Source: Siphonodentalium dalli
Lineage: Eukaryota; Mollusca; Scaphopoda; Gadilida; Siphonodentaliidae
Assembly: GCA_032622095.1 (NCBI GenBank)
Contig: CP136066.1
Span: forward strand, 109,141,319-109,205,318
Direction: 5' to 3'
Length of the DNA: 64,000 bases
Positions 1 through 64,000 of this stretch are shown here, one piece after another. Position 1 is the stretch's first letter, and the number at the start of each line of letters is the position of its first letter. The position numbers and the translations under genes are program-made. The notes beneath the pieces are model-generated. The model had not been told where the DNA came from. It saw nothing but the letters and a program-made list of their open reading frames with translations, and ran no database searches.

Positions 1-150
1 ACGAATTTGAGCTAATATATGTTCATCAATCTATGTGATTCTTCACTTCCAGACCATAACCATCAGCATCTCTGATGAATGATATTAAACGAATTTGAGC
101 TAATATATGTTCATCAATACACGTGATCCGTCACTTCCAGACCATAATCA
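1..150. repeat. 91-bp direct duplication
   Basis: ACGAATTTGAGCTAATATAT at 1 recurs at 92, followed by GTTCATCAAT and CACTTCCAGACCATAA in both copies. Confidence 0.75.
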
Positions 151-503
151 TTTTTCACCAGCTGCTGAATTCAAGGGGAGAGGGGCTCTGATCCGCAATG
201 AACTCACACTATATATTTTATATTTCAGTAGCTGTGGACGGCAATAAATACGCTAACCAATATCCGATCTGCACGTGACGAATATTATATGGCCGATTTA
301 ATTGCCTTTTAATCTGAGAAAGTTTCTGATCAAAATACTACGTGCAACCATCGACAGGGGTGGAGACATGTAGATATGATAAGCTCGGGCAAAGAACAAC
401 ATCTGTTGTATGTGTAAAAAAAAGAAGTGGGTGATGAATTTCACATTACCATGAAATGCACTAACCTGAATCACTTGCAATTTAAATACGCACCGAAACG
501 CTA

Positions 504-690
504 TGTTAGTTAGTTAATTGGGGTTTATCGTCCTTTCAGCAGCTATAGGCCATATCACGACGGCGACAGTTTTACGGGTGGAGGAAAGACCAAGCACTGG
601 GAAATCACTCCACTGCGCGCAGAAACCACTGTCCCCGGAAAGCAACTGACAAACTTGCACCGAATCTGATCACCCTCCCTTAACGTGGTT
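504..690 (-). mobile_element. SINE-like tail
   Basis: On the minus strand: GGTTTCTGCGCGCAGTGGAG, CCGTCGTGATATGGCC, CTGCTGAAAGGACGATAAAC, ending CCCAATTAACTAACTAAC. The ATATGGC..CTGCTGA..ATAAACCCCAA tail with short repeated AACT units is the form seen in many molluscan SINEs. No tRNA-like head was proven. Confidence 0.5.
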
Positions 691-897
691 CACGAAACCA
701 GCTTCGTGGGCGCTTGACGGCGTAATGGACTGGGGTACACCTTCTAAGATAGAGTTTCTTAACAAAGTACTGCCGATTGTGGAACTGAGAAATAAAATGT
801 GTAACTGTACTTAAAGTTAGCATTCAAACTCAGAAATCAGTATCGATAGACATAAATGTGTTGTTCTTGTTTTATGATAGCTATGCTGACGATGTTT

Positions 898-936
898 TTG
901 TTGTTGTTGTTGACTTGTTGTTGTTGTTGTTGTTGA
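898..936. repeat. TTG microsatellite
   Basis: Interrupted (TTG)n; it codes poly-Gln in a chance minus-strand frame. Confidence 0.9.
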
Positions 937-1398
937 GATTGATTAACTATCAATCTGACATACATGAACACGATGAATAATTGACTAAATAGTGTTTGAG
1001 CGACTAACTCATAATTATGGTAAACATTAATTGCGGACGTGATAATGATATAATGATTAGGAGAGTGATGATGTTGATAAAGATGACAGATGATAAAGAT
1101 TAAACGCATTAATACCGTCATTGTATATATGTAATTTTTTTTATCTTGCACTTAGTGCCTTGTATATATACCTCACGCATCTCATTGTAACGCGTGAATT
1201 CGTATCATATATATATTTATCACATAATTTGCCCATAAAAGCAGTTTCATAATTATCGGTAAGTCACACGTTTAATATCAGCGCGTGCGATGACGTCACG
1301 CAGTTCTTTAAATGACTTGCGATCGCTGCAGTTTATGATCGTTGTTTTCGGTGACACTTCGAGTTGCTTCGCGTTTATTTGATCATGTGATAAAAGGT

Positions 1399-1539
1399 AT
1401 CTCACACTCGTCCTATTCTATACGTAATTTATCAACCTCGTCCACTAAATTCTATTTGAGCCTTGGTAAACCTCGGCTCAAATCAAATTTAGTGAACTCG
1501 GTTGATAAATTGCGTATAAAATAGAAACTCATGTGAGAT
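1399..1539. repeat. Imperfect palindrome, ~62-bp arms
   Basis: ATCTCACACTCGTCCTATTC pairs with GAAACTCATGTGAGAT, and AATTTATCAACCTCG pairs with CGGTTGATAAATT, around GAGCC...GGCTC. Confidence 0.7.
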
Positions 1540-1799
1540 CCTCTATATATAGAACTGAATCATAGCACAGAATAGCCGGTTGGAATAGCGATAACAGATC
1601 AAGAACAGACTTTATATCACCATGACAACGCGTTCGTGTGTTCACATTATGGACATTACATATAATAACAGTCATCATGGTTCGTGTGTGTGTTCCCGGT
1701 GGTAGGAGATACTCCGGTGTCAGAGTCGTTGAGTGTTGGTTTAGTTATTTGTAGTCAACCGCTCCAGAAAACCACAACGTGTACCCAAGAACGCGGTAC

Positions 1800-2345
1800 A
1801 CCACAGCAGGGATGGGGTAATTGTAATTTGTTATTGACTGTAATTAACTGAGAGTAATTTGTAAATTGGGCCATTTCTCAATTACTGAGTAATTAATTAC
1901 TTGAATAAATAGATATGTAATTCCTTACTGTTTAAATTAAAATATAAATGATATTACTTTACAAAATTATCATGATTATCATTTCAAGATATGGCTTTTT
2001 TTTTACATTTATTGCTGATGTTTCATCATGCAGTTGCGCACATATTGGGAATATACTCTGTTTATGTGTATTTATTTCATTATAAACAATTGTATAATTT
2101 TGCATGTTCAGTTAGATTCAATATCCAACACAATGAAACTATTACACCAAGGTGTATTCATTAATCATCTATTGAAATCCTGGTGAGGATTATATGTTGA
2201 AAGTTTCATTAAAGTAATTGCAAAGTAATTAATTACATTGTCAAAGTAACTGTAATGAAGTTCTCTGTGTTTTGAAAGTAATTGTTATTGTAAATGAGAG
2301 TTTTGAGTGTTATCGTAAAATAATTACTTTGGGTAAGTAATTGAG
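1800..2345. repeat. AATTACT-rich repeat region
   Basis: Starts GGGATGGGGTAATTGTAATT, ends AATTACTTTGGGTAAGTAAT, with many AGTAATTAATTACT words at both ends and a plain core. It is probably a non-autonomous DNA element. Confidence 0.5.
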
Positions 2346-2433
2346 TGCATATGAGTGCATGGAAATATACAGTGTTCAGACGGATCACTTTAATTTTGTC
2401 ATTTAGCCTGATTTAGCATTATTCACCACTAAC

Positions 2434-2556
2434 CTTTATCCAACCAATCGTTTTCAACTCTTTGGTTAGGATCTCTCCCTCGAATGAGAAGTACTGTCCG
2501 GGAGTTGGTAGCGGCTTTTTATTCTTACGCCCGGGGCAGTAGGTCTGTGCAGGTAT
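2434..2556 (-). CDS. LolA-like gene, exon 5
   Basis: This exon is too short to stand out by open-frame length. Acceptor TATACTTCCAG, donor AAAG then GTTAGT, 123 nt, phase 0 to 0. It gives IPAQTYCPGRKNKKPLPTPG then QYFSFEGEILTKELKTIGWIK. The YCPGRK and FSFEGE words match the expected continuation of exon 4. A following exon should exist to the left. Confidence 0.72.
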
Positions 2557-5500
2557 CTGGAAGTATACAGTTTTGTTGGGGATTAACAATTCCATGACTG
2601 GAGCATCATGATATTTTGCGAAAACCCTGTGCCAAATAATTCTCTTATATATGCGAGTCTCCCATAGGGAGCCTAGTATACATAAGAGAATATATTGACC
2701 TAACAGTATTTACCTTGACATTGTATGCAGTGCATTCTCTGTAATATATGTGAGGCTCCCTATGGGAGATTCGCATATATAAGATAATTCACTGGCACAT
2801 GATATTTAATGCTACACCAGCGCAGCTGCCGTCATGAATGGGGCACAAGAGAATACATTGACCTAACAATATTTACCTTGACATGTTAAGCCAGTGCATT
2901 CTCTTATACATGTATATGTGAGGCTTCCTATGGGAGACTCGCATATATAGGAAATGCACTGGAACAAGCGCAGCTCCCGTCGTGAAATAGATGAGGTCGC
3001 GCAGATACATGCAGCTTGTTATATCATTGCTATATGTGGTATTTTTTTCAAAAACTAGATCGTTTACAAATAATGCAACATCTTCAAATTAGTGTATTCA
3101 TTAAAAAGTTGGTGCCTTAACTTGTGAAAACAAAGACAACTCCAAGTGTGTTTGGAAATTTCTTTTGAAATTGTTTAAATGTGACTAGTCTTTACACGGC
3201 GATGGACAGATCCAGGAAAACAACAAGGTAGGGCTATATGCCACCCTAGAAAAATACGATATCTCTATTGCGATATGTATTATTACTACATGTATTAAAC
3301 TATTCATGTATATTGGAAAAAGAATTATCCTATCATTCAAATACATGAAGTACCAATGTGCAGTTGTATATACTCTGGGGAAAAACCTTGCCAATGTCAT
3401 AGCAATTGTTCACTGTTTGTCCCCGTTTCGCCTAGAAGTGAGATGAACGCTCTTTGTTGTACAATGTCTGGAATAGACTAATATTGAACGCTATTATTAT
3501 TCCATGAAAATGTACAATAGTGGATCGAATTTTCTAAATTCTAGGACTTGCAAAAGTTTTTTCGGTGACACACAAAGTCCGATTGAATGTGTTTAATGTA
3601 TTATATGTAACAAACGCGGTTCAAATCGACAAGATGCAGAAAATATTGCGATAACAAATCTTCGTTCAAATTATGGAAGCTTCTGGTACGTGCATCAACG
3701 AACAATATTATAAAATATGCTGTTATTTAGATGCTTAATATGGTACTATTTTTAAAAATGTGCTCAGGATAATTATACCCCACTTTTCATTAAATTGGGG
3801 TATACTTACGACGATACACTTCTTGTGTGTTTGTGTTCTATTGATGTCCGACTTGTTGGTGCAATCCGCAAGTCGCATACCGGAGAAGTGTTTTAAATTG
3901 ATCGCTTTTTATTTGGTTATGAAATAAATACATATAGGACTTATACCCTTTATTACGTTGAATGGCGCGGTTCGCAGTGAAAACACGTTATAAAGGGCGT
4001 TCATCTGGCAAGTCCTTTCGATGAAAAAAAGTAAATTAATTAGTCCCTATATGAGCTTATTTAGAATTGAAATAAGCTCATATTCTGAGCTTATTTCGAA
4101 TTGAAATAAGCTCATATTCGACTGTTTTGATCGTATCCGACCTATATATGTTAACATAGAGCGTAATACAGTTTCAAATAATGCCTATATGGACTTATTT
4201 GGGTGCAATAAATTCTATATGAGCTTATTTTCGGGAGAACAGGCTTCCAATGACTTTATTTGCAGTTTCTGTTCTAGAGTTGTCCTTCTTTGTTTATATG
4301 GAATTTATTTATTTTGTCTGTTCTCCTGAGTATCTCAGATATAGGTCATCGGAACTGATTGAACATTGGTATGGAGGTTTTCTTTCAATAAAGGGGCCTA
4401 TAACGTTGTTGGCATGAATTTTTCTGTTCCAGAGTTATCTTCTTTATTTTGTTTTTTTTCTCGAAATAATGTTAATTTTTTTAATTTTTTTTCGTCGGCC
4501 CGAGTATGGTTATTTATTATCACAGAGCCACTCAATGAATTTAGGATGATGTTCACATTTTAGAGTCAGTATTGAGTTATTTCATATTTATTTATATATA
4601 CTATACTATAAATTTGCGTTCCGCCCTGCCCATGCATGCTCCAAGATGGCCCCGTGTGGTAGGCCTACGCCACCAGCAGCTGTGCCACCATTGTTTGATT
4701 TTAAATCGATTGTGGTATCTTTAGTGGTCCAGTTTCCGCCACACCACAATCCAACACTAATTCATATATAGGAACTAATATTTTAAAGGTACTCAGTCCG
4801 ATAAAACTCTCTCAATTACTATTTCAATGGCTTCGGGGGTCAAAAATATTTGATTCGAGTCGAGGAAGTCACCCATCAAAGCTCAGATTTGTTAGATATC
4901 GATTTTAGAAATCTATTATTTTTCATTATCGGGAATTCTTTCTGGCCCAGAAGACAGTCAAAATTTCGTTATTATTACCACTTGATTATAGAGTTATCCA
5001 TCCTTGTCTGTTTGAATAGAGTTTTGGCGTAAAATCTCGAGCAGGTTACCAAATTGACGGCAGTTATTAGTACTCATCTCGAGCAATTAACAAATTTCAA
5101 AAATCAATATCTAATAACTCTGAGCTTTGTTTGATGGGTTCCTCGACTCAAATCAAATATTTTTTACCCCCAAAGCCAAAGAAATAGTAATATAGGACCC
5201 TCTGATCGGATTGTTGTTGTTGGAATCTGTTGAGATGGGGACCCTCTTTACGGATTGAGTACCTTTAAGCATATATAAGCTTGGGAATAGTGAGAAGATT
5301 TCGTTACCCCTTGTCTGTTCACATATGTATGCAATACATGTAGTACGCGTTTTTGCCTACACGAAATGAGCCGTATCCCACGAGGACGAAGGCTCCATGG
5401 GATTCGCCTATACCAACTGGCTGAGAGTATATATATAGGTGAAAACCCCGTATACTACTTTAACAAAGTTCCAAAAGACACGCGGGGTAATGATTTTTTC

Positions 5501-8500
5501 TTTTGACCGTTCCCAGTTGTACTTCAAATATAAACAGTTATGATAACACTTAATTGTCAACTTTTGACATCGTGCAACAACAAAAAACGAGGCTCCCAGA
5601 TTAAACGGAACATTTCGTGGGCGGGGGGGGGGGGGGGGGGGGGGGGTGGGGTAATTTCTTTAACAATTTAAGGGGGTGTAAATCCGAAATATATATATAT
5701 ATAAGTATATATATACATAATTCACTATAGTCAATAGATACAGGGTGATACCTCGAATTCCTTTGGAGAGTAGAATGTCTCCCTGAAGTCAGCAAACTCG
5801 TAGAAATGATGGAACTTTCGTGGTGCTGATGTCGGTGTGTCGTAGACAACTCCAGTAACTTCCAGTCTAACAGGGACACTCACAGGACCAATAGAAGAAT
5901 TCCAGTTAGTAGGATCTGTAAAATAGTATAAAGTTATTATACAATGTTGTGTACAGTGTGTGTTTTTCTTGTACTCGTCCAGGTTGCGGTGAAAAGTCAT
6001 ATTGAACGAGACGCTTAGCGTCCAGTCCAATATTACTTTTCACCACAACCTGGACGAGTATTTATACGGTATATTGAAATGCAATGATACAGTCATAATA
6101 ACTGAACAAATGGTACTCCCTATGCATGACGTAGTTCTCAATTTCAAAGCAACGTATGCCCCATAAACTCAATGTCCTGACAATGAAATATTAGGGTCCA
6201 TAATAAAGTAATTTTCCCTGATTAGACTTCTATAATTATATTGTCGCTTTTTCTTTTAAAAAGAAGTAGAAGATGAAATTTCTCACCGGTGGAACAAAAA
6301 CTCCCATAGCAAGAATGAGAAATAATTCTATCTTCAAAATGTTCTCTGGATGATGCAGAATATTAGTTTAACTATTATGTATTGTTGTAGTTTGATACTA
6401 GCGCTTATCATATGTGATCATGATCGCCGTCGGTCAAGAAACTTCAATAAGTTGTAAATAAAAAAAAAATCAAACGAAAAAGAACGATATTGATTCTCTT
6501 CATCGAAACACAGTGTCTGTCGCATTTGTTTAGGATTATGCTGTAGCTTTAACGCTTATGAAATATAGTCAGTTAAAAAGTGTACATCGGAATGATCTAT
6601 TATTCATTTGGAGGGATGTTAATGTGGTAAAAGCAGACGACAGATAAATAAAAGTGCAGAAAAAGCCCTATTTATTGAGGGTAATGTTCATATAATAAAA
6701 TCAACAAACGACCTATATGGTCCCATATTCGTTTGTTGAACTTAATATCTGAACATTTCCTATGAGATAACTCTGAACGGGATATACACAGTAAAACTTG
6801 ATTTGAATCGTTTATTGAGTAGGTTGAGGAGCACTGGACGTGATGAAAATACGTTTTAACAGGCATTCGAACAAAGATAATTTCGAAACCTGAAGGTTTT
6901 ATGTCACTTTAATTCTTTGATTACTAGAAACTCATTGACGGGTAGTTACCCTTGGAAATGTTAAGATAATAACTTCAACAAATAGGTCATATGTTTAACA
7001 TATTATCTGGACATTTCCCGCCAATGAATAGGATCACCTCTGAACTTGTATAGTGTCTGTCTGTCGTCTAATGTTATTTCATAAACATCACTCCAGTGAT
7101 TGTTTATTTAACTCAACGCCACATAGGTGTAGTTGTATTATCATCATCATCATCATCACCATCATCGTTATCGTCATCGCCATCATCATCATCATCATCA
7201 TCGCCATCATCATAATCATCATCGCCATCATCATCATCGTCGTCGTCATCGTCATCATCGTCATCATCATCATCAACATCATCATCATCACCATCATCGT
7301 TATCGTCATCGCCATCATCATCATCGTCGCCATCATCATAATCATCATCTTCACCGTCATCATCATCATCATCGTGACCATCGCCATCAACATCATCGCC
7401 ATACTAATCATCATCGCCATCATCATTTTCGTCATCATCATCATCATCATCACCTGCTTACATATCCTGAGCACACCTCCAAATGAATACTAAACCATTA
7501 TAAAGGGCTATAAGCTGTTGAGACTCACCAGAGAAGTACCAATCGACATTCATTGTTGCATCCTTTCCCTTCCAGTACTGACACGACCACCAGTGATTAC
7601 ATGGTATCCCACGAACAGTCTTCGGGCCAACATATGTTTCAGAGAAGTTCCCACCGAATCTCATGGCGCCACTCACAGAATAAATATGGCCGCCCTTAGA
7701 AGCACTCGAAGACACACTGTCTCCGAAAATGAATTTGTTCGAAGATGTGGCCAAGTCGGTAACTTGGCACAAATTGTCTGGAAATATATCATATACTGTG
7801 TTACTGCTCTGTCTTAATATGAAATATGAAAGGTTTTCACAATTTAGCTAACGAAAGTACAAGAGGTGCGCCATTTGAAAGGGGTGATACTTTTCGTGTC
7901 CATGGCATTATTTTTCAAAAGGGAACATTTTAACTTTTGTGGATATTTTTCAACCGCCAACTTTTGCTAATTTTTTCAATATTTACAGATTGATAGATGA
8001 CTAATGTATCAAATGCAGTAACTTTTAAAAGTAACTGAGCATTGCTTGATATGACACATATATGTGTAATATACTTCCCAAAAGGTGTCCGAACCCATGT
8101 CGATATATTCGGTAGATCCTATTATCCTCGTCATGGCCTTGACGAGATGGACATTAGTGGATCGTTTCTGTCCATGTTTGCCCAATTTGAGTTCAATTTA
8201 ATTGTTAACAGATGTTGCTCATCGAAGATGACCTCATCGATGTTTTTTTCTACAAAAGTGAATTTGTCAATAATTTGTTTTAAAGGGGGGGGGGGGGGGG
8301 GGGCGTAGTAAAAATGTGCAGGAAGGTATGCCGGGGTGGGTGGGTGGCCCGAGGGGCAAAAAAACGCGTTTTTACAACCTCATGCAAATGTTGTACAAAA
8401 GACCTTTTGTGCCCTTATTTGACATTTCTAACAGTTTAAAACATATTATAATAATTTATAACTGCAAAAACCACATGTTTGAGCTAGTTTAGTATAACAG

Positions 8501-11500
8501 AAGTAAGTTGCTCGAGTAGATTAACATAAGTGGTATGGAATATGTTAGATAATGGGCTGGTTGACTGACTAATTAGGAAATAGTTAGTAATTATGCACAA
8601 TGACCTAGGTTTACATATGATCAGTAATTTATAAAACATTTATTTTCAATTAAAACAGCTTCTGAAACAGGTTAAACTGTTATTTAAACTAATTGAGATA
8701 ATTCCCAGTCATAGAAGTGATATCAGTAGAGTTTTATGCGATTTTAGACCAATTTAGTGAGATTTGGGGGATGGGTGTCAAACATTATTTTGTTGCATGT
8801 TTGGGGGTGGTGGGTCCCCGAAAATGCCAGATGCAAAAAAAAAGGCATACCTTCCTGCAAATGTTTTACTTCCCTCCGCCCTGTTGGCTGACATTTATTC
8901 AAGTTATCGTTCTAATGATCTTACACACGAAAATTCGAGTTCGTTCCAACTCGTTGGATGCTTAAACCACAAGGAGGCGGCAACAACAGACTTTTCAGTC
9001 GTATCATTTCTCTATATAATCAACTATGGTCATATATTTGACACCTCAATATGGTATACGATACGATACGATATAGTATTGTTGCCAATGCATGGAGACG
9101 CCATTTATGTTTGGCTAAACCAATTTACAATAATTTAGAAACACAATTACAAGTTTCTTATAGTTTTCGGTAAATTTGAGATAATCTCATCTGTACCGGT
9201 TAAATATTTTGAATCAGCGGTCGTGTGAAAATTGCATCTGCACACCACGAAGTGAAAATATTGAGCAGTCATTTGTTCTACAACTTTGTTGGTACTGTGG
9301 TACTACATAATTTTGATGATTAAAAAGAAGAGAAAGGATTGCGTGAACTTCAGTCAATACAACTGGCGTACCAAGCTGCTCATGGTCCGATAATCGTGTT
9401 CGAAGTGATATTTTTATGACGCCAATGCGTCTTTCTGAGACATACACTTATTTTCATGGTGACTTAAAAAACAAAATATATATATATACATGTGTATAAG
9501 ACATTATATATTGTATTATGGAAACCGTGAAGTGAAAGATATGTCATTTATAATAGTTTAACTATTGTTGGCGTTTGAGTGTGTTTTATACAGACATCGA
9601 GTTCGTATGAGTAGTGTTATCCAATGTAAACATGTAACAATTAACTATCCAATGATTGAACTGTGTACTTATAATTTGAAGTGTATATATATATTTAATA
9701 ATTTAATCTAACATAATTTCAACACTGAATATAACAAGTAGAAGTTAGAGTCAAAGCCATTTGCATATAGCCTTATGTTATATTAATGGATGGGAGTAAA
9801 TAGGTTTAACCCTTTGAGTGCCAGGTCGATTTTTGTATCAACCCATATACCCTGTGCCAATGCATTCTGTTTTTTGTTTTTTTTGTTTTTTTTAACAATT
9901 TTTTACAATTTTAATAATTTATTCTTATATTCTTTAACATACTTATTTTGTAGGTTTAGGGCCGATGAAATCGGCCCCTGGCACTCAAAGGGTTAAACCA
10001 ATCTACACTTACCGTCACCAGGCGTAACGATGAGTAGCTCGTTCAGCGTGTAGTCATAAATCCCCCACATCTCCAGCCCCTCCTCGAACTGATGAACGGC
10101 GCCCCTGTTTCCCGCGTAGTCGTAGAATTCATGAACGTCTGTGGAGAAGTTCTTGTTGAGGATATTGCATTCGACCCTCGCTATGTACGTCAGCGGTAAC
10201 GTTGGCAGTTTCTTCGTCCCCATGGCTAGTAAGAAGATTAGTTGATAGCTGAGGCTACATTCTAACTCTGGTAAATTTACTCAGCAATTTTTTGAAGATA
10301 TTCCCCTCACAGCTGCTGTGGGGTGCAATGATGACAAGTGGTAACCATTCCTTTACTAAATACTCATTGATAAAGTAGTTCCCTTAGGAAATGTTCAGAT
10401 AATAAGTTCAACAAATGACCATAATTATGTAGAATGTATTTTTAACTTAATAACTGAACTTTTCCGATCATCTATATATATAAAAGAGTAGGATCTGACT
10501 GTCTGTCTGTCCGTCGTCCGCGTCTGTCTGTATGTGCGGATTTTTTCTCCCAGACCGCTGGTCCGATTAAAAAAAAATTTGGTGTGGTAACTCGGGGTAC
10601 CGTGGCGGAGGTTATAACGGCGTTAGTTTTTAAAACATTTGATTTAAACAGAATTTGATTATATAACTAAAAAAACCACACACAAATTAAAATAAAGATC
10701 ACCATGGCATTTTTCAGAATCAAATAAATGTGAATATTTAGGTTCAATATGAACCTAATTGCAGACCAGATGTACGCTCTTTTATATAGGGTGTTTTCAC
10801 TGTGCCCCGCGCTATCCAACATAACGGGTATACGTTCCACTATGGGCTTGGCTTATTTCAGAATCAAATAAGTTGAATATGAACCTATATGAATATTTGG
10901 GTCCAAATGTGCGCGTAAAGAGGCCTGAATTTATTATAAGACCCGAGATAAGATAATACTAATAGTAGTATTTTTGCATCAGATACAAACCGTTATCCGT
11001 CTAGTGAGATATCGATATCTCACTCGTATCCATCCGCGCTAAAATTAAATGTGCTTAGGTTTCTTGATGGAAGACTAAGCTAAAAGTTTCTGAGTGTTCA
11101 GTTTGATAATATTGTGATATATGATCAATTAAATTATTTTGTTAAACATATTTATGATGTTAACCCCTTTATCCCTCAACCAATCTGTCTGAAAAATGGA
11201 ACTATTTTAATATGCACAAGCTCATTTCCATGGCTAATTGTGCTTGGGTATACAAATTTGCTCTCTTTACTCTTCTTTCGAGTTGAGTCATGGTCCAACT
11301 GAGCGGAGCATATAATAAACAGAACATCTACATTTTTTGTGGTTGGACATGGTAATTATCTCATTCGTGATGACAAAAAAAATGAATTTCCACTCGTGGA
11401 AATTCATTTTTTTCTGGTCATCACTCATGAGATAATTCCCATATCCAACCAAAAAGTGTAGATATCCTCTATTTAGCAACCTGAGTAAAATGTCAATTAG

Positions 11501-13254
11501 ACTTGATATCATAATTCCATAATTACCGGGAAATCACTCCACTCCTCATAGAAACCACCGATTCCCGGAAAGCTACAAACAAACTTGCTGAGATGCGCCA
11601 TTCGGATTAAGAATCCGCGCTTATTTGGATTCAATTCAATTTTATACCACCGGTCATCATTTAGTGATAGTACAGATTATTTCACAACTAGATACATATA
11701 GATATACGCGCATACTATAATATAGTGTATATATGAAAATGTAGTACTTGTTATGCTTGTTGCTTTCATAAATAGTAATACTTTGATATATGTAGTAATT
11801 AGTGGTGTTTATGTTATTAATAATGTTCAAGAGGACTCAACCATTTCATGACGGGAGCTGCGCTGGCACAACATTAAAGACCCTGTGCCAATGCATTCTC
11901 TTAAATATGAGATTCGGCCATAAGTCGCTTCGCATATAGAAGAGAATGCATTTTTTTTATCAATTTTTCTTACATTCTTTAACAATTTATATCATTTTTT
12001 TTCACATTCTTTAACAATTGTTATCATTTTTTATATATTTTATATTTTTTTCTTACATTTTTTAACAATTAATAAAAATAATATAAAATTTGTTAGGCCA
12101 ATGCATTCTCTTATATATGCGAGGCGACTCTATGGTCTACTCGCGTATATATAAGAGAATGCATTGGCACAGGATTTTCGCAAATTCAGGAAGCTCCAGT
12201 CATGAAAGAGTTAAACAAGTCTAAGACCTTTCTGACTGAAATCGACAGCTTCACAATTGCTGGACGGTTTGTGTTGGCCTAATAAGCGAGATCACTGAGT
12301 CGCGGCCATATTGTATTCACAAAGCCCCCGTTCGGCGGTTTAAGTGCTATGTACAGGCACAAGTTCTGGAGGTGCATTCCATATATGGAACTTTTGAATA
12401 TTCATGATTCCATATATGGAGCTTTTGAATATTCATGAATTCCATATATGGAATCGCGAATATTCAAAAGTACTTAGACCGCGGAACGGGCGTGGATGAA
12501 TCCAATATGGCCGCGACTCGGTGATCTCGCGTATGGACCGGGTACATGCACCTTACAAGCTGAGTGACCAGAGGCACCGTCCGTGTAACAGAATCATGTT
12601 GACATCATATAAGCCATGCGATATAATTGCTAGATACGTGTAAAGCTAGCAAAAACGCATTTGGTCGATCGGGTTAGACACCATTAGCACAATACACTAA
12701 CACTGATAAGAATTACAAATAGATAATTGTATAGTCATAAATATTTCGTATGGACCAAAAACAATTTCGCAAAATTGACGGCTATACGAGTCCGTTTGTG
12801 AGAAAATCGGGCGTTTTGCCACTCGCAGTAAATTGATATGGTTCTGTTTGCCATGATTATTGTGTACTTAATTATATTTTGTCACATCATAAGTCAGTGG
12901 TAGGCTCGACGATTGCGTGCAAAGCTCGGCCACAAGGACACAATATCAGAGTCGATTCCCACAGATAAACGATCTGAATCTTATTACTATATGATGTATT
13001 AGTGAGTTTTGTGGAAAACCAGAAAAATAATCGTTACCCCGGATATGGCAACTGGTAGAAAGAACACGATTTCCTTAGTGCCGTAGAACCCTATTTTTAT
13101 CAGTTGTTGTTCATTCTGGGAAAGGTGTCTATTGACCTCACTAACCTTGTGGCTGTTTGCAGACACCAGTTGCCTTCCCGTGCTTGGCCTGCGCAGATAC
13201 GCATGTTGCCGCGGCAAGGATCACCAATAGGAAGCCACCCAGGCAGAGATTCAT
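2434..13254 (-). CDS. Secreted LolA-like domain protein, five exons, continues past left edge
   Basis: Five minus-strand exons join without a stop: 13254-13146, 10225-10013, 7777-7529, 5915-5752 and 2556-2434 (286 codons). Residues 1-22 form a signal peptide (MNLCLGGFLLVILAAATCVS then AQA), so the product enters the secretory pathway. Residues ~45-105 read like the first metazoan LolA-like domain, with the EFYDYAGNRG segment. Residues 156-176 carry the family hallmark TVRGIPCNHWWSCQYW, followed by VDWYFSDPTNW. The fifth exon has the YCPGRK...LP...YFSFEGEI block that opens the second half of these proteins. Recognition is from remembered family pattern, not a search. The molecular role of this metazoan family is not known. 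The frame is open at the donor at 2433 and I found no convincing further exon in 1-2433, so the 3' part probably lies off the window. Introns are 1.5-3.2 kb and filled with repeats. Confidence 0.72.
2595..2985. mobile_element. Palindromic TGCCAATGCATTCTC-type element, compound copy
   Basis: Contains TCCATGACTGGAGC, CGAAAACCCTGTGCC, repeated TTCTCTTATATATGCGAG and its complement around CCCATAGGGAG, then CAGCGCAGCTGCCGTCATGA. Two nested stem-loops are present. Related copies lie at 11835, 18155, 58660 and 60330. Confidence 0.6.
3000..4039. other. Intronic or flanking DNA, nothing recognised
   Basis: AT-rich sequence between LolA-like exons 4 and 5 without credible exons on either strand; a 71-codon minus frame at 3185-3400 has no splice context. 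Confidence 0.5.
4040..4235. repeat. Tandem/inverted ATGAGCTTATTT units
   Basis: Repeated TATGAGCTTATTT and GAAATAAGCTCATATTC words, at least five times in about 200 bp. Confidence 0.55.
4783..5268. mobile_element. TTAA-flanked MITE, family 1, copy 1
   Basis: 486 bp between TTAA tetramers, with inverted termini AGGTACTCAGTCCG... and ...GATTGAGTACCT. Long subterminal inverted arms contain TTGATTCGAGTCGAGGAA and its complement. TTAA targets suggest a piggyBac-type helper, inferred from the target only. Copy 2 is at 36002. Confidence 0.75.
5623..5646. repeat. Poly-G run (24)
   Basis: An uninterrupted G tract on the plus strand within the LolA-like intron 4. Other runs are at 8285-8303 and 32764-32777. 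Confidence 0.95.
5752..5915 (-). CDS. LolA-like gene, exon 4
   Basis: Acceptor TATTTTACAG, donor GTATCA, phase 1 in and phase 0 out. Joins exon 3 as ..WYFS-DPTNWNSS.., then a VPVRLEVTGVV strand and HHFYEFADFRETFYSPKEFE. The reading frame would stop soon after the donor, which supports the border. Confidence 0.75.
5971..6061. repeat. Inverted repeat next to LolA-like exon 4
   Basis: TACTCGTCCAGGTTGCGGTG pairs with CACCACAACCTGGACGAGTA; the arms continue into AAAAGT/ACTTTT and ATATTG/CAATAT. It lies 56 bases upstream of the exon 4 acceptor on the minus strand. Confidence 0.65.
7138..7453. repeat. ATC/ATCGCC microsatellite (~315 bp)
   Basis: Imperfect (ATC)n with interspersed GTC, GCC and ACC triplets. 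It keeps three frames open (poly-Ile, poly-His, and poly-Met on the other strand) but ends in none of the gene's splice sites; it is intronic to the LolA-like gene. Confidence 0.95.
7529..7777 (-). CDS. LolA-like gene, exon 3 (RGIPCNHW motif)
   Basis: Acceptor TTTCCAG, donor GTGAGT, phase 1 to phase 1. The exon carries the family signature TYVGPKTVRGIPCNHWWSC and VDWYFS, with paired cysteines that suit an extracellular protein. Immediately after the donor the intron enters a 315-bp ATC microsatellite. Confidence 0.8.
9803..9999. mobile_element. 197-bp palindromic element adjoining an exon
   Basis: Ends GGTTTAACCCTTTGAGTGCC and GGCACTCAAAGGGTTAAACC are perfect inverted repeats, continuing into GATTT/AAATC. 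The core is T-rich and includes CCTGTGCCAATGCATTCTG. The element begins 13 bases after the exon 2 donor of the LolA-like gene. Confidence 0.7.
10013..10225 (-). CDS. LolA-like gene, exon 2
   Basis: Acceptor ..ACTAG at 10227-10226, donor GTAAGT right after 10013; phase 1 to phase 1. It encodes the segment from LPTLPLTYIARVECNI to LNELLIVTPGD, a beta-rich stretch typical of the first LolA-like domain. A palindromic repeat (9803-9999) starts only 13 bases inside the following intron. Confidence 0.75.
10460..10800. repeat. Repeat starting CTATATATATAAAAGAGTAG
   Basis: CTATATATATAAAAGAGTAG, TCTGTCTGTCCGTCGTCCGC, GGATTTTTTCTCCCAGACCG. This head is common in dispersed (some Helitron-related) repeats of invertebrates; no Helitron 3' hairpin was identified. 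Confidence 0.35.
11326..11463. repeat. Hairpin with ~65-bp arms
   Basis: ATCTACATTTTTTGTGGTTG pairs with CAACCAAAAAGTGTAGAT, and AATGAATTTCCAC-TCG-TGGAAATTCATT forms a tight tip. Confidence 0.75.
11515..11600 (-). mobile_element. Central fragment of the same SINE-like repeat
   Basis: Minus strand CTTTCCGGGAATCGGTGGTT, TCTATGAGGAGTGGAGTGAT, TTCCC matches the middle of the copy at 504-690. Confidence 0.5.
11835..12215. mobile_element. Palindromic TGCCAATGCATTCTC-type element, full-length-looking copy
   Basis: Left end CAACCATTTCATGACGGGAG, right end GCTCCAGTCATGAAAGAGTT are roughly inverted. Inner arms ACCCTGTGCCAATGCATTCT and its complement flank a T-rich core with repeated CATTCTTTAACAATT. 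Confidence 0.6.
12287..12529. repeat. Long palindrome with tandem core
   Basis: CGAGATCACTGAGTCGCGGC pairs with GCCGCGACTCGGTGATCTCG; next inside GCCATATTG/CAATATGGC. The core holds three copies of ATTCCATATATGGA spaced by TTTTGAATATTCATG. Confidence 0.75.
13146..13254 (-). CDS. LolA-like gene, exon 1 (signal peptide)
   Basis: ATG at 13254 opens a classic signal peptide: MNLC, a hydrophobic core GGFLLVILAAATC, then small residues VSAQA. The exon ends CAAG followed by GTTAGT (phase 1). The ATG sits one base after a CTGCATTTCAG, so an upstream 5'UTR exon is likely. The first codon of exon 2 is completed across the junction to give Ala. Confidence 0.75.
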
Positions 13255-13259
13255 TCTGA

Positions 13260-14039
13260 AATGCAGCTAATGTGTATATGTATATCCAGTCAAGTTATAG
13301 AGAAATCACGCTTTGGGTAGGGGAGATGTCCGACAAAAAGAAAATAATCCGTTTATTCGAACGACGGTCATGGGTTCGAGAGGGTTTGTAAACCAGTGAA
13401 CCGGACATTTAAATTTCTTTTGAAATATGTTGACCCTTTCTTTATATTATTACTCATTGACGAGTAGTTCCCTGAGGAATGAATATGAATACTTCTGCAG
13501 TTCTATTTGTTTTTCTGTATGTCATCTGCTTATATAACTTGAATACCACTCCGAATTAATAATAAACCAATCCATTTTACACGTTTTAACTGGGTTGGAT
13601 TATCCTTCGACTTAAGGGTCAGATGCACCTTTGCCCAAAATTTCCTGGTATTTCTCAATGGATTTTCTCAAATTCTGTCAGGAATTTATTTGTGAAATTT
13701 GGTACAAGCGATTATTGTATACAATATTTAAAAACAATCGAACACTCATTATAACTCATTTACTTCACTTTTATGGCATGGAAGGTATTTAAAACTTCAC
13801 CGTTTTTCAGGTGCCAAGAACTTGTGTAAATTAGAAAAAAGCAAAAGTGCAGTCCACTATATCCATGATATCATATCTACAGATCATGAGAGGAGACCTT
13901 GATATTTCTTGATTCATGAAATTTTAGGATTATTTTCACTAAGAAAGACAACTACCCACAGATAATTTTCTTTATTTGAGAATTTACATGTCATTCATGT
14001 TGTTCAATGAAAAATTGGGCTGAGATGAGTTCTGTGGCA
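13260..14039. other. Upstream of the LolA-like gene; repeat remnants only
   Basis: CATTGACGAGTAGTTCCCT at ~13460 also occurs (variant) at ~6935 and ~10370, so part of this region is a dispersed repeat. No promoter motif could be assigned. Confidence 0.4.
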
Positions 14040-14850
14040 TGGCTCCATAACGGTGTGACTAAACACCGCCCGGACCAGCCCGGACCAGCCCGGACCCCCC
14101 ATTATGGACTATATGAGTGATTGTAAGGCCAATATAAGTGCAGGGGTATCATGGAAACCCACTCAGGGTAGCTATTAACCCTCAAAATGCCAGCATCGGC
14201 GAAAATGTTCGCCGTGAAATGAAGGCTAACAGCCCGGACCGCCCCCTGCTGCGTCCAGGGTGTGATTTTAGTATCCATATCTGTGCGAGGGTGTTAATGA
14301 AACCCAAATACGCACGAAGAGTGGTCAAGGTCAAACGGAAGTGCCGCTTATTAACCCCTATACTTCCCAGATTCAGCCAGAATTACAAAATTGCACCCCA
14401 ATAAACAAACTCACAGCCCGGACCCCCTTAATATCCTCGTACTTCTAATAACTCCTTACATATGTGTTGTGGGAACTACCCTCGACTACACTCACGAAGA
14501 TACAAGGGCGAGTCGCCCACGAATGCCTGGCAATTAACCCCCAAAATGCCGCCATCGCCGATTATGTTTACCGATAACGACGCTGACAGCCCGGACCAGC
14601 CCGGAACATCCCGGTCCAGCCCGGACCCCCCATGTGGACTATATGAGTGATTTTAAGGGCAATATAAGTGCAGGGGTGTCATGGAAACCCACTCAGGGTC
14701 GCTATTAACCCTCCAAATGCCGGCATCGGCAGTTCGCCGCGAAATGAAGCTAACAGCCCGGACCGCCCCCCTCTGCGTCCAGGTGTGATTTTAGTATCCA
14801 TACCTGTGCGAGGGTGTTAATGAAACCCAAATAACAAAGTTAAAGCTGAC
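14040..14850. repeat. Duplicated GGACC-rich block
   Basis: 14071-14330 and 14600-14835 are direct copies (GTGGACTATATGAGTGATT, AATATAAGTGCAGGGGT, CATGGAAACCCACTCAGGGT, TGTGCGAGGGTGTTAATGAA). Both are led by repeats of CCCGGACCAG. The GC content is well above the surroundings. Confidence 0.75.
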
Positions 14851-14903
14851 CACCACTCTCTTAACACTGTGGCCTAATTTCCAGTTGATTGGGCACTGCT
14901 TGA

Positions 14904-15236
14904 GTGATCACACTACATAGCAACATTTGTTTTCATTGGGCTGGAATATTTGTGACTGCTTTATTCTTCATTTTAATATATGGGGGTATGACACTATATT
15001 ATGCAATTAAAAATCTGACTCCACATAATGCTACAAATGAAGCCCTCTCTCATGGAGCCAAGACAATAAGCTGTTTGGTGATTGGAGTGTTGTGTGAAAT
15101 TATTAATTATTCTAGCAGTTCTTGGTACCCAAAAGGAACAACAAATAAAGTTATATATTTTCGACCTCTAAAATGCATTAAAATCCAATGTTTTTGTCAC
15201 CTCTTAATAATTGCTCAGATTGGGGGTTTAGCGTAG
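14904..15236 (+). CDS. Doubtful 110-codon frame with hydrophobic segments
   Basis: Reads NICFHWAGIFVTALFFILIY then GGMTLYYAIKNLTPHN and AKTISCLVIGVLCEIINY. Two hydrophobic stretches and the H-x-x-G...F...Y pattern loosely recall DRAM/TMEM150 proteins, but no splice partners or conserved remainder were found. It may be a relic or chance. Confidence 0.15.
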   Translation: MITLHSNICFHWAGIFVTALFFILIYGGMTLYYAIKNLTPHNATNEALSHGAKTISCLVIGVLCEIINYSSSSWYPKGTTNKVIYFRPLKCIKIQCFCHLLIIAQIGGLA

Positions 15237-16043
15237 TTGGCGTGCTCACATAAAATCTCATTTAACTGTAATAAAATGTCACAATTGTGACAGTAAACCA
15301 GTTTATTCCATAGCAAATATTATATTTGTTCTGAATTACACGAGAGTTGGCAACTGAAAGTATAGTAATGTGACAAATATATTTTATCACAATGTTTACA
15401 AGGCTACGAACTCATTTTACCTCGCGAAGTGACATTGTAAAACACACTGAGGTATCTCATAATTACGGGGCATATTCGATGCGCAATTTAACATGAACGT
15501 TAGATTATATTATATCATTATGACAGTAAGATGTCACTCTTTCCAATATACGGATAGCATCATGTGTTGATTTGTTCGCTAACATCTACTTAAATTGACG
15601 AAAAATCCCGCCACTAGAATCGGACTGGATCTGGGCGAAAAGTCTGCTACAGAAAAATATATACCCTGTGCTTCTGAGTAAAAAAACATTATCTCGACCG
15701 ATTTGACTAGCTGGTTTACGTCGAATTAAACTTGGACTATGTGTACCAGAAACCAAAATAATCAACAAACTCCAAGTCGACGAGGACCATAATTCCGACA
15801 AAAATGGGCGGACCGAACCCAATTTAGAATCTGACCTGCAATTTCGTGTGGGTAACCCACATACCAAATTAGAAAACAACCATATAACTAAAACTAAAGT
15901 TATCACCCGGAAACCATCTGCGATGAACGGGCGGGCGGACACCGGTGATTACTTTAGTCACCCGGAAAAAAAAAACATTTGCGGGGGACAAACATGTGGG
16001 GGTAGGAGAGAGAGAGAGAGGTAGAGATAGAGTGTGTGAGGGG

Positions 16044-16199
<156 letters not shown>

Positions 16200-17319
16200 T
16201 CAGTACTATACATGTACATTTATTCATTTTTTATTGTCTATTTATTTTGACGTAATATGTATATTGGTAGATAATTGGTACATAATAATAAGTCGTTATA
16301 GTTAACTCACCTGTTGTGTTTCTATTTTCGTGTTATAAAAAGAACAAACAAACCCGGCACATGCGCATGGGGCGTTATCAGTCCAAAGTATATCATTTAA
16401 GTATATCACGACTGGTAGAGATGGGTTGGTGGAAAACGCACTGACCACAATACAATGGAGTAAGCCAACAAACACAATCGCTAAAGTTACTATCTTATCT
16501 GCATCATGTGTGTAGTATAACATGCGTGCAGTTCATTTTTTTCTCATATCACCACCACTGCATGGTTAAGGGGTCCTGATAATTTGTCATGGTGTAATGG
16601 TGATTGTGGGGCAACTGATGCTTTCAAGGAAATATACCGTTATTGGTTCGAAAGTTGTCGTTTTCGCTATCTGTCTCATCGAATGGAGTAAAACCCAACT
16701 TTTGGTTGTTGCAACGGTTCACAAGCAATGACTATTCCTGCATGTCGTTTTGCAAACACCACAACATTAAAATATTTTGAAATATATATGTTCTTGAGTG
16801 TTTCACTGATAATAGAAACTTTTTTTCTTCTCTCAAATTGCTAGGATTATTATGGAGTCCCGGATGTGACATCCGATTTTTTTTTATTTTATTAAGAACA
16901 AAAAAGTCGCGGTCACGAGAATATGAAGTCGTGGCTTGAGACTTAGTCGGTATAAAATTGATCCGCACTTTCAATGCAACATTTTCTATATGCGTGTTTA
17001 AGGTTCCGACTATCATTATGACACCGTACCTAGTTTGTGTCACCAACAGACAGTTTGGCATGTTGGAATTATCTCCAGATTCTCCTGTATCTATAAATGC
17101 CAAATATTGACACATATAGAGTTAACCCATAGCGAGTGTTCCGGGCCGGATTCATAGCCCGAATTAAATTGACCCGCACTTGTCATTTATCCATTACATG
17201 TAAATACACGTGCATGCCCGTGGCCGGACGATCATTATGACACTGTAACCTGCTTCTGCGACTTTATTCTCGTGGCCACGACTTTATTCTCGTGTTTCCC
17301 CTCTGCTTTTCGGCGAATT

Positions 17320-17950
17320 GCGCGATTTGACCTTGAATTGACCATTTTGAAGGTCAAGGTCAGGTCGGGGTCACGATTTGACACGTCCAAAACACTCCCC
17401 GGACAAAGGTAACCGTCGAAATCCGTCAGGTTTTACCCGATTTGACCTTGAATTGACCATTGTGAAGGTCAAGGTCAGGTTGAGGTCACGATTTGATCCG
17501 TCCAAAACACTCCTCGGACAAAAGTAACCCTAGGTATCAAATGTTGTCGAAATCCGTCAAAATTCGCGATTTGTCCTTGAATTGACAATTTTGAAGGTCA
17601 AGTCAGGTTGGGGGTCACGATTTGATCCGTCCAAAACACTCCTCGGACAAAAGTACACCCAGGTATCAAATTTCGTCGAAATCCGTCCGTTTTACCCGAT
17701 TTGACCTTGAATTGACATTTTTGAAGGTCAAGGTCAGGTCGGGGTAACGATTTGACCCGTCCAAAAGACTCCCCGGACAAAAGTACACCCAGGTATCAAA
17801 TTTCGTCGAAATCCGTCCGTTTTACCCGATTTGACCTTGAATTGACATTTTTGAAGGTAAAGGTCAGGTCGGAGTCACGATTTGACCCGTCCAAAACACT
17901 CCCTGAACAAAAGTAACCATAGGTATCAAATTTCGTCAAATTCCGTCGGC
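17320..17950. repeat. Five-unit tandem array with AGGTCA half-sites
   Basis: Units of ~120-135 bp begin near 17325, 17440, 17566, 17695 and 17826. Each holds GATTTGACCTTGAATTGAC, TTTGAAGGTCAAGGTCAGGT, ACGATTTGA(C/T)CCGTCCAAAA and GGTATCAAATTTCGTCGAAA (first unit shorter). Confidence 0.85.
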
Positions 17951-18154
17951 CACAAATATAAACTATACTGTATATATTTTGTGCCCAAAAAAAATTAACT
18001 GAGTCTACGGGTTTATTCAAGGGAGGTTTTCGTGATTCAGATATCGACTTTCAAAGTAAGTTATATATATTTTTCAATTTGGTTAACAAATCATAAGCTC
18101 ATTACATCATAAATAGTATACATGTATTGTTTTCTTGTCCTTTAACAGTGAATG

Positions 18155-18310
18155 TTAACCATTTCGTGCATGACGGGAGCTGCGCTGGTGCAGCATTAAA
18201 ACCCCGTGCCAGTGCATTCTCTTATATATGCAAGTCTACCATAGGGAGCCTCGCATTTATAGAGAATGCAGTGGCTTACATGGTCAAGGTGAATATTGTT
18301 ATGCCAATGT
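18155..18310. mobile_element. Palindromic TGCCAATGCATTCTC-type element, short copy
   Basis: TTAACCATTTCGTGCATGAC followed by GGGAGCTGCGCTGG, CCCCGTGCCAGTGCATTCTC, TATATATGCAAGTC and the inverted GCCTCGCATTTATAGAGAAT. The right end is incomplete. Confidence 0.55.
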
Positions 18311-18954
18311 ATTATCACACTAGAGATCCGTGAACTCGATCTACGGTTACGCGAACTAAGTACAACGGTCATTTTTTTAATTTTCACGTCGAAGCTACTG
18401 CACATAATCGGTGAGTATTAAACAAAACAATGGTATTATCCATATCAGATTAATTACAAAAGGTGTGAAAATGAACCATCTATGGGAAGAAGTAATACAT
18501 TGCCGAAACAATGTCTTAATCGTGTCACAAAAGAGATTTATATACCTTATTTCTTGAATAATTTCCAAGTTTACGATTTCAATCGTTAGGTGAGACCCTG
18601 TCGGCTGTTCTCTGAATGTATGTTATTTGTCTCCAAATAGGCATGTTTAATAACACGCACACCGGTTTTCAATATTAGAAAACATTATTAAAACTCCATA
18701 AAATGGTCGACATAGAGTATATACCTAAGGGGTTTCAGCTTTATGCGCACACACGGCGCATTAGTTTAAACAATAGAGTCAGCACTGGGCCTTTCACATA
18801 ACTTCACAAAAAGACGTCCGTTAATTTCAGTGGACAACTTTAATAAACAATCAGTAAATTGGTGTGTGAACGCATTGCGCGATGCCCAGAAATGCACAAA
18901 TTTATGTGACGAGATCAAGACTCTCATATAAAAGAGCACAATTGTAATACCATG

Positions 18955-19375
18955 CTACTACAATGGAACTTTTTTCCGTAGTACTATCATGGTACTACCG
19001 TGGTACTACCATGGTAGTGTCGTACTAACATGGTACGATAAGTGATATTTACCATGGTACTACCATGATACATTGGAACTCTACTATGGTAGGGGCCTAC
19101 TTTACCATGATACTACAATGGCAGTTTGGCACTACCATGTCAGTGTAGTACTACCACGGTATATTACCATGGTACAACCACGTTAAATTGATATATACCA
19201 TGTACTATACCATGACACTGTACTAAAGTACTCTACCATGCTTTTGGTTACAGTTGGTACTACCGTGCATTGTAGTATGGTATACTACCCCGCATGGTAT
19301 TACTACGGTAAAGTGATAACTACCATTGTACTACCATGGTACCATGGAAAGTATGTACTAGGGTAAACTACAATG
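18955..19375. repeat. CATGGTACTAC degenerate palindromic array
   Basis: More than twenty TACCATGGTA / ACTACCATGGTAGT-like words in both orientations over 420 bp, with irregular spacing. Confidence 0.8.
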
Positions 19376-20296
19376 TTACAGTTGATGCCGTTGTAAAGTG
19401 TCTTTTGTCATATTAGACTAGATTATTCTACAATATAATTAGACCAAGTATTCTCGGCCCACAACTGCTCGGGATATCGACTCTACATATATACAAGGTT
19501 ACAACTTTCGATGAATCCATTTTGAACAAGCGAATGGAGCTAAATGCATTGCATGTGTGTGAAATGCTTGCGTTATGCGGAAAGCTAACGGATAGTTCAA
19601 CATACTTATGTGAAAGGTGTACGCACCGTGCGTAACTTAAACGCATGTGTTAAACGCATGTACGTGAAAGCAGCTTAAGAAATGACGCCTCCGTTCCGCG
19701 CTGTATCCGCGCTATGATATACGAGTGCTAAGCTATATAAAGTGTGCATATATATACTTGTTTTTTTGTCCATATATAATAGTATTTAATTCACAGAGAT
19801 GCTATTATTTCAGATTAAAGTCTGACACTGACCATTCGAAAACGCGCATCTGTGTTACCAACCGCCCCATACGACGATACAACCGCGCATCTCTATTTTT
19901 ATGTTGCAATTTCTGGTTACGAAATAGAGAAAAATACAGTGTTTAATTAATTTTGACAGAATGGAACGGTTGGTATAGAAGCAGTTACATTCGCTCAATA
20001 CCTCGATATTTGCCGGGTTGAATTCGATACAACTTTGTATATTTCATTAAAGCATTGGGGTAGAAATAGGCTGCAGAAACAGCCCGGGGTCCTAACTTTG
20101 GAACATATTTTTTCACAATGTATCGGAATTTAGCAACACGATTGAGTATTTTCTCGTCGATTTTTTCGGATTCCTATAGTCAAATCTTCCTGTAATCACC
20201 TTGCGTTGAAATTTGTGTTCATGATTTAGCCAATTTCCATAAAATGAGTCGATTTCGGAAGTTGGTATATCGAAAAATATACGACAATGCTTCTTT

Positions 20297-20799
20297 GTGA
20301 CCAACAACCAACCATCTATGCTGCCGAATTCCCGTCTGATTATAACTAAAGTAAATATCACGTGTATACGTGTCCGAATCGATGTCTGGAGGAATCTATT
20401 TCGTTTGCTGAACGAGATGTACTCAAATTCACCTTTCGGCCAGCGGCCGTTAACCTCGCCTACAGCTAATTATTTCTTAGAGCTGGCTGCGGTAAGACAT
20501 CAGATGCTAAATATGAGTGAAACTGTGAAGCCGCGCATAGGAGCTCTGTCGGATTTGCCGGACAATTTCGACAAAATCTTTTTTAATTCGGTGGAAACGT
20601 CTTTAAAATCCCGTCAGCAAGGTTTCAGATACTATAGTGAAGGTTATGTGCACAACGTGTTAATAAATAAGTTGGAAAATAAACTGTTTGTTGGAGCAAA
20701 ATGTCACCGAAGCAAGCGGAAAAATGAAAGTCCACACCAGGTCGATTTCGAGGTTGATTCATCAAATATTTCCGATGTCCACTGCTCTTGTCAAGCTGG
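20297..20799 (+). CDS. SWIM zinc-finger protein exon (YqaJ-associated invertebrate family), start uncertain
   Basis: The reading frame encodes LSDLPDNFDKIFFNSVETSL, GFRYYSEGYVHNVLIN, CHRSKRKNESPHQV and ends DVHCSCQAG at a GTGAGT donor (phase 2). The Gly-Tyr-Arg/Phe..EGYVHN block and the CxCxAG are the first half of the SWIM zinc finger found in a widespread, often transposon-derived invertebrate family that usually also has a YqaJ-type nuclease domain. The domain normally binds nucleic acid or protein. The first ~40 residues do not look like the family, so the ATG at 20297 may be fortuitous and the exon may begin nearer 20400. The second half of the finger (CxH) is damaged downstream, so the locus is probably a relic. 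Confidence 0.5.
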
Positions 20800-20992
20800 G
20801 TGAGTGTAATAATTATATCTTTTTAATGCTGCATTATTTTTTGTGAATATACACGTTTGTGCTGTGCAATCAACCATACATTTGCCGAAACTATATACGA
20901 CCAATAGGCCTATGTGGAATATATATCCGATCAGTAAATTCAGAACTTATTATTAATAACGAGTGATTTTGATGTTTATATGCATTTTAGTA

Positions 20993-21187
20993 TTATGTTC
21001 GTATGCTATGACGTTCGGAACGTTTGTGTTGCTATTGATTTTGGTCAAGCCCCGTTCCTCAGCAGTGGTCTGTTCCACGTGGTGACAAAATCGAGCCTGT
21101 GGCTATCACCAAGTTATGTGTAACCAAAGCCAGGCTTCCAACTGTTCGACAAAGAAAGAAGCCAAGTGTGATGACCCTTGTTGATTA
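20993..21187 (+). pseudogene. Degenerate second half of SWIM protein
   Basis: After the 20,799 donor, an acceptor (TGCATTTTAG) at 20992 leads into a phase-matched frame containing VCYDVRN, where the expected CxH of the SWIM finger has Asp in place of His. About 20 codons later the family-like text continues only in another frame: QQWSVPRGDKIEPVAITKLC and then KKPSVMTLVDYR, starting near 21063, with a stop soon after. Either a 195-bp intron follows exon 1 and there is a frameshift, or CTCAG at 21062 is the true acceptor and the finger is split. Both readings need a broken or unusual gene. Confidence 0.45.
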
Positions 21188-22439
21188 TAGGTATAACTGT
21201 CATTGAGACAACACATATTATATATCAATTACTTCACACGTCATTACTAATGCAGACAGGGTGTAAGTGACAGTCTCGTAATTTGGCCAACTCATTAACA
21301 AAGGTGATTAGCATGACATTGATCCTGTTAAACATGGTTTTATTGGGCCGGGACTAAGACACCATTTTGCACATAATTACATCATTACGTAATCCCATAA
21401 TCAGTCGCAGCTAACAAACTGTGAACACTTCTCATCTCATATGAACAGCCTATTCAAATTTTCTAGCAATCAGATATAAGAACACAATAACTATTCAATT
21501 AGAATAACATACATTGTTAATCAAAATCACAATTGGAAAAACATTAGCACCAATATATATTTCACCAAACGATAATTACTGATCATCAGTGTTTATTATC
21601 ACCATAGGGTCACATTGATATTAAACTAAATTTCATATTTAATTTTCAGAAAAATCAAAGTCGATGAATATCAACTCGATCATCTCAGAAGTTTAAAAGG
21701 TTGCCCAATCTGTATCTGTTCTTTGATGCCGGTTTGTATAACATCTCCAGATTTAGCTGATCGTGTGGTCGTCCACAACATCGTATCCATCGCAAACACT
21801 TCTCAATGTCAACTTTCGGCTTTGCAAACGGAATAAACGTCACCCCGATACATCTATCAGGGTAACGATTATCAGTGTTACACCTCCCATGGCTACACTT
21901 TTTCACCATTTTATTAAAATCCGACTCAGCTTGGAAATATTCTGGTGCACATCGAACAAATTATCCAATTGAACTGTTAACAAAACAAACGAAATCTTTC
22001 GCCGGGCGTCGAAACTAATCACCAAACCAGGAATAAATGACAACATTTTCTGATTGGATAATAAGGTGTTGCACGGATACTTAGTATGAAATTTAATAGT
22101 CTTGCTAATTACACAAAAAATTATGTTTAATCCGAAGAAACATCCGCCGATATTGAGTGTTGCTACACTATTAACAAACATTGATGTCTTACCGGAAATA
22201 ACGCTAGGCTCTCAGTGAAAGCGAAAGTGAAAGATGCCGTTATCTGATTGGATAATGCCAATATCTGCCGAAGCGTCAATTGGTCTCGGCTCGTGCTGAA
22301 CTGACACATTCGACAACTTATATTATTCAAATCAGCTGATAAACGAGTCCCATATGTTATTGAATGTTGTAGCATGATATACTTGTACCGCTATACAGTG
22401 AATAGCTGAATGCTCATGGATGGGGTGTGTAAAAATACA

Positions 22440-24040
22440 GCGAGTGGCTGAATTGTCATGGTTGAGCTGTATTTGCAAGTCTGAAGTGTACGAATGGCCG
22501 TGTGTGCGTGGTATAGGTATATCTCAAAAGACTGCATGGTAATTGATGAGGTATATACACCTGGAGTGACGCTATGGTCATGGGTTAACCAATACAGACA
22601 ACCAACCAATACATGTAAGCATAGGCTAACAAATTTAATACATGTAAGTGGGTGTTTTGACAAGGTAACACATCTGTCCGGGTCAACGAAAATCACGCCT
22701 AGCCCTCCGGAATGACAATACCAAGTCAGAATGGAGCACTGGCTGACGGACCATAAGATCTTTCCGTTTGTCAACATAAGTATAGTGAAAGAAAGATGGC
22801 CTACATCCTATCCATCATATAATTTCCCCACGCAATGAAGGTGATACATACATGTATGGATGGCAAAAGAAAGGGGAATATGTTTGCTAGCCATATTACA
22901 GAATATTCATGGCTAAATATATGATGACCAAGGTCCCAATTTCTCGCAGATAAATTGATCCCCGTTCTAATGACATGTTGAGGTGGAAGCTGGGTCCTGG
23001 AGCAGTTTAATGGAATTTTGAAATAGTTTTAGAATGTACCCCACAAAAACAAGATTATATTGTATTCCAAAAGTACAGTTTAGACATTTTTGGAAATTAC
23101 TCCCAATGAGTTGAAGAGATGCCAAAATGTTTGGATAAGATCATGATCAGTTGCAGATCGCTGACTATGTGCCATTCTAAGCAAATGTCACATTATGTTT
23201 CGACTCATTACCTGCAAGACGCGAGCCCTTGTATATCTTGAGTGGCTATATGGCCATGATGTGGCCTATATGTATATAGGGAGTGCCATGTGGCAAAATT
23301 AATGGTGAGGTGAATTGGTATACAAGGAGTGATTGTATGATCACGAGTGTGGTTTATGAGTATAGCGAGAGGCTAAATTGTGATGGTGAGGTGTATATGC
23401 ACGTTTAGTGTATGAATGGCCGGGTGCACGGTGCGGGACATTGGTCTATCTAGAGGGACTGTAAGGTCATTGGCGAGGTTTATATGTATACTATATATAT
23501 ATACCTATAGTGACGATATGGTTTTGGGTTGGGTGTATATGTATATCTTGAGAGGCTATATGGCCATGGGTGTTGCAAATATATATACACGGAGTGACTT
23601 TATGACCACTGGTGAGGCAAATGTGTATACAAGAAGTGATGTATGATCATGAATTTGGCGAAAATGTCTACCGGGAGTGACTATATTGTCATCGTTGGGG
23701 TGTATATGTATATATCGAGTGCCTATAAGACCATGCATGTGGCAAATAAATACATATACATGGAGTAACTGTATGACCAATTGTGAGGCGAATAAGTATA
23801 AATATACAGGTCGTGGCTATATGGTCATGGGTGAGGTGTAGGGGTATATCTGGCTGATCTGCCTGCATGGTTACTCACGGCTATATGGCCATGTGTTGGG
23901 TGTATGGGTATACCAATGTGTGGCTGTATAATAGTGGGTGAGGTGTATGTGTATAAAGCGAGTGACATGTGTTCATTTATATGGTGTTTATGTATATATA
24001 TATGGAGTGACTGCATGGTCATGGGTGAGTTGCACTGGTG
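22440..24040. repeat. Degenerate minisatellite (~60-bp units)
   Basis: Loosely repeated GAGTGACTATATGGTCATGG, GTGAGGTGTATATGTATATC over ~1.6 kb, strongest from 23220 to 24040. The small frames inside follow the repeat and are not genes. Confidence 0.75.
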
Positions 24041-24049
24041 CACCCTTCG

Positions 24050-27000
24050 GTGACTATCCCTTTCATATCTCTATAACTCAAGGATATGTTAACCGATAGA
24101 GGGATCATATAAGAGTTTTCTCCATTTTAATGGCGTTTCGTATGCAATGAGAAGGAAACGGTTTTCCTGACAATAGTTTATGAGTTAATAAATTTTGAGG
24201 TTAATGGGCCAGAGTAGCCAAATAATATGATCCCTCTCAGTTCCGTTTCACCGTTCTGCCAATTTCCGCTCAAAACATAATCCCGAAAGAAGTTTTCAGC
24301 AAAAATCCATACTGCATCCCTTAAAATGATTTGTCATGCCTCATAATGTACTGGGACAACAAGAATATAACATTTAGTTATCAGTTGTTTAAGTAACATG
24401 TTTAATAACTAAGTGAGTCACAATTTGCAACCTTTTCGGAACAGCTTAGAATAATGTTCGGAATAAATATGTCAAATCAACCTTTTACCAAATTTGGTTG
24501 CAATTTTGCAAGTCATCTTGAGTAATTTTGTCTAAAACACAGCAGTGTCACATTTAAGGTAGATCAAAATAAAAAGCATATTTGATACCAAAGATAGTTC
24601 CATTTTACATAACAAAAATGGTGCAAATCAGAAAAGTGATTTTTTGCCGATGTTGATGCCAAGTTTGTGATAAAAATTATTCTGGTAATTTCAGTGATTA
24701 AAATAGTAAACTTTAATCAAGGTGCATCAGAAATATTAGTATTCAATGTATATAAGACAAAATAGTAAATTTTATTCATCAACCACAACTTATAATCGGT
24801 TGCACGCCACGCTGGTGCAATATTTACCATTTTTCATATTTTGGCCGCCATTTTGAGCCAAAGTGACAATTTTGATACCATTGAGTTGGAATATCTATAA
24901 GAAATAGAATGCATCACTTACGTTGCACCGTCCTTCCAATTTCTTGATGAAATATGACTATAATCCCAATGGTAATATTTTTGTGATGTTATACCGCGTT
25001 CTGTAAAATCGAATTTTTGAATGACCGGAAGGGGTGGAGACTCCACTAATGGCATATTTGATTTCCCCGATGGTTAGTTAACATGCTAAATACAAAATAA
25101 AGTCACAATTCTCAACCAGTTCAAAACAGCAGAAACTTATCTTAAAGATATTAGTAAAAAACGTAACATTTTCCACTTCCGGTCATCATTTTGGCTGCCA
25201 TCTTGGGCGGGGAGTTCCAATTTAGGCATAAAAAGGTGGCGTTATGTCTTAGCTCCCCAAAAAGGTATACATATGTATACCTATGGCAAGATATTCTCAC
25301 TATAATTGCATCAACTTACAACAAACTGACTTAACGGAAAATGGCAGCCATATTGGACGCCATCTTGAAGTATAAAAAATGCTCAAAGCGGATTTTAGCG
25401 AATTTTGGATATGTTATAGAGGATATCTTCCTCTTCAAAATGATATATAAACCAACTTAGTACAAATTTATTCTAGGTTGACCCTATAATTTGAGTTTAT
25501 CGACCAGACTATACAGTGCGTGTGGTATTCTTAGGCCAGTCAAAATAATGTCACTTGATATGTTGGAATCTGAGATCGCCATGGCCAGCTCCATCAATGG
25601 GCTGCTGCTGATATATGAGTACCATGAACGTCACCAGAGAGATGGTGGGTCCGCACTTAGCTAAACGAATAAAACCGACGAGTTTCTGACTTTCGAGAGA
25701 TCCCATTGGTACAAGCCTTGTATTGGTGTGTTTTTAACTGGTACCACAAGCTTTTAAAATTGTCGGTGGAAATTCCTAACCTAACATCCGTGATTTGCAA
25801 TTTACTCAAAACTCTCAACTGATTGCTACATTTCAGTACAAAAATGCGATCCCGATATACAATTCGAATCAAGGACAACACAGACACTTGTAATTATAGT
25901 TGGTGGCCTCGTTTTGTGTGCACCGGCAAAGAGGTAGACACCGTTATCATAAATCATCGTTGATTGTTGTCAGCCAGCCACGACGACGCACGAGCTAGTT
26001 GGCAGCCTGCTAACAAAACGACCATGGTGCATGGCATTTTTGAAGTTTGCAGTGTAATTTTGCTAGCGTATGAACCCTAAATGGGTTTGTCGATACGGCA
26101 CGAGTGCTGCCGCGGAAGGATAGAACTCATACAAGAAAAACCACACACTGTACATTTTATAATAACTTTATAATGTATTTTTCGTGAAATGTATAACGGA
26201 CAAACTTATATCACTTTGTTTTAGATATAATTATGCTAAGGAATAGCAACAATATAACACTAGCAGAATGAACTGATTGTATACACGAAATGATGACTGA
26301 ATCACTAAGTTATTCCCACAATCGTTGCACATAAGTCAAGTCACCAGTAAATGTCAGGGAAAATTTACCGTCGATGTCACACTATGTTACCGTCAATGCA
26401 CCACAATAACTTATAATATTGTGTGATTTGAAGATATGGCTGTCTTATATTAAATGCTGAAGCCAAGAGGCCGAAAGCTTCTAAACTGTATCTATCTTAT
26501 GATTATAGTAATACGACGTCCAGGGCTGCATTCACACGATATGGGATGGACCTTTAAGCTTATTTCTATATAATTATTTCTAAGGCGAATTTGACTTCAC
26601 ATATTTAAACATAAATTTGTGCCAATGGAAAATAAAGACGACAACCGACATTATTCATTTCGAAGAAATTTTGGTAATTTATTAACGGCATCCATATAAC
26701 AATAAATTTTCATATTTATAAACACTTACATGATATTTATAATATTCGCCATCAAAACACTCAAACTTGAGTTCTATGCGATAGTCTTCGACACAAAGTG
26801 TATCATACAATCTGCACCTTCTTAAAATAAAGTGATAGACGGTGATATGTTTTAGTTGAATATTCGTTACTGGTCATAGTTAATAAGTGGATAAAATAAA
26901 TTATTTATAGAGCACAATTCAACACAACTCAACCACGTTTGGCTGGTTGCAGTGAGCTATTGAAGAAAGACAACATGCCTCCGTTCCTGGTCCACACAAG

Positions 27001-27255
27001 TAAGATAGTCTCTTGGAATATAATAACTATCCCGCCTCTCTGTCTTGAATATCCGATGAATCCAAATAGACACCATGTCAGATATAATACAACGTATTAA
27101 CCTTTATGAATATAAACCAAGTATATAATCTCACTAACGTTGTTTCTATAGGTTGTCAACAACAGCGGTGTCAGACAACAACTCAGAAGAGACCTTATTG
27201 ATGTCAAATGTACACTGTCTTGGTGTCCGGTATGCGAGAACAAAATAAAAACATT
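24050..27255. other. Gene-poor AT-rich DNA
   Basis: Contains repeated GCCGCCATTTTGAGCC / GGCTGCCATCTTGGGC words at 24842, 25190 and 25345, which mark a dispersed repeat. No supported exon was found; a 76-codon minus frame at 25657-25887 lacks context. Confidence 0.45.
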
Positions 27256-27418
27256 CTACAGGTGTGTGACTTCTGATTCGACCTCAGATGTTTCTGAAAA
27301 TATGTCGAATTCGCTCTCTGTGTAGTCATCTGCCAGGTCACCTTCATCAATAGTGGCCGCATTAGATTCCATCGTGAAGTTTGTACTGCACGTTGAGTAA
27401 CGTGGTGGCATCGGATAG
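27256..27418 (-). CDS. Receptor gene, acidic terminal tail exon B
   Basis: Acceptor TGATCTATTTCAG, enters in phase 2, ends in TAG; exactly 163 nt and 53 residues like exon A. It reads YPMPPRYSTCSTNFTMESNA, ATIDEGDLADDYTESEFDIF, SETSEVESEVTHL. The flanking non-coding sequence is unlike that of exon A, so only the protein is conserved, which argues for selection after an old duplication. Confidence 0.52.
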
Positions 27419-30400
27419 CTGAAATAGATCACATGTGCAATACAGCCATACGAGGACAACACGAAGAAGTTCGCTGACCAAACGCGCTGCATGCGGTGAA
27501 ATATGATGTGAAGATTTGTTTAGTAGATAAGGCGGATGCTTCCCCAGCTAGTGAATGTTTGATGTGCACAATGTTGCCGCCATGTTTCAGATCGCATGCG
27601 CATAATCTGCGCACAACGGCAGCCAACACGGAACGCATGCATGAGTAACCTGTCCGCGCGCATGGCCCACACAAATTCATAACCCGAGCACCATCTATAT
27701 AGTAAATTGGCATTCAAGCCTATATCTGAGAATAAGTTCCAAGTTCCAGCTGAAGTCAAACATCTCTATTCCAGGTGAGACATGATATAAGTACAGCCTA
27801 CCGCTATAACACAAGTCAGAATGGAACCAACAAGAAATGTCAGAGTGCATCTTGTTGGGATAGAAACAGCCGAGCTTAACACTTCAAGGAACATCGATTC
27901 TCCAGTGCGCATTCGTTATAAGCACGATGGCACTTGAGCTCCAATCAGAATTTATGCGTGCTATACGAAACCAGTTCAAAGTTATTAACCACGGCTACAA
28001 TTAAACCGACCATGCAGTTTTGCCTACCGCCGGAGAACATTCATGCAGTAATCATTGGCGCGCGTCATTTGAAATCGCTAGAGAGCGCGTCATTTGGCAT
28101 CGCTAGAGCGCTGTTCGGAAGGAATATTCAGACACGAGATCAAACTCATCATCATCGTCCAAGAAATCGTCATCCTCAAAATCAACCTCTGTGTCCACAG
28201 TCGCAGCGCCGCCGTGCGTCGAATCGGTGCTAATGACAGACATGCGTGGTGAGTTTTGTTGAAACCTGGAACATGGAAATGACTGAGACCATACGCGTGT
28301 GAAATGCAGATCGATAATAATCAGCCATTGCGTTGGTAATGATGGCTGCCGCTTTGGTAATAATTCAACAAGACAAGTCAACACCATTTATGTTGTTTTG
28401 CACAGAACCTCGTGCTTTAAGATAAAAATATATACAACCGTACTATTATAATAGACAAAATTATAACTAACAAAATATAGCCTTCTTCAACTCCCGAAAT
28501 CGAAAGACCGTTAGAAACCTTTCTTTGTTCATTAACCTAAATATATCCAGAACATTTCTGTCATTGTCCTGGATACATTTATGACAAGAGTATGGATAAC
28601 CTACAAGTCACCACCGCCTTTTTTTTTTACTCAAATTACATTTAGTACCTCAAATACTTATGTTCCAACATTATACGCAGTGTACGCATCCATGTTCATA
28701 CACTATCAAAGTTCTATTTTGTAATGTCTATATCATGATGACCAGAAAATAAATTTTATTTAGTTACACATTTTGAATGGTGTTGATTGGTCTGTTTAAT
28801 CATTACTAAATCGAATAGCGCAAATGAATGATTGGTGCATTTCGTAAAATACAGGATAAGAGAGAGAGAGAGAGGACAGGATAATTATGCATTATGAAAA
28901 TGAAAAATAATTTTTTTTTATAATCAAGATGAATTTCCAACATCAGTGTCATTGCACAAATCAAAATTTCAGTTCATTTTGATTCCATAACGAACAAAGT
29001 TGTTTGAAAGTAGGCAATTCAACACTGAACGTATGAGTGGATATCAACATTAGGGTGAACAAAGAACTATAAATGCAGTAAGTGACCGGCTTAATCGCTG
29101 ATTGGTAGAATATGTCAGCTAATAATTATTTGATTGACAGCTGTGGAAAGCACCATCGCTTTCTTGGTATGGAAGAGCACAGAACTAGTGCAAGCATGGA
29201 ACCTAGTAGATATTGCGACGAATATCTACTCTGGCTAACGCCCGTAGAGATCATATTCCACCAGTACAAAATCTGGGAACGTTTTGTAAGTTTGACAGGG
29301 AACCTTATACAGTTGAAAAAATAACACGGGAAATATATTTCTTAGTTATTTTCTGTTCCATAATAATGTACTTCACTGCAGGTGAAGGCCCCAACTAGAA
29401 AGTGCAAGCCCATATCGCAATAAACATTGAATTGACGCAAATCGCTTACAAAGTCACTTAAATCGTGAAATTTAGATTTGGGACCTTCACCTACAGCGAA
29501 ATACGTTGTCAAGGAACATATAATAACTAAGAAATATATTCCCCGTGTTATTTTTTCGACTTTATAATGTTCTCTATCAAAACTTCAAAAAGTTCCAAGG
29601 TTTTGTACAGGTGGAATATGATCTCTACGGGAATTAGCCAGAATAGAGATTCGTGGCACGATCTAGGAACCTAATTGCTGTTTGTGAAATTTAGCGCACT
29701 TTTAACGACTCTTCCTTGTTAGTTTTGATGACAAAAAAAATCACGAATATTAACTAGAAACAGATGAGTATATACTAGATAACATTTTCAGCGTTCAGTG
29801 TTTGCGACTTTCAAAAGGAATAAATTACAACTCGATTTAATTCATTTTTTTAGAAACAATTTGCACACATAAGTGTTACTCATGAATTATCTCCCGTTGT
29901 AATCCAACATATATGGTGAAAATGGGTGTTCAGTTTACTACAAATGCAAATATGTGTGAAATCTTAATAGTTTGTAAATAATTTTGTTACTATTGATGGG
30001 CGAATTCTGTTTACAGATGACCATAAATTAGTCAAAATGTAATGTTAATGTTTAGCCTAAAATGCAAAAGAAACTATCACTATCATTCGTATGGCACAAA
30101 CAAAATACAAACTAGAATCCATCATTTAAAGCTGAAAACGAGTACAAAATATCATAATTGATAACGCTCTTTATTATCTTCCGTTTTTTTTTCTGTGACG
30201 GGAACATGGACGCTATTTATACAAGAGACGGTCGTTGGAATTTTTGCTAGGTGACAAAAAAATAAAAAGTGTTTCCTCTTTGGAAAGTTGAAATTTGGCC
30301 ACCAAAATCTCATATTAATGGGCTCAAGGGGTCGATCTAATTATGTTCTGATGTTGAAGACGTACATGTGACGGTATTTATGGTGTCAATTCGGACAGGA

Positions 30401-33400
30401 CATCTTTAACAAAGTATGTTCGACGAATGTGTTCTGCGAAGTGAGCCATACGCTGTGCTGAATACATTATTTTAATATTACTATCACTATTTCTGATTGG
30501 GCAAAAGCCGTCACATGATAATCCGGGAAAAGTCACGAAGTTGGACTCCCGGAAGTCGTATTGGACTCCTAGAAGTCATATTGGACTCAAATCGAGTGCA
30601 ATATGACTTTTATAAAAAGTATCTTTTGTATATACACTCATATATCTTAATATCATGTAACACTTGCTAAGAGAATAAAGCATATAATGCTGACGCCATT
30701 TTGGATAAACATACAGCTGGATAATAACATGTCATTATACATGTACAATGTTGTGTAATAACTTTATAATATCTGCCGGGTGTGCAATTGTGAATCTTGA
30801 CGAAATCTTTAAAGGTACGGTTGGCCTTGGCGGTGGATATCCTGTGAAAATATTTCCACCCGTCAAAAACCGCCACAAACAGAAAGAACAACAAAATGTA
30901 GACAGTCTTTGTCCGTATACAAATAAGAAATATCGCATAAACAGTATGTTATTGTCATATATTTGACTATTGTTAAGTAAACAAAAGCATAAAAAGTTAC
31001 TTTTCTGGTGTTTGTTTATATTATGATGGTAAACATAAAGAGCGTTCTTTGTTGATGAATTCCTGATATGGAACGAATAAAGAGCGTTTATGCAATTTGT
31101 GTGTGATTAGCCAGCAGCATTGTGCTGTCTTCTGTAACACAATCAGGCTCTTGCTCAGGTAAAATATAGTAAATCTTTATGATAACATGCTGTTTACGCA
31201 ATGGTCATGGTATATATGAACGAAACTGTATGCGTTTTAATGTTTTTCTGTTTACGGTGATTGGAACAAATGTGAATATTTTCGACAACTAAGGCCTCAC
31301 GTGCCTTTAACTTGCCGGTGTGAGTGAACACAGGACAGATTGATTCACACTTGTAGGCGACATACCTGTTGAAGTTGACGGTGTCGGGAACACTCAATGT
31401 ATTTGTGTTGCTAAAGTCCATTTGTGGTGCGTTGCTTCTCTGCAAGGTTGTCTGTCTGCTACAAGGATATAACCACGAGAATGACACCTCCCGATCGAAA
31501 CAGCAAGTATAACATGATATCGTTGGAAGTCACAGACGAGGATTAGGTTTACGTGATAAAAGGTTGTGAAATAAATACAGAATATAGCTTGCGTCAGAGT
31601 CTGTAACACATAGTGATATCATTATTGAGAACACGTGTAATATGTAATAGAGACCAATGGTATGTAATTAAAGGAACAAAATTAATGTTCACGCGTTTCA
31701 ACCAAATCCGGCCTTTCTAGCATGCTATATATATGAATTTTATAGGTAATTTCAGAATAAGTCCATGTAATTGAATTCTCTGACTGACCCTTACCGGGAG
31801 TAAGATGCACCTGCTTTGGTTAGCATCTCGTTGCGACAATCTGGTGTACCATTCCCGTTAAAGGCACGGGCGGCGTTCGTTGCAGAAATATATATATTTT
31901 TTCAAATTGCCACCAACAGAAGGAACACCAAAATAAATACAGTTCCGCTCATAATTATGCCAAACATAATCAGCGCGTAAAAAGTATATTGTCAAGACGT
32001 ACGATGGTGAACGTAAACAAGAGCCTGCTCGTCTTACAGAAGTTGTGCTTCTGTTTACATAACACAGCGCAATTCTATTGGTTAATCACACAAAAATTAT
32101 ATAAACGCTCTTTATTATTTCCATATCAGGAAAACAGTAACAAATAACGCTCTTTATGTTTACCATATCCGGATCTAAACAAAAACCAGGAAACGTAACG
32201 TTTTTTGCTTTTGTTTACATAACAAAGGGGGAAAATACTGTTTATGCCATATTTCTGATTGGCATAATAACAAAGTATGTCTATATCTTACTATTCCTTC
32301 TGTTTGTGGTGGTTTTTGACGGAGGTGAATATTTTAACAGCATACCCACCGCCAACACCGCCCGTATCTTTAATACTTGCATAAAATAGACCAGCTCATA
32401 GTACTTTATATAGTGGAGAGTTTGGTTACATCTCACAACAGTCCACTGATGATATATATATTTATGCAGGGACGTGGATGTGGTATATATTGGGGGTGTC
32501 CAATATGAAATGCTCAACTGCACCCCTTCCATTGAAAACATTGATATACGTTTCCAACTGGTGCCCCCATGCAGGGAAGCTGTCCCAACTGTTGGGAATA
32601 CCAAACTTCAACTTTCATTCCAAACATTTGACCGACGGTAGGGAAAATATCCGCATTTTGGTCTAGAAACAACATAGTTCATACAAAATACTAGTTTAAA
32701 AACAAAAGTGTCATAACAATTGCGTCCTAAAATATGGCATGGCGAAAAGTTTTTGCGAAAGTTGGGGGGGGGGGGGGTGAAACATCACCAAACCACCTAT
32801 CGCCACGTCCCTGTATATATGCGCGTTCTCTTTTACTACTTACCTGCTATTATTGAAGCTATTTCCGGAAGTTGACCCTGCGCTCGGAACTACACTGCCA
32901 CCATCATTCGTTTGAATGAGCCCTGGCCTGTCGAGATAAACCGTTTATATAGTACAATCATATAATAGTTTGTTTGGAAAAGAATCAGCATAATATTTTT
33001 CAGAGATGAAAGGAAAAACGTTTCTACAATGCACATCTGTGAGCAGACTATTCAAATATCGTGTCTTTTGATATCCACCATTCCTCTTTCGTATCAACGA
33101 TTCCTCATTTGGTTGACAACAAACGCGGTCTTGAAATGTCATTTGCAGGAATTACTTTCCCCGAAATATAATATAATATAATATTACGTTTCAAATAAGG
33201 TCGGCTGGATGTTTTCTAACAGAAAGGAGGGGGGTCCCACGATGTTACATGTATGCATATATTCGAATATGTTCTTGGCCGTTCGAGAATGAGCAACCAC
33301 AGGTGATTTACACCGAGCCTCTCGATTACCCATAACATATCAATAAAAGACCAGGAACAGAGCGTGATGTTGGTCGCAGTGTCATTGGGTAAGTTATATC

Positions 33401-36400
33401 TATTGGTGGTCGAATCTTTGGGTGTATTTATTTTTTATATGTTTTTGGTGAATTGCCATCCACTAATGCCTAATAGCGCAGATTCGAATACGCGACAGTA
33501 CAATTAAAGAAATTTCGCAAATCTTGACAAAACTTGACATTTGACCTTTTTCTGGATCTTATTTTTTAAAGTAATCCATGCATTCCGATGTCTTATATCA
33601 AGACGTGAAGCTCTATAGCGATTTACATGAGAACTGGCACGTAAGTTGAAAATCACTACAAAATCGCAGAGCAATTACACTTATTATATGTTATGTGATC
33701 GCGCGATGGCAATGACCTTACATATTTAGAATGTGATGAACTTTTCAAAATAGGACCAATTTCAATCGGGCCAACTGATTCTGGTTTAGCCATTGATAAT
33801 TATAATGCTAATTTGCCAGCAGTTTATTGACGTTTTATCACCATGGTTACGTACGTGTGTTGCCATGGGAAATCATAGACGTTCTCCGTAGAACGCCCGA
33901 CTGGTTCCTGGCTAGCATTTTGTCGCCACTTCTCATAGTCACCATTGTACGCAGGATTCAGGAAGGAACTGTATACGACTGGTTCCTGGTGTGTTTCCTT
34001 CTGTATCATCGTGTCACGATAACGTTTGTTATCGGACACATACGCTAAAGATGACGTGCTTTCCGAAGACGTGTGGTCCATGTTGGAATGCCTGGAAGGA
34101 AGAGAGCACGTTGTACATGTACCTACTTTGGATTATACTCTAGAAGATCATTTCTGAAGATGATAGTAATGCTACATTCTTCGAAATATCAGACATTTCA
34201 CAATCTGAACGGATTACATGCTGACCCCGAGTTGATACAAATCTGCCTGTGTCCCGACCAAACACCACAGCTTACCCTGCACCAATATATTCACACCACT
34301 CGTGTTGAATAATTTACACCACCCCTCCCACATGAAATTATAAGGATCATCAACCGTGGCACCATCTACAAACCTTTATACAAACTTATGCGTATATGCG
34401 ATATAATACGAGGAGAGGAGCTATAGCTATATGAAAAATAAAGCTGGGAATGTTGACGACAATATTCCAGTGGCGTTATCCTGTGTTATTTCAAAAAGTA
34501 TTGGAAATGGTGTTGTTCAATAAATGCTCTGAACAATTATATACCACAGACAACCATTTTGGTTTTAAAATTATCATTCAACGGACGGCTGCATATTTGC
34601 ATTAAAAGAAGCGATACGACATTATAATTCTAAGGATACTCCTGTTTTCGTGTGCTTCTTGGACGCAAGTAAAGCGTTCGATCGTGTCAACCATGAAATG
34701 CTACTACGTCATCTAGAGCAACGATCAGTGCCATCAGCTATTATTCGGATCCTTAAGGACTGGTTTCTAAATCAGACGTATAATTTCGCTTGGGACAAAC
34801 ATACTCTACATGCTTCCGGCCCACGAGTGGTGTTAGACATGGTGAAATATTAAGCCCTTATTTATTTAATGTGTATATCAACGAGATTAGCGAAATACTG
34901 AATACGTGTGACGTTGGGTGTATTGTTGGCAGCGCAAAAATCAATCATTTATGTTATGCTGATGATATGTGTATTATTGCACCAGCTTTGGGGGGACTAC
35001 GTCCTTTGTTGAGAATATGTGAACACCAGGCTAAGAAGGTTTATTTAACTTATAATATTATAAAAACTGTGGGGATGACTTTTATCACTAAATTTCTTCA
35101 TATTCGGTCATTTCCAAAAACTAAACTTAATGGGCAATGAAATCAAGTTCGTGTCCTACTATAAGTATCTCGGACATATACTCAACAACGATTTTTCCGA
35201 TGATAATGATATTATGCGTCAATATCGGTCAATATGCTCACGCTCAAATATGCTTATTAGAAAGTTTTACATATGTTCGCCTAATGTGAAAATGTACTTA
35301 TTTCAAATGTTCGTATCTCCATTATATTGTGCTCATCTTTGGATTAACTATACCAAACGCTGTTATAGAAAACTTACAGTTTGTTATAATAATGCATATA
35401 GAAAAGTTATGGGTTATGTAGTGCGAGTGGGATGTTTGTAGGTGGCAGAATGTGCCCTCTGACAGTGTTGATTCGAAAGGGTGTGTATGACACTGTATGG
35501 ATTTCGTGTGAGAATTTATAAATATTTAAACAGTATTTTGAATGCTATTTGTAACTCAGATCTGATCTATCGATCTAATTTATTCAATCATTGGAATCAA
35601 AATCTTTATATTTAATTTATAATTATATGTTGTATGTATGACTATATATGGGCATATCTTGCCTGAAATAAACACAATACAAATAACTAAGTTGCATAAC
35701 ATGTACTCCAATCCCCAGTGGTTACTCCCTCAGCATTCATTACCTCCACATCATCAATTAATTGTCAATACTGTATACGGAAGCAACAATAAATATGTTA
35801 CAAACAAAAACCTACTTGAGCAGAAAAACGTTTATATTTGCACAAGCATATAGCTCACACTGAGTTATGTGCACGGTGACAACATAGGACCGAACTGCAC
35901 GTACTATATGATGATGTACTATAAAAAATGTTTTATATTTCTTGAGTGTTCTTTGAAAAATTACTTAGAACCAGTTGTTGACAAATGATATATTTACTTG
36001 CTTAAAGGTACTCAACCCGTAAAGAGGGTCCCCATCTCAACAGATTCCAACAACAAAAATCCGATCAGAGGGTCCTATATTACTATTTATTTGGCTTTGG
36101 GGGTAAAAAATATTTGATTCGAGTCGAGGAACCCATCAAACAAAGCTCAGAGTTATTAGATATTGATTTTTGAAAATTCTTATGTTCTCGAGATGAGTAC
36201 CAATAACTGCCGTCAATTTGGTAACCTGCTCGAGATTTGACGCCAAAATTCTATTCAAACAGACAAGGATGGATAACTCTATAATCAAGTGGGTAATAAT
36301 AACGAATTTTTGATTGTCTTCTGGGCCAGAAAGAATTCCCGATAATGAAAAATAATAGATTTCTAAAATCGATATCTAACAAATCTGAGCTTTGATGGGT

Positions 36401-39400
36401 GACTTCCTCGACTCGAATCAAATATTTTTGACCCCCGAAGCCATTGAAATAGTAATTGAGAGGAGTTTTATCGGGTTGAGTACCTTTAAACATGGCTGGC
36501 TGGACGTTAGCATGTATGGGTTAGCTGTGGCCAGTGTGGTGTGCTGTGACGTCTGTTGACAATATAATTTAAGCTTCAATCAAACCGTACCAGGCCATCA
36601 CACTATTGCTAGTAAGTGGATCACCACTCACTCATGGGATAATCACTCATGGGCCAGACTGGACATAAGCCATGAAAAGGTGACCCATAAACTGCTAGCT
36701 CTCAGTCAACCATGTTATGCAAGTTAGTATATCATTTGTCAACGACTGGTTCAAAGTAATTTAATTATGGGTCTTTGACTGTTCAGTTAGTTGAGTTGGT
36801 AGAAATATCCTCCTCGTGGAGTTCATTTCTGGGCATTCCATTATATAATGAAATTCGTCACCGATTAACCCTTTGTCGCACAGATTGCAAATTCTCGCAT
36901 CAATTGCCGTGTCATTCCACGAGCCGACATCAAAGGGCAAATGGTGTTACATTTGTAACGTCCAAAACAGAGTTATTTTTCAATGCCAAATTGTGTCTTT
37001 ATAATACGATATGTACTATTTTGCCATGCATGCTTGTACTGGTTCTCCATTGATTATCGCACTATACTGTTAAGCTTGTTATTCTCGATATGCAGCAGAA
37101 CATTTCATTGCAGAAAAGTGTGTATATGGGTAAAACAACATCGTGAGGCGATCTGGCAACTCATGCGCAGACAATATTGTGAGCATGCAATTTTGAAGCA
37201 AAGAAACTTTGTATCATTCAAAACACAAATTAGACCAAAAGAACGTCAATTAATTCGCAATACTTCTTGTAGGAGATCAGGAGAGAAGTGGTATCGGAGT
37301 GCAAAACTAAGCAGCACGATATGGTCAGTGCATGTTGCGGAAAGGGTGGTTATCCGTATGTTTTTTTCGAGGCGTAGCTGGACAGTGGCTGTGCGATGTT
37401 CTCCCATTTCGATGCAATTATCACCTCGTTCGAAAAAGTCAGACTATTTCTACCCAAGTGACCTGATCATTTATCTGATACACAGCTAATATAAGTGCAA
37501 TCGCATCCACTTGGCTTCTTATTCTGTGCTAATAGTGACGTAATTTAGACGTTTTCTGTTCCAGATTTTGGCGTTCTGTACAATGCAGTCGATGGCAGCC
37601 ACGTAAGTAATCATAATATTACGGATAAATATACACTTTCTAGTGGAAGGATGATATGACTTACTTGGTTTCCTCGGCTTCCCGGAAACAACACTTCATG
37701 ATGACGACAGCAAGACACACAAGTAACAGAGCTCCACATCCTGCGAATATCCCTATCATTAGCTGCCAGTAGTTCGTTATTCCGTATGACGAATCAGCTA
37801 CATGTTAAAATGGAATTCAAGTCAGAAAATAACAACATGAAATGGAATAATATTTTAATGCATGAAAACAATATGAAAAATAACGGAATGGTGTGTCCAA
37901 GCTAATTGCATTATGTGCATACATGATTATGATGGCTGTCTCATGTCCTGGTCTTGATATTACTTTATCATAGGGGCAGGGTCTGGCTGAAGTATAATAT
38001 CTTCATAAAGGACCACATTAAGAGCCTTTTAAGGTTGCGTTTCATATTGTTCGTACTCATCTGATTATAAAGACCAAGACTAACTGAGAATGTAATTTAT
38101 AGGTACCATCTATAATGCCAACTGTTTAGAATTGAGGATAAACAACCGTACTTACGAAAGCATTTGGGTAGAAGGTCTGGTTCCCATGCAAGGTCTTGTG
38201 AGCATGTGAGAATCTTCGGCCCCATCAAGTGGAATCCAGGATTACAAGTGACGTTAACAGCTGTCCCCACCGTCTGTGAGTGAGTACTAAGACTGATCGA
38301 ATCATAGTCGTGTGTGTGGTTTAATCTCTGGCAATCTGAAATTAAACGGAAATTGCTCATTTGAACTTGAAAAAGTATTTATACTGTTATGGATAATATA
38401 CGTCGATAAAAACGAAATACCGATTTCCAGACTTTACATGTAGATCTAAAAAAAAATCAGCAAATTTCCAGTCGTTTTCATTTTTCCAAATAAGGGTGAT
38501 ACATACCGCAGGGTTCACGCTGTCATAGGCCAATGGCTATTTTTTCGAAAATGGCTACAAAAAAAAAATTCATTTGGCCAGACTTTTTGGCCAGTTGTTT
38601 TTACCCCAAAATCGGAAATCTAATTAAAAAACCCAAATTGATTTTGTAACGGAAGCGACATGAGAATCAAATTTATAGTATGACCATCTTCTAGTTGAGT
38701 AGGTGATCTAGCTTAATTGGCAACAAAATGCACCATGGAACTATGTAATAAAACAGTAATGATGATTAACACTAATGAATTCTTTGTCTGTCACAAGGCT
38801 GAACGGTATATGGTGGGTAGTGCCATATTGCCAAGTAACAATAGTGAGGTTAAAGAAATATATACACGATATTTGAAGGTATGGACATAATTATATAAAA
38901 AAAGATGAGCCAGGGTTTAGGCGCTAATTATAGTTTTAGTAGGCTTGTTTAGAGTTGCGGTGTGTAATAACTTTGCCGTGTATACGCCCGTCTTTGCGGA
39001 TTGTTAAATAAATATGTCCTTATGTCCTCATCTTTTAGCCTAAACAGTGGACATTCGGCAGATGTGAGGTTTTGCCTGAACTATTTCATATTACATTGCA
39101 GTAAATAGTTATCTGTCATCTGCCATAATTTTATGATAGCATTTTTGTGGCTGCTGATGAATGTTTTGATAACTTATATATGAACATCAAAACCAGCATG
39201 TATGGACCCATAAGTTCTATCTCGTTCGTCAAATGTAATTTCTGGTCATGTATAAATAACGTAATTCGTAGTTTCATTGTGACGAATAGGGTGATATATC
39301 ACTTAATTTTCGAATGCCCAGATAACATTATTCCATATTATATACCATTTGGAAGAGGAACCAAAAAATATATATTCCACCAGAATACGAAGCAGCTGTG

Positions 39401-40087
39401 GCCTAGGACTGTCCACCAAGTGATAGAGATTCATTCCAAGACCTCCCCTTGTCAACCCAGAATACATCAGAATTCAAACTAAGACATAGAGTTTTCCCTT
39501 CCATTGAGTATAATAGACTTTATAGTACAGTCCGAATGAAAATTAAATACAGGACACACCTTGGTACCTCGACAAAAACAACATGTTGCCAGTTTATTCG
39601 ACCGGATCAGTTAATAATACAATGTTTTGGAGCTTCCTCTTTCAAATGGTATATAGCATGGAATATGTTGTATATAATGTGATCTGGTGATTCGAAAATT
39701 AAGTGGGCCTTTAAGCTTGACAGGAAACGTGCATGAAAGCTTTCAACAGGATATATCATACATGTACATAATCATGTAGTGATAGTTCAAGGGAACACGA
39801 TTGATTCCATATACCGAGAATAACGTAGAATAAAATACCGACAACTACCCGTACATACATGTATCATATGTAAAGTATAAAAAAATAAGAATTTCTTCCA
39901 AACTTACATCGTTGTTTAAACGTCGGCGTTGTTTCGTGGATATGTGTGTCGATAATCGTCATCAGATGGGTGTGTGCTGTCGTCAGCAGTTTCGTCGCTG
40001 TCGTCGTCAGAACTGACGTCGTCGTTGGCGAAGGCAGCTCTCGAAACAGTGGATTGTCGTCGGTTGCCATAGTGACCTTGGTGTCAG
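27256..40087 (-). CDS. Single-pass membrane protein: Thr-rich stalk, sushi domain, TM, alternative tails
   Basis: Phase-compatible minus-strand exons in order: 40087-39908 (Thr-rich, phase 1-1), 38335-38156 (one sushi/CCP domain, 1-1), 37797-37665 (transmembrane, 1-2), then tail exons that all enter in phase 2: 34091-33824 (ends in stop), 32927-32844 (2-2), 31458-31366 (2-2), 28265-28103 (stop) and 27418-27256 (stop). Sushi domains mediate protein binding at the cell surface. The tails hold sorting or signalling motifs (NPxY, YxxM) or acidic clusters. Because 34091-33824 ends in a stop while compatible exons follow, alternative terminal exons are the simplest reading; two neighbouring genes is the alternative. 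The N-terminus is uncertain: no signal-peptide exon was found. Three dispersed elements and a LINE relic lie in the introns. Confidence 0.55.
28103..28265 (-). CDS. Receptor gene, acidic terminal tail exon A
   Basis: Acceptor TTTCCATGTTCCAG, enters in phase 2, ends in TAG; 163 nt, 53 residues. It reads FQQNSPRMSVISTDSTHGG, AATVDTEVDFEDDDFLDDDD, EFDLVSEYSFRTAL. The tail is dominated by Asp/Glu. It is homologous to exon B at 27256-27418 (shared PR, ST, AATVD/AATID, EFD, SE words). Confidence 0.55.
28400..30800. other. Receptor-gene intron
   Basis: Apart from the 29208-29660 inverted repeat and a GA tract at 28860, nothing is recognised. Several A/T-rich stretches could host branch points but no coding exon. 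Confidence 0.4.
29208..29660. repeat. Large inverted repeat, ~185-bp arms
   Basis: 29208-29396 pairs with 29478-29660: for example GTAGAGATCATATTCCACC recurs as its mirror GGTGGAATATGATCTCTAC, and AAATATATTTCTTAGTTATT pairs with AATAACTAAGAAATATATT. A short frame in the left arm is not coding. Confidence 0.75.
30809..31310. mobile_element. TTAA-flanked MITE, family 2, copy 1
   Basis: 502 bp between TTAA tetramers, ends AAGGTACGGTTGGCC and GGCCTCACGTGCCTT. The middle holds inverted AAAGAGCGTT words around GAATTCCTGATATGG. Short exon-like open frames inside it are fortuitous. Confidence 0.75.
31366..31458 (-). CDS. Receptor gene, 93-nt tail exon (phase 2-2)
   Basis: Acceptor TATCCTTGTAG with a second CAG three bases later (a TAGCAG tandem acceptor), donor GTATGT. 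Only phase 2 is open. It gives RQTTLQRSNAPQMDFSNTNT then LSVPDTVNFN. Like the 84-nt exon it is symmetric. The right end of a TTAA MITE lies 56 bases beyond the donor. Confidence 0.55.
31858..32373. mobile_element. TTAA-flanked MITE, family 2, copy 2 (diverged)
   Basis: 516 bp, opposite orientation to copy 1, ends AAGGCACGGGCGGCG and CGCCCGTATCTT. It shares TAAACGCTCTTTATT, CTCTTTATGTTTACCAT and TTCTGTTTGTGG words with copies 1 and 3 but is more diverged. Confidence 0.7.
32844..32927 (-). CDS. Receptor gene, 84-nt tail exon (phase 2-2)
   Basis: Acceptor GGTTTATCTCGACAG, donor AGCAG then GTAAGT. Only phase 2 is open; the other two frames stop inside. It gives KPGLIQTNDGGSVVPSAGST and SGNSFNNS, a Ser/Gly/Asn-rich linker. 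Length is a multiple of three, so it can be skipped without changing frame. Confidence 0.55.
33824..34091 (-). CDS. Receptor gene, terminal tail exon with NPxY and YxxM-type motifs
   Basis: Acceptor TCTTCCTTCCAG, enters in phase 2, so the join with the TM exon gives ..EETK-HSNMDHTSSESTSS.. The 88-residue tail has VVYSSFLNPAYNGDYEKW (NPAY is a PTB/AP2-type NPxY motif, YSSF a YxxPhi motif), ENVYDFPW, and QHTYVTMVIKRQ before a TAA stop (YVTM is a YxxM motif). A minus-strand AATAAA overlaps the stop and another lies near 33,430. Confidence 0.65.
34455..35440 (+). mobile_element. LINE reverse-transcriptase relic
   Basis: Consecutive RT blocks appear in shifting frames: VALSCVISK..LEMVLFNKCS, DNHFGF, then VCFLDASKAFDRVNHEMLLR (34650 on), LSPYLFNVYINEISEILNTC, the catalytic-box word LCYADDMCII near 34955, YYKYLGHILNN and YRKLTVCYNNAYRKVMGY. 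At least three frameshifts and stops show it is dead. The order of blocks is that of non-LTR retrotransposons, but I cannot fix the clade. Confidence 0.8.
36002..36489. mobile_element. TTAA-flanked MITE, family 1, copy 2 (inverted)
   Basis: 488 bp, the reverse complement of 4783-5268 over essentially its whole length, with TTAA at both ends and termini AGGTACTCAACCCG/CGGGTTGAGTACCT. These ends pair better than those of copy 1, so this copy is nearer the ancestral form. It lies in an intron of the sushi receptor gene. Confidence 0.78.
36983..37489 (+). CDS. Unassigned 168-residue open frame, possible YqaJ-like fragment
   Basis: The frame is open for 168 codons, long for DNA of this composition. 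A TATGCAG/TTGCAG acceptor pair lies at ~37095-37115. From there it reads WVKQHREAIWQLM, then RPKERQLIRNTSCRRSGEKW and YRSAKLSSTIW. The order 'KERQ-I-x-x-T...S-x-x-W-x-x-R/K-x-S' is reminiscent of the start of YqaJ-type recombinase domains in invertebrates, where SWIM and YqaJ occur in one protein. The resemblance is weak and the catalytic residues are not visible. No function is claimed. Confidence 0.25.
   Translation: MPNCVFIIRYVLFCHACLYWFSIDYRTILLSLLFSICSRTFHCRKVCIWVKQHREAIWQLMRRQYCEHAILKQRNFVSFKTQIRPKERQLIRNTSCRRSGEKWYRSAKLSSTIWSVHVAERVVIRMFFSRRSWTVAVRCSPISMQLSPRSKKSDYFYPSDLIIYLIHS
37665..37797 (-). CDS. Receptor gene, transmembrane exon
   Basis: Acceptor TTAACATGTAG, donor GTAAGT, phase 1 in and 2 out. 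It encodes PDSSYGITNYWQ, a hydrophobic helix LMIGIFAGCGALLLVCLAVV, then the stop-transfer IMKCCFREAEETK with a membrane-proximal Cys pair that could be palmitoylated. It directly follows the sushi exon. Confidence 0.75.
38156..38335 (-). CDS. Receptor gene, sushi (CCP/SCR) domain exon
   Basis: Acceptor GTTTAATTTCAG, donor GTAAGT, 180 nt, symmetric phase 1-1 as usual for sushi exons. The four cysteines are in place (CQRLN; VTCNPGFHL; LTCSQD; PKCF) with the conserved Trp in AWEPDLLPKC. This is a complete complement-control-protein module of ~57 residues. Confidence 0.85.
39908..40087 (-). CDS. Receptor gene, Thr-rich stalk exon
   Basis: With the acceptor CGTCTTCTAAG the exon is 180 nt, phase 1 to 1, donor GTAAGT. 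It reads DTKVTMATDDNPLFRELPSP followed by a run rich in Thr (TTTSVLTTTATKLLTT), as in mucin-like O-glycosylated stalks. Alternatively translation starts at ATG 40070, but then no signal peptide precedes the sushi domain. A stop lies in frame just upstream of the assumed acceptor. Confidence 0.45.
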
Positions 40088-40196
40088 CTTAGAAGACGAG
40101 CAGCATGCAGACGGACCTCTTAAATTTATTTATAGGTGTAAGTTCATTGCGTCAGCTGTCCTGTGTGGAGACAATAACATTAGTGTGAGGTGTGGG

Positions 40197-40860
40197 CAGG
40201 GTTCGCACTGCCGCTTGCCAAATTTGCCAATGGCAAAAAATATGTTCAGTTGCCAAAATATATTTTCATTTGGCAACCGTGGTTAATATGCGAGTCGGGG
40301 AGAAAACGATGTTCTGTAAATTTTTCATTGAGGCTGTTGTAAGTACCGGTACTTTGTAACATGATCTCAATGTAGATACCGCAAAAGGTAATTATTAATT
40401 TGTTTTGACGGTTAATCCTCCCTTTGTCCGTTTGGATTATGGACGTAGGTAGTCATTGTAACAATGCATATTATTGCCGACATTATATAGCACATATTTA
40501 TGATACCAGTGAGTATAAGACAATAGTTTAATCAGCCGATTGTGCATGACGACGGATTAATTTATGGCTCGTTGATTTCAGCAGTAATACAAGACTGTGT
40601 AGCAACATTAAACGTAGTTTCCAGGCAGGTGTCGCTTAGATATTTATTGCTACTTTGATATTTATAAATAATACTAACTTGCTTTTCTAGTAGCTCACTT
40701 TACCTGTGTCTGTGGTTAGTTTTTAACAAAGATAAAAACATGATAATTTCTCCAAATATACGCGCAATTAAATTTGGCAAATATTTGTTTAATTTGGCAA
40801 CAAATAATTTCATTTGGCAAAAATTTTGGCAAGAGAAAATTTTCGTCCAACGCCAACCCT
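40197..40860. mobile_element. Candidate non-autonomous element with TTTGGCAA-rich ends
   Basis: Left CAGGGTTCGCACTGCCGCTT with TTGCCAAATTTGCC; right ATTTGGCAAAAATTTTGGC and CCAACGCCAACCCTG. The ends are inverted over CAGGGTT and imperfectly further in. A related left end (CAGGGTTCACGCTGTC) is at 38511. Confidence 0.45.
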
Positions 40861-41578
40861 GGGTTGGGGTCGTAAACACGATTCCGGATACGTAGGCTAC
40901 TTGTTCATTCTAGTCATATTTGAGCCTTGCTGTTTTGGCATCTAGCCTAATTGGCAGGAAAGAATACATCTTTATCCGGAAAAGAAATCCCTGTATTTAT
41001 CTTTAAAACCCATCACTTATTGGTAGTGAAGTTGATGTTACCGTTTATAGGCACAAAACATAAATAAATAAATAGGTAAACAATTAAATATTCTGAGAAG
41101 CTTATTACTGTAAATATGTATCCATTCTGCTGGTAAACAAAATCCGCATTACTTTACTAATTTTGACGTTTGCTTACACATTTTAAAAACAATGATTATA
41201 TATCGCCAAATTGACACTAACAATTCGCCAATATTTGAATATCACCACACCAAAAATGAGGTGGTGGTTGCATTCCTTAAACTTAACAAAGAAATATACA
41301 TTTTCAGTCCTTTGTCTGCACAATTTGCCAGACACCCTCCTTTGACTAACACAAAATATGGGGAATTCAACCGCAATAATTCCGAACGTGCATAACACAT
41401 GTACATGCAGCCTGAGATCACTCATATATTATTTATCTTTTGTTATTTCCCAATATAGCCCTATATTCTTATATTTATTACATCGAGGGAAATGTGTATT
41501 GGCGTTTTAAGTCACATACAAATAGAAACTTCCCCATATGCGATAACTATAATCCAACAGCGATCGATTAAAGACACA

Positions 41579-41935
41579 TGGCGGTTTGCCCTCCAAAATA
41601 CACCTAGTAATATTCACTTTTGAATTTTTACCGGTATCGAAATAAGTCGATAATATTTAAGCTACCTTCTACGAGCTTTAAATGTCCCAGAAAGACGCAA
41701 TGAAGTCATAAAAAATTAAACTTTGAACACGACGTTTGGGTCCCCACCCCCCCCAAATCAGCCATTTGCACGACATGGAACAGAAAATAGCGTTCCGTGT
41801 TAGTGTATTCCTGATATGGTAAAAATAAAGAGTGTTTGTTTCACTCCTGTGAAAAACATATAAAACAGCTGGAAAGCGACTGTGACCATGGAACGTATTT
41901 TTCAGAGCATTTGAAGTCGGCATGTCAATATAACG
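41579..41935. repeat. Dispersed repeat, copy 1 (~357 bp)
   Basis: Direct repeat of 59531-59890: shared words include GGCGGTTT, AATACACCTA, CGACGTTTGGGTCCC / CGATGTTTGGGTCCC, AGCCATTTGCACG, TATTCCTGATATGGTA, TTTTTCAGAGCAT. It contains an AAAGAG(C/T)GTTT word shared with MITE family 2. Confidence 0.65.
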
Positions 41936-42397
41936 CAAACTTATAGTATACCTTCTTCCAAATTATATAGACACAATTTGGAAACTCGCGGCGAATGAGC
42001 CAAGCCCGTTTAAATAAGTCTTCGGATCAAATCCTGCATGTTCGGTTAGAGTGTTCCCAGGCACCATATCAATAGAATGATGACAATATGATTTCGACTG
42101 GTTTTGTCTCTACCCCACTTTCAGCAGCTTAAAATTCCAAGACCCCTTCCACAACTTCGGGACCAATATGCAAACACAGAGTTCAGTCCCCTCGCTACGC
42201 TATGTTTGACCGCTGCCGGCATGTGTATTTTCTTAATTAAATCTAACATTTTTATTGAAGTGTTTTGTCAGTTACAATTCATTCTGGCTTTATCTAGACA
42301 ATTTTCAAATGAATATGGACATGTTCAGTTTCTCAGAATAATGCAGAATGAATTATAACCTACATAAGTCTCAAATAAAACAATGAGTGATTTCCTC

Positions 42398-42884
42398 TCA
42401 TTTTGCGTATGTGCTGGCAGCGTTAAGTCCTGCGTAGCAGGGGACTGCACTCTGCGTGGATCTCGCTTCGGGGCATGTCAGACTCTTTGGGCCTGACCAA
42501 TCGTACAGACGTGCATGGTACTCATATTTCTTTAAGGTATACAGTAATGCCTTAATTAATCGACTTCTTAACCACAGGGGAGAGCTTTCCGATGAATGAC
42601 AACAAGCCATATTTCCGACTAAATCCTGAAAAATTACCCATAATTCTGCTGTGGTTAAGAAGTCGATTAATTAGGGCATTACTGTACGATCGTCTTTTCC
42701 ACCTCAACGTCGTTTCCTTTAGAGCTAAATCGGCAAAACTGCAACAACCTAATTTTAGCATATAGCACGAAGATGAAACGCTATTTGTTACATTTATATA
42801 TTTCGATGTACAGTCATCTCTCGCTGTGTATATATGGTACCCTATGTCAGACCAGGAAGCTAACAAATACATCATGAACGCCAT
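42398..42884 (-). pseudogene. Unidentified open frame split by a MITE
   Basis: Reading from ATG 42884 the frame begins MAFMMYLLASWSDIGYH, contains ARDDCTSKYIN, SSCYMLKLGCCSFADLALKE, TTLRWKRRS, then runs into the element at 42542-42684. Beyond the element the same frame would continue YTLKKYEYHARLYDWSGPKS, LTCPEARSTQSAVPCYAGLN and stop at 42398. Removing the element plus one TA duplicate (145 bp) leaves 342 bp, exactly 114 codons. I do not recognise the protein; it has six cysteines and a weakly hydrophobic start. It may be a gene inactivated by the insertion, an intron-like excised element, or chance. Confidence 0.3.
42542..42684. mobile_element. Short MITE with ~35-bp terminal inverted repeats and TA duplication
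   Basis: The ends CAGTAATGCCTTAATTAATC... and ...GATTAATTAGGGCATTACTG pair with one mismatch out to CTTAACCACAG; TA flanks both sides, as for Tc1/mariner-type or related non-autonomous elements. The 70-bp core has no coding potential. Confidence 0.7.
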
Positions 42885-43696
42885 AAACTTATTAATTAGA
42901 TGAATTACCTGTCAATGAGTGCGGTGTACATACTTGGACTGATTACTGATATGTACGTGCTTGCGTAACATACACATTCGAAAAATAGCATGCAATGATA
43001 TACATGTTTACGAGAACTACATGCAACTGTCCGACTTTGCTCATCTGAACCTCCAAATTATGTCTACCTAATTTAGAGGGAGGGATACGAATTAGTCGAT
43101 AACTACAGGAGATATCGATGCACATGTTTTTTATCATGTTAAATTCAAATATCGTAGCAATTGTCCACATGTTTTCATTTGTTTTAACAAATTGTGAGAA
43201 AGATGCTCTTTATTTTTACCTTATTAGGAATACAATAAAAAGGAACGCTCGCCATTGCTCCATGCGAACAGAAGTTGGGACTTTAAAAATTCTCAGATCT
43301 TTCTACGTTATATAAAATCCACTATCACACGACGCACGCACGGTCATACTCACGAGAGCAACGAAGACACGATAATATATATACATACGGCTGTCCATAT
43401 CCGACAACCCATCCGACACAAAATTCCTCAACATAATGAATTCAAGTATCACGACACGATTTCATGATATACTTTCATGTATTTATGGAGATATCACGTA
43501 ATTGCTGATTTAAAACCGCAAATCGATCTCATATGAAACCCACTATCGTCATCATTTCGAACAATTAATACGAGCGCATGTTCAAGACAATACGCTCAGG
43601 AGACACAGTTTGAGATGTCGAATTGAACAGATTTGTCACAATGACATTCGGTTTAACATAATGTCCCGGACAACGACATCAAGTGAAGATATATTA

Positions 43697-43930
43697 AGGT
43701 GGTATATAAAGGTTTACCTTAACATTGACAACTATGCTAATGATATATAGAACAATAAAAAAAATAAAACAAAACAAGAAAAAGCACAAACACATGCTTA
43801 ACATAGTTGGAGTACTGAACTGAAGTACATTATGACTTATTAAGGTGGTATATACTCGACTTACTCACATTCCCAACTATGATTAGTATATAGAAAAATA
43901 GAAAACTAAACATAACTGGAATCAGTATTT
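43697..43930. repeat. Tandem duplicate around AAGGTGGTATATA
   Basis: AAGGTGGTATATAAAGG at 43697 and TAAGGTGGTATATACTCG at 43840, each followed by an AC..ATTCCCAACTATG / CATTGACAACTATG piece and a TATATAGAA end. Confidence 0.6.
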
Positions 43931-44057
43931 GGATTGAAGCTATAACACCACCCCTGTCTGCTAATTTGGTGGTGGTTCCTGCTGAATTGCTGTGATATTG
44001 GTTGGGCACATATCTATATATATTTTTGTTTTCGCGGCGTTTGGCAGACAAAGCCAT
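43862..44057 (-). CDS. Possible exon encoding a transmembrane helix
   Basis: The frame from ATG 44057 reads VPNQYHSNSAGTTTKLADRG then GVIASIQILIPVMFSFLFFY and ILIIVGN, ending at overlapping donors GTGAGT and GTAAGT. A diverged copy of the 3' part lies at 43697-43800. It could be a juxtamembrane/TM exon of a surface protein or a repeat with chance hydrophobicity. No partner exon was identified. Confidence 0.22.
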
Positions 44058-44829
44058 TATTTGTGTTAAACAGTCATGAACATAGTTTTAAATATCCATG
44101 GTTGCTCTGATGCTGGTAAAACGACAGCAAATTTGAAAAAGGTCGCTTTGCAACAACTGAAAACATATGTTTTGAATGGTTTATACACATAATTGGTGTT
44201 CCCCCATTATTTCAGATTAGCCTTGCAAAGTCACCAAAATGACAACTGTGAAACATATATTAGCACCATTTGCCCCCCACCAGCAGCATAGCAAATTAGA
44301 AGGACCACTTAGCCAGGGGCGAACACGTGCTTAGCAAAGTGACTCATAATTTTTCATTGTAGTTCAAGATTACAACAGCATACAATACACATATGGTTAA
44401 TATACGCTGTATCGAGGTGATTCGACATCAATCTTGAATCTTATTGGGGTCGTCTACGGCTGTTGTGTGAATAAACCCACACTGTGAGAGTACTGTTCCA
44501 GAATGTTTGAGAACATCACGATTTGGTAATGTTACCGTACATAGTTTGTTTCGCCCAACTACTCATAATGTAGCTGCGGGATCGATAGTCGATACATGTA
44601 GGTGCGCATATGCTAATCAAAGTATTTCATAATTTCACATAATGAGAATTATCTTTTCAGTCTTAGTGAATAATAAATGTTCCGAATTTTAAAATAACCC
44701 CACCGCTGGAGTGCCCTGGGGTATATTTTTTTTACCTCTCACATTTTAAACGCATATGGACGATCTCCCAGACAACATTATCTCACCAACAAGATTGATG
44801 CCTCATCATGATCTATAACCATTTCTGAA

Positions 44830-45230
44830 TTCGATCTGACTCAAGACATAGAATTAACAACACACTGGCTGGAAAATTTCAAGCTACCGAACACTAAACA
44901 AAAGCACCGTCTTTCTCGCTAGCGGGCAACCAACTGACCAATGCTGTTTTCTGGTCCAAAACATTTCCCTTCGAAACGTGGCATGCCCATCTCGGTATTT
45001 AACTTCAATCAATAACTGGAATGATCACACCGGTAATATTTTGAAGATTGTTTCGTCACGCATCTCACAACTAAGCCGACTCAAATACAGTTTGAGCGTA
45101 AAAATATTAGAAAAAAAATACACAACGTGTGGTCTACAAATAATCGATTATGCAGTATACGATCCATGTATGTATGTTATAAACTCATCAAACATCCAAT
45201 ATCAAGACTCGAGGTTGCGCTGGTTCTAAC
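44830..45230 (+). mobile_element. LINE RT C-terminal relic
   Basis: The frame 44978-45229 contains NNWNDHTGNILKIVSSRISQ, LSRLKYSLSVKILEKKYTTC, GLQIIDYAVYDPC, the thumb pattern of jockey/CR1-type LINEs (W..H...I..K.S..I..L.RLK ... IDYA). The catalytic part is missing. A SINE-like tail follows. Confidence 0.5.
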
Positions 45231-45269
45231 ACCGACATGGGCGAGAAAAGGACCGACCTTCAAGCTTTA

Positions 45270-45604
45270 TTGATTAATTTGCAAGAGTGAAGTGGTTATC
45301 ACGATCATACTCTCAACAACTCTCCAGTCTAAGATGTAAATACCCACAACTCTCGTATCACAACGAGTGCACTTGGAAATTTGGATGTGGACCCCTCCCC
45401 AGCGACCTGGTTATAGAGGTTGGAGGGATATACCCACCAACGGTGGTAAAAATGTTCAACAGTGGGAAATTTCATACCTGACACAGTAGTTGGTAATTTC
45501 GCAACATCCCACCCCGTCACCCTTCCCGCCATAGTGTCCCTATCCCCCACGACATGATAAGGTCGGGGACGTTAAACACTTATCTATTAAACTATTAATA
45601 ATAT
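45270..45604 (+). mobile_element. SINE-like repeat, second type
   Basis: CATTTGGATGTGGACCCCTC-like body, CCCCACGACATGATAAGGTC, GGGGACGTTAAACACTTATC, then TATTAAACTATTAATAATAT as a short-repeat tail. It follows directly on a LINE relic. Confidence 0.4.
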
Positions 45605-46009
45605 GTTTGTATGTTCATAATTTAGTGTACAAATAATAAGATCAATTTTCGCTATACCATGAAACGACTGATATTTAACACAAATTTGTTCTTACAAATT
45701 AATAAATAATATATTTATTTACTGGTATAAATCTACTCATATTATTGACTGCTGGCATCAAAACACATTTGTGTTACGTATAAATATCTATATAAAAGCC
45801 AAGTGTGTGTCTGTGCGTGTCTATGTGTTTATCTGTCACGATTTTGGCGCGTTTAAAATATATCACCATCTTGTCCCAAATTTTCACCATGTCCTGTGGC
45901 ACATCTCAGAATACGACACGGACAGCCAATCGGTAAAAGACGACCTGATATATAACGAGTTTCCCAAAGATTATCAAGGCGACATCTTTACTGATATAAT
46001 GCGTTGGGA

Positions 46010-46440
46010 CGATATTTTCCTGCATGTCATGTTTGTCACCCGTCATTTTTTTTGTTGACCTCAGACGACTTTAAGGGGCACATATGAAAAAAAAGAGCTT
46101 TCCGTATCAGTCTAGAATATATGAAGGAAAACTTTGGTCAGGTCACATGGCAAGGGGAATGTCATGGGATAGTCGCCTTCGACCTCAGATGACTTAAAGT
46201 GGGACTGATGATAAACTGCATGATCAATAAAGAGCGTTTATTATCAGTTCAGAAAATATGTGGGAAAAGTTGGTGCACAGAGGTATCAAGACACGGCAAA
46301 TGTCATAGGATGGGTGCCGTTGTCCTCAAATGACTTAAAGTCACTATTAATTAGCAATCAAGCGCGTTTAATATCAGCTTAAACTAATTCTTCACACCAT
46401 GTTCCTGTATGTCATGTTTGCCACCCGTCATTTTTGACAG
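46010..46440. repeat. Three diverged ~125-bp tandem units
   Basis: Recurrent GACCTCAGA(C/T)GACTTAAAG, GAGCGTTTATTATCAG, CATGTCATGTTTG(T/C)CACCCG, with ATGTCAT(A/G)GGAT. The AGAGCGTTT word is shared with MITE family 2. Confidence 0.6.
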
Positions 46441-46449
46441 TAAATCCCC

Positions 46450-49400
46450 TAGTTTACATACATGATATATGTATGTGTTATACTTGGGACAACTCTTATT
46501 ATTATACGCTCAGCCTATTAAGACAAAACTTCCGACATCATATATATCTGGACACAGAAGCTACTAATACCACACTGTGAAACAAAATCCCATATATTTA
46601 TCTGCTTTAATGCATAGATCCATCTTGTCACATTGTTTACTGTTATGATATGCCTTTGTAGCTGGAGAGGAACATCACTTAGTTGACAAAACTTTTGTCG
46701 CAATCCCCTTGTATATCCTTGTTCCTTGTTAATGTATTACTAATATGTAAAAGTGGGTCACACTGGAGACTCTCGGCATTCATCGCAGGGAATTGTTTCT
46801 AAGCTTTCAAGTTTAAAATGATTTATACCCAATTTTCCAGTTGTTTTGTACAAACCCAATGGCTAAGCCAGTAACACACTAATCCAAATAACCATAATGC
46901 AGCGAAAGAAACGACTAACTCCAGATGAAAAAAAATAATCTGAACGCTATCAGTGGATATATTTTTAAGTTGTTTTATGTCTTCCATGAACTTTCTGTGT
47001 ACATTTCGGGGTATAACAATAATTTTGAACCGGAGAGACTCGTCACAAAGAGCTTGTCGTAGGACCTATTTTTTAGATACATGTTTCCCACGAAATATGA
47101 CAAACATTGTGGCTGTTTTAGAACATAGGCTACATAGCGCTGTACGCCTGTAATGTGTGTATGTTTTTCGATTGAAAATTCTTCCTTTTAACGAAATATG
47201 TTTCTATAATGCTCTATGTGCATGTTAATGAAGATGCCTTTAAGGCGAGTTTCTTAGACATTGTTTTGGTGGTCTGGCATCCGTAGCATCAACATCTATA
47301 TGCAGTTCAGTTTATTTAAGTTAGTATCACTATTTTGTGAATGGATTGACGGTTGGATTCGTGATTTTTATAATGAATCCGTTTCTTTTATAATGCACAT
47401 GTAATGCGATACTAAAATGCTTAATGGGAATATGTCATGTACATAATGTATATATGTTTTGTGTATGTTTGACCTTGAATCATGGCTTTACGCATTAAAT
47501 AATTTAATTCAACACCGGCATTACGTCGGATCAACATTGTGACAATATTGTCTGCTATTTTTGATAGTCTAAACATCATCAATTCACAACAAAAAGCTGG
47601 GATTCACCTTAAGCATCGAACCTAGCCAAGAATCTCATCAATGGACTCATGCAATCGTGTTCGATATCCTCGTTTGTCATGTCATGGACACATAGGGCAA
47701 CCTCATCGCGTACAGATAATCGTCTGTCCTGTTGTAAACAACGGTTTTGCAGTGACAAAGCATGATAAATCATTGAACGGCATGACACAAACAACTGACA
47801 CAGAAAAAGGTGAATATTAAGTATGACAGAAGCAATAGATGTAGGTTTCCGGGGTAGAAACACTAGTTTATGTTTAGTGGGTCGTTCTGTTGTTTTTTAT
47901 TGGAACATATTTATTGTATGTAACCCACAATTAACATATTTATTGTATGTAACCCACAATATACAATATATATTACACAGATTTTATACATGTATATAGC
48001 AAATGACGATGTGTGTGTGGGCACAGAGGATCGGAGCACAAGTAGCCGAACTTATCGGATCTCCACTCCCCAGGCATTCATAAAAATTTAAGAAATAATT
48101 GCTAATGAATAAAATTTAAGAAATGGTTTTAATTCAATGGTATAATATATGTTGATGTTTAAGTGTGGCTGTTGAAGTGGCTAAGATCTCGCAATTGGAG
48201 GTAAGAGAAACTATAATGTGAGAATCATGATAATTATGAGAAACGGTCTGTCGATGAAATAAATAATTGTACTGTCTCAAACAGGTGCAAATTCCGTGTT
48301 TTACGATATTAATAATTTAGAGTTTTGAGAACACGCATATATATGTTCAATTGCACATACATGTTCACCTTTTTTCCCACTGATTGCATTGAGCATAACA
48401 AAACTCGAACAAGGAAACACAATACCCAATATATTGGACATCAGATCCTTTATCCCCTTTAGACCAGCCCCCAGGCAAAAGGAGGTGACAAAATATGTTT
48501 TTTTGCGAATTTTTCGAGTCTTTCACACACAATATATACTATATAATTGGATAATAGAGGCAACCGGAATTAAAATTGGGAATAAAATATCCAAAAGCAC
48601 CCATGAATCATCTGTATGTGTTTCTAAATGAAACTGTAATAGTATTATGGTGGTTCTTGATGTAATTCCACCTCTATTTGGAAATATATTGCAAAAGTTT
48701 TCGAAAAACTGACAATTAAATCTTCTCTTTTCTAGATATATAGTTGATAAGGGGACGCTTCAATAATTCGTAAATTGTGGAATGCGAGGCGGTGACATCC
48801 TATTTTTAGACAAACCATTTTATTGCACCCGCTTTGGAGGGTCAGATTTTCAGTTAAAACTCGAATAAAATAACCAGTTTCAATTACAGACATGTAATTT
48901 TGGGACATTTGACTGATTAGCAAACTATAGTTTGTTATGTCACAACTGTCCGGTAGTAACCATTTAAAGACGAAATCATCGATGGAATTACAATTTTGCC
49001 GACCGACAGCGACTTCCAATGTCATTTTAATACCTTCCCAATGCACTTCGAGTCCAATTCTTTATGTTTAAATTTATCTTTCTAATGTTCTGAGAGATAG
49101 CAATTCATTTCAATATCATTTACTCACGATATCGACTGAAAAACATATCCAAACAAACACAGCCGCTCACATTTCAGTGTACGCATAGTTGTGTCCGCCC
49201 TGATCAGGGCATTTGTCGTCCTTTAATCGTGAATACCGGACAGTAGTGACTTGCCTTGCTTTGTCTGTGATTGTAACTGGTTATTTTATTCGAGTTTTAA
49301 CCAAAAAATCTGTCCTTCCAAAACGAGTTCAGTAAAAAGATTTGTCGAAAAATAGAATGTCACTGCCCGTCACTAGCGGATTGGAAATAAGTCTATTTGG

Positions 49401-50000
49401 AGCATGATATGAAGTACTATTAAAATAGAATTTGTGTCAGTATTCCATGACTGTTGGCAATTAATAAATGGCGTTTGGCTCGGATATTGCGCCTGTAGTG
49501 CATGTTTATACCCTCATGTGGAAACATTCGTTTTCCTAGAATTATAGATGCGTCAAAGGCGTATAATTCAGTTCAAAGTCCGCCATGCATGCAGTATGCA
49601 CCTGTCACTACTCCGAGTATTACACACACATTATTCAAGGTCAGGCATAGTATAACTATCCAGAGACTACCCATGTCTTTGCCAGCTGACTTTTTGTATC
49701 AAATATATGACATTAACGGATGCACCCCAAGACGTATTCTTGGCTAACATTAAAACACACATGCGATCTAATGTGGACCCGGTGAATGAATAGCGCGGTA
49801 GGTTGACACACAAACGTTGTCTCAAATTATCCGAAATTCCACCAGCAATCCAAACTGATCTCCGCACCGAGCAGGTCAAATTGGTCATCCTTGTTATTTA
49901 TCAGCCATTTTCCTAATCTGGTCAAATAACAGCATTGTAAATAATGGGAATGTGTGGTGGCACCTCGTAAGTTCTCACACAAATATCACAACATGGACTG
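46450..50000. other. Mostly unannotated intergenic DNA
   Basis: Besides the exon-like piece at 47609-47794, the only structure seen is an inverted pair: CTCGAATAAAATAACCAGTT (48862-48881) and AACTGGTTATTTTATTCGAG (49274-49293), with matching flanks. Confidence 0.45.
47609..47794 (-). CDS. Unidentified terminal exon, Cys-containing helical segment
   Basis: A good acceptor (CACCTTTTTCTGTGTCAG) opens a 62-codon frame ending in TAA: LFVSCRSMIYHALSLQNRCL, QQDRRLSVRDEVALCVHDMT, NEDIEHDCMSPLMRFLARFD. Spacing of Cys and alternating hydrophobics suggest a small secreted helical protein, but I do not recognise the family and found no partner exon. Confidence 0.3.
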   Translation of the reverse strand: MFVSCRSMIYHALSLQNRCLQQDRRLSVRDEVALCVHDMTNEDIEHDCMSPLMRFLARFDA

Positions 50001-50018
50001 CCAAACTAAGGTTTATTT

Positions 50019-50171
50019 AAGGAATAATCTCGGTTTCCTAATGTAATTACACAGTCTAAAGGCATATGCCGAATCACAAACCTATAAATCGCGAAGCGAT
50101 TTATAAGAGTTTGTGATTCGGCATATGCCTTTAGACTGCGTAATTACATTAGGAAACCGAGATTATTCCTT
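50019..50171. repeat. Near-perfect hairpin, ~73-bp arms
   Basis: AAGGAATAATCTCGGTTTCC pairs with GGAAACCGAGATTATTCCTT and the pairing continues through AGGCATATGCCGAATCACAA to the tip GCGATTTATA. There are very few mismatches and almost no loop. Confidence 0.85.
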
Positions 50172-50849
50172 ATGATTATACCATTAATTGTTAAATATTG
50201 ATTTTAAAAACATTTTCGCCCTTGAAAGACGGTTGAAACAAGGAACTATATGTTCTCAAATAACGGACCGAAACAGAGTCACTGACCGAATAGGATCTGT
50301 GATGACTTGAGCCGAAAACATCTCGCTCCGTTTCCGTCCGAATAATATCGATCGATTGATAAATCGAGTGGGATTTTCTCGCAGCATATATGTCAAGGAC
50401 GAAACCAAAATTAATAAACTTTGTCATCGTTGGAGGAAAATTAAACATTATTAGCAGAATTTTGGAATACATTTAGTCTCCATATGTCAACTAGGACTCA
50501 TGAACAGGCGATAATCAATAAGTTTAGTGAACATTTTCTTACAGGAATTCTCCTATCTGTCGGCATTGGGCCAAATATTTTTCGATTTCGATTTTTCGCT
50601 CTACAGTTAATATACACAAAAAAAGTTTTCAGAAGAATAAACTATCATGGTATTTACGTAATTTCAAGATGATTTATTTATCAAAAACTAATATATTTGG
50701 TAAAATTTTAAGTGATTATTAAAAAAACTTGTGTCCAGACATGAATATATGACCAGTTTCTGAGGAATCTCAGAAATTACAAAATGTTCCGCAACTTGTC
50801 AATACATTTCTTTACATTTTAACAATTACATGTTGCTACACTGCGATGG

Positions 50850-51208
50850 CGTGAAGAAAATTCTGCTGTTATTCTCATGGGGACTTTGGAGCTTTGCAAT
50901 GAACAATACTTTGAACACCCGTCTACGAGCGGTACATCGGTCTGTGGAATCTCATAAATCACATAAACCTTCGTAACTATACTGAGACGAGTTGAAGAAA
51001 TATCCTCGGTTTTCTCACAGGGACTTTACATCATTTGCATACACCCATCAACGAGCGGTCTATACACACGTGTGGATCTCAGAAATCACGTAACGTAACG
51101 CTTCGTAACACTTTGTAACATAACCTATCGCTACACTCGGACGATATGAAAAAAATCTACTGCGGTTTTCTCACAGGGACTTTATATCATTTGCAACAAC
51201 TGTCTACG
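50850..51208. repeat. Three ~135-bp tandem units
   Basis: Each has TTTTCTCACAGGGACTTTA (or a variant), CATTTGCA, and CGTCTACGAGCGGT-like words, then ATCTCA(T/G)AAATCAC. The array ends where the L1-like LINE begins. Confidence 0.7.
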
Positions 51209-53045
51209 AGCAGCAACCCTTTACAATGATGCCAATAGCCTAGTGTATAATAATGGCCACTTATCCAAATCTCTTAAATTTGGAAGGGGAGTTAGACAGG
51301 GCGACCCTTGTCGCCTTATCTTTTCCTTCTTTGCATGAAACCATTTTTTTTGCTGCAACAGTAAAAACAATGATAATATTGAAGGAATCAAAGTGGACAA
51401 TAGAGAATATAAAATAAGTATTATTCAGATGACTCTATCCTGTGGTTAAATGGTTGCCAATCCTTTCTCAAAGGAGCTATTGAACTAATAAAGCAATTTG
51501 AATATATATCTGGCCTAAAAGCAAACTTTGAAAAACTGAAGCGTCGCGGTTCGGAGAAAGCAAGGGGTTCCTTAGATACCTTCCAAACAGACATGGACAT
51601 TAAATGGAATCTAAGAGGAACATTCAAGTCCCTAGGTAATATCTTTGATTTAGAAGATCCACAATATGTGTTAGAAAACTGGTATAAGAAAAAAGAAAGT
51701 ATTGAAAAAATACTAAAGCATTGGGCATTAAGGACACTGTCTCATATTGGAAAAATAACAGTAATTAAAATTTTAGCACTACCTACCTTCATACAAATCA
51801 TGACTGTACTACCTAACCCAACCAGTCCTCTAATTAAAGAAATCCAAACTATATTTTATATATTTTTTTTGGAATGGTAAAAGGGATAGGTTAAACAGAG
51901 AGACTCGCATTCAAAATATAACAGATCGAGGAATGAAGATACCAGAATTAACATGTTTTTATTAAATCACTTAAGGTGAATGGACCCTTTTAACTATTCA
52001 GAATGGAAAATGATCCTTCTGGAAAAAAATAATAAATATGGTGGCACAGCAATACTGAATTTAAATAAAGCCAGTCTTACCACTTTAGAAAAACATTTCA
52101 ACCCTTTTTGGAAAGATGTCATATCTGCCTATGCCTTATTACAAAAAGAACCAGAAACCCCTGACGAATACATGAGCCAACCAATATTTCACAATAGCCT
52201 TATAAAGAGGCAGTATAAACCGATTTACTTTCAACCATGGACTGACAGACAGATATTATATATAAATGATATTCTAAAAGATGATGGCACATTTATGAAT
52301 AATGAGGAATAAGATCTTACAGACCATTGCACACAAGGAAAACCTCAACCATTTTTTATATTGGGGAATTTTTTGTTTTTTTTTGTTCCCAAATAAACCC
52401 AGTGCACAAATTGGATGGAACTATAAATTAGACCGAACCTTTTCAAAAAGCGACTTGGAACAGATATATAAAAGGACATTTAAAACAACCTCAAATACTA
52501 AATTACAAGCATTCCAGTACCAAATAAACCATAATATGTTAGTTACCAATGTCTTTCTAGAAAAATGTAAAATAGTAACAAGCAATGCATGTACATTTTG
52601 TGGGGAAGAACAAGAAAATATTCAACACTTGTTAGTTGAATGCCACAAAGTAAAACCGATATGGCACCATTTCTCGAAATTACTGATACACCAATGTGAG
52701 CTAGACCAACACTTGAAAAAAGAAGAAATAATATTTGGATGTGCTAAAGAGAAGCATTCTCTTGCAATAAATAATATAATTCTTCTAACAAAAAGATATA
52801 TTTACATAACTCGATGCAAAAAGACCGAGCTGTCATTAAATGGTGCCAACCAGTACATTTCACAGGAATACAAAATTGAGAAACATGCCTGTAAATGGAA
52901 CCAACATTCAACCAAATTCTTAGGTATAAAATGGGACAGTGTCCTTGAGCTCATTAACATCAGCCTTGTATACTAAAACACAGATAAATACAATTTTTTT
53001 TTTATTATACTCAATAAATAATAACACAAACAAAACTAAAATAAA
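51209..53045 (+). mobile_element. 5'-truncated L1/Tx1-like LINE
   Basis: Begins inside the RT domain (LVYNNGHLSKSLKFGRGVRQ GDP near 51240), then the thumb segment FKSLGNIFDLEDPQYVLENW and LSHIGKITVIKILALPTFIQ, HFNPFWKDVISAYALLQKE, and a C-terminal Cys-rich domain ACTFCGEEQENIQHLLVECH (52302-52976). This order matches L1/Tx1-type elements with a zf-RVT-like end. Frameshifts separate the blocks. The 3' end is A-rich with AATAAA-like words to ~53045. The left border falls exactly at the end of a tandem repeat. Confidence 0.8.
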
Positions 53046-56000
53046 AAAGCCAAACCTCTGCAGTGCCATGTGGTTTTTTTAGTCCAAAATCAATATAGAT
53101 TAGCCTTTTAACAAACAATTTAATTCCATTTACTATCTAAAAATAAAGTGTTATGCTATATATATATATAGCAAATCCTACATAGACAGTACACATATAT
53201 GTACCGTCCCAGGAAGAAAATTTCACTATCTGAAATCTCTCAGAAAGTTGAAACTCGAATGCCCAACCACGTTAAATTGGCTGATGATACACATCACAGA
53301 ATATTGAGACCAAGCTAAAATTATCTGAGTTGGCATTGGAAGATGAAGAGGGTTCACATGAACAAAAAAATGATATTAAGTAAATAAAGTTCCATATATA
53401 TATACATTTTGTATTGTATTGTTTTTTGTATTCATATATAAAAATAAAAAAAAATATGTAATACTATGAGTATACTGTAACCAAAAATATGAATAAATTA
53501 TAAAACAAAAACAAGTTGTGTAAGTTTAGCCATGCATTTCGTAACGAAACGTCACAAATACGACCAAATTTATACTCTGTAAACAGCTTGGAAATGTTTA
53601 TTTCATTGGGGCATTGTATTTATTTGGATAATTATTTATTATTCTTTTATTGGCTTTCATACCGTTCGTGAAAAAAAATGTGTACTGCGAAGAAAGTAGC
53701 GTCCTTAGTTACTATCCAACGGACTACAAATATCATTGCGCGCTAGTACTTTTGGGTCGTTTTTGTTGCACTGATATAATCTCGACCTAATGTAATTATC
53801 CGATATAATTACATTAGCTTTGATAAATTCAACGGCAATTTACTATAGAGAATGAAGTGGGTGTAATTATGTTCATTTGACCAAAAATCGGCCATCCTGG
53901 AAAAACGTTTCAGGTGAGAAATGACTTTGAATTGCGTTGGTTTATATGTGGTCTTGAATGATAGATCACATGTGGGTTTTGGGGTATTTAGCAAGAACAA
54001 TTAGTGAGCCACCCCAATTACAACACTCAAATATAACGTTTTGGTGTCGTGTCTTCTTACTGCAGAGGGGCACACAACATCGCCAAGGATTTGATCGAAA
54101 TAAGTCAAGGGTCGAATGTAAATACTACGGGTGCCCTTTTGACTCTGACCACAGCCAGGATTGAGAGAAGAACATTGCTATAAGATGGAAATGTATTGTA
54201 CATCAGCCGTTTACAATAATTATGTCTACTTGTCAAAATCTTTGGAGCAGTATTTCCATATATCGATGTGTCTATAATATAAGGTAATGACAATGTTGCA
54301 ACCTGCCATCGTAGCCGGCAGTATTTTAAAGCAGATGAGTATGCGTTTGAGTTCTCACGAAAGTAGGTTTAGAATGGGATATGGAATGATAGACACATTC
54401 ATTATATCGCCAGACGATAAATTTCGGCATATCATTATGTGTTCTCTACCTACGAAAACGACGATTTTATCATCACCGTATTTTTCTGTAAGAATGTTGC
54501 GCATCAGTTTTTAATACTTGTGCACAATCCATCTGCTCTTGTGTTATATTTTCGTCTGTCTGCCGTCTGCTTGTATAACCTGAACAACTCTTCAAATGAA
54601 CAAAATACCATTCCAGTGTATTCCTTTATTACCGAGTGGGATAATCCATTTACCAAATAAAGTGTTAAAGATACCACATCCGATTCGGCACCTAATTAAG
54701 TCAAAATGTCCAATTTTCAGCTTACCAAGAAAATAAATGATCTCCTTTGACAATCACAGTCACAACGCTTCAGTTTATCTGCTTCATTCAGTCGACATAC
54801 ATGGGATTTCACCGGCGAATTTTACAATAAAACAGCATTTTATATGCATGTTTGTAACAATGGAAGTAATCTTTACTTCTTGGTTAATAATACATTATTG
54901 TCACTCTCGTAACAGCACCCATTGCACAATTAAATATATAATATGATTCGCTTCTATACTGCATGAGACCGAAACATTAACTCGTATCCATTCTCCATAT
55001 ACTATGGAATGCTAAACTAATTGATATACATTTATTACCTGTCTATGAAATAATGAACCAAGCGCTCTTTATTGCTCTATCGTATCAGGGAAAAATGCAA
55101 TGGACACTCTTTATTATACAGTGCTCCTGGTGTGTCATATTATAAATCCGTATGACCCATGTGTTACATACGCATTCAAACGAGGTAAATGACGTTTGTC
55201 TCAAACATGAAACCGGAACTACACAATAACAACATCAGCTACGTGGTTAACGGTAATTGTTCGCAATATTCAAACTAAACCTTGCTGTCGAATATTTCTC
55301 AACTTAGGGGTAAAATTCAGCCTCAAGCTGGATTTTAAAAAGTTAAATATTTTGTTATTAATTTCAACATCAAACAACAAGTTTTTCAAGGAATATTGCA
55401 AAAGAAAACTGTCCGAATATTTTACGGCCTGAACTGTCCAACTGCTGTTGTTTTAGTATTACATTTCAAACTATTGCCTATTCTTACCGGCGTTAATACG
55501 GCCCGTGGCGCCACATCCTTGCTTTGTATATACCCTTACCTTTTTCACACGCAGTCGAGCTACGAAAAGTTCTAAGAATAGTGTTTATAGATCCTTATGT
55601 CTGTGTGTTCCAATGGAAGGTTATGCCTCGATGATCTCGTTTCCTCACAAAAAGTTCCTTTTTTTGGAGAAAAAAATCGACGAAAACTTCAACAAGTTAG
55701 AAACTTTCGGATGTTATCGTTTGCCCGACAGAGCGCGTAATAGGGATGAACTGTCGAGATTAATTAGTCCCACGTCATATGTATGGTACGCGATATTGAT
55801 TGACTTGCGTGTCCCCCGAGGCTAAATAATCGCCTCAAAAGCTATAAAGTAGCGACCAATGTAGGTGTCCATGTACATGAGTGATAGCGAGATCCACTAA
55901 ATACCTGTGACATTTTTTTATGACCATCTTAAACGCCACCGTGTCATCTCCCCAAAAATATGGTTACGCGCACCGTGTACGTTAAGGTATATGATATAGA

Positions 56001-56233
56001 TCCCCATTGTAGCAAATGGTGTATGGGCAACTATGGGAGAGTATGATCTTTATATACATTTCCGCGCAGTCCGTGCATTATACACCTCCAATATTATATG
56101 GGAAAATTCATATGACAAATACGGTTTAAGTCGCGTTTCTTTTCGCCAATGTATAATTGGAGACTCGTCAGTGCATTTAACAACATCCATTTCTAAAGCC
56201 CCCCCCTCCCCATTGTTTTTGTTTTGTTTTAGT
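53046..56233. other. No confident gene
   Basis: AT-rich. A 106-codon plus frame (55505-55825: FPHKKFLFLEKKIDENFNKL, ETFGCYRLPDRARNRDELSR) is the longest; I do not recognise it and it lacks clear splice sites. A partial AAACGCTCTTTATT-like MITE family 2 fragment lies near 55065-55125. Confidence 0.4.
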
Positions 56234-56736
56234 TTAAAGGCACGTGAGGCCTTAGTTGTCGAAAATATTCATATTTGTTCCAATCACCGTAAACAGAAAA
56301 AACATTAAAACGCATACACTTTCGTTCATATATACCATGACCATCGCGTAAACAGCATGTTATCATAAAGATTTACTATATTTTACCTAAGCAAGAGCCT
56401 GATTGTGTTACAGAAGACAGCACAATGCTGCTGGCTAATCACACACAAATGGCATAAACGCTCTTTATTCGTTCCATATCAGGAATTCATCAACAAAGAA
56501 CGCTCTTTATGTTTACCATCATAATATAAACAAACACCAGAAAAGTAACTTTTTATGCTGTTGTTTACATAACAATGGTCAAAGATATGACAATAACATA
56601 CTGTTTATGCGATATTTCTTATTTGTATACGAACAAAGTCTGTCTACATTTTGTTGTTCTTTCTGTTTGTGGCGGTTTTTGACGGGTGGAAATATTTTCA
56701 CAGGATACCCACCGCCAAGGCCAACCGTACCTTTAA
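56234..56736. mobile_element. TTAA-flanked MITE, family 2, copy 3 (inverted)
   Basis: 503 bp, the reverse complement of 30809-31310 with few differences, TTAA at both ends. The closeness of copies 1 and 3 indicates recent mobility. Confidence 0.78.
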
Positions 56737-57899
56737 GTTTATTACAAACATATTTTGATGAGTTAAGGAGTTGACTGTTGTGCATCACATATAAACCATT
56801 TAAACGACCATGGCTCATTCGAGCTCTCTTCCACATTTCGGTCTACGTAATTTGGAAGGAGCTACACGATAGGTTTACAAATACACAAACTATGATACAC
56901 CGGCTTCATATGCTCTGAAAAGTTCAGTCGGAGTCATTTTGGCGGAGCTATTGCCATTTCAGACATACAATCGTACAAACAAAACCCCCGTTGCACGGGG
57001 CATCATGTTTGCTTTGAAATGTATCCGGTGATGGGTGGTGTTGGGGTCCTGGTGGCACGCGTGAGGCATAGAACCGCGGGTACGGCTTATAATGAGCTCA
57101 TGGCCCACTTCGGTTCTAAATTTCTCCAAAACGGGTAGTTGAGAAACCGGGCTAGTCAATCTTCACAATGTTTCAGATTAAATGTCTGGTATAGATTTTT
57201 TTCTCCTTGATGTTTGCAGTTCCTTTTGGTTTATTCGCGTATGCTGTTTCTGTCGTCTCATTTCCTTTAAATTTCGTCTTGGTGATTGTCGAATATTCGA
57301 ATCTAGTAATGTGCACACAGTGTTGTGAGGTATATCGGGAGGCTGTTATATGCAATGGCTTAACGGGTCTCCGCTTTAGGTGGATGTGAACCAGTCTCTG
57401 ACCGAAGGGTAGTCAAAGGCGGGTACTGGGCTATAGTTATTATATTTGATCACAGTTTCATGGAACTTTCTGGTCTGTTGTTGAAAAAATACTGCAAAGT
57501 TTATATCCGGTCAACTGAACTCAATCAAACCAACCAGGATTGGGCCAATAAAGAATCTATCTCAATTCAAATATATTGCACATAAACATGTGTGTTTGTT
57601 ACTTCCCACAAAAACACGATTAGCAGCAGGGCTGTGTTGAGACACGCCGATATGGCAAATTATATATAACCAGACCAATGTTCAAATAATACAGTTTCAG
57701 TAAGTTGATTGAAATGAAAATAAGGTTTAGTTTTAATTATACTGGGGATATAGCTAGTTCGTCTTGAGTCTGATGTATTGGGTGAGCTGGTCCCTCAACA
57801 GTAAGATGATTGAAATGTAAATATGGTCTAGTTTTAAGAAGACTGGCGATATAGCTAATTCGACTGAGTCTGAGATATTGGCTGAGCTGCATGGTTCCT

Positions 57900-58400
57900 C
57901 AAGGAGTCACAAATGTTCATGGAATGTCAAAAACAGTTGATGGTGAAAGTACTTTTACACTGCTATCGGACCTTCAACCGGTCTCACCAACCACCCACCA
58001 GAGTTGAATGTTGGATACATGAAACTGCCGCTGAATACATTTGAAGTATCACCTTTGAGGTGTTTAAGTGCCCAAAGTATGGCCATGGCCAAGAGAATTT
58101 CAAGAGCAAGAGCAAAGTACTCATGTGTGCACGGTCATCTGCTCCAGACTATATACACACGAATTGCTCACAACCGAAGAAGTGTTCAAACTGTCTCGCT
58201 GCACAGTGAGTATGGATTGTTCGTGTCCCATAAAATTATGAGACAAAGATTTCATAAAATTAAGGCCAAGAAACCACTTTCATATCCAGATGCTCAGAAA
58301 ATTGCTGGACCTCGACCATCAGCTGCTGGACATGGCATATTTTCTGCTGTTGTGTCCGCGAGGAAATATGTTGATGCCAAAACTCGGATGGAGAGTCAAT
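57900..58400 (+). mobile_element. LINE ORF1 (gag-like) relic with zinc knuckle
   Basis: One frame gives LNVGYMKLPLNTFEVSPLRC. A single missing base then moves the text to the next frame, where RCFKCPKYGHGQENFKSKSK and QPKKCSNCLAAQ form CCHC-type knuckles (the fourth Cys of the first is lost). The first frame resumes with KIKAKKPLSYPDAQKI, the conserved stretch after the knuckles in LINE ORF1 proteins. It lies upstream of the filamin-like gene's 3' end on the opposite strand. Confidence 0.55.
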
Positions 58401-58659
58401 TCAATTCAATTTATTGGTATTCTGATCATCAAAATAGATATAACAGAAACATAATTATTGCAGATATCGATGCAAGTATATATATTTTTGCATGGATGCA
58501 CATTTGGATATAACATAGTTGTATATAGCAATAGTGTCTTGATCTGTATATAATGATATTTATATTTATCTGATATATATACATGTATAGGGTTATTGTT
58601 ATTGAGTCAGAACAACGTAGTCATGGTATTATCACTCGTGACTAATAATGAGCTTTAAT

Positions 58660-58840
58660 CCTCCATGACTGGAGTTTCCTGAAATTTTACGAAAACCCTG
58701 TGCCAATGCAATCTCTAAAATATGCGAGTCTCCCATGTGAAGCCTCGCATATATAAGAGAATTCACTGGCCTAACAATATTGACCTTGTAAGCCAGTGCA
58801 TTATCTTATATATGCGAGGCTCCCTATTGCGCTAATTGTC
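58660..58840. mobile_element. Palindromic TGCCAATGCATTCTC-type element, truncated copy
   Basis: TCCATGACTGGAGTTTCCTG, CGAAAACCCTGTGCCAATGC and paired TATGCGAG / CTCGCATATATAAGAGAA. The right end stops near CTCCCTATTGCG. Confidence 0.5.
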
Positions 58841-59102
58841 CTATATTTTGGATGGCTAATGTTCGTGGTAAGTCGGACGGGGTATTGTTAAATGGACACC
58901 AAGTTATGTTTTATTTGACCTCCTGCATGGGTCGGGTGTGTGTGTCAGGTGTGGTATGTGGATTACGCCAGAATTTTGTGACACGGGCAGCCCAATGGAA
59001 CCCGAAGAAGCGGTACAATCTGTTTTGCATTTCACATTGCCAAAGAAAATGATAAAGTTGTAAATACAATGAATGGCGTTGCGAAATTTGAGAACAAAAC
59101 AC

Positions 59103-59108
59103 TTTATT
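59103..59108 (-). promoter_or_regulatory. Candidate polyadenylation signal of the filamin-like gene
   Basis: AATAAA on the minus strand, 24 bases after the TGA stop. This would make a very short 3'UTR; a later signal may be used instead. Confidence 0.35.
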
Positions 59109-59131
59109 TAGACTCGCTTTATAACACGATG

Positions 59132-59344
59132 TCAGTAAGTCACATGACAAATGAAAGGGACTTGGGTGATATTACTTTGACCGCACTTGACTGTAATTTC
59201 GTAAGTGCCAGGTTCCTCGACACGATAAGTGACGTCATAGATGCCATCCCCAGTATATAGTACAGACGTCTCTGTAACGCTGTGCATCCGAGGTCCTACA
59301 ATAACAACCATGACTGGACCAGCGTGCATATTGTCTGTAAATAC
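59132..59344 (-). CDS. Filamin-like gene, last exon
   Basis: 213 nt, phase 0, ends CHVTY-stop. It holds strands B-G of the filamin repeat, with the DGIYDVTY and PGTYEITV words. Confidence 0.78.
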   Translation of the reverse strand, partial: VFTDNMHAGPVMVVIVGPRMHSVTETSVLYTGDGIYDVTYRVEEPGTYEITVKCGQSNITQVPFICHVTY

Positions 59345-62300
59345 CTGTAATATAAAGTGAGAAGATGAATACTTGTGGAAGCTGCCAGAAATATATAGTA
59401 TAACATTGAAGACGGGACAATGGCTGTTTGAAGCCTCAGGTTGTGATCGGGCTTGTTTCGTCCCGAACCGGTTCAAAGGATCAAAGTCGGTCGATAAATA
59501 TGTAGAATATATTTACTCTGACTTAAAGCCACTTGGCGGTTTTCGCTCAAAAAATACACCTAATAATATTCGCTTTTGAATTTGTTTCCGGTATCGAATA
59601 GGTCGATACATTCTTGAACTGCCTTTCTACGAGCATTATAATGACAGAAAGACTCATTGAAGTCATTCAAAATACAAATTTGAACTCGATGTTTGGGTCC
59701 CAAACAAACAAAACAAAAACAGCCATTTGCACGGCATGAGACAGAAAAGAGGGTGCCTGTTAGTCTATTCCTGATATGGTAGAAATAAAGAGCGTTTATT
59801 TCACTTTTGTACGAAAAATTAAAAACAGCTGGAAAATGGTTGTGACCATGCATTGACAGTATTTTTCAGAGCATATGAAGCCGGTATATCAATATTTCAG
59901 ACATGAATTTGGAAGCCATGTCCGTTTAATATGCCACAGAAAAGCTTTATTCAAGTCAGAGTATGTTGATAAATAGGGTTCGATTTTTCTTCAGCAACGA
60001 CAAATACAGAGCGTTATTTATTTATCTATTCCTGATAAAGTAAGTTTAATGGTTGGTTGTCGCACTCCTACTTCAAATTGAATACAGATGGGAAGTTCAA
60101 TGACTCTCGCAACTTTATTGAGTATATATGGCATGTCGATCGATATTATGTCTATTAATTTATCACCCTATCTAAACCCTACTATATCTACTTAACAATC
60201 CTTCCAATTGCGTAGGTTATACATTATTTTGATGTTCAAATAGCAAGGTCCGTTTTATCATTGGAGGCTTATTAAAAGTAAATTTTCGTTGAAAATAGTT
60301 CTTGCTAAAAAGTTGTGAATATTTTCATATTAAATAGGGGGAGCCTCGCATAGATAAGAGAATGCATTGGCACTGGGTTTTTGCTAAATTTCAGGAAGCT
60401 CTAATCATGGAATTACATTATATAGGCCTATGCGAGGCTGCCTATGGGAGACTTGGATATATAAGTTAACATTATACAATTATCGCATGTTTCGAGGTTG
60501 ACACGATGATTTGTCAACCCAAGGAAGTCAATACGCCGTAGGCCGAGGTGAAGACTTCCAATGGCTGACAATTCTTCGTGTCAACCGCTCTTTAAAGTCA
60601 TGCAAACAAAAGATCGCACCTCACAAGTACCCTGTCGTGCGTATAGCCGTCCGTCTGTCCGTCCGTCCGTCCGTTAACATTTTTGGTTTCCGATCGATAA
60701 CTCCAGTTTGGATTATTTGATCTGAACCAAAGTTGGTATGTGTATTTCCCAGCTGAAGATACAGGCCAAGTTCGAATATTGGTTCCGTCCAGTTATTTTT
60801 ACATGAGTTACGGCCCTTTTTCAACTTAGAATTTGACCAATTTCATAACATTTTGGTTTCCGACCGATAACTCCAGTTTTGATTATTTGAGCTGAACCAA
60901 AGCTGGTATGTGTATTACCCAGCTAAAACTACAGGCCAAGTTTGAATATAGGTTCTGTCTAATTATTTTTACATGAGTTATGGCCATTTTTCGATTTAGA
61001 ATTTGACCACATTTTGGCATTGAAATTAGGGGTATATCAGATTTTCTTCAAATGTAAGCTCAAATTATTATCTTATTTTGCGATAGTACAATTCGAAATG
61101 GTTAAAGGGCGTATTTTGCCACGCCCTAGCGATGCTCTTGTTCACTGTTAGTGTGATAACTCAATTAAATATTAACTGATTCAAACCATATTTGATATAT
61201 GAGTCTCTTGCAACAATATCTCGGACGAGTTCGAAAACCAGGTTTGTCCGTTAGCGCGATAACTCAATCAAATATTAACTGATTCAAACCATTTTTTAAA
61301 TAAATTTTTTCACCGTTAGCGTGATAACTTTTTTTTCAAGAGTTAATTGCTATGCATTTATAAACTCAATGAAATATTAAACAATTTAAACACCTGTGCA
61401 CCTGCTATTCGAAATTGGTTGGGCTGAAATGTTTTGCAATAATATCTCAGACGAGTTCGAAAACCAGGTTTGTCCGACTTTTTGGGCCTTGTGTGGGCCT
61501 TATTGCCAAGTTATTGGTAGAAGTTTTTTTTCCCGACTGCCAATAAACTCAACATAGCATCTTAGATGCGTACCCCTTGCTATATGAAACGCGCTTTGAT
61601 TGGACAAGACGTTGCTGTGACGTTAAATGTCCCTGGGAGACCCCAATCTATTTTCAGGTCTGATAATAAGTTATGTTAACACCTGAGGTATATGACGTCA
61701 CTCAGAACTGTTGTTAACCTGTTGTTTCGTTAATGAGGTGAACATCGTTAGATATCTCGATGTTTTCGTTACGTTTTAACATAGGAATTGGGGAAAGAAA
61801 CTTATGATCTTATAATGATTTCAAATGAATCAGTATAAATGGCAGAAATAATCATGACCTTTGCCAATGAGTATTTTAGATATAGCAATATCGACCTGCA
61901 TTTCGGTATACTACAATATACAACCTTCAGAGTGTAAAATAAAGATAGAATAACACAGCTGTCTGGACATGTTAACGTCATTGCACTCGCGTTTGTCGTG
62001 CCGCGAGGTAAAACTCGAACATCTAGTTCTCGTTTTACCATCGCGTCACAACAAACTTGTGCTACAACATTACACAGTTGTATTTATTACACGCTTGTTC
62101 CTAGATTTACAGTGTTCGTGCGATTCCATGTTCTGTACGGTACATGTACATGCGTTATATACACACCCTGTTGGCGTCACGCGACGTAAATGACGTTTGT
62201 TTCAACCATGAAACCGGAACTATAAACTAAAAAACAGAACGACACGCGTGACGTGTGTTAACCTCTTGGCTGCTGAATGGCGTTATGACGTCGTGTGCTG

Positions 62301-64000
62301 GCATGTTGACGTTATTTCCATTTTCCAGTGGAAAAATATAACGGGAATATCACAAGAATCATAAAACTGACTCAGTTCACAAGAACCATAAAACTGACTC
62401 AGTTGAAAGGATATTATCGTTCACAATCTTTGAATATCATACACTGTTTGAAACTTCGAGATACAGTTATTCCGATGCAAACATCTGTCAGTTTCAGTTT
62501 TTATTAATGGCCTACTGCTAGTGTACCTATGGACCATATAGCACACTACGTGCACTTTTATGTCCGTAATAGTTACGGACGTCATAGCAGCGAAGAGGTT
62601 AATGGGTTTGTTGATACGGAACTTACAGTGCCATCGCGGGAGGATAGAACACGATGCTGCGGCGCCCAATCTATCCTTATGGGTTAGCACTCGTGCCTTC
62701 TCAACAAACCCATTAACATACTCGTGTCGTTCTGGGTATGTATATAACTTACTTGGAAATTATTTTGAGCACCAACCACTCCGATCAATAGCCCGGGACC
62801 AGAAACGATGTCGGTATTTTTGTCGCTTGGGAGAAGAAAATGGTCAAGAAAAGCCGAGAACTCAACACAGAAATCGGCGAAGCTTGGTTGACCATCGACT
62901 GTGTCGCTAACGGAATGAGGCAGCGATGACTCAGAGCATATTGTGTCCTTGTCGTTTTGATTATATTCCATTTCGCCAAACACAGACAGAGAATGGACGT
63001 CACTTGTGGGAAGTGGATTGTCGATATCCAACAATCCGCCATCTAAACACCTTTGTTGATAGTTGCTTGTATGCCTATGGATAGCAGGCAAGGGGCGAAC
63101 AGTTGAGCCTATCAAGAACTGTTCACAATTATCCGAGAACTGGGAATGTTTTCTGCAACATGACTGATTGCGGCACAACGCACATTGCGTATGTACTTCA
63201 CAATCGACTTCGTCAATTGTCTGATGAAAACTCGAGTCGAAATTCAAATTATTTTTCTTGAGTGACCATGTATCGCTGTGTTCATGGAAATAAGAATCGA
63301 CATTTAAACTGTTATCGCTGTGAGACAAGCTATCGTTGTGCTCCACGCATCGCGCCATTGATTCGAAAAAAATATCGCGGCTGATATCCCTACATGTCTC
63401 ATCGACGCACCTCTCTGATTCATTGCCAGTGATATTTGTAGCTTCACGATGTTGTGCGCTCGAATAATTATCACGAGGAGTATCGAACGTTCTGTATGTG
63501 GATAACTCGCCGAATGTCGAAAGTTCGCCGAGCAGGCTTATTCTCCGAGATTTATTTACTCCGAAACGCCGATGAGACTCGTCTGTATCACAAGTTTCAG
63601 AAGAGGCGTTTGCGTCGTCGGTCTTCATATCATCGCCACTTTCTGACTGTTTTCCGCTGCCTGTGAATACGGAACTCGATGTCTTGGTGGGGATTTGAAG
63701 AACTGTTGGTGTAAGAAACTCACTAATATCACAAGATATATCTTCATCCCACCAATTCAATGGAGGTTGTGTATTGACCGAGTCGGCGTGTTTTCTTATT
63801 TCTGGAGGCCCGCTTCCGATCGGCATTGGCTGTGGAGGGGAGATCACTCTATCTGATTGGCAGATCGGATTCGGAGGCGGTGGCGAATGTGAGTTAACTT
63901 CTGTCCGACTTTCTCTTGTCACATTCAACCTGTTCTGGTGATGATATTCAGCTGGGTCGATATCAACAGAGTTGTTGAAAATAATCAGTGCTGCATCTGA
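59132..64000 (-). CDS. Filamin-type protein, last two exons (C-terminal filamin repeat), continues past right edge
   Basis: Exon 64000-62753 (open at the window edge, 416 codons, donor CCAA then GTAAGT, phase 0) joins exon 59344-59132 (acceptor TTATATTACAG, stop TGA). The join completes a filamin/ABP280 immunoglobulin-like repeat: GPGLLIGVVGAQNNFQ, then VFTDNMHAGPVMVVIVGP, TGDGIYDVTYRVEEPGTYEI and TVKCGQSNITQVPFICHV. In filamins such repeats form rods and the last one dimerises; these proteins cross-link actin and anchor membrane receptors. The ~390 residues before the repeat are low-complexity, rich in Ser/Asp/His, probably disordered, with a Cys cluster CALCRNQSCC. That long linker is not typical of classical filamins and suggests a filamin-like relative (jitterbug-type or other). 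The N-terminal part is outside the window. Confidence 0.75.
59531..59890. repeat. Dispersed repeat, copy 2 (~360 bp)
   Basis: Same orientation as 41579-41935 and clearly alignable throughout. It lies in the filamin-like intron, ~190 bases from the last exon. Confidence 0.65.
60330..60475. mobile_element. Palindromic TGCCAATGCATTCTC-type element, truncated copy
   Basis: GGGGGAGCCTCGCATAGATA, AGAGAATGCATTGGCACTGG, then CAGGAAGCTCTAATCATGGA and a further inverted TATGCGAGG piece. It lies in the filamin-like gene intron. Confidence 0.45.
60640..61010. repeat. GTCC microsatellite plus two ~165-bp tandem units
   Basis: (GTCC)n at 60650-60675, then two units starting AACATTTTTGGTTTCCGA at 60677 and ACATTTTGGTTTCCGACC at 60848, each with CGATAACTCCAGTTT, GAACCAAAGTTGGTATGTG and TTACATGAGTTA. 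Confidence 0.8.
61140..61490. repeat. Tandem AACTCAATTAAATATTAACTG units
   Basis: CTCAATTAAATATTAACTGA recurs at 61156 and ~61265, with CAATATCTCGGACGAGTTCG at ~61217 and a variant at ~61440. Confidence 0.7.
62753..64000 (-). CDS. Filamin-like gene, penultimate exon (partial)
   Basis: The frame is open from the right edge (SDAALIIFNNSVDIDPAEYH) to the donor. It includes proline-rich SHSPPPPNPICQSD, LNWWDEDISCDISEFLTPTV, CALCRNQSCC, and a hydrophobic FADFCVEFSAFLDHFLLPSD before GPGLLIGVVG, which begins the filamin repeat. The real exon start is off the window; the TTG at 63928 is not a start codon. Confidence 0.75.

Follow-up and report, generated by a model that had tools for sequence, protein, structure and literature searches.

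CD46-type complement regulators bind C3b and C4b and act as cofactors of factor I. In CD46, the Cyt1 tail terminates with a PDZ-ligand sequence, and tyrosine motifs are found in Cyt2. The protein is described with a sushi ectodomain, a Ser/Thr/Pro-rich stretch, one transmembrane (TM) segment, and alternatively spliced cytoplasmic tails (PMC3023775), and Cyt1 is reported to bind the PDZ domain of GOPC (PMC7295977). In the account of integrin alpha6, exon choice after the TM segment swaps the A and B tails, which have different PDZ-type ends (PMC5930856); loss of 130 nt and the frameshift that follows produce alpha6B. Among uptake receptors, the CED-1 tail contains FQNPLY and YxxPhi signals, with NPxY bound by the PTB domain of CED-6 (PMC11228867), and the PTB domain of DAB2 binds the FxNPxY of LDLR (PMC9821069). 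Among the top matches of literature searches, no title described a sushi receptor of an invertebrate with alternative tails, and a search on CD46 with Dlg4 returned none either.

We analysed a 64,000-nt window of contig CP136066.1 from Siphonodentalium dalli, in which the gene lies on the minus strand. On balance, we favour the reading that one sushi receptor gene provides three C-termini that exclude one another, an FxNPxY tail versus two PDZ-type tails. Its predicted features are as follows.

49602..49674, minus strand: tentative first coding exon, signal-peptide-like MGSLWIVILCLTLNNVCVILGVVT, exit phase 1
39908..40087, minus strand: tentative Thr-rich stem exon, open, phase 1-1, acceptor score 1.1, donor score 3.7
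38156..38335, minus strand: sushi (CCP) exon, phase 1-1, four Cys in the translation
37665..37797, minus strand: TM exon, 133 nt, entry phase 1, exit phase 2
33824..34091, minus strand: E1, terminal tail exon, 88 codons, phase 2 to stop, with FLNPAY and YVTM
32844..32927, minus strand: E2, 84 nt, symmetric 2-2 exon
31366..31458, minus strand: E3, 93 nt, symmetric 2-2 exon (90 nt from the acceptor at 31455)
28103..28265, minus strand: E4, terminal tail exon, 163 nt, 53 codons, acidic, ending RTAL
27256..27418, minus strand: E5, terminal tail exon, 163 nt, 53 codons, acidic, ending VTHL
26678..26683, minus strand: first AATAAA after E4 and E5, possible poly(A) signal common to both

Re-reading of coordinates and phases bore out the first-pass annotation in that the TM exon exits in phase 2 and all five downstream segments, E1 to E5, accept this phase. 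As it had also claimed, E2 and E3 are open in phase 2 only, with the other frames closed, and both keep phase 2 at their exits; the acceptor of E3 is tandem, at 31458 or 31455, with a phase-2 reading from either. Three of the five segments (E1, E4, and E5) each read from phase 2 to a stop, and every one of the nine exon chains tested was a single open frame with one final stop. Because E1, E4, and E5 each have their own stop, including one silences everything downstream, and alternative splicing would thus be forced, provided that all segments are exons of one gene. The earlier description of all tails other than E1 as acidic holds for E4 (net charge −13) and E5 (−12) but not for E2 (−1) and E3 (0), which are near neutral. 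The net charge of E1 is −2.

CED-1 and LDLR have ectodomains of other types than a sushi receptor, and we know of no tail swap in either. E1 resembles both in having F-x-N-P-x-Y in its tail: the NPAY noticed earlier is part of FLNPAY, a full FxNPxY, which occurred by chance in 0.04% of 100,000 shuffles. FLNPAY thus has the FxNPxY form found in endocytic receptors and is a putative uptake signal. YSSF and YVTM, to which signalling roles had also been attached, carry little information by themselves; YxxPhi (as YSSF) appeared in 76% of shuffles and YxxM (as YVTM) in 22%. No Pfam match was obtained for E1, E4, or E5, and for the E1 isoform a Protocadherin match spanning the TM segment and tail stayed below threshold (16.3 bits versus a cut-off of 26.3; E 0.01). 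Besides E1 itself, a genome search with E1 gave a single match, at E 9. In a shuffle-tested comparison, no convincing homology was found between E1, E2, or E3 and other tails, the closest such pairs, E3/E4 and E2/E4, being equalled by 158 and 167 of 2000 shuffles, respectively.

E4 and E5, by their alignment, are diverged duplicates of one putative terminal exon. BLASTP gave 5e-5, and the local alignment score was 60 against a shuffled mean of 26, with none of 2000 shuffles as high. For the first 26 residues alone, the less acidic part, 0 of 5000 shuffles were as high in local alignment. The ungapped comparison of E4 and E5 is weaker, its score being reached by 171 of 5000 shuffles. Both contain EFD[LI]xSE. 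Homologous, both 163 nt long, and equal in phase, they look like tandem-duplicated exons, and a protein would carry only one copy because of the stop in E4. Within the window, the best non-self match of E4 was E5 (E 0.001), and searches for other sushi, TM, and tail copies with the remaining exons gave only chance-level matches. A poly-Asp microsatellite at ~7.2 kb (E 0.002) was rejected as an E4 copy, as it matches mainly the acidic stretch of E4. The genome search with E4 returned only itself and is insensitive at the E4–E5 distance, since E5 was also not recovered. Class-I PDZ ligands follow the C-terminal pattern [ST]-x-[VIL]. The ends of E4 (TAL) and E5 (THL) are T-x-L, fit this pattern, and are candidate ligands; the chance rate of T-x-L is about 3% per shuffled tail, and the two ends are not independent, since E4 and E5 are homologous.

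Given the full FxNPxY and the PDZ-like ends on the acidic tails, the switch proposed earlier, between internalising/signalling and acidic forms, can be sharpened to one that would operate between uptake and scaffold docking. The product would be a single-pass (type I) sushi receptor. Use of E1, which would be the first of the terminal exons and may have a poly(A) signal to itself, would provide an FxNPxY tail for PTB adaptors of the Dab2/CED-6 type and clathrin uptake. Skipping of E1 would join the TM exon to E2 and E3 and then to E4 or E5, both of which may end at the same 3′ site, 26683; with a common 3′ end, selection between E4 and E5 would act on the acceptor rather than on polyadenylation. 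The T-x-L ends of these forms would lead to anchoring or sorting by PDZ scaffolds, not PTB-adaptor uptake. For E1, an AATAAA at 33828 overlaps the stop and a second lies at 33432. With the AATAAA at 26683, these would fit a separate 3′ end for E1 and a common one for E4 and E5, or could be chance, AATAAA/ATTAAA occurring 20 times in 13 kb; variant hexamers present between E4 and E5 also count against this layout.

It is also conceivable, but rather unlikely, that E2-E3-(E4 or E5) is a constitutive tail with E1 minor or decaying, or that E1 is dominant, with little regulated switching either way. A paralogue pair in the same genome, C5/C6 (L009, L010), resembles the focal gene in that its sushi exon exits in phase 1 and a similar TM exon has phases 1-2, the phase-2 exit being in favour of our main reading; among the candidate donors downstream of that TM exon, 5 of 9 and 6 of 12 give 2-2 segments, some of them low-complexity. 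These segments are weak support for a multi-exon tail and fit such a tail as the older layout; the two copies, at about 98% identity in sequence, are too similar for their agreement to indicate constraint. The focal gene differs in its E1-, E4-, and E5-type tails, for which tblastn found no match better than E 2.5 in ~32 kb downstream of the paralogue TM exon, and the terminal exon of the paralogue was not identified. Against a constitutive tail, E1 has an unbroken 88-codon frame, the FxNPxY, and the acceptor that ranks first among 2929 minus-strand AGs, and both E4 and E5 are open.

More improbable is that the sushi/TM gene ends at E1 and that a second gene further downstream, driven by a promoter of its own, comprises E2 to E5. 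Such a division would suit the place of E1 as first tail exon past the TM exon, the poly(A) hexamer where E1 stops, the in-frame Met within E3, and the in-frame ATGs in the stretches before E4 and E5. However, in the interval 37664-32928 no first exon was found that has an ATG and leaves through a phase-2 donor (score at least 4) to feed E2, the E1–E2 interval has no other internal exon candidate at the thresholds used, and the phases match throughout. One gene with forced alternative C-termini, as first proposed, keeps its place as the simplest reading, given the lack of an alternative first exon there and the duplication of E4 and E5, which is not expected of random ORFs.

Splice sites were scored with a matrix of consensus values, entered by hand. 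Among the 2929 AGs, the acceptor of E4 ranked in the top 0.14%, E2 in 2.5%, E3 in 8.6%, E5 in 12.6%, and the TM exon in 18%; among 3751 GTs, the donor of E2 ranked in the top 0.05%, E3 in 0.24%, the TM exon in 0.53%, and the sushi exon in 12%. The E5 acceptor is thus ordinary by matrix score. Control DNA from the same genome (198,806 strand-bases, 10 of 34 loci, excluding the loci of the paralogue gene, L009, L010, L015, and L018, and small search loci) yielded three internal-exon candidates at E3-level thresholds, one with a 2-2 reading. In the 10.2-kb tail region, two 2-2 exons (E2 and E3) were seen against 0.05 expected, an expectation that rests on one control match, with thresholds set knowing E3. 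E2 and E3 are unlikely to have arisen by chance. Codon scores of E2 to E5 exceeded the 95% level of non-coding windows in a weak test, trained on one ORF, in which the TM exon itself scores low. Terminal-type ORFs alone are weak evidence, as those of at least 45 codons after an AG (acceptor score at least 0) are common, with 121 site/phase combinations on the minus strand; yet a chance origin of some segments, above all E2/E3 or E5, as ORFs beside cryptic splice sites is very improbable, with E5 homologous to E4 in frame and E2/E3 at ~40-fold the control rate, a ratio resting on one control match.

The proposed single receptor with alternative tails would resemble CD46 Cyt1/Cyt2 in its architecture, with a sushi domain, a tentative Thr-rich stem beside the Ser/Thr/Pro-rich stretch of CD46, one TM segment, and swappable tails; on sequence alone, the exon phases and the nine open chains match the alternative-tail anatomy. 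Where CD46 carries four sushi repeats and two tails, one repeat was found here with three predicted tails, two of them by exon duplication and one with an FxNPxY signal. As in integrin alpha6, exon choice after the TM segment would swap tails; unlike in integrin alpha6, the phase is the same at every join, and a stop is present in each of the terminal exons. Tentatively, a CD46-like tail switch may have been built, apparently independently, on a single-sushi receptor, giving three-way control of receptor fate through splicing, with the choice between E4 and E5 as a second layer. If expressed, the gene would give one receptor opposite trafficking instructions decided by splicing, partly via terminal-exon duplication. 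In that case it would offer a small, naturally occurring system in which to test how a receptor is reprogrammed by its tail exons, and would bear on whether sushi receptors of other animal lineages control uptake by tail choice.

In a six-frame scan, the sushi exon matched Pfam PF00084 (E 3.2e-7; 31.1 bits versus a cut-off of 20.7), which scored 34.2 bits in the assembled E1 isoform. Several consecutive repeats, as in CD46-type proteins, were not seen: between 37.5 and 64 kb of the minus strand, a single sushi match (E ≤1) was found, a count that very divergent or exon-split repeats could escape. In a PDB sequence search, no match covered the tail among the best 60 of 65; these start inside the sushi part, and a few weak ones (E at least 0.03, TNFRSF9) reach slightly past it. 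Rfam gave no match at gathering scores. A filamin repeat was rejected as part of the sushi gene, as the filamin exon stops at 59134, the end of an upstream gene. The stem exon has a low codon score in the frame used, another frame scoring higher but with two stops. The tentative first exon is the sole ATG exon found in 59100-38336 that is hydrophobic and has a phase-1 donor (score at least 2); its donor is modest (2.5) and its coding score low.

Re-examination of the receptor gene, which lies on the minus strand, bore out the coordinates, phases and stops that the first-pass annotation had claimed for the transmembrane (TM) exon and five candidate tail exons downstream of it (E1 to E5). These and the other features of the window, which spans 109141319-109205318 of contig C6, are as follows.

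62753-64000, minus strand: open stretch (ORF) of 416 codons, ending at donor 62753
59132-59344, minus strand: terminal filamin-repeat exon of an upstream gene (PF00630, E 3.4e-9), TGA at 59134
49674-49602, minus strand: tentative signal-peptide exon; phase-compatible, donor modest, low coding score in the needed frame
40087-39908, minus strand: tentative Thr-rich stem exon; phase-compatible, low coding score in the needed frame
38335-38156, minus strand: sushi exon
37797-37665, minus strand: TM exon
34515-35080, plus strand: fragments of a LINE-like reverse transcriptase (PF00078), antisense in the TM-E1 intron
34091-33824, minus strand: E1, terminal
32927-32844, minus strand: E2, internal
31458-31366, minus strand: E3, internal
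28265-28103, minus strand: E4, terminal
27418-27256, minus strand: E5, terminal
30809-31311, 31857-32373 and 56234-56736: three copies of a dispersed repeat of roughly 500 bp

The TM exon exits in phase 2. Phase 2 is the sole open frame of E2 (84 nt) and E3 (93 nt), which also exit in phase 2, and the phase-2 reading of E1, E4 and E5 runs to a stop. Each of the nine exon chains translated (three full, six from TM exon to tail) has one frame, with its only stop at the end. Because E1, E4 and E5 carry stops, alternative splicing is unavoidable if all five tail exons belong to one gene.

An internal-exon scan of the minus strand, using a splice matrix of consensus values (acceptor ≥0, donor ≥3.5, sum ≥6.5), returned 20 rows in 64 kb. 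Between 37664 and 27419, the only candidates were E2 and E3, with two acceptors apiece; from its alternative acceptor at 32922, E2 reads open in phase 1 rather than phase 2. In 198,806 strand-bases of control DNA (10 of 34 loci of this genome), three candidates reached E3-level thresholds, one of them with phase-2 entry and exit. The tail region holds two such exons against 0.05 expected from the control rate, a guide rather than a clean p-value because the thresholds were set knowing E3 and the control rate is one hit. When coding potential was scored with a single ORF as training set, E2 to E5 exceeded the 95% level of non-coding windows, with E2 and E3 below those windows' maximum; E1 fell just below the top of only 16 such windows, and the TM exon scored low.

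The first-pass annotation had not seen that E4 is homologous to E5 (BLASTP E 5e-5, identity 20/44). Locally aligned, the two score 60, a value reached by 0 of 2000 shuffles (mean 26, sd 4.9). For the less acidic first 26 residues, 0 of 5000 shuffles matched the local alignment; for the global alignment the number was 2 or 0 out of 5000, according to the gap cost. The ungapped comparison was weaker (equalled by 171 of 5000 shuffles), so the equal 53-codon lengths mask small compensating indels. Both exons contain PR-S--ST, EFD[LI]-SE and a T-x-L ending, with AAT-D in the alignment. Judged from this homology and these shared residues, the pair appears to stem from duplication of a terminal exon, after which neither copy was lost; they share an entry phase and, at the C-terminus, T-x-L, a class-I PDZ-ligand pattern. 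Such an ending has a 3% chance per shuffled tail.

Of the signal motifs in E1, NPAY forms part of a full FxNPxY (FLNPAY), present in 0.04% of shuffles; the YxxM and YxxPhi types are common by chance. The E4 and E5 tails would be predicted to bind PDZ scaffolds, and the E1 tail PTB adaptors of the Dab2 (PMC9821069) or CED-6 (PMC11228867) kind. Human CD46 has sushi repeats, a Ser/Thr/Pro-rich segment, a TM segment and alternative tails (PMC3023775), one of which, Cyt1, is bound by a PDZ protein (PMC7295977). The window receptor appears similar in layout, although the sushi repeat number does not match; the likeness is taken as an analogy, not as evidence of kinship between the tails.

AATAAA at 33828 overlaps the E1 stop, and a second copy is at 33432. 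The interval from E4 to E5 has neither AATAAA nor ATTAAA; the first such hexamer after it is at 26683, past E5. The variants CATAAA and ACTAAA are present after E4. This layout is suggestive only, because 20 AATAAA/ATTAAA hexamers occur in 13 kb. E3 is flanked by two opposite-orientation copies of the dispersed repeat. The PF00078 fragments lie in two different frames; one scores above the family cut-off and the other below it.

The receptor should begin below 59134, because the upstream gene terminates there; the filamin-repeat exon and the 416-codon stretch may belong to one gene. The receptor gene has one sushi exon that Pfam detects, and the TM exon. Assignment of the signal-peptide and stem exons to the receptor is uncertain; with both, the predicted proteins have 277 or 301 residues. 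Within the stem exon (39979-40053, minus strand), another frame reads as an acidic stretch recalling the E4 and E5 tails and is interrupted by two stops within the exon.

The size of the genome (2.23 Gb, 9 contigs), together with its spliced exons and the sushi receptor, suggests an animal. A search of it with E1 gave, apart from E1, a single match at E 9. E4 recovered nothing besides itself; E5 was missed too, so this search is insensitive at the E4-E5 distance. The sushi-TM query gave 18 matches; besides itself, these were weak sushi matches starting at E 0.05, including, at E 0.19, a sushi-TM gene present as recent duplicates (about 98% alike) on contigs C5 and C6. In each copy, the sushi exon exits in phase 1 and the TM exon has phases 1-2; the latter is 33% identical to the window TM exon (BLASTP 2e-8 in a single comparison, with scores inflated by membrane-segment composition). 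Further along, a reading with phase-2 entry and exit exists for 5 of 9 candidate donors in one copy and 6 of 12 in the other, some of these segments being low-complexity or open in several frames. No last exon was found downstream of the TM exon in these paralogues, nor any sequence like E1, E4 or E5 (best E 2.5). The pair lends mild support to phase-2 tail exons as a family habit, not to a tail switch. Elsewhere, a sushi-rich locus and its neighbours on contig C3 (about 206394530-206402929) carry many sushi matches within one 2818-residue open frame, which is a very large sushi exon or an intronless gene.
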